A DNA stretch of 64,000 bases from contig NC_016023.1 in assembly GCF_000169195.2 (NCBI RefSeq), positions 1,364,001-1,428,000 of the forward strand, written 5' to 3'. This document shows positions 1 through 64,000 of the stretch, piece after piece (position 1 is the stretch's first letter; the number at the start of each line of letters is the position of its first letter). Source of the DNA: Heyndrickxia coagulans 36D1. Lineage in GTDB: Bacteria; Bacillota; Bacilli; Bacillales; Bacillaceae_C. Under the pieces are notes generated by a model. The model did not search any database. It saw nothing but the letters and a program-made list of their open reading frames with translations, and was not told the DNA's origin. Made by a program: the position numbers and the translations under genes.

Positions 1-1814
<1,814 letters not shown>

Positions 1815-2044
1815 TTAGACATTTCTTTTGCACATTTCGCGCGCTGCTTAGAACTTCTAAACAATAAGTATAAAACTTTTCGTGAAAATAAGCAAAAACG
1901 TGGATTTTTGAAAAAAAGGTCTATATGTTCAGTATACCGCATCAACAGGATGCCTTGCATCTTCATGGCGCCCGGTACAGCGCATTATTCATTATAGACG
2001 GCATACCGCCGGTTTAACCGGTGCAAGGGCCGTGACTTTTATCC

Positions 2045-2101
2045 TTGTCGAAAAATATTTTAAACAAATTTGTTTTTTTATTCCAATTTATCTTCTATAA
2101 T
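2045..2101 (+). promoter_or_regulatory. abrB upstream region with 0A-like box and -10
   Basis: The 455-bp gap between metS and abrB holds no gene. It contains TTGTCGAA at 2045-2052, which matches the core Spo0A box TGNCGAA, and a consensus -10 TATAAT at 2096-2101. No good -35 lies at 17 bp; the nearest TTG-type hexamer is 20 bp upstream. In B. subtilis Spo0A represses abrB from boxes just downstream of its promoters, so a box upstream of the -10 is not the same arrangement. The site is seen in the sequence; its function is inferred. Confidence 0.4.
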
Positions 2102-2245
2102 ACAATTAGATAGGTTGTATAGTTTTTGAAGATTCAGGGGTATTCGCCAGTTTTCGATAGATATAGAAGGTCAGCATTTGCGCAACCGGGTTTGGTATCA
2201 GGGTTTTGTACAGGTTCACATTTACTTTAAGGGAGGAAAGCGTTA

Positions 2246-2608
2246 ATGAAATCAACAGGCATTGTACGGAAAGTCGACGAGCTCGGCCGTGTTGTCATTC
2301 CAATTGAATTGCGGAGAAATCTTGGCATTGCTGAAAAAGATGCATTGGAGATTTATGTCGATGATGACAAGATCATTTTGAAAAAGTACAAGCCCAATAT
2401 GACCTGTCTCGTTACCGGGGAAGTCTCGGATGACAATCTCCGGCTGGCAGGCGGAAAAATTGTTTTAAGCCGTGAAGGCGCAGAATTGCTGATGAAAGAA
2501 ATTAAAGAAAATTTTCATTTGGAAGATCAACCGGCTGAAAATGAACAGGCAAAAGACGAAGCAGATCCATTCGCATCCAAACCTGAGCCGGAACCGGAAC
2601 CCCGCTGA
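2246..2608 (+). CDS. abrB: Transition-state regulator AbrB with C-terminal tail
   Basis: DNA-binding repressor of post-exponential genes. The N-terminal half (residues 1-53) is a nearly invariant AbrB swapped-hairpin domain (KSTGIVRKVDELGRVVIPIE and following), and residues 55-90 match the AbrB C-terminal multimerisation region. The product has 120 residues against 94-96 in B. subtilis. The extra 25 or so residues are acidic and end in a proline-glutamate repeat, PEPEPEPR. The stop codon lies in the loop of the terminator hairpin, so the last codons also form its ascending arm. GGGAGGAAAG precedes the ATG at 2246. It is monocistronic. Confidence 0.96.
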   Translation: MKSTGIVRKVDELGRVVIPIELRRNLGIAEKDALEIYVDDDKIILKKYKPNMTCLVTGEVSDDNLRLAGGKIVLSREGAELLMKEIKENFHLEDQPAENEQAKDEADPFASKPEPEPEPR

Positions 2609-2626
2609 AACGCGGGGTTTTTTTTT
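2598..2626 (+). terminator. abrB intrinsic terminator enclosing the stop codon
   Basis: AACCCCGC (2598-2605) pairs with GCGGGGTT (2612-2619) around a six-base loop that starts with the TGA stop of abrB, followed by an unbroken T run. The hairpin therefore overlaps coding sequence. Confidence 0.93.
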
Positions 2627-2675
2627 AAGCCTTGGACAGATCTTTGTTGCCAAATATCCTCCTTAGGTTTTTGAC

Positions 2676-3560
2676 TCACAGTTCGTGATAGATTTGGTAG
2701 ACTTCCCTTTTTGGCAGTTTCCGGTCTTTTGCCGCAAGCTTGATCGCTTCTTTTGCCGGCAGCTGTTTTTGCTGCATATAGGCTTCCACATGCTCCTTAA
2801 CGGATAGCGCCGTCCACCAGAAATCGTCGTCTTCTTCCCCTGTTTCAGGGCTACCTTCCACAACCAGGCAGAACTCGCCGCGCACTTCATTGTTTTCGAC
2901 CCATTCCACCGCTTCTTGAATCGTCCCCCGCAAAAATTCCTCAAATTTTTTCGTCAGCTCACGGCTGATGGAAATTTGTCGCTCACCCAGCACTTCCGCC
3001 ATCATTTGCAGCGTATGTTTCAGCCGGTGCGGTGCTTCATACAAAATGAAAGTGGACGGAATTTTTGCGAGCCGTTCCAGTGCCGCCCGCTTTTCCTGCT
3101 TTTCCCGTGGCAGAAAACCGTAAAACGTAAACGGCTGCGGTGCAATCCCAGAAGCAATTAACGCCGTAAGCGCCGCGTTTGCGCCTGGAAGCGGCACAAC
3201 AGGGATCCCTTCGCGAATGCAGGCAGTGGCAAGCTCATAACCCGGATCCGAAATGCACGGCATGCCTGCGTCGCTTACAAGGGCAATCTTTTCGCCGCGC
3301 GTGAGCCTCATGATTAAATCGCGTGTGCTCGCTTCTTTATTATGTTCGTGATGACTTACAAGCGGCGTGTGAATATCGAAGTAGCTGCACAACTTTTTGC
3401 TGTTTCGCGTATCTTCAGCAGCAATCAAATCGGCTTCTTTTAAAATGCGCACCGCCCGGAATGTCATATCTTCCAGATTGCCAATCGGGGTCGGGACCAA
3501 ATAGAGAATCCCTTTATTTTTTTCATCCTGGAAACTTTGCTGCCTGTGCAAGGTCGACAC
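2676..3560 (-). CDS. rsmI: 16S rRNA (cytidine-1402-2'-O)-methyltransferase RsmI
   Basis: SAM-dependent tetrapyrrole-methylase-fold enzyme that 2'-O-methylates C1402 in the 16S decoding centre (YraL/YabC group). Characteristic stretches are YLVPTPIGNLEDMT near the N-terminus, AAEDTRNS, VSDAGMPCISDPG and LPGANAALTAL. The reading frame is open further upstream to 3614, but that extension lies wholly inside yazA. I choose the GTG at 3560, seven bases after GGAG, giving 294 residues, close to the roughly 290 usual for the family; a TTG at 3551 is the alternative. It overlaps the end of yazA and is probably co-transcribed with it. Confidence 0.95.
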   Translation of the reverse strand: MSTLHRQQSFQDEKNKGILYLVPTPIGNLEDMTFRAVRILKEADLIAAEDTRNSKKLCSYFDIHTPLVSHHEHNKEASTRDLIMRLTRGEKIALVSDAGMPCISDPGYELATACIREGIPVVPLPGANAALTALIASGIAPQPFTFYGFLPREKQEKRAALERLAKIPSTFILYEAPHRLKHTLQMMAEVLGERQISISRELTKKFEEFLRGTIQEAVEWVENNEVRGEFCLVVEGSPETGEEDDDFWWTALSVKEHVEAYMQQKQLPAKEAIKLAAKDRKLPKREVYQIYHEL

Positions 3561-3816
3561 CTGCCTTCTCCAAAAATCGCTCTTTTTCCCGGCGTGAAAG
3601 CTTTTTAAAAGCATATTCCGCTTTCATGGCCTCGCTTTTTGTCGCATATTCCTGAAAATACAAAAGCTTGACCGGTGTCCGCGTTCGCGTATACTTGGCG
3701 CCCCGGCCCTCGCTGTGTTCGCGGAAGCGCCGTTTTAAATCAACGGTATACCCGCCGTAAAAACTGCCGTCACAGCATAGAAGCACGTAAAAATATGATT
3801 TAGTTTTTGTTTCCAT
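3523..3816 (-). CDS. yazA: GIY-YIG domain protein YazA
   Basis: Small GIY-YIG nuclease-family protein of 97 residues. The core is seen as [17 protein letters not shown], the domain's first two strands with the GGY form of the YIG motif, followed by the conserved arginine in [11 protein letters not shown] and by [17 protein letters not shown]. This UPF0213-type family usually has about 95-100 residues; its cellular role is not established. It lies between yabB and rsmI, overlapping both genes, in the same order as B. subtilis. Confidence 0.93.
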
Positions 3817-4546
3817 ACAGCAATTCTTTCACTTCTTCCGTATATTCGCCATCCTGCCCGTACACGAACAACGGTGGGAAAATCTTTAAATCCGGTTTTC
3901 CGTCTTTTATGCCTTCCACCAGAATCGTATTCGCTTCTTTGCCTGCTTTCGGATAAACAAACCGGAGCCGTTTTGGTTCGAGACGGTGTTTTTTCATCAA
4001 CGTAATCAAGTCGACCAGACGTCCCGGGCGGTGCACAAACGCCGCTTTGCCGCCCTGCTTGAGCATCCTGCTGCTGACTTTTACGACATCTTCCAATGTA
4101 CAAAAAATTTCATGGCGGGCAATCGCAAAATGCTCATTTTCATTTTGAATATTCTTCGTCTGCGAAGGAAAATAAGGCGGATTGCACGTTACCACGTCAA
4201 ATTTGCTGCAGCCGAGCACATCCGGCATCTCCTTCAAATCGCCGTGAATGATCCGGATCCTGTCCTCAAGCCCGTTATAAGCGACGCTTCTTTTTGCCAT
4301 ATCCGAGAGGCGTTCCTGAATTTCGACCCCGGTAATCTCCGCTTTCGTACGGTTGCTTAATAAAAGCGGGATTACCCCGTTCCCCGTGCACAAATCAAGC
4401 ACTTTCCCTTTTTGGATCGGCAGCCATGCAAACTTTGCCAGAAGCACCGCATCCAATGAAAAAGCAAACACGGACGGGCTTTGCACAATCCTTAAATTTT
4501 CCGCAAGCAAATAATCCAATCGTTCGTCTCCTGATAATGTCACCAT
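3800..4546 (-). CDS. yabB: tRNA1(Val) (adenine-37-N6)-methyltransferase-like YabB
   Basis: Rossmann-fold SAM methyltransferase. Motif I is [15 protein letters not shown] and the N6-adenine catalytic motif is NPPYF (about residue 120 of the trimmed protein), as in TrmN6 enzymes. The frame is open to 4612, but family members begin MVTL followed by [11 protein letters not shown], so I start at the ATG at 4546, nine bases after GGAGG (248 residues). Its 3' end overlaps yazA. Function in tRNA modification is inferred from family membership. Confidence 0.93.
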
Positions 4547-4577
4547 ACCCTGTAGCCTCCAAAAACAACGGCTGCAT

Positions 4578-4606
4578 AAAACAGCCTTCCCGGTAAAAGG
4601 AAGGCT
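4578..4606 (-). terminator. Possible attenuator between yabA and yabB
   Basis: AGCCTTCC and GGAAGGCT form an 8-bp stem (4583-4606). On the minus strand it is followed by GTTTTATG, a weak, interrupted T tract. It lies between the yabA stop and the yabB start and could partly terminate yabA transcription. Confidence 0.45.
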
Positions 4607-4625
4607 TTTCATCTTGGACCGTTCG

Positions 4626-5009
4626 TTACTTCTTGTTCAAAAAGGAAAGGCAGAACAGGCAATCTTCCCCGTTGCGTGGGCTGCCGAAATGGACATTGCA
4701 AATATGGAAGCCTTCCTGATAAAGGCGGGCCAGATTGTCGTACCCTTCGCCGATATCAAGAAGCGTCTGCGGCACGCCCTTTTCCTTGATTTTCCGGACA
4801 ATCTCGGCCGGTTCCTCATGCGAATCTGTGCCTTCCCCGCCGGATTCGGGCTGCAACTGGCGCCTGAAATAGTCATTCTGGATTTTCAAAATGCTGTTTT
4901 CTTCAATGACTTCCGTTAAATCCCGTTTCAGTTCCCCCAACTTTTCCTGGAGCGCCCCGATCTGCACTTCCATTTGCTGTATCGCCTCAAATAATTCTTT
5001 CCTATCCAT
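4626..5009 (-). CDS. yabA: Replication initiation control protein YabA
   Basis: Negative regulator of replication initiation that binds DnaA and the DnaN clamp. The N-terminal half (residues 1-55) is a heptad-rich coiled coil ([20 protein letters not shown]). The C-terminus carries the zinc site as H-x-C-x-x-H (HICNVH) plus CLFC. Its 127 residues compare with 119 in B. subtilis. It sits 15 bp downstream of ricT in the same order as in B. subtilis. Since dnaA and dnaN are about 20 kb away in this window, both its partners are encoded here. Confidence 0.95.
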
Positions 5010-5024
5010 CAGTTCTCCACCTCA

Positions 5025-5852
5025 TTAATCCGTGGATTGAATTGACACAACATCCGCACTTAAAAATTCTTCCATCGTATACTCAATCGTACGCCCCTGG
5101 CTTTGTAATTCAATTTGCAAAACGCGTTCCAAAATGTTCAGGCCGGTCACTTTTCCGGTTCCGTAAGGCGTTTTCACCATTTCCCCGACATCCGGAAACG
5201 CTTCTTTTACCGCTTCATATTCATCATTCTCATATTTCAGGCAGCACATGAGACGTCCGCAAAGCCCAGAAATTTTCGCCGGATTTAATGACAAATTCTG
5301 GTCTTTTGCCATTTTGATCGATACCGGCTCAAAATCACCCAAAAACGTGGAACAGCACAGCATCCTGCCGCAAGGACCGATGCCGCCAAGCATTTTGGCT
5401 TCATCCCGCACCCCGATTTGGCGGAGTTCGATCCTTGTCCGGAAAATGGACGCCAAATCTTTTACGAGCTCCCGGAAATCGACACGCCCGTCAGCGGTAA
5501 AATAAAAAATAATCTTATTCCGGTCAAATGTATACTCCACATCCACCAGCTTCATCTCAAGCTGGTGTTCCGCAATTTTTTTCATGCAAATCCCATATGC
5601 TTCTTTTGCTGCCGCTTTATTTTCATCCACTGTCATATGATCTTTCTGGTCGGCAATCCGGATGATTTTTTTCAGCGGCAACACGACATCATGTTCCCCG
5701 ACAACTTTGGGATTTGTCACAACAAAGCCATACTCAATGCCGCGCGCAGTTTCGACGATGACGGCATCATTTTTTTTAACGGGAAAATCGCCTGGGTCGA
5801 AATAATATACTTTGCCGGCTTTTTTAAACCGGATTCCTACTACGTTAAACAA
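5025..5852 (-). CDS. ricT: PSP1-domain protein RicT (YaaT)
   Basis: Subunit of the RicAFT (YmcA-YlbF-YaaT) complex that promotes RNase Y-dependent mRNA maturation, sporulation and competence. The PSP1 domain is seen with its conserved cysteines: GPCGRMLCC, SGLCGRLMCC and LKYEN. These cysteines ligand Fe-S clusters in the B. subtilis complex. Its 275 residues match the usual length. It overlaps the end of holB by 8 bp, so the two are translationally coupled. Confidence 0.96.
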   Translation of the reverse strand: MFNVVGIRFKKAGKVYYFDPGDFPVKKNDAVIVETARGIEYGFVVTNPKVVGEHDVVLPLKKIIRIADQKDHMTVDENKAAAKEAYGICMKKIAEHQLEMKLVDVEYTFDRNKIIFYFTADGRVDFRELVKDLASIFRTRIELRQIGVRDEAKMLGGIGPCGRMLCCSTFLGDFEPVSIKMAKDQNLSLNPAKISGLCGRLMCCLKYENDEYEAVKEAFPDVGEMVKTPYGTGKVTGLNILERVLQIELQSQGRTIEYTMEEFLSADVVSIQSTD

Positions 5853-6858
5853 AGGCCGTTCCCCCCTGCAAATTTAAAACAAGCTGTTCCATGAGCAGCT
5901 GTTGATTGACATTGGCACCCAATTTCTTTTTTGCATCAAGAATGGCTGCCAGTTTTTCAGCCAGAGAACGCGGGGAGCAGGAAAGAATATCTGCAGAAAG
6001 ACGGTTTAGCTGATCGGGATAAACGACATCTTCCTGTTTTCCCAGATGGATGGAAAGAAGATCTTTATAAATCCATATCAACAGATCCAACCCGAGATCC
6101 AGTTGATTTTTTTCTTTAAAATGCCCAAACCACGCTTCCTGCAAAAAAACCATTGCGTGGGAAGGTGATTTTGAAAGGGTTGTATACAATTTTAACACGA
6201 TTTTTCGGGCTTGTGCAAACCACTCATCTTTGCTTAAATCAAGCGCTTCTTCCAAGTGGCTTGTCATATGGGAAAGAAGCGGGGCCAAATCGGGGCTGAC
6301 CCCGTTTTCAATCAGCTGTTTTTTCAGTATGGCGGGTGGGACCGGCTTGAATGAAACAACCTGGCAGCGGGATAAAATGGTCGGCAGGATCCGGTGCAGC
6401 TGGGTTGTCATCAGCACAGCCGTCGTACCAGGATTCGGCTCTTCCAGAAACTTCAGCAGGCTGTTGGCGGCGCCTGTTGACATTTTTTCAGCGTCTACAA
6501 TCATATACAGTTTCCGTTTCGACTCCACTGCCCGTTTGGAAAACTCCTGCTGCAACGCTTTAATCTGCTCCTTCTTGATCGAAAGGCCGTCCGGTTCAAC
6601 CAGATGAACGTCAGGATGGGTGCCGTGGCTGATTCTTAAGCAATTCGAACAGCTTTCGCATGGGAAAAAATCATCCACAGGCTGCAGGCAAAATAATGTT
6701 TTCGCCAGTAGCTGTGCAGCTTCTTTTTTCCCTGTGCCGCGTCCGCCTTCAAATAAATAAGCATGCGCCATCCGGCTGCGCCTGATGCTGTGTTTCAGCA
6801 AAGTTGCTGCAACAGGCTGAATACTTTCAAATGCTTCCCATGTCATGGCTTCTTCCAC
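5845..6858 (-). CDS. holB: DNA polymerase III delta' subunit
   Basis: Clamp-loader subunit, AAA+ fold. It has a P-loop (GGRGTGKKEAAQLL), a zinc module (CESCSNC plus an upstream cysteine) and the clamp-loader arginine/SRC-type motif (TILSRCQVV). Length is 337, near the 329 of B. subtilis HolB. The start is taken as the GTG at 6858; an ATG four codons in (6846), with GGAAG five bases upstream, is equally good. It lies 4 bp from yaaR and overlaps ricT. Confidence 0.95.
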   Translation of the reverse strand: MEEAMTWEAFESIQPVAATLLKHSIRRSRMAHAYLFEGGRGTGKKEAAQLLAKTLFCLQPVDDFFPCESCSNCLRISHGTHPDVHLVEPDGLSIKKEQIKALQQEFSKRAVESKRKLYMIVDAEKMSTGAANSLLKFLEEPNPGTTAVLMTTQLHRILPTILSRCQVVSFKPVPPAILKKQLIENGVSPDLAPLLSHMTSHLEEALDLSKDEWFAQARKIVLKLYTTLSKSPSHAMVFLQEAWFGHFKEKNQLDLGLDLLIWIYKDLLSIHLGKQEDVVYPDQLNRLSADILSCSPRSLAEKLAAILDAKKKLGANVNQQLLMEQLVLNLQGGTAFV

Positions 6859-6862
6859 TCTC

Positions 6863-7303
6863 TTAAGTATATAAATTAATCAGCAAACCTTTTACCTCGC
6901 CGATTTTCCCCAGTATATCGAGAGCGGGCTGCTCTTTTCTGAGACAGGCGTCGGTAAGATCCGCCAGTTTTTTGTCTATGGTTTCCACTATATTCAATTT
7001 GCGGCTTTCCCCGAACCGGTCGAAGCTTTGTGACTGTTTATTTTTCATCCCGTATTCGACAGTTTGCTTCACAAATTGTTTTACAAGCGACTTGAATTTG
7101 GACAAATCTTTAAGATTGCGCGAACGGGCAAGTCGGCTGCCGGCTTCGTCAATTTGCGACAATAGCTGGTGAAATTCATTCATTTGCAGCTTTTCCCTGC
7201 TTGTGTCCATCATTTCGGCAAAATTTGTTGTGCCCGTTACCATGCTTTTTGCTTCGCGGGCCGTTTTGTCCAAACCAATACGCAAATCCTGTTGTATTTT
7301 CAA
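6863..7303 (-). CDS. yaaR: DUF327 family protein YaaR
   Basis: Conserved Bacillus protein of unknown function (146 residues) in the tmk-darA-yaaR-holB cluster. It is predicted all-helical and highly charged, with no membrane segment or signal. Recognisable stretches are FHQLLSQIDEAGSRLARSRN and VKQFVKQTVEYGMKN. It is translationally close to holB (4-bp gap) and 15 bp from darA. Confidence 0.92.
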   Translation of the reverse strand: MKIQQDLRIGLDKTAREAKSMVTGTTNFAEMMDTSREKLQMNEFHQLLSQIDEAGSRLARSRNLKDLSKFKSLVKQFVKQTVEYGMKNKQSQSFDRFGESRKLNIVETIDKKLADLTDACLRKEQPALDILGKIGEVKGLLINLYT

Positions 7304-7318
7304 TCCCTTATTCCCCCG

Positions 7319-7705
<387 letters not shown>

Positions 7706-7749
7706 TTACCGTTATATATGAAATTCTGCTCCTGTATGTGAATTTCCTT

Positions 7750-8403
7750 TTATCCGGGGAAATTTTTCCCGTAATGTCGGAAAATGGCGTCCAGCACTTT
7801 TTGCAAAGCGGTATGATATATATATTCTACCTCTTTATTGGCATCAATGGCATGTATTCTCTCCGGAAACCGTTTTAACAATATTTGGAACCCTTCTCTT
7901 ACCTTTCTATGGAAGTCGATGGCTTCCAGATCAAGGCGGTTTACTTCACGGTTGTGATTTTTGGCAATCCGGCTGAGGCCTGTCTCTGCTTCTACATCAA
8001 AATAGAGCGTCAAATCCGGCAGCAGCCCGCCCGTTGCAAACTGATTGATCCGGTATACTTCCTCTATCCCGATTCCTCGCGCATAGCCCTGGTACGCGAG
8101 CGAACTGTCAATAAACCGGTCACACAGGACAATGCGCCCCTGTTCTAGTGCCGGCAAGACCTTCTCTGCAAGATGCTGGCGACGGCTTGCCGCATACAGC
8201 AAAGCTTCCGTCCGCGCATCCATTTCCGTATTTTCCGGGTTCAAAATGATGTGCCGAATCTGCTCGGCAATTTTAATGCCCCCGGGTTCCCGCGTCAACA
8301 CAACGGGATAGCCGTTTTCCTTTAAGTGTGCGGCAATCATCCCGGTAATGGTCGTTTTCCCCGCACCCTCCGGTCCTTCTGCTGTAATAAAAATTCCTTT
8401 CAT
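7750..8403 (-). CDS. tmk: Thymidylate kinase
   Basis: Phosphorylates dTMP to dTDP. It has a P-loop ([10 protein letters not shown]), the dTMP-binding LTREPGG motif and the [16 protein letters not shown] region. The frame runs open to 8604, but the extra N-terminus overlaps yaaO and is not family-like. The ATG at 8403 follows GAGAGGGAGAG and gives 217 residues (212 in B. subtilis). It is 13 bp downstream of yaaO, probably the same operon. Confidence 0.97.
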
Positions 8404-8416
8404 GTTCTCTCCCTCT

Positions 8417-9886
8417 CTATTTATAAACTGCCAGCCTGTTTTCAAAAAACGGAGCATCCGCGTGAAACCTTGCCCCGCAAGCGCGCAGTTGTTGGATTTG
8501 GTAAATATGGGCGTCTCTAACCTGTTCACCCGGCACAAGAAGCGGCACACCGGGCGGATACGGCGTAACCATTTTTGCCGCAATCCGCCCCTTCGCTTCT
8601 GCAAATGATACCCATTCTACCTCTTTTTCTTCCATTTCATCATAAGCAAGGTGGAGTTCCGTTAACCCATGCAGGACGTCCAAGCCTGCTGTTTCCATCC
8701 GGCTATATCCGGACGCCTGTTTTTGCTCCACCCGTTTCAGCAGGGATTCATTCTCGGCTTGTGGAGATACTCCGGACAGTGCTGCTTCGATCCGCCCGGC
8801 AGCATCCTCATACGGAAAAGGCATACCGTTTTTTAAAAGCGGCAGCACAAAGACAACCCGTTGTAAATCCGCCATTTCTGTGTACACACCGGCACCTTCA
8901 AGCACGGACTGAAGTTTGAACCCAGAGAGGCCGGGAAATGTCGCCAGCAATTTCAGCGGATCCTGCCCCTCCTTTTTCTCCCATTTTAACATCTTGCTGA
9001 GCCGCGCGGAAAATTGCTCCCTTTGTGTCAGGGTATAGCAGATATCTTCACGGCTGAAATTGGCGGCATACCACCTTGCGTAATCGAGCGACATCATAAT
9101 GGGATACGACGGGCTGCTCGATTGCAGTGCCGATAAATAGAATCCAAGTCTTTCAAACGGAAAATGCGGCGCACGGATATGTAAAAAAGACCCCATTGTC
9201 ATAGCCGGCAGCATCTTATGGGCAGACTGGACAGCGGCATCTGCCCCCTGGTGAAGCGCCGTCTCCGGAAACGGGGAGCCAATCTGAAAATGCGCACCAT
9301 GGGCTTCATCCACCAACACATAAGCGCCGTTTTGATGTGCGATGTCAGCCACAGCCCGCAAATCGTAGGTGATGCCATAATAAGTCGGATAAGTCAAAAT
9401 ACACGCTTTCACGTCCCGGTATTTCCTGAACGCCTGTACAAATAATCTTTCTGAAAATCCTGCCGGCATTTGGCGTTCCTTATCGATTTCAGGAAAAACA
9501 AAAACCGGATTTGCCCTGGCAAGCCTGAGGGCATGCAAAACCGATTGATGGCAGTTCCGGTCCACAAGCACACGATCCCCCGGCCGGCATACAGAAAGGA
9601 TCATGGCGAGGTTGCCAACGGTGCTTCCGTTTACGAGAAAATAGCTCTTTTCACTGCCGTAATAAGCAGCCAGCAAATCCTGTGCTTCTTGAATGGCTCC
9701 TTCAGCATGGTGCAAATCATCCAGCCCGGACAATTCTGTTGCATCATATTGTAAAAAAGACGCGCTTTCTTTTAACAACGGCTCAATCAACAAGCCGTTT
9801 TTATGCCCCGGCACGTGGAACGAAACGGGATTTTTATGTTGATAGCGGCATAGCGCTTCAAATAATGGCATTCGATTTTGATCCAT
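8417..9886 (-). CDS. yaaO: PLP-dependent Orn/Lys/Arg decarboxylase family YaaO
   Basis: Fold-type I PLP enzyme. The decarboxylase large domain has HVPGHKNG near the N-terminus, the HDAxHG-type cofactor motif as [11 protein letters not shown], and the PLP-lysine in [14 protein letters not shown]. The C-terminal domain has [14 protein letters not shown], typical of this family. The substrate (lysine, arginine or ornithine) cannot be told from sequence alone. The start ATG at 9886 follows GGGGTACGGAG. In B. subtilis xpaC and yaaN separate csfB from this gene; here they are absent. Confidence 0.94.
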
Positions 9887-10047
9887 CTCCGTACCCCTTA
9901 TCATACGGAGCCGCCTGTAAAAACCGGCCCCGAGTTTACTTATTCTATTTTACTATAAACGGGTAAAAGCGGGCAGGAAATGGGTGATTGAAGTTTTTCC
10001 GATTGTCTGAGTATCTTTTCATAGAGTAGCATTTACACGGGCAGAAC

Positions 10048-10082
10048 AAAAAAATAACCAAGCCTGTTTTAATATGCTTGGT
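10048..10082 (-). terminator. csfB terminator enclosing the stop codon
   Basis: Read on the minus strand, ACCAAGC pairs with GCTTGGT (10076-10082 and 10057-10063). The loop contains the TAA stop of csfB, and TATTTTTTT follows. Confidence 0.9.
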
Positions 10083-10281
10083 CATGTATACATTTTGGGC
10101 TTTGAACTGCTTTCAACTGTCGGACAAAATAGGAATAACGCGGATCTCCCGTATCGGTACGGACCATTTCCTTTTCGCAGTCACTGCAGATAAATGATGT
10201 ATAAAGATGGATGCCGTTATGTTTCAATTTCTCACAAACAATGCACATTTCCGGTTCATGTCTCAGGGCACTCCGATCCAT
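10069..10281 (-). CDS. csfB: Anti-sigma-G factor Gin (CsfB)
   Basis: Small zinc-binding inhibitor of sigma-G (and sigma-E) that prevents premature late sporulation transcription. Two CxxC knuckles are seen (CIVCEKLK and CSDCEKEM) with the conserved NGIHLYTSFICSDCE block. The start is the ATG at 10281, eight bases after GGGGG (70 residues); a GTG three codons upstream is possible. B. subtilis CsfB has 64 residues. The stop codon sits inside the terminator loop. Spore-former specific. Confidence 0.95.
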   Translation of the reverse strand: MDRSALRHEPEMCIVCEKLKHNGIHLYTSFICSDCEKEMVRTDTGDPRYSYFVRQLKAVQSPKCIHDQAY

Positions 10282-10301
10282 CTGCTCCACCCCCTGCTCA
10301 T

Positions 10302-10331
10302 TATAATTGCCATCATTTCCGCGGACTATTC
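10302..10331 (-). promoter_or_regulatory. Putative sigma-F promoter of csfB
   Basis: On the minus strand GAATA (-35, 10327-10331) and GGCAATTATA (-10, 10302-10311) are 15 bp apart. They fit the sigma-F pattern of GnATA and GGnrAnAnTw with one mismatch in the -10. csfB is a known sigma-F gene in B. subtilis. The predicted start lies about 13 bases before the codon, leaving room for the ribosome-binding site. It was assigned by eye. Confidence 0.5.
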
Positions 10332-10488
10332 ACAATCAAAGAGATTTTTTCAAATGTTGCAACGAGAAAGCGAAATGATGTATGGTATCGTATGCCGGTT
10401 TTTCAGGTGTGTGTATGTCTCAAAAGAACGCGATAAGAAAGAGCTTGCTGACAAATTGGGTACAAACTCAGAATCGGATTCGTTCAGC

Positions 10489-11193
10489 AAACCTTAACGA
10501 AGACGGGCTTTATGTGAAGGAAGAGACTCGTTTTTGTTTGCTTCCTTGACGTAGACGGGCTTTATGTGAAGGAAGGCCGTCTTTTTTGCTTGCTTTCTTA
10601 ACATAGACGCGCTCTATGTGAAGGAGGGCCCTCAATTTTCCGCGCTTCCTTAACGTAGACGCGCCCTATGTTAAGGAAGACCTTTGTTTTTGCTTGCTTC
10701 CTTAACATAGACGGGCTCTAAGTGAAGGAAGACCTTCGTTTTTGTTTGCTTCCTTAACGTAGACGCGCCCTATGTTAAGGAAGACCTTTGTTTTTGCTTG
10801 CTTCCTTAACGTAGACGCGCTCTAGGTAAAGAAAGACCGCCTTTTTTCCGCGCTTCCTTAATGTAGATGCGCCCTATGTTAAGGAAGACCTTTGTTTTTG
10901 CTTGCTTCCTTAACGTAGACGCGCTCTAGGTAAAGAAAGACCGCCTTTTTTCCGCGCTTCCTTAACGTAGATGCGCTCTAAGTGAAGGAAGATCTTCGTT
11001 TTTGTTTGCTTCCTTAACGTAGACGCGCTCTAGGTAAAGAAAGACCTTCGTTTTTCCGCGCTTTCTTAACGTAGACACACTCTATGTGAAGGAAGACCTT
11101 CGTTTTTGTTTGCTTCCTTAACATAGAGGGGCTCTATGTAAAGAAAGGCCTTCGTTTTTCGACGCTTCCTTAACGTAGACGGGCTCTATGTTC
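10489..11193. repeat. Array of 13.6 tandem 52-bp palindromic repeats
   Basis: Thirteen full units and a partial fourteenth start at 10489 and every 52 bp to 11165, with no insertion or deletion. Each unit has a left arm near CTTCCTTAACGTAGA, a five-base core near CGCGC, a right arm near TCTATGTGAAGGAAG, and a 17-base T-rich linker. The arms are complementary over 15 positions with one to three mismatches, so each unit can form a hairpin. Two linker classes, ending TTTTTGCTTG or TTTTTCCGCG, often alternate. Units 4 and 6 are identical, as are 7 and 9, and units 6-7 differ from 8-9 at two bases. Stops occur in all frames, so the array is non-coding. It lies between the rRNA terminator and csfB. 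Confidence 0.97.
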
Positions 11194-11452
11194 AATTTAC
11201 TTTTTGCACTTTTTGAGATGTTTTCTTAATTCCTTTCGTTACTCTAAAAATTCCCGTTCCTGTACGTAATATCATATCCATGGGAAACCTCTCTCTAGAT
11301 GTTCATTTCAAGGTGTACATTTAGATAATAGAGTGTCTTCCCATTTTTTCACTTATCTGCCCCTCCGAGTAAAATTTTACATATACTCGGCATTTATCTT
11401 CCCTTATCGTTGGGCTACGTCCTTCATACGATTGAAGCGAGGATGGTAAAAG
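11194..11452. other. Intergenic, no gene seen
   Basis: This AT-rich spacer lies between the repeat array and the rRNA terminator. The only structure noted is a 7-bp stem (CCGAGTA with TACTCGG, about 11366-11392). There is no convincing reading frame or promoter. Confidence 0.6.
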
Positions 11453-11487
11453 AAATAAAAAAACCACAGACCATTTGTCTGCGGTTC
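11453..11487 (-). terminator. rRNA operon terminator
   Basis: On the minus strand AACCGCAGAC and GTCTGTGGTT form a 10-bp stem (one G-U pair) with a short loop, followed by TTTTTTTATTT. It lies directly after 5S rRNA. Confidence 0.93.
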
Positions 11488-11494
11488 TCTTTTG

Positions 11495-11610
<116 letters not shown>

Positions 11611-11693
11611 CCTGTATAATTTTTGGGATGTGTTCCCTGAAAACCGGATGGGAGAAAAAACTGTAAACGGAGAACGCGTTTCTAACTTTGAGA

Positions 11694-11742
11694 ATTGTCT
11701 AGCTCCAGTGCACCTTTTTCAAGGCGCCCTTCGCTTTTCTAT
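11694..11742 (-). repeat. Short copy of Bacillus-type intergenic repeat in 23S-5S spacer
   Basis: On the minus strand this segment starts AGAAAAGCGAAGGGCGCC and ends GGAGCTAGACAA. The same termini, AGAAAAGCGGAGG and AGCTAGACAA, bound the longer element between mnmE and mnmG. From memory, similar sequences recur between genes in many Bacillus and Geobacillus genomes, with no known function. Here it would be part of the rRNA precursor. Confidence 0.65.
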
Positions 11743-11744
11743 TT

Positions 11745-14675
<2,931 letters not shown>

Positions 14676-14764
14676 ATAAAAAGGTTTAAATCCAAAAATA
14701 AGCGATTCTCGGTTTACTTGGTTTGTTTCTCCTATCCGGTTTTCAAAGAACACATTTATAAAGG

Positions 14765-14837
14765 TGGAGCCTAGCGGGATCGAACCGCTGACCTCCTGCG
14801 TGCAAAGCAGGCGCTCTCCCAGCTGAGCTAAGGCCCC
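14765..14837 (-). tRNA. tRNA-Ala (UGC)
   Basis: The minus strand folds as a standard cloverleaf: acceptor GGGGCCT with AGGCTCC, anticodon TGC, T-loop GGTTCGATCC. The sequence after the discriminator A is CCT, so CCA is not fully encoded. It lies in the 16S-23S spacer after tRNA-Ile, the arrangement of B. subtilis rrnO and rrnA. Confidence 0.97.
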
Positions 14838-14850
14838 GATCATTAAGGAA

Positions 14851-14927
<77 letters not shown>

Positions 14928-15023
14928 TTAATGAAAGGAAATATAAGGAAGGATTGAACCTTCAAAACTGAACAAAACGGAAACATCAAACTTAATTTTG
15001 GAAAACGAAGTTTTCCTTAATTT

Positions 15024-16583
<1,560 letters not shown>

Positions 16584-16668
16584 GATGTTTGATAAAAGCT
16601 CAAAAAGAATTTGACGTTTCGTTTTGTCCAGTTTTCAAGGAACAATCACATCTTGTGACGACTTTTAT

Positions 16669-16697
16669 ATCATAACATATCCGGCAGCTTGTGTCAA
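16669..16697 (-). promoter_or_regulatory. rRNA operon promoter P2
   Basis: On the minus strand TTGACA (16692-16697) and TATGAT (16669-16674) are 17 bp apart, about 85 bp upstream of 16S. This near-consensus sigma-A promoter occupies the position of rrn P2 in Bacillus. Confidence 0.88.
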
Positions 16698-16741
16698 CAA
16701 AAAAAGCAAATCAACAAGCAACCATAAAAAGCACAATTTCT

Positions 16742-16769
16742 ATTATACTCGTTATGCAGTAAATTGCAA
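16742..16769 (-). promoter_or_regulatory. rRNA operon promoter P1
   Basis: On the minus strand TTGCAA (16764-16769) and a perfect TATAAT (16742-16747) are 16 bp apart, about 70 bp upstream of P2. This gives the tandem-promoter layout usual for Bacillus rRNA operons. The 250 bp further upstream, to 17018, show no gene. Confidence 0.83.
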
Positions 16770-17018
16770 GTACTTTTTTCGGTTCGCGCAACAAAATCCT
16801 ATACAATGCACAAAATCTAAATAAATTGAACTTAAGGTTTTTACGTAAAATCAATTATGCTCCGGATAGATATTGTTTCTGGCAATACATAAAGTAATAA
16901 ATTTATCTCTCCTGAAGGCTTCCGCTGGTACGACAATAAATACGGCATCGGTGTCTAAGGGTTATCCAAACAAAATATAATAAAGCTTCTATTTTGGCCG
17001 GTTTCTGCTTTTCAAACC

Positions 17019-18089
17019 TCACCGGATTAATTCTGTAATAAACAAATCAGGCCGGCTTTCCAAATCCACCATTTCATTGCTGCTAAAAATTTTCACAAGC
17101 GGTTTAATGGGAGCGGACGGTTTCATGTAAAGCACTTCTGCTTCTTCATTGTTGGATAAAAAGACCTTTGATCCAATCGTTAAATGGGCAACAAGGCTAA
17201 TTAATGCATGGATCACAGCAATATCGAACTCTCCGAAGTGATCCTCCAGCAGCTCTTCAATGGCCTGAAACGGGATTTTCTTCTTTTTATAAATATGGTC
17301 GCATACGATGGCATGGTATACATCCGCAACGGCCACAATTCTTGACAGGATCGGAATTCTGTCCGGTTTTTCACCAAATGGATAGCCGCTTTTGTCAAGA
17401 CGTTCATGATGCTGTAAAATTGCGAGTTTCGTTTCGGATTTCAAAAGGGGCGAGTGCTGGACCATTTTTAGCCCGTATACAGGATGGTTCCTGATTTCTT
17501 CGTATTCTTCTTCTGTTAAGGAGGCTGATTTTCTCAGCAAAGGCGCAGGGATTTTTGCCATGCCGGCATCTGCGAGGCAGCCCGCCAATGCAGCCTGATA
17601 GCAAGTTCCCTTCCCGAGTTGCAGTTTTTGGGCGATTGCGCCGCTTAACAGTCCGACCGAGACGGCATGATGATAGATGTATTCCTCTTTTGTTGCATAT
17701 TGATGAATAATGCGGATTTTCCCGGGATCCTGTTCGATCAATTCAAAAAGCGGAATAAAAAAATCCCTCACTTCCCCTACACTGACTTTGGAACCGGACT
17801 GCCAGCTTTGAAACATTTTCTTGTAACTGCCAACCGCAGCCGTGTACTGCTCCCGGAATGCTTCTGGCACTGTTGCCGTTTCCTGACTTTCTTCCCTCGT
17901 GCTCTCTTTCGTCTCTTTACGGCTATTGGAACGGCCCACATCCACTTCTTCTATCCCGAATGCTTTCAAAATATGAATCATTTTCTGCGTTAAAAGGGTT
18001 CCTTTTGGCATAATGGGGTGAGCCGTTTTCCCCATAACATCCTCAGCCAAACAATAGCCGGGGACGAGATCGACTACTTTTATCTTCAA
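17019..18089 (-). CDS. HD-GYP-like protein with degenerate active site
   Basis: The 356-residue protein has an N-terminal DUF3391-like region (residues 1-50), a variable linker and a C-terminal HD-GYP fold (about 135-290). HD-GYP domains hydrolyse cyclic di-GMP. The signature here is altered. The HD of the usual LLHDIGK segment reads ADAG (in GCLADAGMAKIP), and the GYP motif reads HHERLDKSGYP, with lysine for the usual glycine. The histidines of YHHAV and HHE remain. Loss of the metal-binding histidine suggests weak or no hydrolysis, perhaps a binding role. It lies between gyrA and the rRNA operon. The terminator after gyrA implies its own promoter. Confidence 0.85.
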   Translation of the reverse strand: MKIKVVDLVPGYCLAEDVMGKTAHPIMPKGTLLTQKMIHILKAFGIEEVDVGRSNSRKETKESTREESQETATVPEAFREQYTAAVGSYKKMFQSWQSGSKVSVGEVRDFFIPLFELIEQDPGKIRIIHQYATKEEYIYHHAVSVGLLSGAIAQKLQLGKGTCYQAALAGCLADAGMAKIPAPLLRKSASLTEEEYEEIRNHPVYGLKMVQHSPLLKSETKLAILQHHERLDKSGYPFGEKPDRIPILSRIVAVADVYHAIVCDHIYKKKKIPFQAIEELLEDHFGEFDIAVIHALISLVAHLTIGSKVFLSNNEEAEVLYMKPSAPIKPLVKIFSSNEMVDLESRPDLFITELIR

Positions 18090-18136
18090 GTTTTTCTCCC
18101 TCCGTCAACAAGCAACTGTGCTGCCCATATTTTATC

Positions 18137-18166
18137 AAAAAAAAGAAGCATTGTGTGCAATGCTTC
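18137..18166 (-). terminator. gyrA terminator
   Basis: On the minus strand GAAGCATTG and CAATGCTTC form a 9-bp stem with a four-base loop, followed by eight T. Confidence 0.95.
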
Positions 18167-18176
18167 CTGAGATTTC

Positions 18177-20651
18177 TTATTCCTCCCCGGTTTCTTCCAC
18201 CGGATCCACATGATTTTCTTCTTCATCTTTTTCCACTTTTGCGACTGTCGCAACATATTCTTCGTCACCAAGACGGATCAGTTTGACACCCATTGTATTT
18301 CTGCCGAGCACCGAAATATCCCCGACAGCCATCCGGATCAGCACGCCGCCTGCTGTAATGAGCATGATGTCTTCTTCTCCCGTTACCGTCTTCACAGCAA
18401 CAAGTGGCCCGTTTTTGCTCGTGATATTGCAGGTTTTCAAACCTTTTCCGCCCCGGCTCTGGATACGGTACTCGCTTCCTTTTGTCCGTTTTCCATAGCC
18501 GTTTTTGGTCACAATAAGCACATCATCGTTTTCTTCCAGAATTTCCATGCCGACTACTTCATCATCACCGCTTAAAGTAATGCCTTTTACCCCTGTTGCC
18601 GACCGCCCCATTGAACGCACATCCGTTTCCGGAAATCTGATCAGCATGCCGTTTTTCGTACCGATAATAATGTCTTTATGGCCGTCCGTCAGTTTCACGG
18701 AAATCAGCTCATCTTCTTCTTTCAGATGAATAGCAATCAGGCCGTTCGTCCGGATGTTGGCAAATTCAGTTACAGGGGTGCGTTTTGAAATGCCTTTTTT
18801 TGTGGTAAAAAATAAAAACCAGTCTTCTACGAAATCTTCCACACGGATCATCGTATTGATCCATTCATCCTTGTCAATTTCAAGCAGGTTGACAATCGGA
18901 ATGCCCTTTGCCGTTCTGCCGTATTCCGGAATTTCGTATCCTTTCTTCTTATAGACCTTTCCTTTATTCGTGAAGAAAAGGATCGTATCATGGGTTGATG
19001 TCGTTAAAAGATGTTCAACGAAATCGTCCTCATTCGTGCCCATGCCCTGTACACCGCGGCCGCCGCGTTTTTGGCTCCGGTATGTCGAAATCGGCAGGCG
19101 TTTGATATAGCCGTTATGGGTCAAAGTGATGGCGATGCTTTCCTGCGGGATCAAATCCTCATCCTCAATCTGGTCAACGCTTGCTGCAATTATTTCCGTG
19201 CGCCGTTCATCATTAAACCGTTCTTTAATTTCGAGCAGCTCTTCACGGATGATTTCAAGCACTTTTTCTTCATCTGCCAAAACGGCTTTCAGTTCTGCAA
19301 TCAGTTGGATCAAGCCCCGGTATTCTTCTTCAATTTTTTCGCGTTCCAGCCCGGTCAAACGTTGCAGCCGCATATCGAGAATTGCCTGTGCCTGCTTTTC
19401 GGACAGGGAAAATTGCTCCATTAAACCGGTACGGGCAATATCCGTTGTTTGCGAGGAACGGATCAGCTGGATAATCGCATCAATATGGTCAAGTGCAATG
19501 CGCAGGCCCTCCAAAATATGGGCACGCGCTTCCGCTTTTTTCAGTTCAAAAGCCGTTCTGCGGCGGATCACTTCTTCCTGATGGTCAAGGTAAAACTTAA
19601 GCGCCTGTTTTAAATTCAGCACTTTTGGCTGGCCTGCAACAAGCGCCAGCAGGTTGATACCGAATGTCGTCTGCATGGCGGTATGCTTGTACAAATTGTT
19701 CAAAATCACATTCGCATTTGCATCACGGCGGACTTCAATCACCATCCGCATGCCGTTGCGGTCGGACTCGTCACGCAGATCGGTAATGCCGTCGATCCGC
19801 TTTTCATGCACAAGTTCTGCAATCCGTTCGATCAATTTGGCTTTGTTGACCTGGTAAGGCAGTTCGGTCACAATGATGGATTCTTTGCCGTTTGATCTTT
19901 GTTCAATTTCCACCCTTGCGCGAAGTGTGATAGAGCCTCTTCCCGTTTCATAAGCACGGCGGATGCCGCTTCTTCCGACAATTAAACCGGCCGTAGGGAA
20001 ATCCGGCCCTGGGATATATTCCATCAATTCCTGGATCGTGATATCCGGGTCTTTGCTTAAAGCAAGAATTCCGTCGATGACTTCACCGAGTTGATGCGGT
20101 GGAATGTTCGTTGCCATGCCGACCGCAATCCCGGAAGAACCGTTCACCAACAGATTCGGAAAACGGGAAGGCAGGACAGCCGGCTCTTTTTCCGAACCAT
20201 CGTAGTTGTCCTGAAAATCAATCGTATCTTTGTTAATATCGCGCAGCAGTTCAAGGGAAATTTTTGACATGCGCGCTTCCGTGTAACGCATGGCAGCAGC
20301 CGGGTCGCCGTCAACAGACCCGAAGTTGCCGTGCCCGTCAACCAGCATATAGCGGTAGCTGAAATCCTGCGCCATCCGCACCATTGTTTCATACACGGCC
20401 GAATCGCCGTGCGGGTGATATTTCCCGATGACTTCCCCGACGATACGCGCCGATTTTTTATACGCTTTATCAGGAGTCATCCCGAGATCGTGCATCGCAT
20501 ATAAAATTCTCCTATGCACAGGCTTTAATCCGTCCCGTACATCCGGAATGGCCCGGGAAACGATGACGCTCATCGCATAGTCAAGAAAGGATGTGCGCAT
20601 CTCCTGGGTTAAGTTTACTTCCACAATATTTGATTCCGGTGTGTCAGCCAT
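18177..20651 (-). CDS. gyrA: DNA gyrase subunit A
   Basis: ATP-dependent supercoiling enzyme, breakage-reunion subunit. The catalytic tyrosine lies in [10 protein letters not shown] (about residue 123). The quinolone-resistance region reads [10 protein letters not shown], the unmutated form. The C-terminal beta-pinwheel carries the GyrA box [10 protein letters not shown]. Length 824 (821 in B. subtilis). A strong AAAGGAGG precedes the ATG. It lies 19 bp downstream of gyrB and is probably co-transcribed. Confidence 0.99.
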
Positions 20652-20670
20652 TTATGCAACCTCCTTTTCT

Positions 20671-22596
<1,926 letters not shown>

Positions 22597-22809
22597 TTAT
22601 ACCACCTGCACTCTCTTAAATTGAACCTGCGGGATTCCTGCGGATACTGGAGCACACTCCGGTTATCCCGGCAGATTGCACCCGCCACTTTTTGCGGTTA
22701 GCCGGAAACAGACGTACCAAAAAACACGCCTTGCATGAAGCCGGTTCAACTCATAACTAAAGTTACAAGCCACCACCGGTTGAATCACAAAACAGCTTTT
22801 TTTCGTATG

Positions 22810-23088
22810 TTAAACCGGTTTTCCGGTAAAATGTTCGGTTATAAACCCGGCCGGAGAAAGGCCGATTGCCCGTTTGAACAGAATGCCGGGGGAAAAAGGC
22901 GATAAATAGACCGCATTTTGGGTAATCACGGCCGATTTAAAGCTGCCCTTTGCCAAATTGACTGTGGCTTTTTTGAAAGCCTGCAAATAAGCTTTGTTGA
23001 TCCCGGAGCTATTGAGCGATCTCTCGTCCATAATAGCGATAATGTCATCACTTCGAATCATGACATCTTCTGCGAGATGGAGATACAT
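22810..23088 (-). CDS. remB: DUF370 protein RemB (YaaB)
   Basis: Extracellular-matrix regulator family RemA/RemB (DUF370). The N-terminus MYLHLAEDVMIRSDDIIAIMD and the segment SAVITQNAVYLSPFSP correspond to B. subtilis YaaB. The start is the ATG at 23088, seven bases after GAGG; a GTG two codons upstream is less well placed. 92 residues. It lies between recF and gyrB, the conserved location. Confidence 0.9.
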   Translation of the reverse strand: MYLHLAEDVMIRSDDIIAIMDERSLNSSGINKAYLQAFKKATVNLAKGSFKSAVITQNAVYLSPFSPGILFKRAIGLSPAGFITEHFTGKPV

Positions 23089-23097
23089 AGGCACACC

Positions 23098-24210
23098 TCA
23101 CCTGACAATTTGTCCTGCCTTCACTGTATACATGGATGCCTCCCGTAACGTTTGATGATCAACCCCATCCACGCTTGTCGTTGTCACAAATGTCTGCACC
23201 CTTCCCTGAATCGCATTCAGCAGATGGGACTGGCGGTAGTCATCCAGCTCCGACAGTACGTCATCCAGTAGCAGGATCGGATATTCCCGGATTTCCGAAT
23301 AAATCAGTTCAATTTCAGCCAACTTAACAGATAATGCGGCTGTCCGCTGCTGCCCCTGCGATCCGAATGTATGGACATCTCTGCCGTTCACGACAAAAGC
23401 CAAATCATCGCGATGCGGGCCGGCCATCGTCACGCCCCTGTCAATTTCCCGCTCCCTTATTTCGGCAAATTTATTTTCGTATGATTTTATCATTTTTGAC
23501 CAATCGAGCTCTTCTGATACATTCACAGAGGGTTTATATTGGATCTCAAGTTGTTCAAGACCGCGGGAAATCGAATGGTGGATCGGGCGGGCCCATTCTT
23601 CGAGCATCCGCACAAATTCAAACCGCCGCATGACAATTTTAGCGGCTTGTTCAATCAGCTGTTCGGTTAAAATATCGAGCATCGTCCGGTCTGTCTGTTT
23701 TTTCATCTGCAGCTGCTTCAAATAGTGGTTCCGCTGCTGCAATATTTTTTGGAACCGGCTCATATCATACAGATAAACCGGCGAAATTTGCCCGATCTCC
23801 ATATCGATAAAGCGGCGCCTGACCTGCGGGCTCCCCTTTACGAGATTCAAGTCTTCGGGCGCAAACATGACCACATTCATATTGCCGATATACCGGCTTA
23901 ATTTTTTTTGCTCAATATGATTGTACTTTGCTTTTTTGCCTTTTTTGGAGATGGTCAGTTCAAGGGGAACAGAACCATGCGTTTTGTGAAGTCTCCCTTT
24001 TATTTTAGCATATTCTGCGTCCCAGCGGATGAGTTCTTTATCATTTGACGTCCGGTGGGATTTCGCCAGTGCCAAAACATAAATGGCTTCCATCAGGTTG
24101 GTTTTTCCCTGGGCGTTTTCCCCGAGGATCACATTGACTTTGTTTTCAAACGGAATGGTTAATGTTTCATAGTTGCGGTAATTGTGAAGTTCCAGTTCCT
24201 GCAGGTACAT
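23098..24210 (-). CDS. recF: DNA replication and repair protein RecF
   Basis: ABC-type/SMC-like ATPase that loads RecA at gaps. It has a Walker A ([15 protein letters not shown]), a signature-like motif ([18 protein letters not shown]) and a Walker B ([13 protein letters not shown]). 370 residues, as in B. subtilis. It is preceded by yaaA and followed 9 bp later by remB. Confidence 0.98.
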
Positions 24211-24243
24211 ATGCCAACATCCTTTATGCGGAAAAAGCGCCGG

Positions 24244-24462
24244 TCAACCGCGGATAATTTGAAACATACCGATTCCGCCAATTTCAACCCGGTCCGCCTC
24301 TTTCAGTTTCCGCCCTCTTCTTTGCTCCGGTTCTCCATTGACGAGCACTTCATGTTCGGTTAAAAACCATTTTGCCATTCCGCCGCTTTGAATGATATCC
24401 GCAAATTTTAAAAATTGGCCAAGCGTAATGGTATCTGTTGAGATTTTTACATTTTTTGCCAT
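24244..24462 (-). CDS. yaaA: S4-domain RNA-binding protein YaaA (RlbA)
   Basis: This 72-residue protein is a single S4 domain: TITLGQFLKFADIIQSGG, VLVNGEPEQRRGRKL and ADRVEIGG. It is conserved between dnaN and recF in Bacilli; B. subtilis YaaA has been linked to ribosome assembly. AAGAGTGAAGAA precedes the ATG. Confidence 0.95.
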   Translation of the reverse strand: MAKNVKISTDTITLGQFLKFADIIQSGGMAKWFLTEHEVLVNGEPEQRRGRKLKEADRVEIGGIGMFQIIRG

Positions 24463-24580
24463 TTCTTCACTCTTTTCATGTACTCACTAACATATTATTT
24501 TACTAAAAATCAGGCAGAAACACAAAGCATAACAAGGCATTCCCGTTGCCGCCCGCTGTTTTCCGCATGCAACGGAGATG

Positions 24581-24604
24581 AAAAAAGCCTGTTTTTCAAC
24601 AGGC
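24581..24604 (-). terminator. dnaN terminator
   Basis: On the minus strand GCCTGTT and AACAGGC form a 7-bp stem followed by TTTTTT, directly after the dnaN stop. The opposite strand also has a T run, so it may act both ways. It separates dnaA-dnaN from yaaA-recF. Confidence 0.9.
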
Positions 24605-24612
24605 ATTTTTCA

Positions 24613-25758
24613 TCAATACGTCCTTACCGGCAAAATCAGCTGCAATGTCGTATCATCATTTACCGGCCGGATGATAAATGGCCTCATCGCACCGGTAAAA
24701 CGGATGGTGATTTCCGTTCCCTCGAGCGCTCTTAACGCGTCCATCATATATTTGGAACTAAACGAGATTTTTAATTCTTCCCCTTCAATGGATTTACAGT
24801 TTACCCTGTCCGTCACTTTCCCGATTTCCGGCGAATTGGATGTGATTTCAATCGTGCCCGGGATATCCGTAACGGATGAAAGTTTCACGACATTTGCGTT
24901 TTGCCCCTCTTTTGCGAGTAACGATGCCCTGTCAATGGCTTGCAGAAACTCTTTTGTATTCACAACGATTTCCGTTTTTCCATCTGTCGGGATCAGCCGT
25001 GATGTATCCGGGTAATTTCCTTCCAGCAGACGAGAGAAAAACAATAAATGCTTTGCTTTAAATAAAACCTGATTATCCGTTATGACAATTCCCACCGGTT
25101 CATTCGAATCCGGCAAAATTTTATTCAACTCATTTAAACTTTTCCCCGGAATTACAATATTATACTCGGCATCTGCGGCCATTTCGATTTCCGCTGTCCT
25201 TTGCGCCAGGCGGTGGCTGTCTGTTGCAATACAGTTCAACCTGCTGCCTTTAATGCTCCAGTTTACACCTGTCAAGATCGGGCGGGTTTCCGCGGTGGAA
25301 ACGGCAAATACCGTTTGCCGGATCAGATTTTTTAAAATATCTGCCGGAATTCGGATCACTTTGTCTTCCGTAATTTGCGGCAAATGCGGGTACTCTTCCG
25401 CATCAAGCCCGTTTAAATTAAAGTTGGATTTGCCTGAACGGATGATGGTCTGGAATTGATTGGCCACTTCTATCTCCACAATATCCATTGGCAGCTTTTT
25501 GACCAGTTCCCCAAAAATTTTTGCTTGCAGCACAATGCCGCCTGTTTGCTGAATGACAGCAATTTCATCCCCGTCTTCTTCTTTTGGCACAAATGACTCA
25601 ATTGAAATATCGGAATCACTGCCTGTAAACGTGATCCCTTCTTCTGAAGCGGTAATTTTAATGCCGGTTAAAATCGGAATCGTGGTTCTGGACGTAATGG
25701 CTTTTGACACATCTTGGACACTTTCGATTAGGCGGTTCCGCAAAATAGAAAATTTCAT
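24613..25758 (-). CDS. dnaN: DNA polymerase III beta subunit (sliding clamp)
   Basis: Ring-shaped clamp that tethers the replicative polymerase. The three clamp domains cover the 381 residues (378 in B. subtilis). Recognisable stretches are the N-terminal MKFSILRNRLIESVQDVSKA, RPILTGVNWS, and the C-terminal RPFIIRPVNDDTTLQLILPV. TGGAGGAATAACC precedes the ATG. It is downstream of dnaA across the unwinding region. Confidence 0.99.
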   Translation of the reverse strand: MKFSILRNRLIESVQDVSKAITSRTTIPILTGIKITASEEGITFTGSDSDISIESFVPKEEDGDEIAVIQQTGGIVLQAKIFGELVKKLPMDIVEIEVANQFQTIIRSGKSNFNLNGLDAEEYPHLPQITEDKVIRIPADILKNLIRQTVFAVSTAETRPILTGVNWSIKGSRLNCIATDSHRLAQRTAEIEMAADAEYNIVIPGKSLNELNKILPDSNEPVGIVITDNQVLFKAKHLLFFSRLLEGNYPDTSRLIPTDGKTEIVVNTKEFLQAIDRASLLAKEGQNANVVKLSSVTDIPGTIEITSNSPEIGKVTDRVNCKSIEGEELKISFSSKYMMDALRALEGTEITIRFTGAMRPFIIRPVNDDTTLQLILPVRTY

Positions 25759-25813
25759 GGTTATTCCTCCATCGTGTGACGCATATACTTATACTTAATC
25801 TTTTTTTAAAAAA

Positions 25814-25926
25814 CAGTAGTACTAGTAATAGGGGTTGTGAACATGTGGATAACGTTGCCGGTGCAATGAAATACAGTCTATCCACATGTGGACAGACTGT
25901 TCATACATTATCCGTTGTTATGCACA
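25814..25926. other. oriC unwinding element with DnaA-trios and DnaA boxes
   Basis: The dnaA-dnaN gap contains DnaA box TGTGGATAA (25844-25852, perfect), CTATCCACA (25878-25886) and TTATGCACA (25918-25926), each of these two with one mismatch. Next to them are a GGG and five trinucleotides, TAG TAC TAG TAA TAG (25817-25831), running into an AT-rich tract. This box, GC, DnaA-trio, AT-rich order is that of the basal unwinding system described for B. subtilis. Strand opening here is inferred from that match. Confidence 0.85.
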
Positions 25927-25957
25927 ATATGCTCTAGCCCGCTTTTTGAACCGTGGG

Positions 25958-27307
25958 CTACCCATTTTTCAGCAAATTTTGCAGTTCTTCAATTTTCTTT
26001 TGAAATTGCGCATCCGTTTGAATCAAATTGGCAATTTTCTCATGGGCATGGATCACGGTTGTATGATCTCTCCCGCCGAACTCCTCCCCGATTTTCGGCA
26101 GCGAAAAATCCGTCAGTTCCCTTGATAAATACATGGCAATCTGGCGCGGAAATGCAACGGATTTCGTGCGCTTTTTCGCTTTAAAATCTTCCATTTTCAC
26201 ATGGTATTCTTCCCCGACAACTTTTTGAATGTCCTCGATCGTAATCGTTTTTGGCTTGGCGCTTGGGATGATATCTTTCAGTGCTTCTGCGGCAAGGTCG
26301 GCATTGATATCCTTATTGATCAGCGAAGAATAGGCGACAACACGGATCAATGCGCCTTCCAGTTCACGGATGTTCGTGTCAATTTGATTCGCGATGTAAA
26401 GCATCACTTCGTTCGGAATATCCAAACCGTCCGCTTTCGCCTTTTTTCGCAAAATGGCGATGCGCGTCTCAAGGTCAGGCGGTGTGATGTCTGTGATTAA
26501 TCCCCACTCAAACCGCGAACGCAGCCTTTCTTCAAGCGTCGGGATTTCTTTCGGGGGCCGGTCGCTTGAAATGACGATTTGCTTGCTCTCCTCATGCAGC
26601 GCATTAAATGTATGGAAAAATTCTTCCTGCGTGGATTCTTTTCCGGCGAGAAACTGAATATCATCTATCAGAAGGATATCCACATTCCGGTATTTGTTCC
26701 GGAATTCGCCTCCTTTATTGTCCCGGATGGAATTGATGAATTCATTCGTGAATTTTTCAGAAGACAAATACACCACTTTGGCTTTTGGATTATGCTCTAG
26801 TACATAGTGGCCGATCGCATGCATTAAATGCGTTTTTCCAAGGCCCACCCCGCCGTATATGAACAACGGGTTATAGGCTTTTGCCGGCGCTTCGGCAACG
26901 GCAAGGGAAGCAGCGTGTGCAAAACGGTTACCGGAACCAATGACAAAGGTATCGAATGTATACTTTGGAATCAACATACTCTGATAGTCGCGGGTATCAT
27001 TCAATTTTTCCGCTGATTTTTTCGGGGACGGGAACAGTTCCGGTTCATCACTGTCCTGCTGTTGCGGAATAACGAATTTAATTTCAAGCTCTTCTCCGGT
27101 TATGTCGTACAAGACCGTTGTGATGAGCGGAATATAATGGCCCTCCAGCCAATCCCTGGCAAATTCATTCGGCACGGAAATGACAAACGTATCGTTTTTG
27201 AGCGAGTATGCCTTCGTCGATTTCAGCCAGGTGTCAAAGCTGGGTTTACTGATCTTTTTTTCAATCACGGACAATGCTTTTTCCCAAAGATCAGCGATAT
27301 TTTCCAA
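25958..27307 (-). CDS. dnaA: Chromosomal replication initiator DnaA
   Basis: AAA+ initiator. Domain I is seen in [21 protein letters not shown], Walker A in [15 protein letters not shown], Walker B in [14 protein letters not shown], and the domain IV DNA-binding signature in [16 protein letters not shown] start at the second TTG (27307), eight bases after AGGAGG and matching the family N-terminus MENI; the first TTG (27313) is only two bases from the ribosome-binding site. 449 residues (446 in B. subtilis). Confidence 0.98.
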
Positions 27308-27449
27308 CGCCAATCCCTCCTTTTTATCAAACGAAAAATAACCATTCTCTCTGTCTGTGTAACAATGTTTCGGCGAAGGTTACGGCCATTTATAAACATG
27401 CATATGTTTGTATAGTGGAAAAATATATAATAAGGAATAAATACGGTTT

Positions 27450-27749
27450 TTCGACAGCATCCACCAATTGTGGACAACTTTACTCCATTGGTCTGGATAA
27501 ACTGTCCACAAGTTATCCACAAACTGTGGATGAACAAGTTATGCACAACCGGTTATTCAGGGTTAAAACACAATAATCATAACAGATAATCTTAGGTGTT
27601 GCAATGATCTTTGTAAATTATCCACAATTCGCAAAAGGTGTGAAAAAACATTATCCACACACTCTGAATTTGTGTGAAACTTGTCAATAATTGTTGTGGA
27701 CAGTTAAAAATTCACCGAAAAATTATCCACATACCGGATATGTGGAAAA
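27450..27749. other. oriC DnaA-box region upstream of dnaA
   Basis: The 680-bp gap between dnaA and rpmH carries perfect TTATCCACA boxes at 27513-27521, 27618-27626, 27651-27659 and 27723-27731. One-mismatch boxes lie at 27469-27477, 27525-27533, 27539-27547 and 27741-27749. A Spo0A-type TTCGACA (TGTCGAA on the other strand) lies at 27450-27456, nearest dnaA. This is the upstream half of a bipartite origin; in B. subtilis Spo0A also binds oriC to restrain initiation. Confidence 0.93.
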
Positions 27750-27903
27750 ATGGCGGCTGATGACAAAGGGTGATCATCATGTCCCGTTCTTTTCGGAAAC
27801 CCGAGCCGTTTTGACCGGAAAAGCAAGGAAGCGGAACCGGAAAAACGGCTCGTTATTTCTGCGGGAAAATGAAAGTCTGGTACGTGAGAAGTTTTGAAGA
27901 GCC

Positions 27904-27933
27904 TTGACAAGCAGGAAAGTTCGTCATTATAAT
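27904..27933 (+). promoter_or_regulatory. rpmH promoter
   Basis: Consensus TTGACA (27904-27909) and TATAAT (27928-27933) are 18 bp apart, about 54 bp before the rpmH start and divergent from dnaA. Confidence 0.9.
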
Positions 27934-27986
27934 GATATAGACTGTCGTTTATCATTCGAACGAATTCCCTCGAGGAGGTGTCATAC

Positions 27987-28121
27987 ATGAAAAGAACTTA
28001 TCAGCCTAATAAAAGAAAAAGAAGCAAAGTCCACGGCTTCCGTGCGCGCATGAGTACAAAAAACGGCCGCAAAGTATTGGCAAGACGGCGCCGCAAAGGA
28101 AGAAAAGTATTATCCGCATAA
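27987..28121 (+). CDS. rpmH: 50S ribosomal protein L34
   Basis: This 44-residue basic protein begins [19 protein letters not shown] and ends GRKVLSA, the full usual length of L34. AGGAGGTG lies eight bases before the ATG. It is the first gene to the right of oriC, as in nearly all Bacilli. A terminator follows at once, so much transcription probably ends before rnpA. Confidence 0.98.
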
Positions 28122-28149
28122 CCACTGAAAAGTCTCAGTGGTTTTTTTT
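28121..28149 (+). terminator. rpmH terminator
   Basis: ACCACTGA (28121-28128) pairs with TCAGTGGT (28135-28142), followed by T8. The stem begins at the last base of the rpmH stop codon. Confidence 0.93.
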
Positions 28150-28219
28150 AACAAAAAAGGCGGTTTCGGGGTCACCGCTTTTTCACTGCATCACTGTTGG
28201 CAGGTCAGAAGGAGTATAT

Positions 28220-28564
28220 ATGAGAAAATCTTATCGGATAAAAAAAAATACAGAATTTCAGGAGGTTTTCAAGCACGGGAAGTCGTTCGCAAACCGCCAG
28301 TTTGTTGTATACGTGCTGGAAAAGGAAAACCGAAAACATTTCAGAATCGGGCTTTCCGTCAGCAAGAAGCTGGGGAATGCCGTCAAAAGAAATCAAATCA
28401 AAAGATATATCCGGCAAGTGTTTTTAGAGTTGAAAGAAGACATCCCGCCCGGATATGATTATATTATTATCGCCAGAAAACCGGCGGCCGAGATGAATTA
28501 CCATGAAGTCAAGAAGAGCTTAATCCATGTCCTGAAAATAGCCCATGTCCTTAAAAAAAGTTAG
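28220..28564 (+). CDS. rnpA: Ribonuclease P protein component
   Basis: Basic protein cofactor of the RNase P ribozyme. The RNR motif is seen as [13 protein letters not shown] (about residues 57-69) and the N-terminal [15 protein letters not shown] is typical. 114 residues (116 in B. subtilis). AGAAGGAG precedes the ATG. It lies between rpmH and yidC, the universal order. Confidence 0.97.
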
Positions 28565-28670
28565 AATAAAAGAAAGAAGTGCCAGGGCGTGTGGCAGCAT
28601 CCGGCTGCTTTGGATCATCTAAAAAAGTAAGCGTTTTTTGCTGAAATCTCACACAGGGGAGGACAAACGA

Positions 28671-29459
28671 TTGGGAAAAAAGTTTTTTCTGGCAGGAATG
28701 GTACTTGCCCTTGCCGCCGTGATGGCCGGCTGTACGGAATTTAATCAGGATATCACACCGGAAAGCAAAGGAATCTGGAACCAGTATATTGTATATCCCT
28801 TATCCTGGCTGATTATAAAGGCAGCCCAATTTCTGGGGGGCAGCTATGGGCTATCCATTATTTTGATTACGATTATCATCCGCCTTGCCATTTTGCCGCT
28901 GAATATCACCCAGTTAAAAAGTGCGAAAGCCATGCAGGCACTCCAGCCTGAAATCAAAAAACTGCAGGAAAAATATGCCTCAAAAGATGCGGTAACACGG
29001 CAAAAACTCCAGCAGGAAATGATGAAATTGTATCAGGAGTACCATATCAATCCTGCCGCAGGATGCCTGCCGATTTTAATTCAAATGCCGATTTTAATCG
29101 GATTTTACCATGCCATCAACCGGACGCCGGCTATCCGCGAATCCGCTTTTCTTTGGTTTGATCTCGGATCCGTGGATTATGTGCTTGCTGTGATTGCCGG
29201 AATCACCACCTTTCTCCAGCAAAAAGTGATGATGTCCGGGGGAAATTATGATGCAAATCCGCAAATGAAAATGCAAATGAACATGATGCTTTGGTTTATG
29301 CCCATTATGATTATTGTAATCGGCGTGGGGCTCCCGTCCGCGCTGCCGCTGTACTGGATTGTCGGGAACATCTTCATGATTGTCCAGTCGTATTTCATTA
29401 AAAGTCCTACTGCAAGTATGCCTGTCCAAAACGCGAAAGCCAGGGGGACGAAAAAATGA
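28671..29459 (+). CDS. yidC: Membrane protein insertase YidC (SpoIIIJ type)
   Basis: Oxa1/YidC insertase, a lipoprotein at the cytoplasmic membrane, needed in Bacillus for sigma-G activation. A short signal peptide ends in the lipobox VMAGC (cysteine near residue 21). Five hydrophobic segments follow, with the 60KD_IMP region [18 protein letters not shown]. The start is a TTG at 28671, eight bases after GGGGAGG, which gives 262 residues (261 in B. subtilis SpoIIIJ). The stop overlaps the jag start (ATGA). Confidence 0.95.
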
Positions 29460-30079
29460 AGGAAACGACTTCAACAGGGAAAAATGTAGAAGATGCTGTC
29501 AACCAGGCCCTTCGCGAGCTTGAAACGGAAAAAGAAAATGTGGAGATTGAGATTCTTGATGAAGGCAAAAAAGGCATATTCGGTCTGCTCGGCGCGAAAC
29601 CGGCAGTGGTCCATGTCCGGCTGAAAGAGACGCCGGTTGAGCAAGTGCTCTCATATTTGCGCAATATTATCGAAAAAATGGGGGTTTCCCCCGGCCTTCA
29701 ATTCGAAGAACATGACCGGACATTGCATATTAACGTGACAGGCGAAAATCTTCCACTGCTGATCGGAAAAAGGGGACAAACATTAAACGCTTTGCAGTTT
29801 CTCACGCAGCTGGCAGCGAACCGGTATTATCCGCATTATGAAAGAGTGATGCTCAATATCGGCGATTACCGGAAAAGGCGGGAAGAGGCGCTAACCCGGC
29901 TTGCGGAAAGGCTTTCTGCCCAGGTTTTGCGCACCGGACGGCCGGTAAAGCTCGAGCCAATGCCATCCTATGAAAGAAAAATCATCCACAGTGCGCTCGC
30001 TCATCATAAACAGGTCATCACCTATTCAGAAGGAAATGAACCAAAACGTTATGTTGTCATTGATTTGGCAAAGCGTTGA
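29456..30079 (+). CDS. jag: RNA-binding protein Jag (KhpB)
   Basis: SpoIIIJ-associated protein with Jag-N (residues 1-50), KH (about 75-150; [20 protein letters not shown]) and R3H ([14 protein letters not shown]) domains. 207 residues (208 in B. subtilis). The 4-bp overlap with yidC means translational coupling. It binds RNA and affects cell shape and division in Gram-positives. Confidence 0.95.
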
Positions 30080-30082
30080 ACG

Positions 30083-30118
30083 GCCTCCTTCCGGGAAACC
30101 GGGGGAGGCTTTTTTTTA
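30083..30118 (+). terminator. jag terminator
   Basis: GCCTCC (30083-30088) and GGAGGC (30104-30109) with an inner CCGG pair form a hairpin followed by T8. Confidence 0.93.
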
Positions 30119-30215
30119 GCCGCACCCTCTGGACGGAAAGCTTTTTTGCCGGTTGAAAAAAACCAGCATATCCACAACCTGGAGCAATCAGCTTTTTCTG
30201 CCGTTGTTATTCACA

Positions 30216-30224
30216 TGTGGATAA
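30216..30224. other. DnaA box before mnmE
   Basis: A perfect TGTGGATAA lies in the 300-bp gap between jag and mnmE. TGTGGATTGTGG-like sequence follows about 25 bp later. Nothing else was recognised in the gap. Confidence 0.6.
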
Positions 30225-30380
30225 GTTAAAATGGAATTATCGGCTTTTTGTGGATTGTGGAAAAGAACATATCGCTTGTATTCGCGAAAAAATTTGGTAT
30301 TCTATTACGTTAGGTGAAAAAAAGAAAACAGAATGCCAATCTTTTATATAAATGACCAAAAAAGGAAGCGGGGTGAAAAA

Positions 30381-31766
30381 ATGGAAATGGATACAATTGC
30401 GGCGATCTCGACGCCGATGGGAGAGGGAGCGATTTCGATTGTCCGGCTAAGCGGCGAAAATGCGATTGCGATTGCGAATCGATTATTTGCAGGTGTCGGC
30501 GGAAAAAAACTGGTGGATGTCCCTTCGCACACGATCCATTATGGGAAAATTGTCGACCCGGACACTGGAGAAACCGTTGAGGAAGCGATGGTGAGCGTGA
30601 TGAAAGCGCCGAAAACGTTCACGCGCGAAGATGTCGTGGAAATCAACTGCCATGGCGGGCTTGTCGCTGTAAACCGGGTATTGCAGCTCGTTTTAAAAAA
30701 TGGTGCGCGCCTTGCCGAGCCGGGCGAATTTACAAAACGGGCGTTTTTGAACGGACGCATTGATCTCTCACAGGCGGAAGCAGTCATGGATTTAATCCGC
30801 GCCAAAACGGATAAAGCGATGAACGTGGCGATCGGCCAGATGGAAGGCAGATTGTCGAAACTGGTCAAAAAGCTGCGCCAGGAAATACTGGAAGTCGTCG
30901 CGCATATCGAAGTCAATATTGATTATCCGGAATACGACGATGTTGAAGAGATGACGCACCGCATGCTGAAAGAAAAAGCACAGTACATCAAAAATGAAAT
31001 TGAAAAACTGTTGCGGACAGCGCATCAGGGAAAAATTTTGCGGGAAGGGTTGTCAACGGCTATTATCGGCCGCCCGAATGTTGGAAAATCATCATTGTTA
31101 AACAGCCTTGTCCAGGAAAATAAGGCAATTGTCACCGATATTCCCGGCACGACACGCGATGTGATCGAAGAATACGTCAATGTCCGCGGTGTGCCGCTGC
31201 GCCTGATTGACACCGCAGGCATCCGCGAAACAGAAGATATCGTGGAACGAATTGGTGTGGAACGTTCGCGGAAAGCGCTCAAGGAAGCGGATTTGATTTT
31301 GCTTGTTATCAACTCATCCGAGCCGCTCAGCCCGGAAGATGAGGCATTGTTTGAAGCGGTGGAAGGCATGGATGTGATTGTCATCTTAAATAAGTGGGAC
31401 CTGCCGCATCAAGTGGAGATGGAAAGCGTCCGCGAACTTGCACAAGGCGCGAAAATCCTTACCACGTCGCTTGTAACAGAGGAAGGCATGGAAAAATTGG
31501 AAGATGCGATTGCTGCGATGTATTTTGAAGGGCAGATGGAAACAGGCGACCTGACATATGTATCAAACAGCCGCCATATTGCGCTTTTGAACCAGGCATT
31601 GGAAGCCATTCAAGATGTGCAAAACGGCATTCAATCCAACACCCCGATTGATATCATCCAAATCGACCTGACCCGGACATGGGACCTGCTCGGCGAAATC
31701 ATCGGCGACACCGTCCAGGAAAGCTTACTGAACCAACTCTTCTCCCAATTCTGCCTCGGGAAATAG
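30381..31766 (+). CDS. mnmE: tRNA modification GTPase MnmE
   Basis: With MnmG it makes the cmnm5 group on wobble uridine 34. It has an N-terminal tetrahydrofolate-binding domain, then a G domain (P-loop [13 protein letters not shown]3 [11 protein letters not shown]4 NKWD) and the C-terminal catalytic cysteine motif FCLGK. The frame is open upstream to 30333, but GGGGTG precedes the ATG at 30381; a second ATG two codons later is the B. subtilis start. 461 residues. Confidence 0.98.
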
Positions 31767-31931
31767 AAAAGCGGAGGCGACTGTATAGCGGCGTACGGAT
31801 TTTGTAGTCTTCGACCGAGATAAAGGAAACACGATGAGCCGGTAGGCGAATCGATGCCCGCTTATCGAAAGGAGAAGACGTAAAAATCCGTACGCCGCTA
31901 GGAGCCGCAGCTAGACAAAGAAAAGCGGAGG
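31765..31931. repeat. Inverted-repeat element between mnmE and mnmG
   Basis: An 18-bp perfect inverted repeat (TAGCGGCGTACGGATTTT at 31786-31803; its complement at 31883-31900) encloses about 79 bp. AGAAAAGCGGAGG occurs as a 13-bp direct repeat at both edges (31765-31777 and 31919-31931), the left copy beginning in the mnmE stop codon. The right end reads AGGAGCCGCAGCTAGACAA. No reading frame spans it. It resembles the intergenic repeat family common in Bacillus, of unknown function. Confidence 0.85.
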
Positions 31932-31972
31932 GCGTTTGCCCGTTGATTTTATAAAATAAAGGAGTGATAAGC

Positions 31973-33862
31973 ATGCGGCAATACGATGCAGGAGACTATG
32001 ATGTCATTGTAGTCGGCGCCGGGCATGCCGGTTGTGAAGCAGGCCTGGCCGCCGCAAGAATCGGTGCCAAAACGTTAATGATCACGATTAACCTTGATAT
32101 GATTGCCTACATGCCGTGCAACCCGTCGATCGGCGGTCCGGCAAAAGGGATCGTCGTCCGCGAAATCGATGCACTCGGTGGTGAAATGGGCAGGAATATC
32201 GATAAAACCTATATTCAAATGCGGATGCTCAATACCGGAAAAGGGCCGGCCGTTCAGGCGCTCAGGGCTCAGGCGGATAAAGTCGAATACCAGCGTGAAA
32301 TGAAAAAAACCATCGAAAACCAGGAAAATTTGACGCTTTTGCAAGGGATGGTCGAAGAACTGGTCCTTGAAGACGGTGTCTGCAAAGGCGTTGTTACAAA
32401 AACCGGCGCAAAATATACAGCCAAAACGGTTGTGCTGACGACCGGCACGTTCCTGCGCGGCGAAATTATTATCGGGGAACTGAAATATTCGAGCGGCCCG
32501 AATAACCAGCAGCCTTCCATTGCCCTCGCTGAAAAACTGGAAGAACTCGGCTTTGACCTCGTCCGCTTTAAAACCGGGACGCCACCGCGCGTAAACGGCA
32601 AAACGATCGATTACAGCAAAACGGAAATCCAGCCGGGCGATCTGGAACCGCGGGCTTTCAGTTATGAAACGACGAAGATGATTACGGACCAGCTTCCTTG
32701 CTGGCTGACTTACACCAATGAGCGTACCCATGCCATTATTGACGCCAATCTCGGCCGCGCGCCGATGTTTTCCGGCATGATTAAAGGCACGGGGCCGCGT
32801 TATTGCCCATCGATTGAAGACAAAGTCGTCCGCTTCCATGACAAGCCCCGCCACCAACTCTTCCTGGAACCGGAAGGCCGCCACACGGAAGAAGTGTATG
32901 TACAAGGGCTTTCAACAAGCATGCCGGAAGAAGTGCAAAGAGAAATTTTGGCCTCCATTGAAGGGCTGGAGCATGCAAAAATGATGCGCCCCGGTTATGC
33001 AATTGAATATGATGCGATCACGCCGACGCAGTTGTGGCCGACACTCGAAACGAAAAAAGTGAAGAACCTTTATACAGCCGGCCAAATCAACGGGACGTCC
33101 GGTTACGAAGAAGCAGCCGGGCAGGGGATTATTGCAGGCATCAACGCAGCGCAAAGAGCAATGGGGAAAGAAGAACTTGTCCTTGGCCGTTCCGATGCTT
33201 ATATCGGTGTTTTAATTGATGACCTGGTCACAAAAGGAACACGCGAACCGTACCGCCTTTTAACCTCCCGTGCTGAATATCGCCTGCTGTTGCGCCATGA
33301 CAATGCGGATCTAAGGCTGACTGAAATCGGCTATCAAATTGGCTTGATTTCCGAAGAACGTTACCGGAAATTTACGGCGAAAAAACAGGCGATTGAAGCG
33401 GAAATCAAGCGTTTGAAATCCGTCATTCTGAAACCGGATGAAAAAACACAGACACTGATCCGGGAAGCAGGAGGAAGCGAACTGAAAGACGGCATCCACG
33501 CCGCTGATCTCCTGAAACGGCCGGAAATGCGGTATGAACATATCAAAGCGCTTGTGCCGCCTGAAATGGAACTTTCGCCTGAAGTGGAAGAACAGGTGGA
33601 AATCCAGATCAAATATGAAGGCTATATCGCAAAATCATTGCAGCAAGTTGAGCGGATGAAAAAGCTGGAAGACAAAAAAATCCCGTCTGATATTGATTAT
33701 GATGCGATCCACGGGCTGGCAACGGAAGCGCGCCAAAAATTAAACAAAGTGCGCCCGATCTCGATTGCCCAGGCATCACGCATTTCCGGCGTAAATCCGG
33801 CTGATATTTCAATTTTACTTGTCTACATTGAACAGGGGAAAATTGCAAAAATCCCTGGATAA
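31973..33862 (+). CDS. mnmG: tRNA uridine-34 modification enzyme MnmG (GidA)
   Basis: FAD-dependent partner of MnmE. The FAD-binding Rossmann motif is [11 protein letters not shown] (residues about 14-24). GidA signatures [20 protein letters not shown] and [12 protein letters not shown] are present. The start is the ATG at 31973, eight bases after AAGGAG; a GTG three codons earlier is poorly spaced. 629 residues (628 in B. subtilis). Confidence 0.98.
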
Positions 33863-33867
33863 GGCAT

Positions 33868-33901
33868 GAAGCCCGGGTTTTTCCGGCTTCTCCCTTTTTT
33901 T
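33868..33901 (+). terminator. mnmG terminator
   Basis: GAAGCC (33868-33873) and GGCTTC (33885-33890) form a stem followed by TCCC and a T run. Confidence 0.75.
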
Positions 33902-33926
33902 ACATATCAACCGAAAGGATGGAAAA

Positions 33927-34643
33927 ATGGACAGCGGACAATTCATTCCATTATTGGCTGAAAAAGGCATTCCCTTAAGCGAGGAACAAAAACAGCAGTT
34001 TGAAACGTATTATAAATGGCTTGTTGACTGGAACAACAAAATGAATTTAACGGCGATTACGGAAAAAGGGGAAGTGTATCTCAAACATTTTTATGATTCG
34101 CTGACAGCCGCCTTTTTTACCGATTTTAACGGCCCGCTGCACGTTTGCGATGTCGGCGCCGGCGCAGGCTTTCCGGGCATCCCGTTAAAAATCTGTTTTC
34201 CGGAACTAAGGCTTTCGATTGTCGATTCATTGCAAAAACGGATTACGTTTCTCGGCCATTTAACAGAAGCGCTCGGCTTAAAAGAAGTTTCTCTTTTTCA
34301 CGACAGGGCTGAAACTTTTGCCAAAAAACCGGAACACCGCGAACAATATGATGTGGTCATGGCAAGGGCGGTTGCCAGAATGTCCGTCCTCTCCGAACTG
34401 TGCCTGCCGCTTGTGAAACCCGGTGGTAGATTTATCGCGATGAAAGCCCAGCATGCCAAAGAAGAGCTCGAAAAAGCGGAAAAAGCGATCCGTCTCCTCG
34501 GCGGAAAAACGGAGAACGTATACCACTTTACCTTGCCGGTTGAAGAAAGTGAAAGAAACCTCATTGTCGTCAAAAAGGTAAAGAAAACGCCGAAAAAATA
34601 CCCCCGCAAGCCGGGAACCCCGGCAAAACTCCCGCTTGAATAA
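33927..34643 (+). CDS. rsmG: 16S rRNA (guanine-527-N7)-methyltransferase RsmG
   Basis: SAM methyltransferase (GidB) that modifies G527 of 16S rRNA; its loss gives low-level streptomycin resistance. Motif I reads [15 protein letters not shown], and MNLTAIT and [11 protein letters not shown] are family stretches. 238 residues (239 in B. subtilis). The stop codon sits in the loop of a small terminator hairpin. Confidence 0.97.
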
Positions 34644-34654
34644 GGCGGGCGTTT
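34631..34654 (+). terminator. Weak rsmG terminator enclosing the stop codon
   Basis: CCCGC (34631-34635) pairs with GCGGG (34645-34649). The TAA stop lies in the loop and only CGTTTT follows, so termination is probably partial. Confidence 0.6.
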
Positions 34655-34787
34655 TACCGTGCCGGAAATCGGGATGATGCGCTAAAATGAGAGAGATTGT
34701 TCGAAAAATCGCCGGGAGTTTGGCAGGAACTTGTCTTATAATAGAGAATAAGTAGTTAGGGAGAATTTATAAGGTGGTGTACAGTGA

Positions 34788-35645
34788 ATGAAGCATCCTT
34801 TCTCTCGTTTTTTCGGAGTGGAGGAAGAAATCGGAGAAGAAGAACTGGAAGCAGAGAATGAAAATGAAGAGATTAAAAATATCTCCGTCTCCTGTATTAT
34901 TCCGAACCGGTTTCAGCCACGGACCATTTTTAATGAAGAGAAAATAGATGAACTTGCAAGAACGATCCACACCCATGGCATCATCCAGCCAATCGTTGTC
35001 CGCGAATACGAAGCAGGCCAGTATGAAATCATTGCGGGGGAAAGAAGATTCCGGGCTGTCCGGAAACTGGGCTGGGAAACTGTGCCTGCCATCATAAAAA
35101 ATATGAGCGATACAGAAACAGCCTCGATTGCTTTAATTGAGAACCTGCAACGCGAAGAACTGACGCCGATTGAAGAAGCGATGGCTTACGGAAAACTTTT
35201 GGAGCTTCACCATTTGACCCAGGAAGCACTGGCACAGCGCCTTGGCAAAGGGCAATCAACGGTTGCAAATAAACTGCGCCTTTTGAAATTGCCCCCGGAA
35301 GTGCAGGAAGCCCTTTTGCAAAAACAGATCACGGAACGCCATGCACGGGCATTGATTCCTTTAAAAGAGGCAGAAAAACAGGTTCGCGTCCTCAATGAAA
35401 TACTCGCAAAAAATTTAAATGTGAAACAAACGGAAGAGTATGTTACCCGTATGATGAATAAGCCGGAAAAAAAAGCAAAGCCGCGCAGACAGGCGTTCAG
35501 CAAAGATATGCGCATTGCTGTCAATACGATCCGCCAGTCTGTTTCGATGGTGACCGATTCCGGGATCAATCTCGATTCAAAAGAAGAAGATTTCGAGGAC
35601 TACTATCAAATTACGATCCGGATCCCGAAAAAGGCGAAATCCTAA
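34788..35645 (+). CDS. noc: Nucleoid occlusion protein Noc
   Basis: ParB-family CTPase that binds Noc sites and the membrane and blocks FtsZ assembly over the nucleoid. The N-terminus [10 protein letters not shown] is the membrane-targeting amphipathic helix. The CTP-binding patch reads [10 protein letters not shown], and the helix-turn-helix is [20 protein letters not shown]. 285 residues (283 in B. subtilis). It is distinguished from Spo0J by this N-terminus and by its gene position before soj. Confidence 0.96.
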
Positions 35646-35648
35646 TAA

Positions 35649-35679
35649 AAGAAACTTGGATGACAGGTTTCTTTTTTTC
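35649..35679 (+). terminator. noc terminator
   Basis: AAGAAAC (35649-35655) and GTTTCTT (35667-35673) form a 7-bp stem leading into a T run. Confidence 0.85.
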
Positions 35680-35999
35680 AGGTGCAGGTCATTTCCTATC
35701 CTATTCCGATAAAATAAAACCGGCTTACGCCCGCCAGGTTTGTGCTGCCTGCCTTAGCTTTACAAAGCCCTTTTTCCTGGTTTCGGCGGTGGTCCTGCGT
35801 TCTTTTTTAGCATGGGCGCAAGCTTTGGCATGGAAGCCGCGCCTCCTGATTTCCAACTGCCGAAAAAACTTGAAACAACCTTTTTTCGGTTTACAGTAAA
35901 CGAATCTTGCAAACTTTGATACAATAAAGTTACGTGTTTGCCGTTTCTGCAAATGCAGACGGGCCGTGACTAGCGTGACAAAAAAGGTAGGTGGCAACC
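35680..35999. other. noc-soj intergenic region
   Basis: No gene was recognised in these 320 bp. A -10-like TACAAT (35920-35925) with a poor -35 could be the soj promoter. Open frames on both strands here have no recognisable product. Confidence 0.4.
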
Positions 36000-36761
36000 G
36001 TGGGAAAAGTGATTTCTATCGCCAATCAAAAAGGAGGCGTAGGAAAAACAACCACTTCTGTCAACTTGGGTGCCTGCTTAGCATACATCGGGAAGAAGGT
36101 TTTGCTTGTCGATACCGACCCCCAGGGAAATGCAACAAGCGGAGCCGGAATTGATAAAGGCGAAGTTCAGCAGTGTATTTATGATGTGTTAGTGGAAGAT
36201 GCGAATATAAAAGATGTGATCAGGGCAACGGCCGTGGACGGGCTTTATTCCGTGCCGGCAACGATTCAACTGGCGGGAGCGGAGATTGAACTGGTTCCGA
36301 CCATTTCAAGGGAAGTCAGGTTAAAGCGGGCGATCAGCGCCATTAAAGACGATTATGATTATATTATCATTGACTGCCCTCCTTCTCTCGGCCTATTGAC
36401 GTTAAATGCGCTAACCGCGTCGGATGCCGTCATTATCCCCGTCCAGTGCGAATATTACGCTTTGGAAGGGTTAAGCCAGCTGCTCAGCACGGTCAGGCTT
36501 GTCCAAAAGCATTTGAATCACAATCTGATGATTGACGGCGTGCTGCTGACGATGCTAGATGCCCGTACCAACTTAGGACTCCAAGTCATTGAAGAAGTGA
36601 AAAAATATTTCAGGGACAAAGTGTACCGTACCATTATCCCCCGCAATATCCGGTTAAGCGAAGCACCGAGCCACGGACAGCCGATTATTCTTTACGACCC
36701 GAAATCGCGCGGTGCGGAAGTGTATTTAGACTTAGCAAAGGAAGTGGCGGCAAATGGCTAA
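36000..36761 (+). CDS. soj: Chromosome partition ATPase Soj (ParA)
   Basis: ParA-type Walker ATPase that, with Spo0J, segregates origins and regulates DnaA. The deviant Walker A is [14 protein letters not shown] (residues 10-23). [18 protein letters not shown] holds Walker B. I take the GTG at 36000, giving 253 residues exactly as in B. subtilis; a GTG three codons upstream is possible. It overlaps spo0J by 8 bp. Confidence 0.97.
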
Positions 36762-37614
36762 AGGGCTTGGAAAAGGCATTAACGCGTTGTTTGCCAATAT
36801 GGACGTTGACAAAGAAGATGCCGTGCAGGAAGTCAATATTAAAGAATTGCGCCCGAATCCTTATCAGCCGCGGAAGAATTTTGAACCCGAAGCGCTTAAT
36901 GAATTAAAAGAATCCATTCTCCAGCATGGCATCTTGCAGCCGCTTATTGTGCGCAAGAGCATTAAAGGATACGAAATCATTGTCGGGGAACGGAGATACA
37001 GAGCCGCAAAAGAAGCAAAACTTACGACGGTGCCGGTTGTCGTCCGCGATTTAAACGACCGGCAGATGATGGAATTTGCTGTGCTCGAGAACCTGCAGCG
37101 GGAAGATTTAACGCCGATTGAAGAAGCCAATGCGTACCAGTTTTTGCTTGAAAAATTAAATGTTACACAGGAGGAGCTGGCAAAACGGCTCGGAAAAAGC
37201 CGGCCCTATATTGCCAATCACCTCCGTATTTTGTCTTTGCCGGTCAGCATCCAGGAAGCCATGTCTAAAGGCAAACTTTCGATGGGGCACGGCCGTACGC
37301 TGCTTGGCCTGGAAAAGAAAGAAAAAATGGAAGAAATCGCTGAAAAGGCTATTGCCGAAGGATTAAGTGTCCGCCAGCTGGAAAAGCTTGTCCAGCAGCT
37401 GAACCGGAATGTTTCACGTGAAACGAAGAAAGACAAACAGGAAAAAGATATTTTTATCCAGGAACACGAAACGGTTCTGCGCGAAAAGTTTGGGACAACC
37501 GTTCATATTAAGCGGACAAAGAAAAAAGGGAAAATTGAAATTGAATTTATGTCCAATGAAGATTTAGAACGGATATTGCAATTGCTGGATGCCGGTTTTC
37601 AACAGGAAACGTAA
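36754..37614 (+). CDS. spo0J: Chromosome partition protein Spo0J (ParB)
   Basis: CTP-dependent DNA clamp that loads at parS and recruits SMC. The N-terminus [16 protein letters not shown] is typical. The CTP-binding patch reads [14 protein letters not shown], and the helix-turn-helix is [20 protein letters not shown]. The gene contains a parS site (37410-37425), as B. subtilis spo0J does. 286 residues (282 in B. subtilis). Confidence 0.98.
37410..37425. promoter_or_regulatory. parS site inside spo0J
   Basis: TGTTTCACGTGAAACG matches the 16-bp parS palindrome with one difference at the last base. Confidence 0.95.
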
Positions 37615-37650
37615 GAATTACAAAGATAAAGACAAAAACGGGTGAAAAAG

Positions 37651-38367
37651 ATGGTATTGCTGGGGACAATTGTAAACGGGCTGAGCATTGTAGCCGGTTC
37701 GTTTATCGGAAGGCTGTTAAACCATATTCCGGAGCAAATGAAAGGCACCGTAATGCAGGCGATCGGGCTTGCGGTGATGGTGCTGGGGCTCGGAATGGGA
37801 CTGAAAAGTGAACAGTATATTATTGTAATATTAAGCCTTGTGATTGGCGCAGTCATCGGCGAAATGCTGCAGCTTGAAGCTCATTTGAACGGGCTTGGTG
37901 CCTGGCTGGAAAAAAAGTTTGGAAACAGCAGCCAGGGCAGTACGGCCGAAGCCTTTGTCACGGCAACGCTCGTTTTTGTGATTGGCGCGATGGCCATTCT
38001 CGGAGCATTGGATAGCGGAATCAGGGGCGACCATACGGTGCTGTACACGAAATCTGTTCTGGACGGTTTCACAGCACTGATCTTGTCTTCAACCCTCGGT
38101 TTTGGGGTGGTTTTTTCGGTTGTTCCGGTGATCCTTTATGAAGGTGCCATTGCGTTATTTGCCACGCAAATTAACCGGCTTGTCCCAGCACCGGTGCTGC
38201 ATTCGTTTATTACCGAAATGACGGCAACCGGCGGAATTATGATTTTTGCTATCGGTTTAAATATTGCGGGGCTTGCCAAAATCAGGGTGGCGAATTTATT
38301 GCCGGGCATCGTGGTGGTTGCCGTACTGGTCGGCCTGTTACATGCTTATCATACGGTTTTCGGCTGA
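37651..38367 (+). CDS. DUF554 family membrane protein
   Basis: This 238-residue integral membrane protein has about six or seven hydrophobic segments, beginning TIVNGLSIVAGSFIGRLL. FVTATLVFVIGAMAILGALDSG is the DUF554 (YqgA-like) hallmark. Function unknown; a transport role has been suggested for the family. The start is the ATG at 37651 rather than the GTG at 37642. It directly follows spo0J. Confidence 0.9.
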   Translation: MVLLGTIVNGLSIVAGSFIGRLLNHIPEQMKGTVMQAIGLAVMVLGLGMGLKSEQYIIVILSLVIGAVIGEMLQLEAHLNGLGAWLEKKFGNSSQGSTAEAFVTATLVFVIGAMAILGALDSGIRGDHTVLYTKSVLDGFTALILSSTLGFGVVFSVVPVILYEGAIALFATQINRLVPAPVLHSFITEMTATGGIMIFAIGLNIAGLAKIRVANLLPGIVVVAVLVGLLHAYHTVFG

Positions 38368-38590
38368 ATTTTACAGGAATGAAGTAACACCTGTTTATCG
38401 GTTGAAGTATGAATGTGAACCGGCAGAAACTTACTGAAGTTGCGGATCCTTTTTGCCGGATCCCGGGCCATACAGGTTGCCGGCTTATTCATTCATCTGA
38501 TTCCGTTCTTTGGCTATTTTTGTTTAGAAGTTTGCGTTCACCGGGGATTTCGGATAAACGGTTTCAAAAATGCTGCTGTTTCCGGATCAC

Positions 38591-39214
38591 TTAAATCATT
38601 TTCTCCTTCGCCTGTCCGCTGTTCATGGAAATTATGGCGTTTTGATATTGAAGATGCAGATTGGCGCGGCTGATGCCTGCAGCGATCAGTTTTGCCATTT
38701 TCAGAACAAGATTTAAACGGGTATTCTGAAGGACGGTAAACTCCATAAAACCGCTGATGTTCACAATTCCTGTAATGTGGATGTCGCCGACAGGAGGCAA
38801 ATCTTTCTTTACACCCGCCCCCGGTTTCACCGGACCGTCGCCGATTTGGATCATGCCGACGCTCTTCATTTTTCCAAGGCAGGCATCGACGGCAATGACG
38901 AAGGGGTCGTGGTGCTTTTGATAAATCCTTTCCATATTTTCTTCCAGGTTTAAAGCATGAACCGGCTTATCGAGCGTTCCGTATACATTGAAGCAGGCCA
39001 GGCCTGTTTCTTCCAGAAAAGTGCCCGTTAAAGGCCCGAGCGAGTCCCCGGTGGAACGGTCGGTGCCGATGCAGACCACCACCAATTCCCTGTTTGTACT
39101 TTTCGGAAGTGCTGATAAAATATGATTGGATATAATTTCTTTTGCCAGAACATCATCATGAAATACCTTGATACGATTGCCGCTGAATTCCAATTGTCCT
39201 TTTCTCAGATTCAT
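38591..39214 (-). CDS. yyaC: DUF1256 spore protein YyaC
   Basis: Germination-protease-like (GPR-fold) family of spore formers. The stretches VVVCIGTDRSTGDSLGPLTG, NPFV-type VIAVDACLGKMKSVGMIQIG and GAGVKKDLPPVGDIHITGIV are diagnostic. Start at the ATG (39214) eight bases after GAGGGAG; 207 residues (205 in B. subtilis). It is the only minus-strand gene on this arm before the IS. The 223 bp between it and the DUF554 gene hold no gene. Confidence 0.93.
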   Translation of the reverse strand: MNLRKGQLEFSGNRIKVFHDDVLAKEIISNHILSALPKSTNRELVVVCIGTDRSTGDSLGPLTGTFLEETGLACFNVYGTLDKPVHALNLEENMERIYQKHHDPFVIAVDACLGKMKSVGMIQIGDGPVKPGAGVKKDLPPVGDIHITGIVNISGFMEFTVLQNTRLNLVLKMAKLIAAGISRANLHLQYQNAIISMNSGQAKEKMI

Positions 39215-39428
39215 ATCAGCCACTCCCTCTTTGTAATAGTACCAGTATACGGAAAATCAAAAAAATCTATACATTTAACATATCTCTTTTTTGATACCCG
39301 CAACCGGCAGTTTTACACTTGATTCAGCCGCCAATCAAAAAGGTAATTTTTGAAAAGCGGAGCCGGTTGTCGAGCAAGCGCGGTTTTTTTGTTACAATAA
39401 CGTTAAAAGAAATGAAGGTTGGTGGAAT

Positions 39429-40340
39429 ATGGGCCATTTTGAGACATATCTCAAACACCTCACATCCAAGTGGTTAAATGAAGATACATGGATCGAAATC
39501 GGGGAGACAGTGCTGAAGATCATTGTGGTGATGCTTGTCGCATCGCTTGTCATTAAATTCGGCAAAAAGGCGATTGGCAAAATTTTTGCAGTCCGTGCCA
39601 AAGCCCCTCTCCGGTTTTCAGAGCGGCGCGAGGCCACGTTGTTGCGGCTGATGGTGAACACACTGACCTATCTCGTCTGGTTTGTTGCCATTGTCACGAT
39701 TTTGTCCATTCTCGGCATCAATGTCCAGGGGCTTCTGGCCGGTGCCGGAATTGTCGGGCTGGCTGTCGGGTTCGGGGCGCAAAGCCTTGTAAAAGACGTT
39801 ATTTCCGGATTCTTTATTATCTTTGAAGACCAGTTTTCGGTCGGTGATACGGTGCAGGTCGGGAAATACGAAGGCGTTGTGGAAGAAATCGGGCTCAGGA
39901 CAACAAAAATCAAAAACTGGACCGGCGAATTATACATCATTCCGAACGGCAATATTTCCGAAGTCACCAATTTGTCCATTCATAACAGCGTTGCCGTTGT
40001 GGATGTCCGTATTCCGTACGAAGAGGATATCGATAAAGCGGAAGCGGCCATTCAGGAAATACTGGTGTCATTTGCCGGACAGCACGAAGAGGTCGTGACA
40101 GAGCCTGAACTGTTGGGCGTCCAGCAGCTCGGCACCACGGATGTTACACTCAGGGTGGTAGCGGAAACCCTCCCGATGGCACACTGGTATATTGCGAGAG
40201 TGCTGAAAAAAGAAATTAAAAAAGCATTGGACGAAAATCGCATCCATGCACCTTATCCGAAAATGGTGACTTATTCCCGTACTGAGAAAGAAGAGGCATT
40301 GGCCGGCCAATTTCTAAAGGGGGATGAACATGGAAGATAA
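39429..40340 (+). CDS. Small-conductance mechanosensitive channel, MscS family
   Basis: Three transmembrane segments (about residues 22-43, 68-90 and 95-120) precede a cytoplasmic beta/alpha domain. The pore helix TM3 reads GLLAGAGIVGLAVGFGAQSL, with the Gly/Ala packing of MscS, and SGFFIIFEDQFSVGDTV follows. It protects against osmotic downshock. 303 residues. Its last 11 bp overlap the DUF951 gene. Confidence 0.95.
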   Translation: MGHFETYLKHLTSKWLNEDTWIEIGETVLKIIVVMLVASLVIKFGKKAIGKIFAVRAKAPLRFSERREATLLRLMVNTLTYLVWFVAIVTILSILGINVQGLLAGAGIVGLAVGFGAQSLVKDVISGFFIIFEDQFSVGDTVQVGKYEGVVEEIGLRTTKIKNWTGELYIIPNGNISEVTNLSIHNSVAVVDVRIPYEEDIDKAEAAIQEILVSFAGQHEEVVTEPELLGVQQLGTTDVTLRVVAETLPMAHWYIARVLKKEIKKALDENRIHAPYPKMVTYSRTEKEEALAGQFLKGDEHGR

Positions 40341-40530
40341 AAATTTCGGGTTGTATGATATTGTGGAAATGAAAAAGCAGCATCCGTGCGGCACAAACCG
40401 CTGGAAAATTATCCGGATGGGGGCGGATATCCGCATTAAATGTGAAGGATGTGGACATAGCGTGCTGCTGCCACGCAGGGAATTTGCCCGCAAACTGAAA
40501 AAAATCCTCGTTAAGCACGAAGAAGCATAG
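40330..40530 (+). CDS. DUF951 family protein
   Basis: 66-residue conserved Firmicute protein. YDIVEMKKQHPCGTNRWKII, IRIKCEGCGHSVLLPRREF and a lysine-rich end are the DUF951 features, with three cysteines (HPCG and CEGC) that could bind metal. Function unknown. It is preceded by GGGGG and translationally coupled to the MscS gene. Confidence 0.93.
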   Translation: MEDKNFGLYDIVEMKKQHPCGTNRWKIIRMGADIRIKCEGCGHSVLLPRREFARKLKKILVKHEEA

Positions 40531-40690
40531 CCCTTTTATGGGTGTCTTTTTTTGGGAGCCGGGGTGCGGTTAAAATAAGGCCGGCAAACGAAACATGTTA
40601 ACCGGGCGCATCCGGTGGCACCCCGGGGGTTTTTGATACAGCCGGGAAAAACTTGAAAGATACGAGAATGTTTGAAGGAGTGGACATAAA

Positions 40691-41791
40691 ATGGCGTTAA
40701 CAGCCGGAATTGTCGGTTTGCCGAATGTCGGAAAATCGACTTTATTTAATGCGATTACAAAAGCCGGGGCCGAATCTGCGAACTATCCGTTTTGTACAAT
40801 TGACCCGAATGTCGGCATGGTGGAAGTGCCGGACGAACGGCTGGAAAAATTAACAGAACTGTACCATCCGAAAAAAACGGTCCCGACCACTTTTGAATTT
40901 ACGGATATTGCCGGGATCGTCAAAGGCGCAAGCAAAGGGGAAGGGCTCGGGAATAAGTTTCTTTCCCATATCCGCCAGGTGGACGCAATCTGCCATGTCG
41001 TTCGTTGTTTTGAGGACGAGAACATTACACATGTTTCCGGGAAAGTCGATCCGATTGATGATATCGAAACGATCAATCTTGAATTGATCCTGGCCGATCT
41101 TGAAACGGTGGACAAGCGGATCGGGCGTGTAGAGAAAATCGCAAAACAGAAGGATAAAGAAGCCGTTGCCGAATATGAAGTGCTGACCAAATTAAAGGCG
41201 GCTTTTGAAGCGGAAAAACCGGCACGGGCGGTGGAACTGACCGAAGACCAGCAAAAAATCGTCAAAGGGTTCCAGCTTTTAACAAGCAAGCCGGTTTTGT
41301 ATGTGGCCAATGTCGGGGAAGATGACATTCAGGATCCGTCTGCAAACCCGTATGTCGGGAAGGTGCGTGAATATGCCAAACAGGAAGGCGCGGAAGTGAT
41401 TGTCATCTGTGCCCGCATTGAAGAAGAAATTGCCGAACTGGATGACGATGAGAAAAAGATGTTTTTAACCGAACTCGGCATCCAGGAATCCGGACTTGAC
41501 CAGCTGATTAAAGCTGCTTACAGCCTGCTTGGCCTTGCGACTTATTTTACGGCTGGGGAACCGGAAGTCCGCGCGTGGACATTCAAAAAAGGCATGAAAG
41601 CCCCGCAATGCGCAGGCATTATTCACTCCGATTTTGAAAAAGGGTTTATCCGGGCTGAAACGGTGTCGTATGAAGATTTAATCAAATATGGCAGCGTGGC
41701 AGCAGCAAGAGAAGCCGGAAAAGTGCGCCTGGAAGGAAAAGACTACGTTGTCCAGGACGGCGATGTCATGCATTTCAGGTTTAATGTATAA
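40691..41791 (+). CDS. ychF: Redox-regulated ATPase/GTPase YchF
   Basis: Obg-family P-loop protein that prefers ATP. It has a P-loop (GLPNVGKSTLFNAIT), switch II (DIAGIVKGASKGEGLGNKFL) and a C-terminal TGS domain (about 280-366; TFKKGMKAPQCAGIIHSDF). It is ribosome-associated and linked to oxidative stress. 366 residues, the usual length. A terminator-like CCGGG/CCCGG hairpin with T5 precedes it at about 40602-40635. Confidence 0.97.
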   Translation: MALTAGIVGLPNVGKSTLFNAITKAGAESANYPFCTIDPNVGMVEVPDERLEKLTELYHPKKTVPTTFEFTDIAGIVKGASKGEGLGNKFLSHIRQVDAICHVVRCFEDENITHVSGKVDPIDDIETINLELILADLETVDKRIGRVEKIAKQKDKEAVAEYEVLTKLKAAFEAEKPARAVELTEDQQKIVKGFQLLTSKPVLYVANVGEDDIQDPSANPYVGKVREYAKQEGAEVIVICARIEEEIAELDDDEKKMFLTELGIQESGLDQLIKAAYSLLGLATYFTAGEPEVRAWTFKKGMKAPQCAGIIHSDFEKGFIRAETVSYEDLIKYGSVAAAREAGKVRLEGKDYVVQDGDVMHFRFNV

Positions 41792-41821
41792 CAGGACTTT
41801 TGGACGAATATTCAAATTGTA

Positions 41822-41850
41822 TTGAAAAAATTCAAATCATCCGTTAAAAT
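41822..41850 (+). promoter_or_regulatory. Riboflavin operon promoter
   Basis: TTGAAA (41822-41827) and TAAAAT (41845-41850) are 17 bp apart, about 20 bp before the riboswitch aptamer. Confidence 0.7.
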
Positions 41851-41869
41851 AGGTATCAGTCGAATATTT

Positions 41870-42001
41870 TCCTTCGGGGCAGGGTGCAATTCCCGACCGG
41901 CGGTGATGAGGAAACTCAAAGCCCGTGACCCGTATTCTCCGGAATGCGGTGGATTTGGTGAAATTCCAAAGCCGACAGTGACAGTCTGGATGGGAGAAGG
42001 A
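41870..42001 (+). promoter_or_regulatory. FMN riboswitch (RFN element)
   Basis: All conserved RFN blocks are present in order: CCTTCGGGGCAGGGTG, AATTCCCGACCGGCGGT, AGCCCGTGA, GGATTTGGTGAAATTCC, AAGCCGACAGT and TGGATGGGAGAAGG. It senses flavin mononucleotide and controls the rib genes downstream. Confidence 0.98.
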
Positions 42002-42044
42002 TCAAACGTTTCATTGGAACGTGTATTTCATGATGCCGTTTTGC

Positions 42045-42070
42045 CCCGCACATCTTCGTGCGGGTTTTTT
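42045..42070 (+). terminator. Riboswitch expression-platform terminator
   Basis: CCCGCAC (42045-42051) and GTGCGGG (42058-42064) form a 7-bp stem followed by T6. It ends transcription before ribD when FMN is bound. Confidence 0.95.
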
Positions 42071-42121
42071 GTTTTCACGGGTATATGTTGGCGGAAATTG
42101 CATACAGGAGGCATGAAAGGA

Positions 42122-43234
42122 TTGCAAAAAGAAGATTATATGCAGCTTGCACTCCATTTGGCCGAAAGTGTGGCCGGGCAGACTTCCCCGAATCCCCCGG
42201 TTGGAAGTGTCGTCGTGAAAAACGGCACGATCGCCGGGATGGCGGCCCACTTAAAGGCGGGAGAAAAACATGCGGAAAGGCTTGCGGTGGAACAGGCCGG
42301 GCCGCTTGCAGAGGGTGCTGAAGTTTTTGTGACGCTCGAGCCGTGTGCCCATTACGGAAAGACGCCGCCGTGCGCAGATTTTTTAATTGAAAAAGGCATC
42401 AAAACAGTATATATCGCTGCATTGGACCCCAATCCGCTTGTCGCAGGCAAAGGAATAGAAAAGCTCAGGCAAGCCGGAGTAAAAGTGGAAACCGGGATAT
42501 TGAAGGAACAAGCGGAAAAGTTGTACCGCCCTTTTTTCCACTTTATTCAAACGAAAACACCGTTTGTCACTGTCAAAACCGCCATGACGGCAGACGGAAA
42601 AATTGCATCTGAAACCCGTGACAGCAAATGGATCACAAGTGAAGAAGCAAGGCGTGATGCCCGCCGGTTAAGAAGCAGGCATGATGCAATACTTGTCGGC
42701 ATACAAACCGTTCTCCATGATAACCCCCTTCTCACCACACGTTTGCCCCATTCCAGGAAAAATCCTATTCGCATTGTATTAGACACCCATTTGCGCATCC
42801 CGCCGGAAGCGAAAGTGCTAAGCGGCGATGCGCCAACCATTATTTTTTGCGGAAGCGATGCACCAAAAGAAAAAGAACAATGTCTGAAGCAGCTTGATGT
42901 CGAAGTGGTCCGCATGCCGCATGCCCGCCTCTTGATCCGTGACGTGTTAGCAGCGCTCGGGGAAAAAGGCATCATGACTTTACTCGTCGAAGGCGGCGCG
43001 GCAGTAAACGGCTCATTTTTAAAAGAAGGCGCAGTGCAGCAGTATATTTTTTACATTGCCCCGAAAGTGATCGGCGGGAAAAACGCGCCGTCCCCTTTCG
43101 GTGGACACGGGTTTGGCAAGGTGGCCGATGCTTTGCCGCTCCGGTTTGAAAAAGTGGAACAGATCGGGCCTGATTTAAAAATCACGGCTGCCGTCCAAAA
43201 GGAGGTGCCGGCGCATGTTTACAGGGATTATTGA
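42122..43234 (+). CDS. ribD: Bifunctional riboflavin deaminase/reductase RibD
   Basis: The N-terminal deaminase (zinc motif KHAERLAVE and EPCAHYGKTPPC) is followed by the C-terminal pyrimidine reductase (VKTAMTADGKIAS, DSKWITSEEARRDAR and LVEGGAAVNGSF). The frame runs open back through the riboswitch, so the start must be chosen. The TTG at 42122 is ten bases from AGGAGG and lines up with the family; an ATG at 42113 is only one base from it. 370 residues. It overlaps ribE by 20 bp. Confidence 0.95.
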   Translation: MQKEDYMQLALHLAESVAGQTSPNPPVGSVVVKNGTIAGMAAHLKAGEKHAERLAVEQAGPLAEGAEVFVTLEPCAHYGKTPPCADFLIEKGIKTVYIAALDPNPLVAGKGIEKLRQAGVKVETGILKEQAEKLYRPFFHFIQTKTPFVTVKTAMTADGKIASETRDSKWITSEEARRDARRLRSRHDAILVGIQTVLHDNPLLTTRLPHSRKNPIRIVLDTHLRIPPEAKVLSGDAPTIIFCGSDAPKEKEQCLKQLDVEVVRMPHARLLIRDVLAALGEKGIMTLLVEGGAAVNGSFLKEGAVQQYIFYIAPKVIGGKNAPSPFGGHGFGKVADALPLRFEKVEQIGPDLKITAAVQKEVPAHVYRDY

Positions 43235-43862
43235 AGAAATCGGCATATTGAAACGTGTGGAAAGAGGCCCCCGCTCCCTTAAGCTTGCCGTACAGGCCAG
43301 GACGGTTCTTCAAGATGTACGGCTTGGCGACAGCATTGCAGTGAACGGTGTTTGCTTAACCGTCACATCCTATACGCCAAATGCATTTACGGCTGATGTC
43401 ATGCCTGAAACATTTTTCAGCACGGCATTGGCCGGGCTGAACATCGGCAGCAAGGTCAACCTTGAACGGGCAATGGCTGCAGGCGGGCGGTTCGGCGGGC
43501 ATTTTGTCACAGGGCATGTTGATGGCACGGGCACGGTCTGTTTGAAACAAAGGATGGAAAATGCCGTTTATATCACGATTTCTGTTCCCTCCTCCCTGTC
43601 CGCCTTTCTGATCCCAAAAGGCTCGGTTGCACTCGACGGCACCTCCCTGACCGTGTTCGGGGCTGCGGACGGGCAATTAACCGTTTCATTGGTGCCGCAT
43701 ACGCAGCAGCATACGATATTGCCGGAAAAAAAGATTGGCGATGCCGTGAATATTGAATGCGATATTTTGGCCAAGTATATGGCAGGGCTGTTCAGGAACG
43801 GAGAACGGGCGGAAAAAGAGAGCGGCATGATGGCGCTCTTAAAAGACCAAGGTTTTATGTAA
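43215..43862 (+). CDS. ribE: Riboflavin synthase alpha subunit
   Basis: Converts two lumazines to riboflavin and ribityl-diamine. It has two lumazine-binding repeats, [17 protein letters not shown] at the start and [15 protein letters not shown] in the second, and the LTVTSY loop is conserved. 215 residues, as in B. subtilis. AAAGGAGGTG precedes the ATG within the ribD end. Confidence 0.96.
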
Positions 43863-43879
43863 ACAAAGGGGTGAAAAAC

Positions 43880-45073
43880 TTGTTTCATACCATTGAAGAA
43901 GCAGTAGAAGACTTAAAGGCCGGAAAAGTCGTGATTGCCGTCGATGATGAAAATAGGGAAAACGAAGGTGATTTTATCGGCCTTGCGGAAAAAGCGACAC
44001 CGGAAATGATCAATTTGATGGCCAAAGCAGGACGCGGGCTCATCTGTGCACCGATTACGGCGGAAAAAGCACAGCAGCTCGATCTTTACCCGATGGCACG
44101 GCAAAATACCGACAGCCATGAAACGGCCTTCACCGTGAGCATTGACCATGCTGCCACCCGGACCGGCATCAGCGCATTTGAACGTGCCAAAACGGTCCGG
44201 CACCTGGCAGAAGACGCGGTAAAAGCCGAAGACTTTCACCGGCCGGGGCATATTTTCCCGTTAGTGGCCAAAGCAGGCGGCGTCCTGGAACGGTCTGGCC
44301 ATACGGAAGCAGCCGTTGACCTGGCAAAACTGGCAGGCGCAAATCCGGCAGGCGTAATATGCGAAATCATGAATGAAGACGGCACGATGGCCCGCCTTCC
44401 CCAGCTGGAGGAAATCGCCAAAAATTCCGGCATAAAACTGGTGACGATCCAATCGTTAATCGAGTACAGAAAAAAACATGAGAAACTGATTCAAAAAGAA
44501 GCGGAAATCACGCTGCCGACGCGTTACGGCACGTTCCGGGCTGCCGGTTACAAAGATTTGCTGTCAGGGGGAGAACATGTTGCCCTTATAAAAGGGGAAG
44601 TAAGCAGTGAAGAGCCGGTGCTGGCAAGGATCCATTCCGAATGCCTGACCGGTGATTGTTTCGGTTCCCTCCGTTGCGACTGCGGCCCGCAGCTTGCCCG
44701 GAGCCTTGCGCGGATTGAAAAAGAAGGGCGCGGTGTCCTCGTTTATATGCGTCAGGAAGGCCGGGGGATCGGGCTTCTGAATAAATTGAAAGCTTACCGG
44801 CTGCAGGAAAAAGGATTGGATACAGTGGAGGCCAACCGCCGGCTTGGATTTCCGGCAGATATGCGCGACTACTGCATCGCTGCGCAAATTTTAAAAGATC
44901 TCGGGGCAACACAAGTCCGGCTTTTAACAAACAATCCTGATAAAGTGGAGGCATTAACGCGTTACGGTATCCGAATTGCGGAAAGAGTGCCGGTTGAAAT
45001 CGCGCCTGTCCGTGAAAATGAAGGATATTTGCGTACGAAAGCGGAAAAAATGGGGCATTTGCTGCATATATAG
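43880..45073 (+). CDS. ribBA: Bifunctional DHBP synthase / GTP cyclohydrolase II
   Basis: The N-terminal DHBP synthase has [18 protein letters not shown] and [18 protein letters not shown]. The C-terminal cyclohydrolase II has the zinc cysteines [17 protein letters not shown] and [14 protein letters not shown]. Start at the TTG (43880), after GGGGTGAAAAAC, gives 397 residues (398 in B. subtilis). The frame continues upstream only through ribE. Confidence 0.96.
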
Positions 45074-45085
45074 GAGGAGATCAAA

Positions 45086-45556
45086 ATGGGACAAATATTT
45101 GAAGGCAATCTGGTTGGAACCGGCTTAAAAATCGGCATGGTTGCTGCCCGCTTTAATGAATTCATTACAACAAGGCTTGTAAGCGGGGCAAAGGATGCAT
45201 TATTAAGGCATGGCGTTAAAGAAGAAGCAATTGATCTTGCCTGGGTACCGGGCGCGTTTGAAATCCCGCTGGCGGCAAAAAAAATGGCAGAAACGGACAA
45301 ATATGATGCCGTATTGGCACTTGGCGCGGTGATCCGCGGCGCGACCCCGCATTTTGAATATGTAAGTGCAGAAGCGGCAAAAGGAGTCGCCCATGCAAGC
45401 CTTTCTACAGAAACACCTGTCATTTTCGGGATTCTGACAACCGACACGATTGAACAGGCGATTGAGCGAGCCGGGACGAAAGCAGGCAATAAAGGCTGGG
45501 ATGCGGCAGTGAGCGCGATCGAAATGGCGAATGTCATCCGGAAAATAGAAGCATAA
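45086..45556 (+). CDS. ribH: 6,7-dimethyl-8-ribityllumazine synthase
   Basis: Beta subunit of riboflavin synthase, which forms icosahedral shells. The substrate loop [23 protein letters not shown] and the catalytic-histidine stretch [14 protein letters not shown] are seen. 156 residues (154 in B. subtilis). Last gene of the operon; AGGAGGAG precedes it. Confidence 0.97.
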
Positions 45557-45691
45557 ATTTGAAAAGGGTGTTATTGCTTTTGATGTAAAAACTTAAGTCC
45601 GTTTTATAAAAAAGCCCTTGCGAAAGGAACGTATGTTTGATAAAATAGGGATGTCAGCGATAGCAAAAAGCGGGATGGAGTCTTAAGACAA

Positions 45692-45720
45692 TTGATTTTG
45701 CCTGCGGGATATGGTATACT
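45692..45720 (+). promoter_or_regulatory. rpsF operon promoter
   Basis: TTGATT (45692-45697) and TATACT (45715-45720) with a 17-bp spacer lie about 90 bp before rpsF. Confidence 0.75.
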
Positions 45721-45760
45721 TACGACTTGTGAGTAATGAATGCATGAACCATTGCTCCTT

Positions 45761-45780
45761 GCCCTTTTGAATAAAAGGGC
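45761..45780 (+). promoter_or_regulatory. Hairpin in the rpsF leader, possible S6:S18 site
   Basis: GCCCTTTT and AAAAGGGC form an 8-bp stem with a GAAT loop, followed by CCGC. Many bacteria carry an S6:S18-binding leader with a CCG box before rpsF. The location fits, but I cannot confirm the consensus fold. Confidence 0.45.
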
Positions 45781-45809
45781 CGCATAGTCCATAAGGAGGT
45801 GACAAACAG

Positions 45810-46097
45810 ATGAGAAAGTACGAAATTATGTACATTATCCGCCCAAATATTGAGGATGAGGCAAAAAAAGCGCTTGTTGAGCGTTTTGACAATGTCCTCA
45901 ACAACCAGGGTGCGGAAATCATCGAATCGAAAGAGTGGGGAAAACGCCGTCTTGCATACGAGATTCAGGACTTCCGTGATGGTTACTACCATATCATCAA
46001 CGTGAATGCTGAACCGGTTGCAGTCCAGGAATTTGACCGTCTGGCGAAGATTAACGGTGATATTATCCGCCACATTGTTGTAAGAGAAGAAGAATAA
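45810..46097 (+). CDS. rpsF: 30S ribosomal protein S6
   Basis: 95 residues beginning [20 protein letters not shown], with [19 protein letters not shown] and [11 protein letters not shown], all S6 hallmarks. ATAAGGAGGTG precedes the ATG. It forms an operon with ssbA and rpsR. Confidence 0.98.
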
Positions 46098-46112
46098 TTT
46101 TTAACGATAAAA

Positions 46113-46128
46113 CGTTTCACGTGAAACG
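46113..46128. promoter_or_regulatory. parS-like site between rpsF and ssbA
   Basis: CGTTTCACGTGAAACG matches the parS core over 14 of 16 bases, symmetrical at both ends. Confidence 0.85.
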
Positions 46129-46158
46129 GATTTTGAATCATGAGAGGGGTTGATTCTG

Positions 46159-46653
46159 ATGTTGAACCGTGTTGTTCTCGTAGGCAGGCTGACAAAAGAT
46201 CCCGATTTGCGCTATACGCCGAGCGGAGTAGCGGTTGCTACTTTTACCCTGGCTGTAAACCGTACGTTTACAAACCAGCAGGGGGAAAGGGAAGCGGATT
46301 TCATCAATTGTGTTGTTTGGAGAAAGCAGGCTGAAAATGTGGCCAACTACTTAAAAAAAGGAAGTCTGGCAGGCGTAGACGGCCGGATTCAGACACGCAA
46401 CTACGAAGCTCAGGACGGCCGGCGCGTGTATGTCACAGAGGTCGTGGCAGACAGCGTCCAGTTTCTTGAACCGAGAAGTGCGAATCAGGAACGCGGCAGC
46501 AGCCAGAATTACGGGAACAACCAAGGGAGTGCTTTCCCGGGGTACAATCAGAATCAAAATCAGTATCAGCGTAATGATTCAAAGCCTGATGAAGATCCAT
46601 TCTCTAATGATGGACAACCGATTGACATCTCTGATGATGATCTTCCGTTTTAA
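46159..46653 (+). CDS. ssbA: Single-stranded DNA-binding protein SsbA
   Basis: The OB-fold (residues 1-105) starts [20 protein letters not shown]. It is followed by a Gln/Asn-rich disordered linker and the acidic tip DISDDDLPF that binds replication and repair partners. I start at the ATG 46159 with GAGGGG nine bases upstream; a TTG three codons earlier is less likely. 164 residues (172 in B. subtilis). Confidence 0.97.
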
Positions 46654-46697
46654 TGCGGGCAAACCCGTAAAGTTGTGATATAAAGGAGGGTGAAAAA

Positions 46698-46937
46698 ATG
46701 GCAGGTGGACGCAGAGGCGGACGGAAACGCCGGAAAGTATGCTACTTTACAGCGAACCATATTACCCATATCGACTATAAAGATGTGGACTTGCTGAAAA
46801 AGTTCATTTCTGAAAGAGGAAAAATTCTTCCTCGTCGTGTAACGGGTACAAGTGCAAAATACCAACGTAAATTGACAACTGCAATCAAACGCGCACGTCA
46901 AATGGCGTTGCTTCCTTATGTTGCAGAAGACAAATAA
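46698..46937 (+). CDS. rpsR: 30S ribosomal protein S18
   Basis: 79 residues: [40 protein letters not shown] and [12 protein letters not shown] are typical of S18. One cysteine near the N-terminus is the conserved C- form position. AAAGGAGGGTG precedes it. Confidence 0.98.
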
Positions 46938-46986
46938 GCAGCGGAAAAAGCAACTGGATTTTTCTTTCAATATATGAATGAAAAAA

Positions 46987-47014
46987 GACACCCTGTTTTC
47001 AGGTTGTCTTTTTT
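46987..47014 (+). terminator. rpsR terminator
   Basis: GACACCCTG and CAGGTTGTC pair with one mismatch around a T4 loop, followed by T6; it ends the rpsF operon. Confidence 0.88.
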
Positions 47015-47093
47015 CATTTTATTATCTTTTTGCTTCATGGAATGGTTATGGTAAAATGAGGGGAAATGATGGTTTTTTGAAGGGAGCATGCGT

Positions 47094-48035
47094 GTGAAAA
47101 AAACAAGAATGCTGACAGAAGGGGCGATGCTTGCAGCGGTTTTCGGCGTCATGCTGCTTGTTGCATTGCATGTCCCGGTGATCCGGATAATTGTTTTGGT
47201 TTTTCTTCCGCTGCCTTTTATCCTGTTTTGTGCCAAATATTCTTTGCGTTCAATTCTTGTCTTCTGTCTGGTTTGTTTGCTTGTGTCTGCCATTATGGGA
47301 ACAGTCATGGCAATCCCGATGGCCGTTTTTTTCGTTTGTATTGGATTTGTTATGGGATACGCTATTCAGCGAAAAAAATCTAAATTATTTATATACATAG
47401 CAACCAGCCTGACCTTTTTAGCCATCACGATCATCGGGCTGTTTGCCACCCTGAAGTTTTTCCACTTGAATATCATCGCGGAAAACTTAAAAATCATGCA
47501 GCAGTCAATCGAACAGTCGAAATCTCTTGTCAACAGCCTTGGGGAACCACAGGCCTATGAGGACCGGTTTGCGCAAATGGCCGATGCCGCAAGCCAGATG
47601 TATTCTGTCTATTTGCCGAGCCTGTTATTGCTGTCTGCCTTTATTGCCGTTTTTGTGCTCATTTCTGTGAACTTTCCAATCGCCAAACGTTTCGGTGTCC
47701 CGGTTCCGTCCTTTCCACCTTTCCGTGAAATGCGGCTGCCGGGGAATATCTTATGGTATTTCATTCTGGCAATGGCAGCCAACCTGCTGATGCGCGGGGA
47801 CACGGGCAGCTTCTTTGCAAAAGCGGTTCTGAATCTGATGCTGATTTTCCAAATTCTCATTTTGCTGCAGGGGTACGCTTTTATAAGCTTTGTCAGCCAC
47901 GAGAAAAAATGGCCAAAAGGGTTACTGGCTTTCGCCGTCATTTTATCAATCATATTCAGCCCGCTGCTTTATCTTGTTATGATATTCGGTATAATGGATT
48001 TAGGATTTGATTTCAGGCGGATGATTCAAAAGTGA
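47094..48035 (+). CDS. yybS: DUF2232 membrane protein YybS
   Basis: About eight hydrophobic segments in 313 residues, starting LTEGAMLAAVFGVMLLVALH. It is YybS-family (DUF2232), of unknown function, always upstream of gdpP in Bacilli. A GTG at 47094 is seven bases from GGGAG, and I prefer it to the ATG at 47088, which is one base from it. Confidence 0.9.
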   Translation: MKKTRMLTEGAMLAAVFGVMLLVALHVPVIRIIVLVFLPLPFILFCAKYSLRSILVFCLVCLLVSAIMGTVMAIPMAVFFVCIGFVMGYAIQRKKSKLFIYIATSLTFLAITIIGLFATLKFFHLNIIAENLKIMQQSIEQSKSLVNSLGEPQAYEDRFAQMADAASQMYSVYLPSLLLLSAFIAVFVLISVNFPIAKRFGVPVPSFPPFREMRLPGNILWYFILAMAANLLMRGDTGSFFAKAVLNLMLIFQILILLQGYAFISFVSHEKKWPKGLLAFAVILSIIFSPLLYLVMIFGIMDLGFDFRRMIQK

Positions 48036-48070
48036 CCCTTTCTTAGTTTCTCAATATAGGAGCTGAAGGT

Positions 48071-50044
48071 ATGCCTTCTTACTACAATAAACGGTTCATG
48101 CGCTATCCGTTATACGGCTTAATTGCAGTGTCTCTCATCCTGCTCGGTATTATTTTCTTTTACCACTGGTGGATAACGGCAGCCGGCATTGTTGTGCTCG
48201 GGGCGTTATCCTACTGCGCATTTTACGTGGAACAACGGTCGAGCGAAGAAATCGAACGCTATATCTCCAATCTTTCCTACCGGGTCAAACGCGTCGGTGA
48301 AGAAGCGCTGATGGAAATGCCGATCGGGATCATGCTGTACAATGAAGATTACATCATTGAATGGACAAATCCGTTTATGGCCTCCTGCTTTAATGAAGAT
48401 ACACTTGTCGGGCGTTCCCTTTATGATGTAGCGGAAGTGCTCGTACCGCTGATTAAGCAGGAAATGCATTCCGAGACGATTAGTCTGAATGAAAGGAAGT
48501 ACAGGGTTGTCCTGAAACTGGAAGAGCGGCTGCTTTATTTTTTCGACATTACGGAACAGGCCGAAGTCGAGCAGTTGTATGAAGATGAACGGACCGTGAT
48601 CGCCATTATTTATTTGGACAACTATGATGAAGTGACACAAGGCATGGACGACCAGTCTGTCAGCAGCCTGAACAGTCTCGTGACCTCGATTTTAAACAAA
48701 TGGACAATGGAGTTCGGCCTGTTTTTTAAACGAATTTCGTCTGATAAATTTATTGCGGTATTTAATGAACGGATTTTGCATGAATTGGAAGACAATAAAT
48801 TCTCGATTCTTGATGAAGTCAGGGAGGCCACAGCGAAGCAAAACGTGGCGCTGACTTTGAGCATCGGGGTTGGCGCAGGTGTCCCGTCCCTCCCCGAACT
48901 TGGGGAGCTTGCCCAATCGAGTCTCGACATTGCCCTCGGGCGCGGTGGTGACCAGGTTGCCATCCGGCAGGCGAACGGAAAAGTGAAATTTTACGGTGGC
49001 AAAACAAATCCGGTTGAAAAGCGGACAAGGGTCCGGGCCCGCGTGATTTCCCATGCGCTGCGGGAACTCATGATGGAAAGAGACAAAGTGATGATCATGG
49101 GCCACAAATTTCCGGATATGGATGCCATCGGAGCGGCTGTCGGCATCCGGAAAGTGGCGGAAATCAACCAAAAAGACGGCTATATTATTTTAAATCCGAG
49201 TGAAACGGACACAAGTGTCAAGCGGCTGCTTGGGGAAATAAAACAGTATCCGGATTTGTATGCCCGCTTCATTACACCGGATGAGGCGCTTGAAATGGCG
49301 ACGGATGACACATTGCTTGTTGTCGTTGATACGCACAAGCCTTCCCTTGTCATCGATGAACGAATCGTCAGGCGGATTGAAAATGTCGTTGTCATTGACC
49401 ATCACCGCCGCGGGGAAGACTTTATTAAAAACCCGCTGCTTGTCTATATGGAACCGTACGCCTCTTCGACATCCGAACTTGTAACCGAATTGATGGAATA
49501 CCAACCGAAAAACGGCAAAATCAATATGCTTGAAGCAACTGCCCTGCTTGCTGGTATAATAGTGGATACAAAAAGTTTTACATTGCGGACAGGCTCACGG
49601 ACGTTTGATGCAGCATCCTATCTTCGTGCCCAGGGCGCCGATACGGTGCTTGTACAAAAATTTTTAAAAGAAGATTTGCGTTCGTATATCCAGCGCGCCA
49701 AGCTTGTGGAAACCGTTAAATTTCCGCTAAACGGCATCGCGGTGGCAAAAGGGAAAAATGATACCATTTATTCCCCTGTTTTAATGGCGCAGGCTGCCGA
49801 TACGATTTTAATGATGAACGGCGTCGATGCTTCTTTTGTCATCGGACGGCGCAGCGAGAATGAAGTGGGGATCAGCGCAAGGTCGCTTGGAAGCGTCAAT
49901 GTGCAAATCATTATGGAAACGCTGGATGGCGGCGGGCACCTTTCCAATGCAGCCACCCAGATGAAAAATATAACGGTTGATGAGGCAGAAGAAAAGCTCA
50001 TTCAAGTGATAGAAGAGTATATGGAAGGGAGTCAGCAATCATGA
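48071..50044 (+). CDS. gdpP: Cyclic di-AMP phosphodiesterase GdpP (YybT)
   Basis: Hydrolyses c-di-AMP to pApA. The two N-terminal transmembrane helices (residues 10-55) are followed by a PAS-like domain (about 80-150), a degenerate GGDEF domain (about 165-300) and DHH-DHHA1 (340-650). The DHH motifs [10 protein letters not shown] and VVIDHHRRG and the DHHA1 motif GGGHLSNAA are intact. 657 residues (659 in B. subtilis). The stop overlaps rplI. Confidence 0.97.
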
Positions 50045-50484
50045 AGGTCATATTCCTGAAAGACGTAAAAGGCAAAGGAAAAAAAGGAGACATTAAAAAT
50101 GTGGCGGATGGTTATGCCCACAATTATTTGTTCAAAAACGGGGCGGCAATAGAAGCGACGCCTGCCAATCTGAAAAGCATGGAAGCCCAAAAACGGAAAG
50201 AAGAAAAACTGGCGCAGGAAGAACTGGAAGAAGCCAAAAAATTAAAAGAGAAACTTGAGAACATAACGGTTGAAATCAAAGCCAAATCGGGCCAGGACGG
50301 GCGACTGTTCGGCTCGGTTACAAGCAAACAAATCTCTGAACAACTGAAAAAAAGCTTCCAGATTCAGGTGGATAAAAGAAAAATAGAGCTGCCGGATGCG
50401 ATCCGCACTTTGGGTTACACGAAAGTGCCGGTCAGATTACATCATAACGTAACGGCAGTGCTCAATGTCCACGTTTCCGAATAG
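50041..50484 (+). CDS. rplI: 50S ribosomal protein L9
   Basis: The N-terminal rRNA-binding domain ([20 protein letters not shown]) is joined by a long charged helix to the C-terminal domain. 147 residues (149 in B. subtilis). ATGA overlap with gdpP. Confidence 0.98.
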
Positions 50485-50546
50485 AAACGTATTTTACCAG
50501 CTTTCTTTTTGTTTTCCGCGTGTTAAAATAATAGTACGTGCAGAAA

Positions 50547-50580
50547 AATGTGATCCATTTTATCGTGATCACATTTTTTC
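50547..50580 (+). terminator. rplI terminator
   Basis: AAATGTGATC and GATCACATTT form a 10-bp stem followed by more T. Confidence 0.93.
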
Positions 50581-50703
50581 TATTTGGAATAAGTGTGCGG
50601 TTCTCTTACGGCAAACGGGTTACCGGTTAAACTGCCATTCTCCCCGGCATGCTTATGTTTGGTGCCGGAACTGGATGATTTAGGATAAAATGGAGGATTC
50701 AAA

Positions 50704-52059
50704 ATGAATGAATTGCAAGACCGCATTCCCCCCCAAAATATTGAGGCGGAACAGGCAGTGCTTGGTGCCATTTTTTTGGAGCCTTCTGCATTTATAACAG
50801 CTTCGGAAATTTTGACGGCAGAGGATTTTTACCGGAATGCCCATCAAAAAATTTTCCAGGTGTTTGCGAAGCTGAATGATGCCGGCAAGGCAGTCGATCT
50901 TGTAACAGTGGCGGAAGAATTATCAGCCACCCGGCAGCTTGAAGATGCAGGCGGCCTCTCTTATTTGAGCGAACTGGCCGCAAGCGTTCCGACAGCGGCC
51001 AATATCGCTTACTATGCCGGAATTGTAGCTGAGAAAGCTTTGCTCAGGCGCCTGATTCGGACTGCCACCCATATTGCCCAGGAAGGCTATACGCGGGAAG
51101 ACGATGTCGATGAACTGCTTGATGAAGCCGAACGCAGCATTATGGAAGTGGCCCAGCGCAAAAATGCCGGCGATTTTAAACATATCAAAGATGTCCTTGT
51201 CAGCACATATGATAACATCGAAATGCTCCATAACCGGAAAGGCGACGTCACCGGGATACCGACAGGGTTTTACGAGCTTGACCGGATGACAGCCGGTTTC
51301 CAGCGCAATGATTTGATTATTGTGGCGGCGCGCCCGTCTGTCGGGAAAACGGCATTTGCCCTCAATATCGCGCAAAACGTCGGCACGAAGACAGAGGAAA
51401 ATGTGGCGATCTTTAGCCTTGAAATGGGCGCTGAACAACTTGTCATGCGGATGCTGTGCGCGGAAGGCAATATCGATGCCCAGCGGCTCCGGACCGGGGC
51501 GCTGACAGACGAAGACTGGCGGAAACTGACGATGGCAATGGGAAGCCTCTCTAATTCCGGCATTTATATTGATGATACCCCTGGAGTAAGGGTAACGGAA
51601 ATCCGCTCGAAATGCCGGCGCCTGAAACAAGAGCACGGGCTTGGCATGGTGGTCATCGACTATTTGCAGCTGATCCAAGGAAGCGCCCGTTCCCGGGAAA
51701 ACCGGCAGCAGGAAGTTTCTGAGATTTCAAGATCGCTGAAGGCGCTGGCGCGTGAACTTGAAGTGCCGGTCATTGCCCTTTCCCAGCTTTCCCGGGGCGT
51801 CGAACAACGGCAGGATAAGCGCCCGATGATGAGCGATATTCGTGAATCGGGAAGCATTGAACAAGATGCTGATATCGTGGCTTTTCTGTACAGGGAAGAC
51901 TATTATGAACAGGACACGGAGAATAAAAACATCATTGAAATCATTATTGCGAAGCAGCGGAACGGCCCGGTCGGCACCGTCCAGCTCGCTTTTATAAAAG
52001 AGTACAATAAATTTGTGAACCTGGAACGGCGGTTTGACGATGCGCCTGTTCCGGCATAG
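50704..52059 (+). CDS. dnaC: Replicative DNA helicase DnaC (DnaB type)
   Basis: Hexameric RecA-fold helicase of the replisome. The N-terminal collar starts DRIPPQNIEAEQAVLGAIFL; Walker A is ARPSVGKTAFALNIA, and MVVIDYLQLIQG is Walker B. No intein is seen. 451 residues (454 in B. subtilis). Confidence 0.98.
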   Translation: MNELQDRIPPQNIEAEQAVLGAIFLEPSAFITASEILTAEDFYRNAHQKIFQVFAKLNDAGKAVDLVTVAEELSATRQLEDAGGLSYLSELAASVPTAANIAYYAGIVAEKALLRRLIRTATHIAQEGYTREDDVDELLDEAERSIMEVAQRKNAGDFKHIKDVLVSTYDNIEMLHNRKGDVTGIPTGFYELDRMTAGFQRNDLIIVAARPSVGKTAFALNIAQNVGTKTEENVAIFSLEMGAEQLVMRMLCAEGNIDAQRLRTGALTDEDWRKLTMAMGSLSNSGIYIDDTPGVRVTEIRSKCRRLKQEHGLGMVVIDYLQLIQGSARSRENRQQEVSEISRSLKALARELEVPVIALSQLSRGVEQRQDKRPMMSDIRESGSIEQDADIVAFLYREDYYEQDTENKNIIEIIIAKQRNGPVGTVQLAFIKEYNKFVNLERRFDDAPVPA

Positions 52060-52073
52060 CAAGTATCGATATG

Positions 52074-52105
52074 AAGCTTTTCCTTTTCGGGGAAAGGCTT
52101 TTTTT
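52074..52105 (+). terminator. dnaC terminator
   Basis: AAGCTTTTCC pairs imperfectly with GGAAAGGCTT, followed by T5-7. Confidence 0.85.
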
Positions 52106-52142
52106 GTGCGTTTTACGAATAAAAACGCTGAAAAAATATATA

Positions 52143-52188
52143 AATGTTCGGATTTACATTGACTGTTGGCGGTTTAAGCTGGTAAAAT
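52143..52188 (+). promoter_or_regulatory. purA promoter with PurBox
   Basis: TTGACT (52159-52164) and TAAAAT (52183-52188) are 18 bp apart. Just upstream, 52143-52155 read on the minus strand is AAATCCGAACATT, a full match to the PurBox AWWWCCGAACWWT. A weaker half-site (ACGAAT, 52115-52120) lies further upstream at a non-standard distance. In B. subtilis purA is repressed by PurR. Confidence 0.75.
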
Positions 52189-52206
52189 GATGGATGGAAA
52201 TCATGA

Positions 52207-53523
<1,317 letters not shown>

Positions 53524-53661
53524 CGGAAAACCCGGACGAATCGGATTTGGGCTGCCGGAAAAACGGTAGTGGAACCACGTCGAAAAGAAAACCGATGAAA
53601 AAGCATCATCGGGTGAGGTTGCTAAAAGCGATTTTCATCCCAGAATGTCCACTAGAACGGA

Positions 53662-53706
53662 AAAAACGGCGAGATCCCATAAAAGGGGTTTCTCGCCGTT
53701 TTTATA
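53662..53706 (+). terminator. purA terminator
   Basis: AACGGCGAGA and TCTCGCCGTT form a 10-bp stem followed by T5, near-symmetric for both strands. It lies 140 bp after purA. Nothing else was recognised between purA and tRNA-Asp (53524-53872) apart from a TTGCA-type -35 near 53816 that may belong to the tRNA promoter. Confidence 0.9.
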
Positions 53707-53872
53707 TTGTTTTAAAGTGGGTCATGATTTTCCATCTTTTACGGCGGCCATGCTTGAAAATGAACATTTGCTGAAATTTCAATTGCCATTCACTTAAAAA
53801 ATTTGTAGAAATGTGTTGCAAAATGGATGATAGATATGATAACATTACTTCTGTTGTTACAAAATGCACAAT

Positions 53873-53948
53873 GGTCCCGTGGTGTAGCGGTTATCACGCC
53901 TGCCTGTCACGCAGGAGATCGCGGGTTCGATTCCCGTCGGGACCGCCA
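53873..53948 (+). tRNA. tRNA-Asp (GUC)
   Basis: Cloverleaf with acceptor GGTCCCG and CGGGACC, anticodon GTC, T-loop GGTTCGATTCC, discriminator G and encoded CCA. Confidence 0.98.
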
Positions 53949-53979
53949 TTTTTAATTATACATATTTGTTTTCGGTTCG

Positions 53980-54052
53980 GGCCCGGTAGCTCAGTCGGTA
54001 GAGCAAAGGACTGAAAATCCTTGTGTCGGCGGTTCGATTCCGTCCCGGGCCA
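53980..54052 (+). tRNA. tRNA-Phe (GAA)
   Basis: Acceptor GGCCCGG and CCGGGCC, anticodon GAA, T-loop GGTTCGATTCC. CCA is not encoded (ATT follows the acceptor stem). Confidence 0.97.
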
Positions 54053-54060
54053 TTTACTAA

Positions 54061-54098
54061 AAAGCACTGCGATGACTTAGACTCTCGTAGTGCTTTTT
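54061..54098 (+). terminator. tRNA terminator
   Basis: AAAGCACT and AGTGCTTT form an 8-bp stem with a 20-base loop, followed by a T run. Confidence 0.85.
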
Positions 54099-54188
54099 TA
54101 TTATATGGTTCACCTAACCCCCGATTTCGTGCCTGTTCAAGCTATGTAGCCCATCGAGTGCTTTTTTATTATATGGCTCTTCTAACCC
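54089..54188 (+). repeat. Duplicated terminator tail
   Basis: The 31-base segment AGTGCTTTTTTATTATATGG plus a diverged CTAACCC end occurs at 54089-54119 and again 68 bp on, at 54157-54187, with about four differences. The second copy lacks the matching left arm, so it is not a terminator. Confidence 0.75.
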
Positions 54189-54348
54189 GCCAGAATGGAA
54201 AACAGGATGCAAGCCGTATCCCCCGGCACTCTTGATAGATATTACCAGGGGGCATGGTTTCAGTAGAATTGGACAATTTTTATGCAAGTAAGTTAAAATT
54301 GTAATAGTATGGCTGCTGGAAGCTGCCTGTGAATCCTTTGATACAGAG

Positions 54349-54382
54349 CAGCAATGCTTCTGGATTTCCAGGGGCATTGCTG
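54349..54382 (+). promoter_or_regulatory. Long hairpin in the walR upstream region
   Basis: CAGCAATGC, then CTGG, pair with CCAG, then GCATTGCTG; only a TT/GG bulge interrupts the 13-bp stem. No T run follows, so it is not a standard terminator. It lies 120 bp before walR in a 449-bp gene-free stretch and may be in its 5' untranslated region. Confidence 0.55.
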
Positions 54383-54501
54383 TTCGCCATGATTCGGGGA
54401 AAATGAGATTTTTTAGGAACATAAAGACTAAAGATGATAGAAAATTGTAGATAGATGTCAATCAATGAAAATGGCGCATTTTAAATGAAGGAGTATGGAC
54501 G

Positions 54502-55212
54502 ATGGATAAAAAAATTTTGGTCGTGGATGATGAAAAACCGATTGCCGATATTTTGCAGTTTAATTTAACAAAAGAGGGCTATACGGTGTATTGCGCTTAT
54601 GACGGTGAGGAAGCATTGGAAAAGGTGGAAGAGGTGCAGCCGGATTTAATTGTCCTTGATATTATGCTGCCGAAGCGGGATGGCATGGAAGTTTGCCGCG
54701 AAGTGCGGAAAAAATACAATATGCCGATCATTATGGTAACGGCAAAAGATTCGGAAATTGATAAAGTGCTCGGCCTTGAGCTCGGTGCCGATGATTATGT
54801 CACAAAACCTTTCAGCACCCGTGAACTGATTGCCCGTGTCAAAGCGAATTTGCGGCGGCACCAGCAGACGCCCGCGGCTCCGGGTGAGGAAGAGGAATCC
54901 AATGAAATTGCGATCGGTTCACTTGTCATTCATCCGGATGCTTATGTCGTCTCAAAACGCGGCGAGACAATTGAACTGACGCACCGCGAATTTGAGCTGC
55001 TCCACTATCTGGCGAAGCATATCGGGCAAGTGATGACGCGTGAGCACTTGCTTGAAACCGTGTGGGGTTATGACTATTACGGCGATGTCCGGACAGTGGA
55101 CGTAACGGTCAGACGGCTCCGCGAAAAAGTGGAAGATAACCCGAGCCACCCCGAGTGGATTGTGACAAGGCGCGGTGTCGGTTATTATTTGCGCAACCCT
55201 GAACAGGAGTAG
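54502..55212 (+). CDS. walR: Two-component response regulator WalR (YycF)
   Basis: OmpR-type regulator that controls cell-wall metabolism and is essential in Bacillus. The receiver domain (1-120) has phospho-acceptor D in [13 protein letters not shown] (residue 53) and K in YVTKPFS. The winged helix ends [20 protein letters not shown]. 236 residues (235 in B. subtilis). AAGGAG precedes the ATG. Confidence 0.98.
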
Positions 55213-55216
55213 CCAA

Positions 55217-57037
55217 ATGAATAAGGTGAAATTCTTCCAGTCTATTCACTTTAAGTTTGTCCTGATTTATATTCTGCTGATCGTCGTCGCGATGGAGATT
55301 ATTGGGGTGTATTTTATCAATAAGCTGGAAAACCAGCTCGAGACGAATTTTAAAAAATCGATATACGACCAGGTCAATGTGCTTGAATACAGTATTGAAG
55401 ACCTGTTGACGAAAAAGCAGAACCAGGCGGCGGATATTACGTTAAAAGTGAGGAAAGTACTGGGCGATTTTAAAAGCACGGATGTATCTGAAATCCGGCT
55501 GATCGACGCGCACAGCGGCGTTATTTTGGGTACTTCTTCCAATGACCAGAGCATTGTCGGCCAAAAAACAACCGAAGATATTGTCAAAAGCGTCCGTGTA
55601 ACCGGCCAGCCGGAAGACCAGATTTATTTGGACAAGCAGACTGGCGACCGAATGTGGGTGCTGGCTTCCCCGATTAAAGCAAATGGTGAGCTGATCGGAA
55701 TCATTTACCTTGTCTCCAAAATTGAAACGGTTTACCGCCAGGTGCAGGCGATTAACCAGATTTTTATGACGGGGACGGTTATTGCCGTACTGGTTACAGC
55801 CCTGCTTGGCATCATTACCGCACGCACGATTTCAAAGCCGCTCAGTGAGATCCGCAAGCAGGCGATGGCGATGGCACGCGGCAATTTTGCCCGGAAAGTC
55901 AAAGTGATCGGGAATGATGAGATCGGACAGCTCGCTTATTCGTTTAACCATATGACAAAAAAGCTGCAGGAGGCGCAGGCCAGCACGGAAGGCGAGAGAA
56001 GAAAACTCGACTCCATCCTGACCCATATGACAGACGGTGTAATTGCGACCGACCGGAGAGGAAGGATTATTTTAATTAACGAGCCGGCTGCCGAGATGCT
56101 GGATGTTTCACGTGAAACAGTGCTTTCCCAGCCGCTTATATCGGTTTTAAAAATTGAGAATGAACATAAGTTTGATGATTTATTGACAGAGCAGGATTCC
56201 GTTATCCTTGACTTCAGTACGGAGGAAGAACCGTATATTTTACGGGCGAATTTTTCGGTGATTCAAAATGAAGCCGGTTTTGTCAGCGGCCTGATTACGG
56301 TTTTGCATGATGTCACCGAGCAGGAGAAAATTGATATGGAACGCCGCGAATTTGTGGCCAATGTGTCCCATGAATTGAGAACGCCGCTGACCACGATGAG
56401 AAGCTATTTGGAAGCTTTAACAGACGGGGCATGGAAAGATGAGAAAATTGCACCGCAGTTTTTAGGCGTGACGCAAAATGAAACGGAACGAATGATCCGG
56501 CTGGTGAATGATTTGCTGAAGCTTTCAAAAATGGACAGCAAAGACGAACATTTAAATAAAGAGTGGGTCAATTTTGTGGAGTTTTTCCACCATGTCATTG
56601 ACCGGTTTGAAATGGCAAAGCAGCAAAATGTCACGTTCAAACGTAAGCTGCCGAATACGGAAATTTTTGTGGAAATCGATGAAGATAAAATGACCCAGGT
56701 GTTGTACAACATTATATCCAATGCGTTGAAGTACTCCCCTGAAGGTGGCCAGATTACGTTTAAGCTGAGGGAACTGAACGAAAAAATTGAAGTCAGCATT
56801 TCTGACCAGGGTGTAGGCATCCCGAAAGAAAACGTAAAGAAAATTTTCGAGCGCTTTTACCGTGTTGATAAAGCGCGCAGCCGCAAACTCGGCGGAACAG
56901 GGCTCGGCCTTGCAATTGCAAAAGAAATGGTGGAAATGCACGGCGGAAGCATTTGGGCAAGCAGTAAAGAAGGAAAAGGAACGACCATTTACTTTACCCT
57001 TCCCTACGAACCGGCACAAGAGGATGAGTGGCTATGA
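55217..57037 (+). CDS. walK: Sensor histidine kinase WalK (YycG)
   Basis: Two transmembrane helices (residues 13-33 and 184-204) enclose an extracellular Cache-like sensor. HAMP, PAS (about 265-370) and HisKA follow, with the phospho-histidine in FVANVSHELRTPLTT, then HATPase (GGTGLGLAIAKEMV). The start is the ATG at 55217 after AGGAG, giving 606 residues (611 in B. subtilis); the longer frame overlaps walR. It contains a perfect parS. Confidence 0.98.
   Translation: MNKVKFFQSIHFKFVLIYILLIVVAMEIIGVYFINKLENQLETNFKKSIYDQVNVLEYSIEDLLTKKQNQAADITLKVRKVLGDFKSTDVSEIRLIDAHSGVILGTSSNDQSIVGQKTTEDIVKSVRVTGQPEDQIYLDKQTGDRMWVLASPIKANGELIGIIYLVSKIETVYRQVQAINQIFMTGTVIAVLVTALLGIITARTISKPLSEIRKQAMAMARGNFARKVKVIGNDEIGQLAYSFNHMTKKLQEAQASTEGERRKLDSILTHMTDGVIATDRRGRIILINEPAAEMLDVSRETVLSQPLISVLKIENEHKFDDLLTEQDSVILDFSTEEEPYILRANFSVIQNEAGFVSGLITVLHDVTEQEKIDMERREFVANVSHELRTPLTTMRSYLEALTDGAWKDEKIAPQFLGVTQNETERMIRLVNDLLKLSKMDSKDEHLNKEWVNFVEFFHHVIDRFEMAKQQNVTFKRKLPNTEIFVEIDEDKMTQVLYNIISNALKYSPEGGQITFKLRELNEKIEVSISDQGVGIPKENVKKIFERFYRVDKARSRKLGGTGLGLAIAKEMVEMHGGSIWASSKEGKGTTIYFTLPYEPAQEDEWL
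56104..56119. promoter_or_regulatory. Perfect parS site inside walK
   Basis: TGTTTCACGTGAAACA, the exact 16-bp consensus, encodes VSRET in the PAS region. Confidence 0.97.
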
Positions 57038-58317
57038 GTCTTGAAAAAGCAAAAACCATCATATTGACGTTGCTCGTGCTTCTGAGCTTGTTGTTAACGT
57101 GGCTGATTTGGAACAACCAGCCGAATTATGACTTGCTCAACTTAAAAGATCTGGACAATATCGCGATTGCGAAGGAAAAAAAGGTGCCCGGCATCATCCT
57201 CCCTGACAAAATACTTTACCATGAGAATGACGGGACAACCGGCACGGTTCATGACGGGGAAATTTCACGGGTGATGAATCTGCTTCGAACATGGACATTT
57301 GATATGAGCAGCTCCCGCCTGTTGCAAAAAAAAGACCTGTATAATTTAATGTACGGAAAAAACAGAATTGAATTGGACTTTCCGGCCCCTGTCCCGTTCA
57401 GTGTCTATCAATCGGTCCTGAACTTTGCCAATAAAAAAGTGCCGGATGCCGATTTTGACCATATTGTTATCGAATTAAACAAGGGAACCAAAAACTTAAA
57501 CCATGTTTACTTTATTTCAACGGCGTCCAATAAAGTATATGAGGCAAGCACAGATCAAAAATCCATTCAGGTGTTCATCTCAAAACTGAACGACAACAAA
57601 TCTTTGTACAAGCCGTATACTGCCTTTGCCCTTTCCGGCCCGAGAAGAATCTACCTGCCTGCCGGAAATCCGGTGGTGAACCAGTACAAATATGCGACAA
57701 CCGATATTGAAATTGATAAATTTAAAAAAGCGCTGTTTGCCGATCCAAACTTTGTAAAGAAAGTGGCGGGGGAATATACAAATGGTATCAGCCTGTTGCG
57801 GACAGATGAATCCAATAAAGTCTTAACCTTCGTGAATCCAGGGGAAGACATCGGGTACAGCTCCGATCCGAACCATCTGCTGACGCGGGCCATTGATTTT
57901 ATTAACCAGCACAGCGGCTGGACGGACCAGTACCAGTATTTCGAAATCAATGAGCGGGAAAATGAAGTCACGTTCCGGCTTTTTAAAGACGGCTATCCTG
58001 TTTTTAACGATGACGGCATGGCGGAGATCCGGGAATACTTAGGCAAATCGGAAATTTACAAGTATGTCCGCCCGTATTTCAACCTGTCGCTCAACCTGCC
58101 GTTAAAACCGGCTGCTGTTAAACTCCCGCCGGCTCAGGATGTAATCGCCGGCTTGCAGACAAACTCTTCCGTTCAAATGAACAAGGTGAGAGATATTGCA
58201 GTCGGGTACCGTTTACAAAAAGACAGTGACGATATCCTTTCGCTGCAGCCGGCCTGGTATTATTGCGAAGACGGAATTTGGAAAATGGCAGGGGGGGATG
58301 AAGATGGACTGGAGTAA
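57034..58317 (+). CDS. walH: WalK regulatory protein WalH (YycH)
   Basis: Membrane-anchored extracytoplasmic modulator of WalK. The single N-terminal transmembrane helix is IILTLLVLLSLLLTWLIW (residues 9-26). The rest is an extracellular multi-domain YycH region. The ATG at 57034 overlaps the walK stop by four bases. 427 residues. Confidence 0.95.
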   Translation: MSLEKAKTIILTLLVLLSLLLTWLIWNNQPNYDLLNLKDLDNIAIAKEKKVPGIILPDKILYHENDGTTGTVHDGEISRVMNLLRTWTFDMSSSRLLQKKDLYNLMYGKNRIELDFPAPVPFSVYQSVLNFANKKVPDADFDHIVIELNKGTKNLNHVYFISTASNKVYEASTDQKSIQVFISKLNDNKSLYKPYTAFALSGPRRIYLPAGNPVVNQYKYATTDIEIDKFKKALFADPNFVKKVAGEYTNGISLLRTDESNKVLTFVNPGEDIGYSSDPNHLLTRAIDFINQHSGWTDQYQYFEINERENEVTFRLFKDGYPVFNDDGMAEIREYLGKSEIYKYVRPYFNLSLNLPLKPAAVKLPPAQDVIAGLQTNSSVQMNKVRDIAVGYRLQKDSDDILSLQPAWYYCEDGIWKMAGGDEDGLE

Positions 58318-59086
58318 AACAAAAACAATCTTTATTCTTGTTTTCTTGGTGCTTGATATTTACCTTTCCTGCCAGTTGTATTTCAAACATGTCAAAAATC
58401 AGTATGAAGTCATTGGCAGCCCGACAGCGGAACAAAGTTTAAAGGCTGCAAACATTACGTTCGTGAACCTGCCGAAAGGAAAGGCAAAACGGCCGTATAT
58501 CAGCGCGGAAGAAAAAGTATTTACCGCAAAAGACTTGAAAAAATTGAAAAACCAGCAGGCGGAAATCGTGAACGGGTATCAACTCAGTTCCGCTTTTGAT
58601 AAGCCGGTGAAATTGGGAACAAAAATCAAAACGGACCAGCTGGAGGCGGTTATTCAGGAAAATATGCTCTACGGCAGCCGCTATAAACTGTGGAACTATG
58701 ATAAAGACTTGAATCAGGCCGTCTTTTATGAGACATATAACGGAAAAATGATTTTTAATAATAAGAACGCGAAACTGACCGTGTATTTAAATGACCGGAA
58801 TGAAATCATTTCCTATGACCAGACGTATTTGACCAATATTAAAATCTACCGGGAAGAAGAAGAGACGCTGTCGGCGGTAAAGGCGGTGGAGGCCTTATAT
58901 AAGAAAGGAACGCTGAAACCGAACAGCAAAGTGACGAAGGCGGAACTCGGTTACTATACGAGGGTGCCCGAACTCCAGGTGCTTGTGCCGACATGGCATT
59001 TTACGGTAAAACACGGGAATGAAACAGAGCAATTATTTATCAATGCATTTGAAGGCCAGGTCAACGAAATGGAAAATGCACAATAA
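58304..59086 (+). CDS. walI: WalK regulatory protein WalI (YycI)
   Basis: Partner of WalH in controlling WalK. It starts [20 protein letters not shown], with one transmembrane helix, then a YycI extracellular domain. The start is the ATG at 58304, six bases after a G7 run, in a frame that overlaps the walH end. 260 residues (280 in B. subtilis). Confidence 0.95.
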
Positions 59087-59102
59087 TTTTGGAGAGGATA
59101 CG

Positions 59103-59897
59103 ATGGGGATGCAATTTAGTGTACTTGCGAGCGGAAGCACGGGAAATGCGATCTATGTGGAGACGGAGCAGCATGCTTTTTTAGTGGATGCAGGTTTAAG
59201 CGGCAGGCAAATGGAACAACTTTTTGGGCAGATCGGCCGCAATATTGCCGATTTAAGCGGAATCCTTGTTACGCATGAACACAGTGACCATATTAAAGGA
59301 ATCGGAGTGCTGGCGCGGAAATACCAGCTCCCGGTTTATGCAAATGACAAAACATGGTCGGCGATGGAAGGCATGATTGGAGAGATTCCAACAGATTTGA
59401 AGTTTTCATTCGGGATGGAATCTGTCCAATCGTTCGGAAGCCTTGAGATTGAGTCGTTCGGCGTTTCCCACGATGCCGCCCAGCCGATGTTTTATATTTT
59501 TCATGAAGGCGGCAAAAAATTGGTCATCATTACGGATACGGGTTATGTCAGCGACCGGATGAAAGGAACGATTTCCAACGCGGATATTTTTGTTTTTGAA
59601 AGCAACCACGATGTGGAAATGCTCCGGATGGGAAGGTATCCATGGAGTGTCAAACAGCGCATTTTGAGCGATGTCGGGCATGTGTCGAATGAAGATGCTG
59701 CACTTGCGATGGGCGAAGTGATCGGGGACCGGACAAAACGAATATACCTTGCCCATTTAAGCAAAGATAACAATATGAAAGACCTCGCACGGCTGGCGGT
59801 TTCCCAAACGCTCCAGGAACAGGGCCTGGCTGTCGGTGAAACTTTTTCATTATATGATACGGACCCGAAAATTCCAACGGCCTTAACAGCTGTTTAA
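59103..59897 (+). CDS. walJ: Metallo-beta-lactamase fold protein WalJ (YycJ)
   Basis: MBL-fold phosphodiesterase/nuclease family. It has [16 protein letters not shown] at the start, the metal motif [12 protein letters not shown] and FESNHDVEM. 264 residues, as in B. subtilis. The ATG at 59103 follows GGAGAGG. The frame is open further upstream through walI but lacks a ribosome-binding site. Confidence 0.96.
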
Positions 59898-59932
59898 CCA
59901 GAGCAATCCGGTGGCAGAATCTGTCGCTGTGG

Positions 59933-59990
59933 GGCCCGCCGCCAACAACCGGCGCAGCGTTTAATCGGCAGGCGGGCCATATTTCTTTTT
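59933..59990 (+). terminator. walJ-distal hairpin
   Basis: GGCCCGCC and GGCGGGCC form an 8-bp stem with a 30-base loop, followed by ATATTTCTTTTT. Confidence 0.65.
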
Positions 59991-60114
59991 ATTTTGGCGC
60001 TTGATTTTTAGTAATTTTTAATTATCAGCCATTATAATGGAATCAGAACGGGCAAAAAAGAGCTCCTTCACCAAACTTCAATTTTCCTCATCAGTACAGA
60101 AAGGGTGGTGCGCA

Positions 60115-61377
60115 ATGGGATATTATGATGATCAGGACGGCCAACGGCGTGGAAAAGAAAACAGGCGGAGCGGCGGAAAATTTGGTTATTTTCTTTCCGG
60201 GCTGATTGGCGTGATTGTGGGGGCGCTTGTGGTAGCCCTTCTTTTTCCAAATATTTTTGGAAAAACGAACTCAGACTCTTCTGCGGTAGATTCAAATTCT
60301 GTGGCAAATACCAGCACGTCAACGGCAAAAACAACGAAAACCGTCTCGTTAAAGGTGACAACCGATATTACAAAAGCAGTGGAAAAGACGGAGAAAGCGG
60401 TTGTCGGCGTCTCAAACATTCAAAAACAAAGTATTTGGTCTGATGATATGTTTGGGCAGGACTCAAAATCTTCTTCCTCTTCTTCTCAGGAAGCCGGATC
60501 CGGTTCCGGGATTATTTACAAAAAAGCCGGTGATAAAGCTTATGTCGTCACCAATTACCATGTGATTGAAGGGGCAAATGCGCTGGAAGTGACCTTATCG
60601 AACGGGAAAAAGCTTTCTGCCAAACTTGTCGGCGGCGATAAATATACGGATCTGGCCGTTCTTCAAATAGACGGCAGCAATGTGACAACCGTTGCCCAAT
60701 TCGGTGATTCGGATGCATTAAAACTTGGAGAAACTGTCATTGCGATTGGCAACCCGCTTGGTGAAGAATTTGCCGGATCTGTCACAGAAGGGATTGTTTC
60801 CGGGTTGAACCGGACTGTTCCGGTGGATATCGATGAAGATGGAACGGAAGACTGGCAGGAAGAAGTCATTCAAACCGATGCTGCGATCAACCCCGGCAAC
60901 AGCGGTGGTGCTTTAGTCAATATTTCCGGCCAGGTTGTCGGGATTAACTCCATGAAGATTTCAAATGAGTCGGTTGAAGGCATTGGATTTTCGATTCCAA
61001 TTAATTCTGCAAAACCGGTCATCCATCAGTTGGAGACAAAAGGGAAAATTACCCGGCCGGCATTGGGTGTCGGGATTGTAAACGTCTCGGATATCTCGGC
61101 TTACCAACAGAAGGAAACGTTAAAATTGCCCGCCAATGTGACGACCGGCGTTGTGATCGGCTCTGTTGAAAACGGGTCCCCTGCAAGTAAAGCCGGTTTG
61201 AAAGAATTTGACGTCATTTACAAACTGGACGATCAAAAGATAGACAACACCGTGGAATTAAGGAAATTCCTGTATGAGCATAAACAGCCCGGTGATAAGG
61301 TGAAAGTGTCGGTATACCGGAACGGCCAGCCGAAAACATTCACATTAACGCTCGGGACCGCTTCGGGAAGCAATTAA
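60115..61377 (+). CDS. htrC: Trypsin-like serine protease HtrA (YycK/HtrC type)
   Basis: Membrane-anchored quality-control protease. The cytosolic N-terminus is followed by a transmembrane helix (residues 22-45). The catalytic triad is H in NYHVIEG, D in YTDLAVLQI and S in NPGNSGGALV. One C-terminal PDZ domain covers about 310-415. The start is the ATG at 60115 after GGGTGG, giving 420 residues. A TATAAT at 60033-60038 may belong to its own promoter. Confidence 0.94.
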   Translation: MGYYDDQDGQRRGKENRRSGGKFGYFLSGLIGVIVGALVVALLFPNIFGKTNSDSSAVDSNSVANTSTSTAKTTKTVSLKVTTDITKAVEKTEKAVVGVSNIQKQSIWSDDMFGQDSKSSSSSSQEAGSGSGIIYKKAGDKAYVVTNYHVIEGANALEVTLSNGKKLSAKLVGGDKYTDLAVLQIDGSNVTTVAQFGDSDALKLGETVIAIGNPLGEEFAGSVTEGIVSGLNRTVPVDIDEDGTEDWQEEVIQTDAAINPGNSGGALVNISGQVVGINSMKISNESVEGIGFSIPINSAKPVIHQLETKGKITRPALGVGIVNVSDISAYQQKETLKLPANVTTGVVIGSVENGSPASKAGLKEFDVIYKLDDQKIDNTVELRKFLYEHKQPGDKVKVSVYRNGQPKTFTLTLGTASGSN

Positions 61378-61385
61378 CAAACTGC

Positions 61386-61420
61386 GGAGGAAAGGCGGAA
61401 AGCTTTTCCTTCCTTTTTTT
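61386..61420 (+). terminator. Probable htrC terminator
   Basis: GGAGGAAAG and CTTTTCCTTCC pair imperfectly and T7 follows. Confidence 0.55.
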
Positions 61421-61607
61421 GCGGCATTCAGTTATCAACAGGGCAAAGCGTGCTGCGGACCGCAGCGGAAATGAACATTTTGTTGAAAAAAATTTTTGTA
61501 CGGGCGGATATTTGTGGAAATTGCTCGAAAAGAAGGTTATAAACAGGCTGTGAATAGCGAAAAATGGTGAAATATATCTTGTATGGAACGGTTATTCCTA
61601 CACAAAA

Positions 61608-61637
61608 TGTGGATAGTTTCTGTGGATATGTGGATAA
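61608..61637. other. DnaA-box cluster before rlmH
   Basis: TGTGGATAG (61608-61616), TGTGGATAT (61621-61629) and the perfect TGTGGATAA (61629-61637) lie in tandem on one strand, the last two sharing a base. It is 34 kb from oriC. Confidence 0.75.
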
Positions 61638-61675
61638 CTCTTGTCAATAGCTTGTGGGTAAGGTGGGTGTAAGTT

Positions 61676-62155
61676 GTGAATATCTCTATCGTTACAGTGG
61701 GAAAATTGAAAGAAAAGTATTTGAAGCAGGGCATTCAGGAATATTTAAAACGGCTTTCCGCTTACGCAAAAGTTGAAATCATCGAAGTAGCGGATGAAAA
61801 AGCGCCCGAAATGCTGAGTCCAGCGGAAATGGAGTTGGTAAAGCAGAAGGAAGGCGGGCGGATCCTTGCAAAAATCAGCCCGGACACCTATGTGATCAAC
61901 CTGGCGATAGACGGGAAAATGAAATCGTCAGAAGAACTGGCCGGTTCCCTCGACCGTCTGGCGACATACGGCAAAAGCAAAATTGCCTTTGTAATCGGCG
62001 GCAGCCTCGGCTTAAGCCAAGCCGTTCTCAAGCGCGGCAATGAAAGCCTCTCTTTTTCGAAAATGACCTTCCCCCACCAGCTCATGCGGCTCATTTTAGT
62101 CGAACAAATTTACCGCGCCTTCCGGATTATCCGGGGGGAACCGTATCATAAGTAG
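61676..62155 (+). CDS. rlmH: 23S rRNA pseudouridine-1915 N3-methyltransferase RlmH
   Basis: SPOUT methyltransferase acting on assembled ribosomes. The knot region [14 protein letters not shown] and the conserved C-terminus [20 protein letters not shown] plus RGEPYHK are seen. 159 residues, as in B. subtilis. Starts with GTG after AAGGTGG. Last core gene before the accessory end. Confidence 0.98.
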
Positions 62156-62213
62156 ATGAGGTTTTCTCAAATTTATAACAAAATAACAGTCCTCTCTTTT
62201 TTAGGAGGGGCTA

Positions 62214-62295
62214 TTTTATTGCGCATTATAAAATTAATAATTTTAAATCATTGCGCAATAAAATTGTTGACTCTTTATTTTTGTGCGCATATAAT
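62214..62295 (+). promoter_or_regulatory. Orphan promoter with palindromic operator-like repeats
   Basis: TTGACT (62267-62272) and TATAAT (62290-62295) with a 17-bp spacer form a strong sigma-A promoter. TGCGCA occurs three times (about 62219, 62252 and inside the spacer at 62284). The first two form a 12-bp inverted repeat, TTTTATTGCGCA with TGCGCAATAAAA. No gene of its own follows before the IS at 62418. Confidence 0.75.
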
Positions 62296-62417
62296 AAATG
62301 AACCCAAATTACGAAAGTGCAGCGATTTGATAGCTAAAATCCACACACGTGGAAGTAAATGTAAAATATGGAATCCAAATCTATAATTTCAGGTGGTTGA
62401 AGGTATACTTTCCCCCT

Positions 62418-63833
62418 CCCCACCTTTGCGGGCTTTTTAATTTCCAGTATTCAGTTCCTGTCTCTCAATCAATCATGCGCACACTTTGAATCATTTTCCG
62501 GAATGCCCATTTGTGGGCATATGTCTCACAAATGTTCAATGAGACCCTCCGGCTGTGAGACGTCAGCACGCCGGCCGAATAAATAAACTCTCTTCGAAAC
62601 CGCCTGATGGTATAGGACTTGAACGCAGCCGGGCAATGGTCCTTTTTAAAGATCTCGAATAAATTGTACGCCAGTAATTTAATCAGAAGATCCATATGAT
62701 TTGCCCCGAAAGAATCTGTTGGAATCTTGTCCATCGAAAAACCATATTTAGACTCTTTGATATAGTTTTCCAGACAGGCTCTCTGATTGTAAAATCTCCA
62801 AATATCCATAGGTTCCCAGTCCATCGTTGTCACAATGGCTTCATAATCCCAGAGAAAATCAAACAATTGAAGCTGGTCTTCCTCATACTTGTCAGCTTTT
62901 CGGATGACCGCAACTCTTCTTGGCTTTTCCCAGGAAGTTGCTTGGTAGTAGACTGTTTTTCCCTCTATAACAATCAGCTCATCATCAACATACCGGATCC
63001 ACGGAGAATTGTCGTTTTCAACATACTTTTTCAATCTTGATGTCCATTTCAGTTTGCCGGCGTAGTTAATCTTCTGCTGCTCCCAATAACTGTAAAAATT
63101 TTCTCCGCCAAATCCCTTGTCAAAACGGGCGTACCGGATAAGGTACTGAGCGGAAAGCAATCGATAGGTTTCCTCGGCAAATTCAATTCCGTTGTCAGCT
63201 GAATGGACGTTTCCCGGTCTTAGCACACCGTTTAAGCAAAGATGGGATTTTCCTTCAAAAACGAGAAGGGGGTGGTAGCTTTTTCTGCCCGGCTTATGGG
63301 GGTTCACCCCGATTTTCGCTCCCTCCTGGTTTCCATAAACCGTTTCGACACTTGAATCAAAGTCAAGAATGAGATCGGAATCCAGCCATGGTTCGATGAT
63401 GTCCATCACCCGTTCTTTGAATTCTATGGCAGCATCCTCGATTTTCTCCAACCTTAATAGATCCTTGCTTAAAAGCGTATAATGCGGGCATTTTCCTCCT
63501 AAGAAAGCACGAATCAAAGGGTCATTCTGGAGTGATTGAAAATGAAACATACGGGAGCAATCTGCCATCCAGCCCGCAATCAGATATACAAATATTTTAC
63601 TTAGAGGAAATTTGGCATTGTCTTTCTTTAAGCAATCAAACCCCCGGAAAGTCTGCTGGGTTTTCATCCGTTCCAGAAATTGCAGAAATGGGAGGATGCC
63701 ACTAAATTTTGTACTATTCTTTAAATTAAATTCATATTTAATTCTTGAGACAGGAATGATATAATTCACCTTAAAGGTGCCCCCTTTCTTGGTTATTGTT
63801 TTTTTTCAAAATCAATTATACCAAAGGATGGGG
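62418..63833 (-). mobile_element. IS1380-family insertion sequence
   Basis: One transposase gene lies between imperfect inverted ends, CCCCACCTTTG (62418-62428) and CAAAGGATGGGG (63822-63833). The ends were chosen by eye and no clear target duplication was found, so they are approximate. Confidence 0.7.
62465..63769 (-). CDS. IS1380-family transposase
   Basis: 434-residue DDE transposase. The first catalytic aspartate is in LILDFDSSVETVYGNQEGA and is followed by the family stretch GVNPHKPGRKSYHPLL. The second is in RYARFDKGFGGENFY. The glutamate region is FYNQRACLENYIKESKYGF, as in IS1380. It appears full length and uninterrupted, so possibly active. The GTG start at 63769 has only a poor ribosome-binding site. 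Confidence 0.92.
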   Translation of the reverse strand: MNYIIPVSRIKYEFNLKNSTKFSGILPFLQFLERMKTQQTFRGFDCLKKDNAKFPLSKIFVYLIAGWMADCSRMFHFQSLQNDPLIRAFLGGKCPHYTLLSKDLLRLEKIEDAAIEFKERVMDIIEPWLDSDLILDFDSSVETVYGNQEGAKIGVNPHKPGRKSYHPLLVFEGKSHLCLNGVLRPGNVHSADNGIEFAEETYRLLSAQYLIRYARFDKGFGGENFYSYWEQQKINYAGKLKWTSRLKKYVENDNSPWIRYVDDELIVIEGKTVYYQATSWEKPRRVAVIRKADKYEEDQLQLFDFLWDYEAIVTTMDWEPMDIWRFYNQRACLENYIKESKYGFSMDKIPTDSFGANHMDLLIKLLAYNLFEIFKKDHCPAAFKSYTIRRFRREFIYSAGVLTSHSRRVSLNICETYAHKWAFRKMIQSVRMID

Positions 63834-64000
63834 CACTTTTTTATTTTAAATTACTATTTTACTTTCGTAATCTGGGATGATGTAATAAAAGTTGAGGCAG
63901 TTTTGCGAGAGTTTACGGAAGGCAAGGAGTCTCTGTTTACTAAGAAAGAGCAAGAAGAGCTTGGTTTGACAGACGAAAATTTAGAGATAGAACAGATTTA
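63828..64000 (+). CDS. Partial reading frame after the IS, unknown product
   Basis: An open frame of 57 codons runs off the window, and the ATG lies in the IS end itself. The translation (FVIWDDVIKVEAVLREF, FTKKEQEELGL, TDENLEIEQI) is charged and looks like real protein, but I do not recognise it. Its codons are more AT-rich than those of the core genes. It may be the 3' part of a gene split by the IS. Confidence 0.4.
   Translation, partial: MGHFFILNYYFTFVIWDDVIKVEAVLREFTEGKESLFTKKEQEELGLTDENLEIEQI

Follow-up and report, generated by a model that had tools for sequence, protein, structure and literature searches.

Results

The array and its setting

The window (the whole stretch of 64,000 nucleotides that was analysed) contains an rRNA operon that ends in a 5S rRNA gene, and a tandem array lies between this gene and gin/csfB. 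Both neighbours are on the minus strand, and the array is placed upstream of the start of gin/csfB. The features of the locus are as follows.

10072 to 10290 (open reading frame 10069-10290), minus strand: gin/csfB, sigma-G inhibitor (Pfam PF10764, E = 5.6e-21)
10436 to 10496, plus strand: right end (model positions 180-240) of a ~240-bp IS5-type MITE, here called E (nhmmer match and junction sequence)
10489 to 11193, plus strand: 52-bp satellite array of 13.5 units (repeat finding and unit-pattern matches)
10749 to 10956, plus strand: two near-identical 104-bp blocks (units 10749 and 10801; units 10853 and 10905), a recent dimer duplication
11457 to 11491, minus strand: strong terminator-like site for the rRNA operon, which separates 5S rRNA from the array
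11495 to 11610, minus strand: 5S rRNA, end of the rRNA operon (Rfam)
11743 to 14675 and 15030 to 16583: 23S and 16S rRNA of the same operon (Rfam)

Tandem Repeats Finder places the array at 10492-11191 (period 52, 13.5 copies, 79% matches, 0% indels). With up to three mismatches allowed, the unit pattern is found 13 times, each match exactly 52 bp from the next, and 100 shuffles of the window contain no match; this confirms the 13.5 units in exact register and free of indels reported in the initial annotation. Each unit consists of a 5′ arm (CTTCCTTAACGTAGA, positions 1-15), a 5-nt loop (16-20), a 3′ arm (TCTATGTGAAGGAAG, 21-35) and a T-rich 17-nt linker (36-52). The near-complete 15-bp palindrome described there is also borne out: 13 of the 15 arm positions pair in the consensus, and its palindrome score was reached by none of 300 shuffles. 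The same holds for the near-identity of the 104-bp blocks (units 6-7 and 8-9), and growth by block duplication, as in a satellite, is supported. Two unit classes were said to alternate; there are indeed two linker endings (GYTTG and CCGCG), but they alternate only loosely along the array. A CRISPR would have unique spacers between identical repeats, whereas in the 12 arrays that we compared the linkers recur and the arms vary, in agreement with the lack of CRISPR-type spacers noted earlier.

Of the two ends of E, the right one alone is found at this array; the left side is truncated, and the remnant overlaps the first unit by a few bases. The window also holds a different dispersed repeat of ~118 bp (11269-11386). 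It is abundant in a relative that resembles strain DSM 1 (the DSM 1-like genome), where several copies are at contig ends, and it occurs in two further relatives. An FMN riboswitch (41866-42005, E = 2.3e-27) is ordinary.

A genome-wide family of 52-bp arrays

Searching the genome (3,552,226 bp, one contig) with the unit gave at least 77 matches, which merge by position into at least 40 arrays; a weight matrix applied to the loci covering the 40 arrays recognises 369 units. A simple gene finder based on codon usage calls no gene that overlaps any of the 40 arrays. A sample of 40 evenly spaced 20-kb stretches (800 kb in total) adds one 17-copy array near 2,578,700 and one diverged array near 636,200. 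Among the tandem arrays of this sample whose period is 20 or longer, 21 of 36 repeat every 52 bp; every other period occurs at most twice. The sampled 52-bp arrays include an unrelated family B (TGTCCTTTTGA-N5-TCAAAAGGACA) and relatives of it, so that many dispersed arrays and several sequence families of equal length, the marks of the 52-nt class, are both present. The array of the window belongs to what we call family A, a 52-bp satellite family of the Heyndrickxia coagulans group that is dispersed over the whole genome; it is one local copy and is not special to the rRNA operon. We considered solitary units as a mobile form, but the array loci and the 800-kb sample contain only one weak single match (2,672,933) and one unit inside the diverged 52-bp array (636,423).

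Repeats of this kind have been described. Subirana and Messeguer found, in about 30% of the Bacillus species in their study, repeats that vary in sequence but keep a constant length of 52 nt, and their published list gives 57 repeats of 51-53 nt for NC_016023.1 (3.55 Mb) (PMC8161180). Their B. coagulans families 1_52_139, 2_52_35 and 8_52_18 are our families A, B1 and B2; the consensus of 1_52_139, GTgAAGgAAGgcCnTCnTTTTTcCncGCTTcCTTAACGTAGACGcgCTCTAT, judged by eye, is our computed unit consensus in a rotated frame. The window array (period 52, 13.5 copies, 0% indels) falls within the class as delimited there (51-53 nt, at least four repeats). The authors call the 52-nt families species specific with few exceptions, find them partly conserved between strains and describe the constant length as unexplained (PMC8161180). 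Table 1 of the paper lists nearly the same palindrome, loop included, for B. litoralis 42_52_9 and B. coagulans 8_52_18 (PMC8161180).

An exact-pattern scan of genome contigs, which may leave out records of the window's own genome, returned five stretches, three from H. coagulans DSM 1 and two from MAGs with single sites; we judge the latter two to be chance. The unit search across related genomes proposed in the initial annotation, run on 34 genomes of the family, found the unit in three, its own included, all from one genus (five of whose genomes were searched). Neither result points to spread of family A beyond the species group. Viral contigs gave no exact pattern match that would indicate a phage origin. 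The relative G031 has 52-bp arrays (L163:12891-13528 and L162:19748-19957) that are unrelated in sequence; the fixed length therefore recurs within the genus. Another relative, G033, carries a CRISPR-array-like series of GTCGCACTCTACATGAGTGCGTGGATTGAAAT repeats at ~66-bp spacing (L148:13228-14987).

Converging genes flank 17 of 39 arrays; among the other gaps of 100 bp or more, the proportion is 60 of 383 (odds ratio 4.2, p = 1e-4). In this comparison one of the 40 arrays was dropped at a locus edge, the gaps differ in length from group to group and short genes escape the gene finder. The finder also misses gin and the rRNA genes in the window, where the array truly lies between two minus-strand genes. 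An apparent depletion of arrays near the terminus, judged by eye from positions and GC skew, is too weak to claim.

Arrays joined to an IS5-type MITE

Comparison of the array loci among themselves revealed E, a repeat of ~240 bp with ends GGGCTTGCTGAA...TTCAGCAAGCCC, for which a genome search gives at least 52 matches, pieces included. E lies within 150 bp of 19 of the 40 arrays, and in all 19 cases its strand is that of the array. At eight loci (L062, L063, L077, L081, L086, L092, L093 and L098) the left part of E runs into the array through a shared junction, CTTGCACTTGAAA followed by CGC, the copy at L077 being slightly diverged. The left end of E is also found 3′ of the array at 10 of the 19, usually right after CTTCCTTAACATA or a close variant. 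Locus L092 (2879-4284) has E pieces flanking a 21-copy family B array, with a family A array directly after.

Target-site duplications accompany E-type elements (TACTTA at L061, CACTTA at the insertion sequence described below, 6-7 bp at composites). The composites of MITE and array have exact outer duplications at L064 (TAAGTA), L074 (TAACTTA), L088 (TATATA), L090 (CAAGTA) and L098 (TATTTA); the outer repeats are imperfect at L072, L077 and L081 (five of six bases) and match at only four of six at L085. Genome-wide there are 60 occurrences of the 12-base end of E, 32 in forward and 28 in reverse orientation, some of which do not belong to E; the backward control occurs once. An intact 1668-bp IS5-family element (L166, 1036-2703), with CACTTA on both sides, encodes a 513-aa IS5-family transposase (NF033578, E = 1.5e-130, above cut-off). 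This is the one whole copy in the genome, which otherwise has fragments of it. Its ends agree with those of E at 85% over 41 bp and 92% over 26 bp, so that the terminal inverted repeats of E (GGGCTTGCTGAA ends) are held in common with an autonomous element of its own genome. Because the ends are shared, we infer that the IS5-family transposase moves E. At L165 (5944-7966), E-type 12-bp ends enclose a transposase of another kind (432 aa) along with a stretch of 40 residues from the IS5 transposase; we take this element to be a nested or hybrid copy.

Arrays linked to E are nearer the family consensus than those without it (0.843 versus 0.766, p = 6e-5) and therefore look younger. E cannot be the universal carrier, as 21 of the 40 arrays lack a match to it. 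Among 17 additional 52-bp array rows, only three are within 200 bp of E; taken together, these counts indicate that MITE carriage is not the sole route. The flanks of the 21 arrays without E, from 45 to 250 bp out, share no repeat with the flanks of any other array.

Orthologous sites in a relative

The joined flanks of eight composites were used as queries against the DSM 1-like genome. The site of L098 is clean: TATTTA is present once within 261 bp of contiguous sequence at 97%. The empty site of L064 is nearly clean, with a single TACTTA, the 20-unit array absent, the right flank collinear and the left flank different. At L074, L085, L086 and L088 the flanks are present without an array unit and the interval is rearranged (L086 has a weak E match), while L077 and L081 have no usable orthologous flank. 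An empty site could instead reflect precise loss. The 5S-gin interval of the same genome runs from 5S through ~150 bp of other sequence to gin and contains neither a match to E nor a unit that passes the threshold, and in the relative G030, where the gin side alone is in view, there is no array beside gin. Elsewhere arrays are shared: the DSM 1-like genome has units at the L080 site (at a contig end), four units against five here at L087, and a decayed remnant against 11 units here at L070. The composites of MITE, array and MITE with their outer duplications, the recurrent junction and the empty sites indicate that arrays can travel as transposon cargo.

Constraint on the unit

Conservation is concentrated in the arms. 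Over 351 units the major base has a mean frequency of 0.90 in the arms, 0.72 in the loop and 0.68 in the linker. The information content of mirrored arm positions is correlated (Spearman 0.85, reached in 0 of 5000 permutations), and this is seen in register only. Pairing between the arms of one unit tells a different story from this symmetry. In 344 units from arrays of at least four units, the arms are complementary at 12.20 of 15 positions, compared with 12.24 when arms are permuted within the array, and the observed value is equalled or exceeded in 882 of 1000 permutations; when G-U pairs count as well, this happens in 745 (plus strand) and 708 (minus strand). Pair 4-32 falls below expectation (137 versus 160). 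The covariance test suggested in the initial annotation thus gives symmetric conservation of the arms and no covariation, and the compensatory or wobble-compatible changes claimed there are not borne out, G-U pairs included. Mirrored half-site preferences that do not covary are what one would sooner expect of binding sites for a protein dimer than of an RNA hairpin selected for pairing.

The spacing of the units is rigid. Successive hairpin centres are exactly 52 bp apart in 301 of 317 cases, although units differ from the consensus of their own array at 6.5 positions on average. This count involves no choice of gaps in the variable linkers, registers net length change only and scores a missed unit as one anomaly. 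Alignment of 208-bp blocks gives 0.149 indels per substitution within arrays, 0.160 among copies of E (n = 12) and 0.062 between arrays, and by this measure arrays cannot be said to have fewer indels than E (0.149 versus 0.160). On rigidity of spacing, we trust the spacing count more than the block alignment.

A/T content at the helical period

Fifty-two base pairs are five turns of 10.4 bp. The A/T content of 16 52-bp families (15 published and one from a relative, chosen by hand with related families and other lengths dropped) has a peak at the fifth harmonic, 10.4 bp, with z = 6.2, or 5.6 with dinucleotide shuffles; AA/TT steps give z values of 4.6 and 3.3 at this period. The eleventh harmonic (4.7 bp) is raised too across the families (A/T z 4.1 and 3.3). 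At 10.4 bp the families have a mean share of about 0.10, twice that of intergenic controls (0.049), in which a weaker signal is seen as well; seven of the 16 families are individually significant (p < 0.04). Family B arrays (n = 13) show it with z 5.4. Family A alone does not (p = 0.19), and its stronger harmonics are at 17.3, 5.2 and 4.3 bp.

Discussion

We suggest that the arrays spread as cargo of an IS5-type MITE, that the palindrome is a putative double half-site and that 52 bp corresponds to five turns of 10.4 bp; we put the probability of this reading at roughly 0.7. Arrays would move as cargo between MITE ends, mobilised by the IS5-family transposase that shares those ends, and would then lengthen or shorten in 52-bp steps. 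At the rRNA operon, E with its array may have inserted between 5S and gin and later lost most of E. The palindrome would offer a double half-site to a putative dimeric DNA-binding protein, and the 52-bp length would hold successive sites on one face of the helix. The function that we infer for the array is that of an ordered protein-DNA or curved-DNA tract, which would be best tolerated between converging genes. A protein-binding array was among the alternatives listed in the initial annotation, and it ranks first among the functional readings, the binding itself being putative.

The main competitor dispenses with host function. Slippage and unequal exchange would copy the units, MITEs would spread them and the copying mechanism itself would set the length of 52 bp, leaving a selfish or neutral satellite. 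The association with a MITE, the placement between converging genes, the absence of arrays from several orthologous sites of the relative and the decayed remnant at one of them are all in keeping with such a satellite. It sits less well with arms far more conserved than loop or linker and under mirrored constraint. Moreover, 52 nt recurs in many species with unrelated sequences (PMC8161180), and a passive process is not obviously enough for this. We regard a purely selfish satellite as possible but unlikely. Transcribed arrays might also supply structured RNA, with repeated hairpins acting as a sponge or as small RNAs, as Subirana and Messeguer proposed. These authors report RNA-seq reads that match satellite families of B. 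coagulans, and with them transcription in strain 2-6 (PMC8625621); inverted repeats are found at p ≤ 0.05 in 15 of 29 consensus units, and one 104-nt dimer folds better than its shuffles (z -5.3 on the plus strand, -6.1 on the minus strand). A promoter-like site on the minus strand (11352-11325, 9 of 12 matches) would read into the array, in a region with three promoter-like sites against 0.9 expected. However, the arms do not covary within units, and the single unit that was folded (one distinct sequence, present as two identical copies) does not exceed its shuffles in stability (z -0.01 and -0.46). An RNA role is in our view improbable.

Two further explanations have very little to recommend them. 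The initial annotation saw in each unit a hairpin followed by a T tract on the plus strand, and raised a stack of intrinsic terminators shielding rRNA synthesis, or else a fork barrier. Terminator-like sites are indeed in excess (seven in the 1.1-kb region scanned against 1.1 expected), and five of them are on the plus strand of the array, above shuffles, but five sites do not amount to a GC-rich hairpin and U run in each of ~14 units, and the folded unit has no stability beyond that of shuffles. In addition, the terminator of the operon (11491-11457) precedes the array, no sigma-70-like promoter was found on the plus strand between 10400 and the array, at least 40 arrays lie elsewhere in the genome and the orthologous 5S-gin interval of a close relative is without one. 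A terminator stack guarding the rRNA operon is not supported, and we hold this or a fork barrier there to be very improbable. BIMEs and REP elements are intergenic palindromes at regular spacing, and an element of that type, dispersed by a RAYT transposase and recognised by gyrase, would account for palindromes in regular intergenic arrays and for a bias towards converging genes, as with BIMEs. The RAYT (Y1 transposase) partner would be expected in the genome, where we find one partial Y1_Tnp match (31 bits, over the cut-off, 40 of 121 positions, with one stop), and the E-linked arrays have IS5-type ends and 6-7-bp duplications; we give a RAYT/REP origin hardly any credence.

Returning to MITE carriage and a five-turn unit, the reading can be taken further, if with considerable doubt: 52-bp arrays in general may be helically phased five-turn protein-DNA tracts, with a putative dimeric nucleoid protein on the half-sites and IS5-type MITEs distributing the arrays to gene ends. 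Were this so, a fixed length with free sequence would follow if the sites, and the A/T bends with them, had to face the same side of the helix. The published proposals are small RNAs or a nucleoid-stabilising protein whose polymerisation on DNA would require repeats of constant size (PMC8161180). A size-demanding protein is thus an earlier suggestion; the phased tract adds to it symmetric half-sites, a 10.4-bp rhythm in A/T content and a transposon as the vehicle. Symmetric arms that do not covary, together with a 10.4-bp rhythm across families, turn the puzzle of the length into a testable hypothesis of helical phase. Arrays within IS5-type MITE composites and an empty site provide a concrete route by which bacterial satellites may spread. 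If the transposon part alone is true, this is a worked case of a transposon-carried bacterial satellite, and the array beside the rRNA operon would be an ordinary insertion of a family known before.

The satellite family is already known, and the tie of about half of the arrays to an IS5-type MITE, with its probable carrier role, appears to be new. The main text of PMC8161180 mentions no transposons, insertion sequences, MITEs or mobile elements, and searches of an open-access collection, to which few subscription papers belong, found no prior mention of a MITE vehicle for such arrays. The arrays resemble family 1_52_139 in consensus, 52-nt period and species group; MITE carriage, empty sites, the mirrored constraint on the arms and the 10.4-bp A/T test are contributed by the present analysis.

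Comparison with other repeat systems sets the arrays apart. They differ from BIMEs and REP elements in being strict 52-bp direct repeats, in having E-linked copies with IS5-type MITE ends and in that no whole RAYT partner was found. The mycobacterial MIRU-VNTRs are some 40 dispersed intergenic minisatellite loci of variable copy number; the arrays here, by contrast, have a 52-bp period and palindromic units, and about half of their loci are linked to a transposon. E itself is like other IS5-family MITEs in its terminal inverted repeats, its target duplications and the ends that it has in common with a full IS5-family element. It is unlike them in forming composites in which two MITE copies, or pieces of them, enclose a satellite array as cargo.
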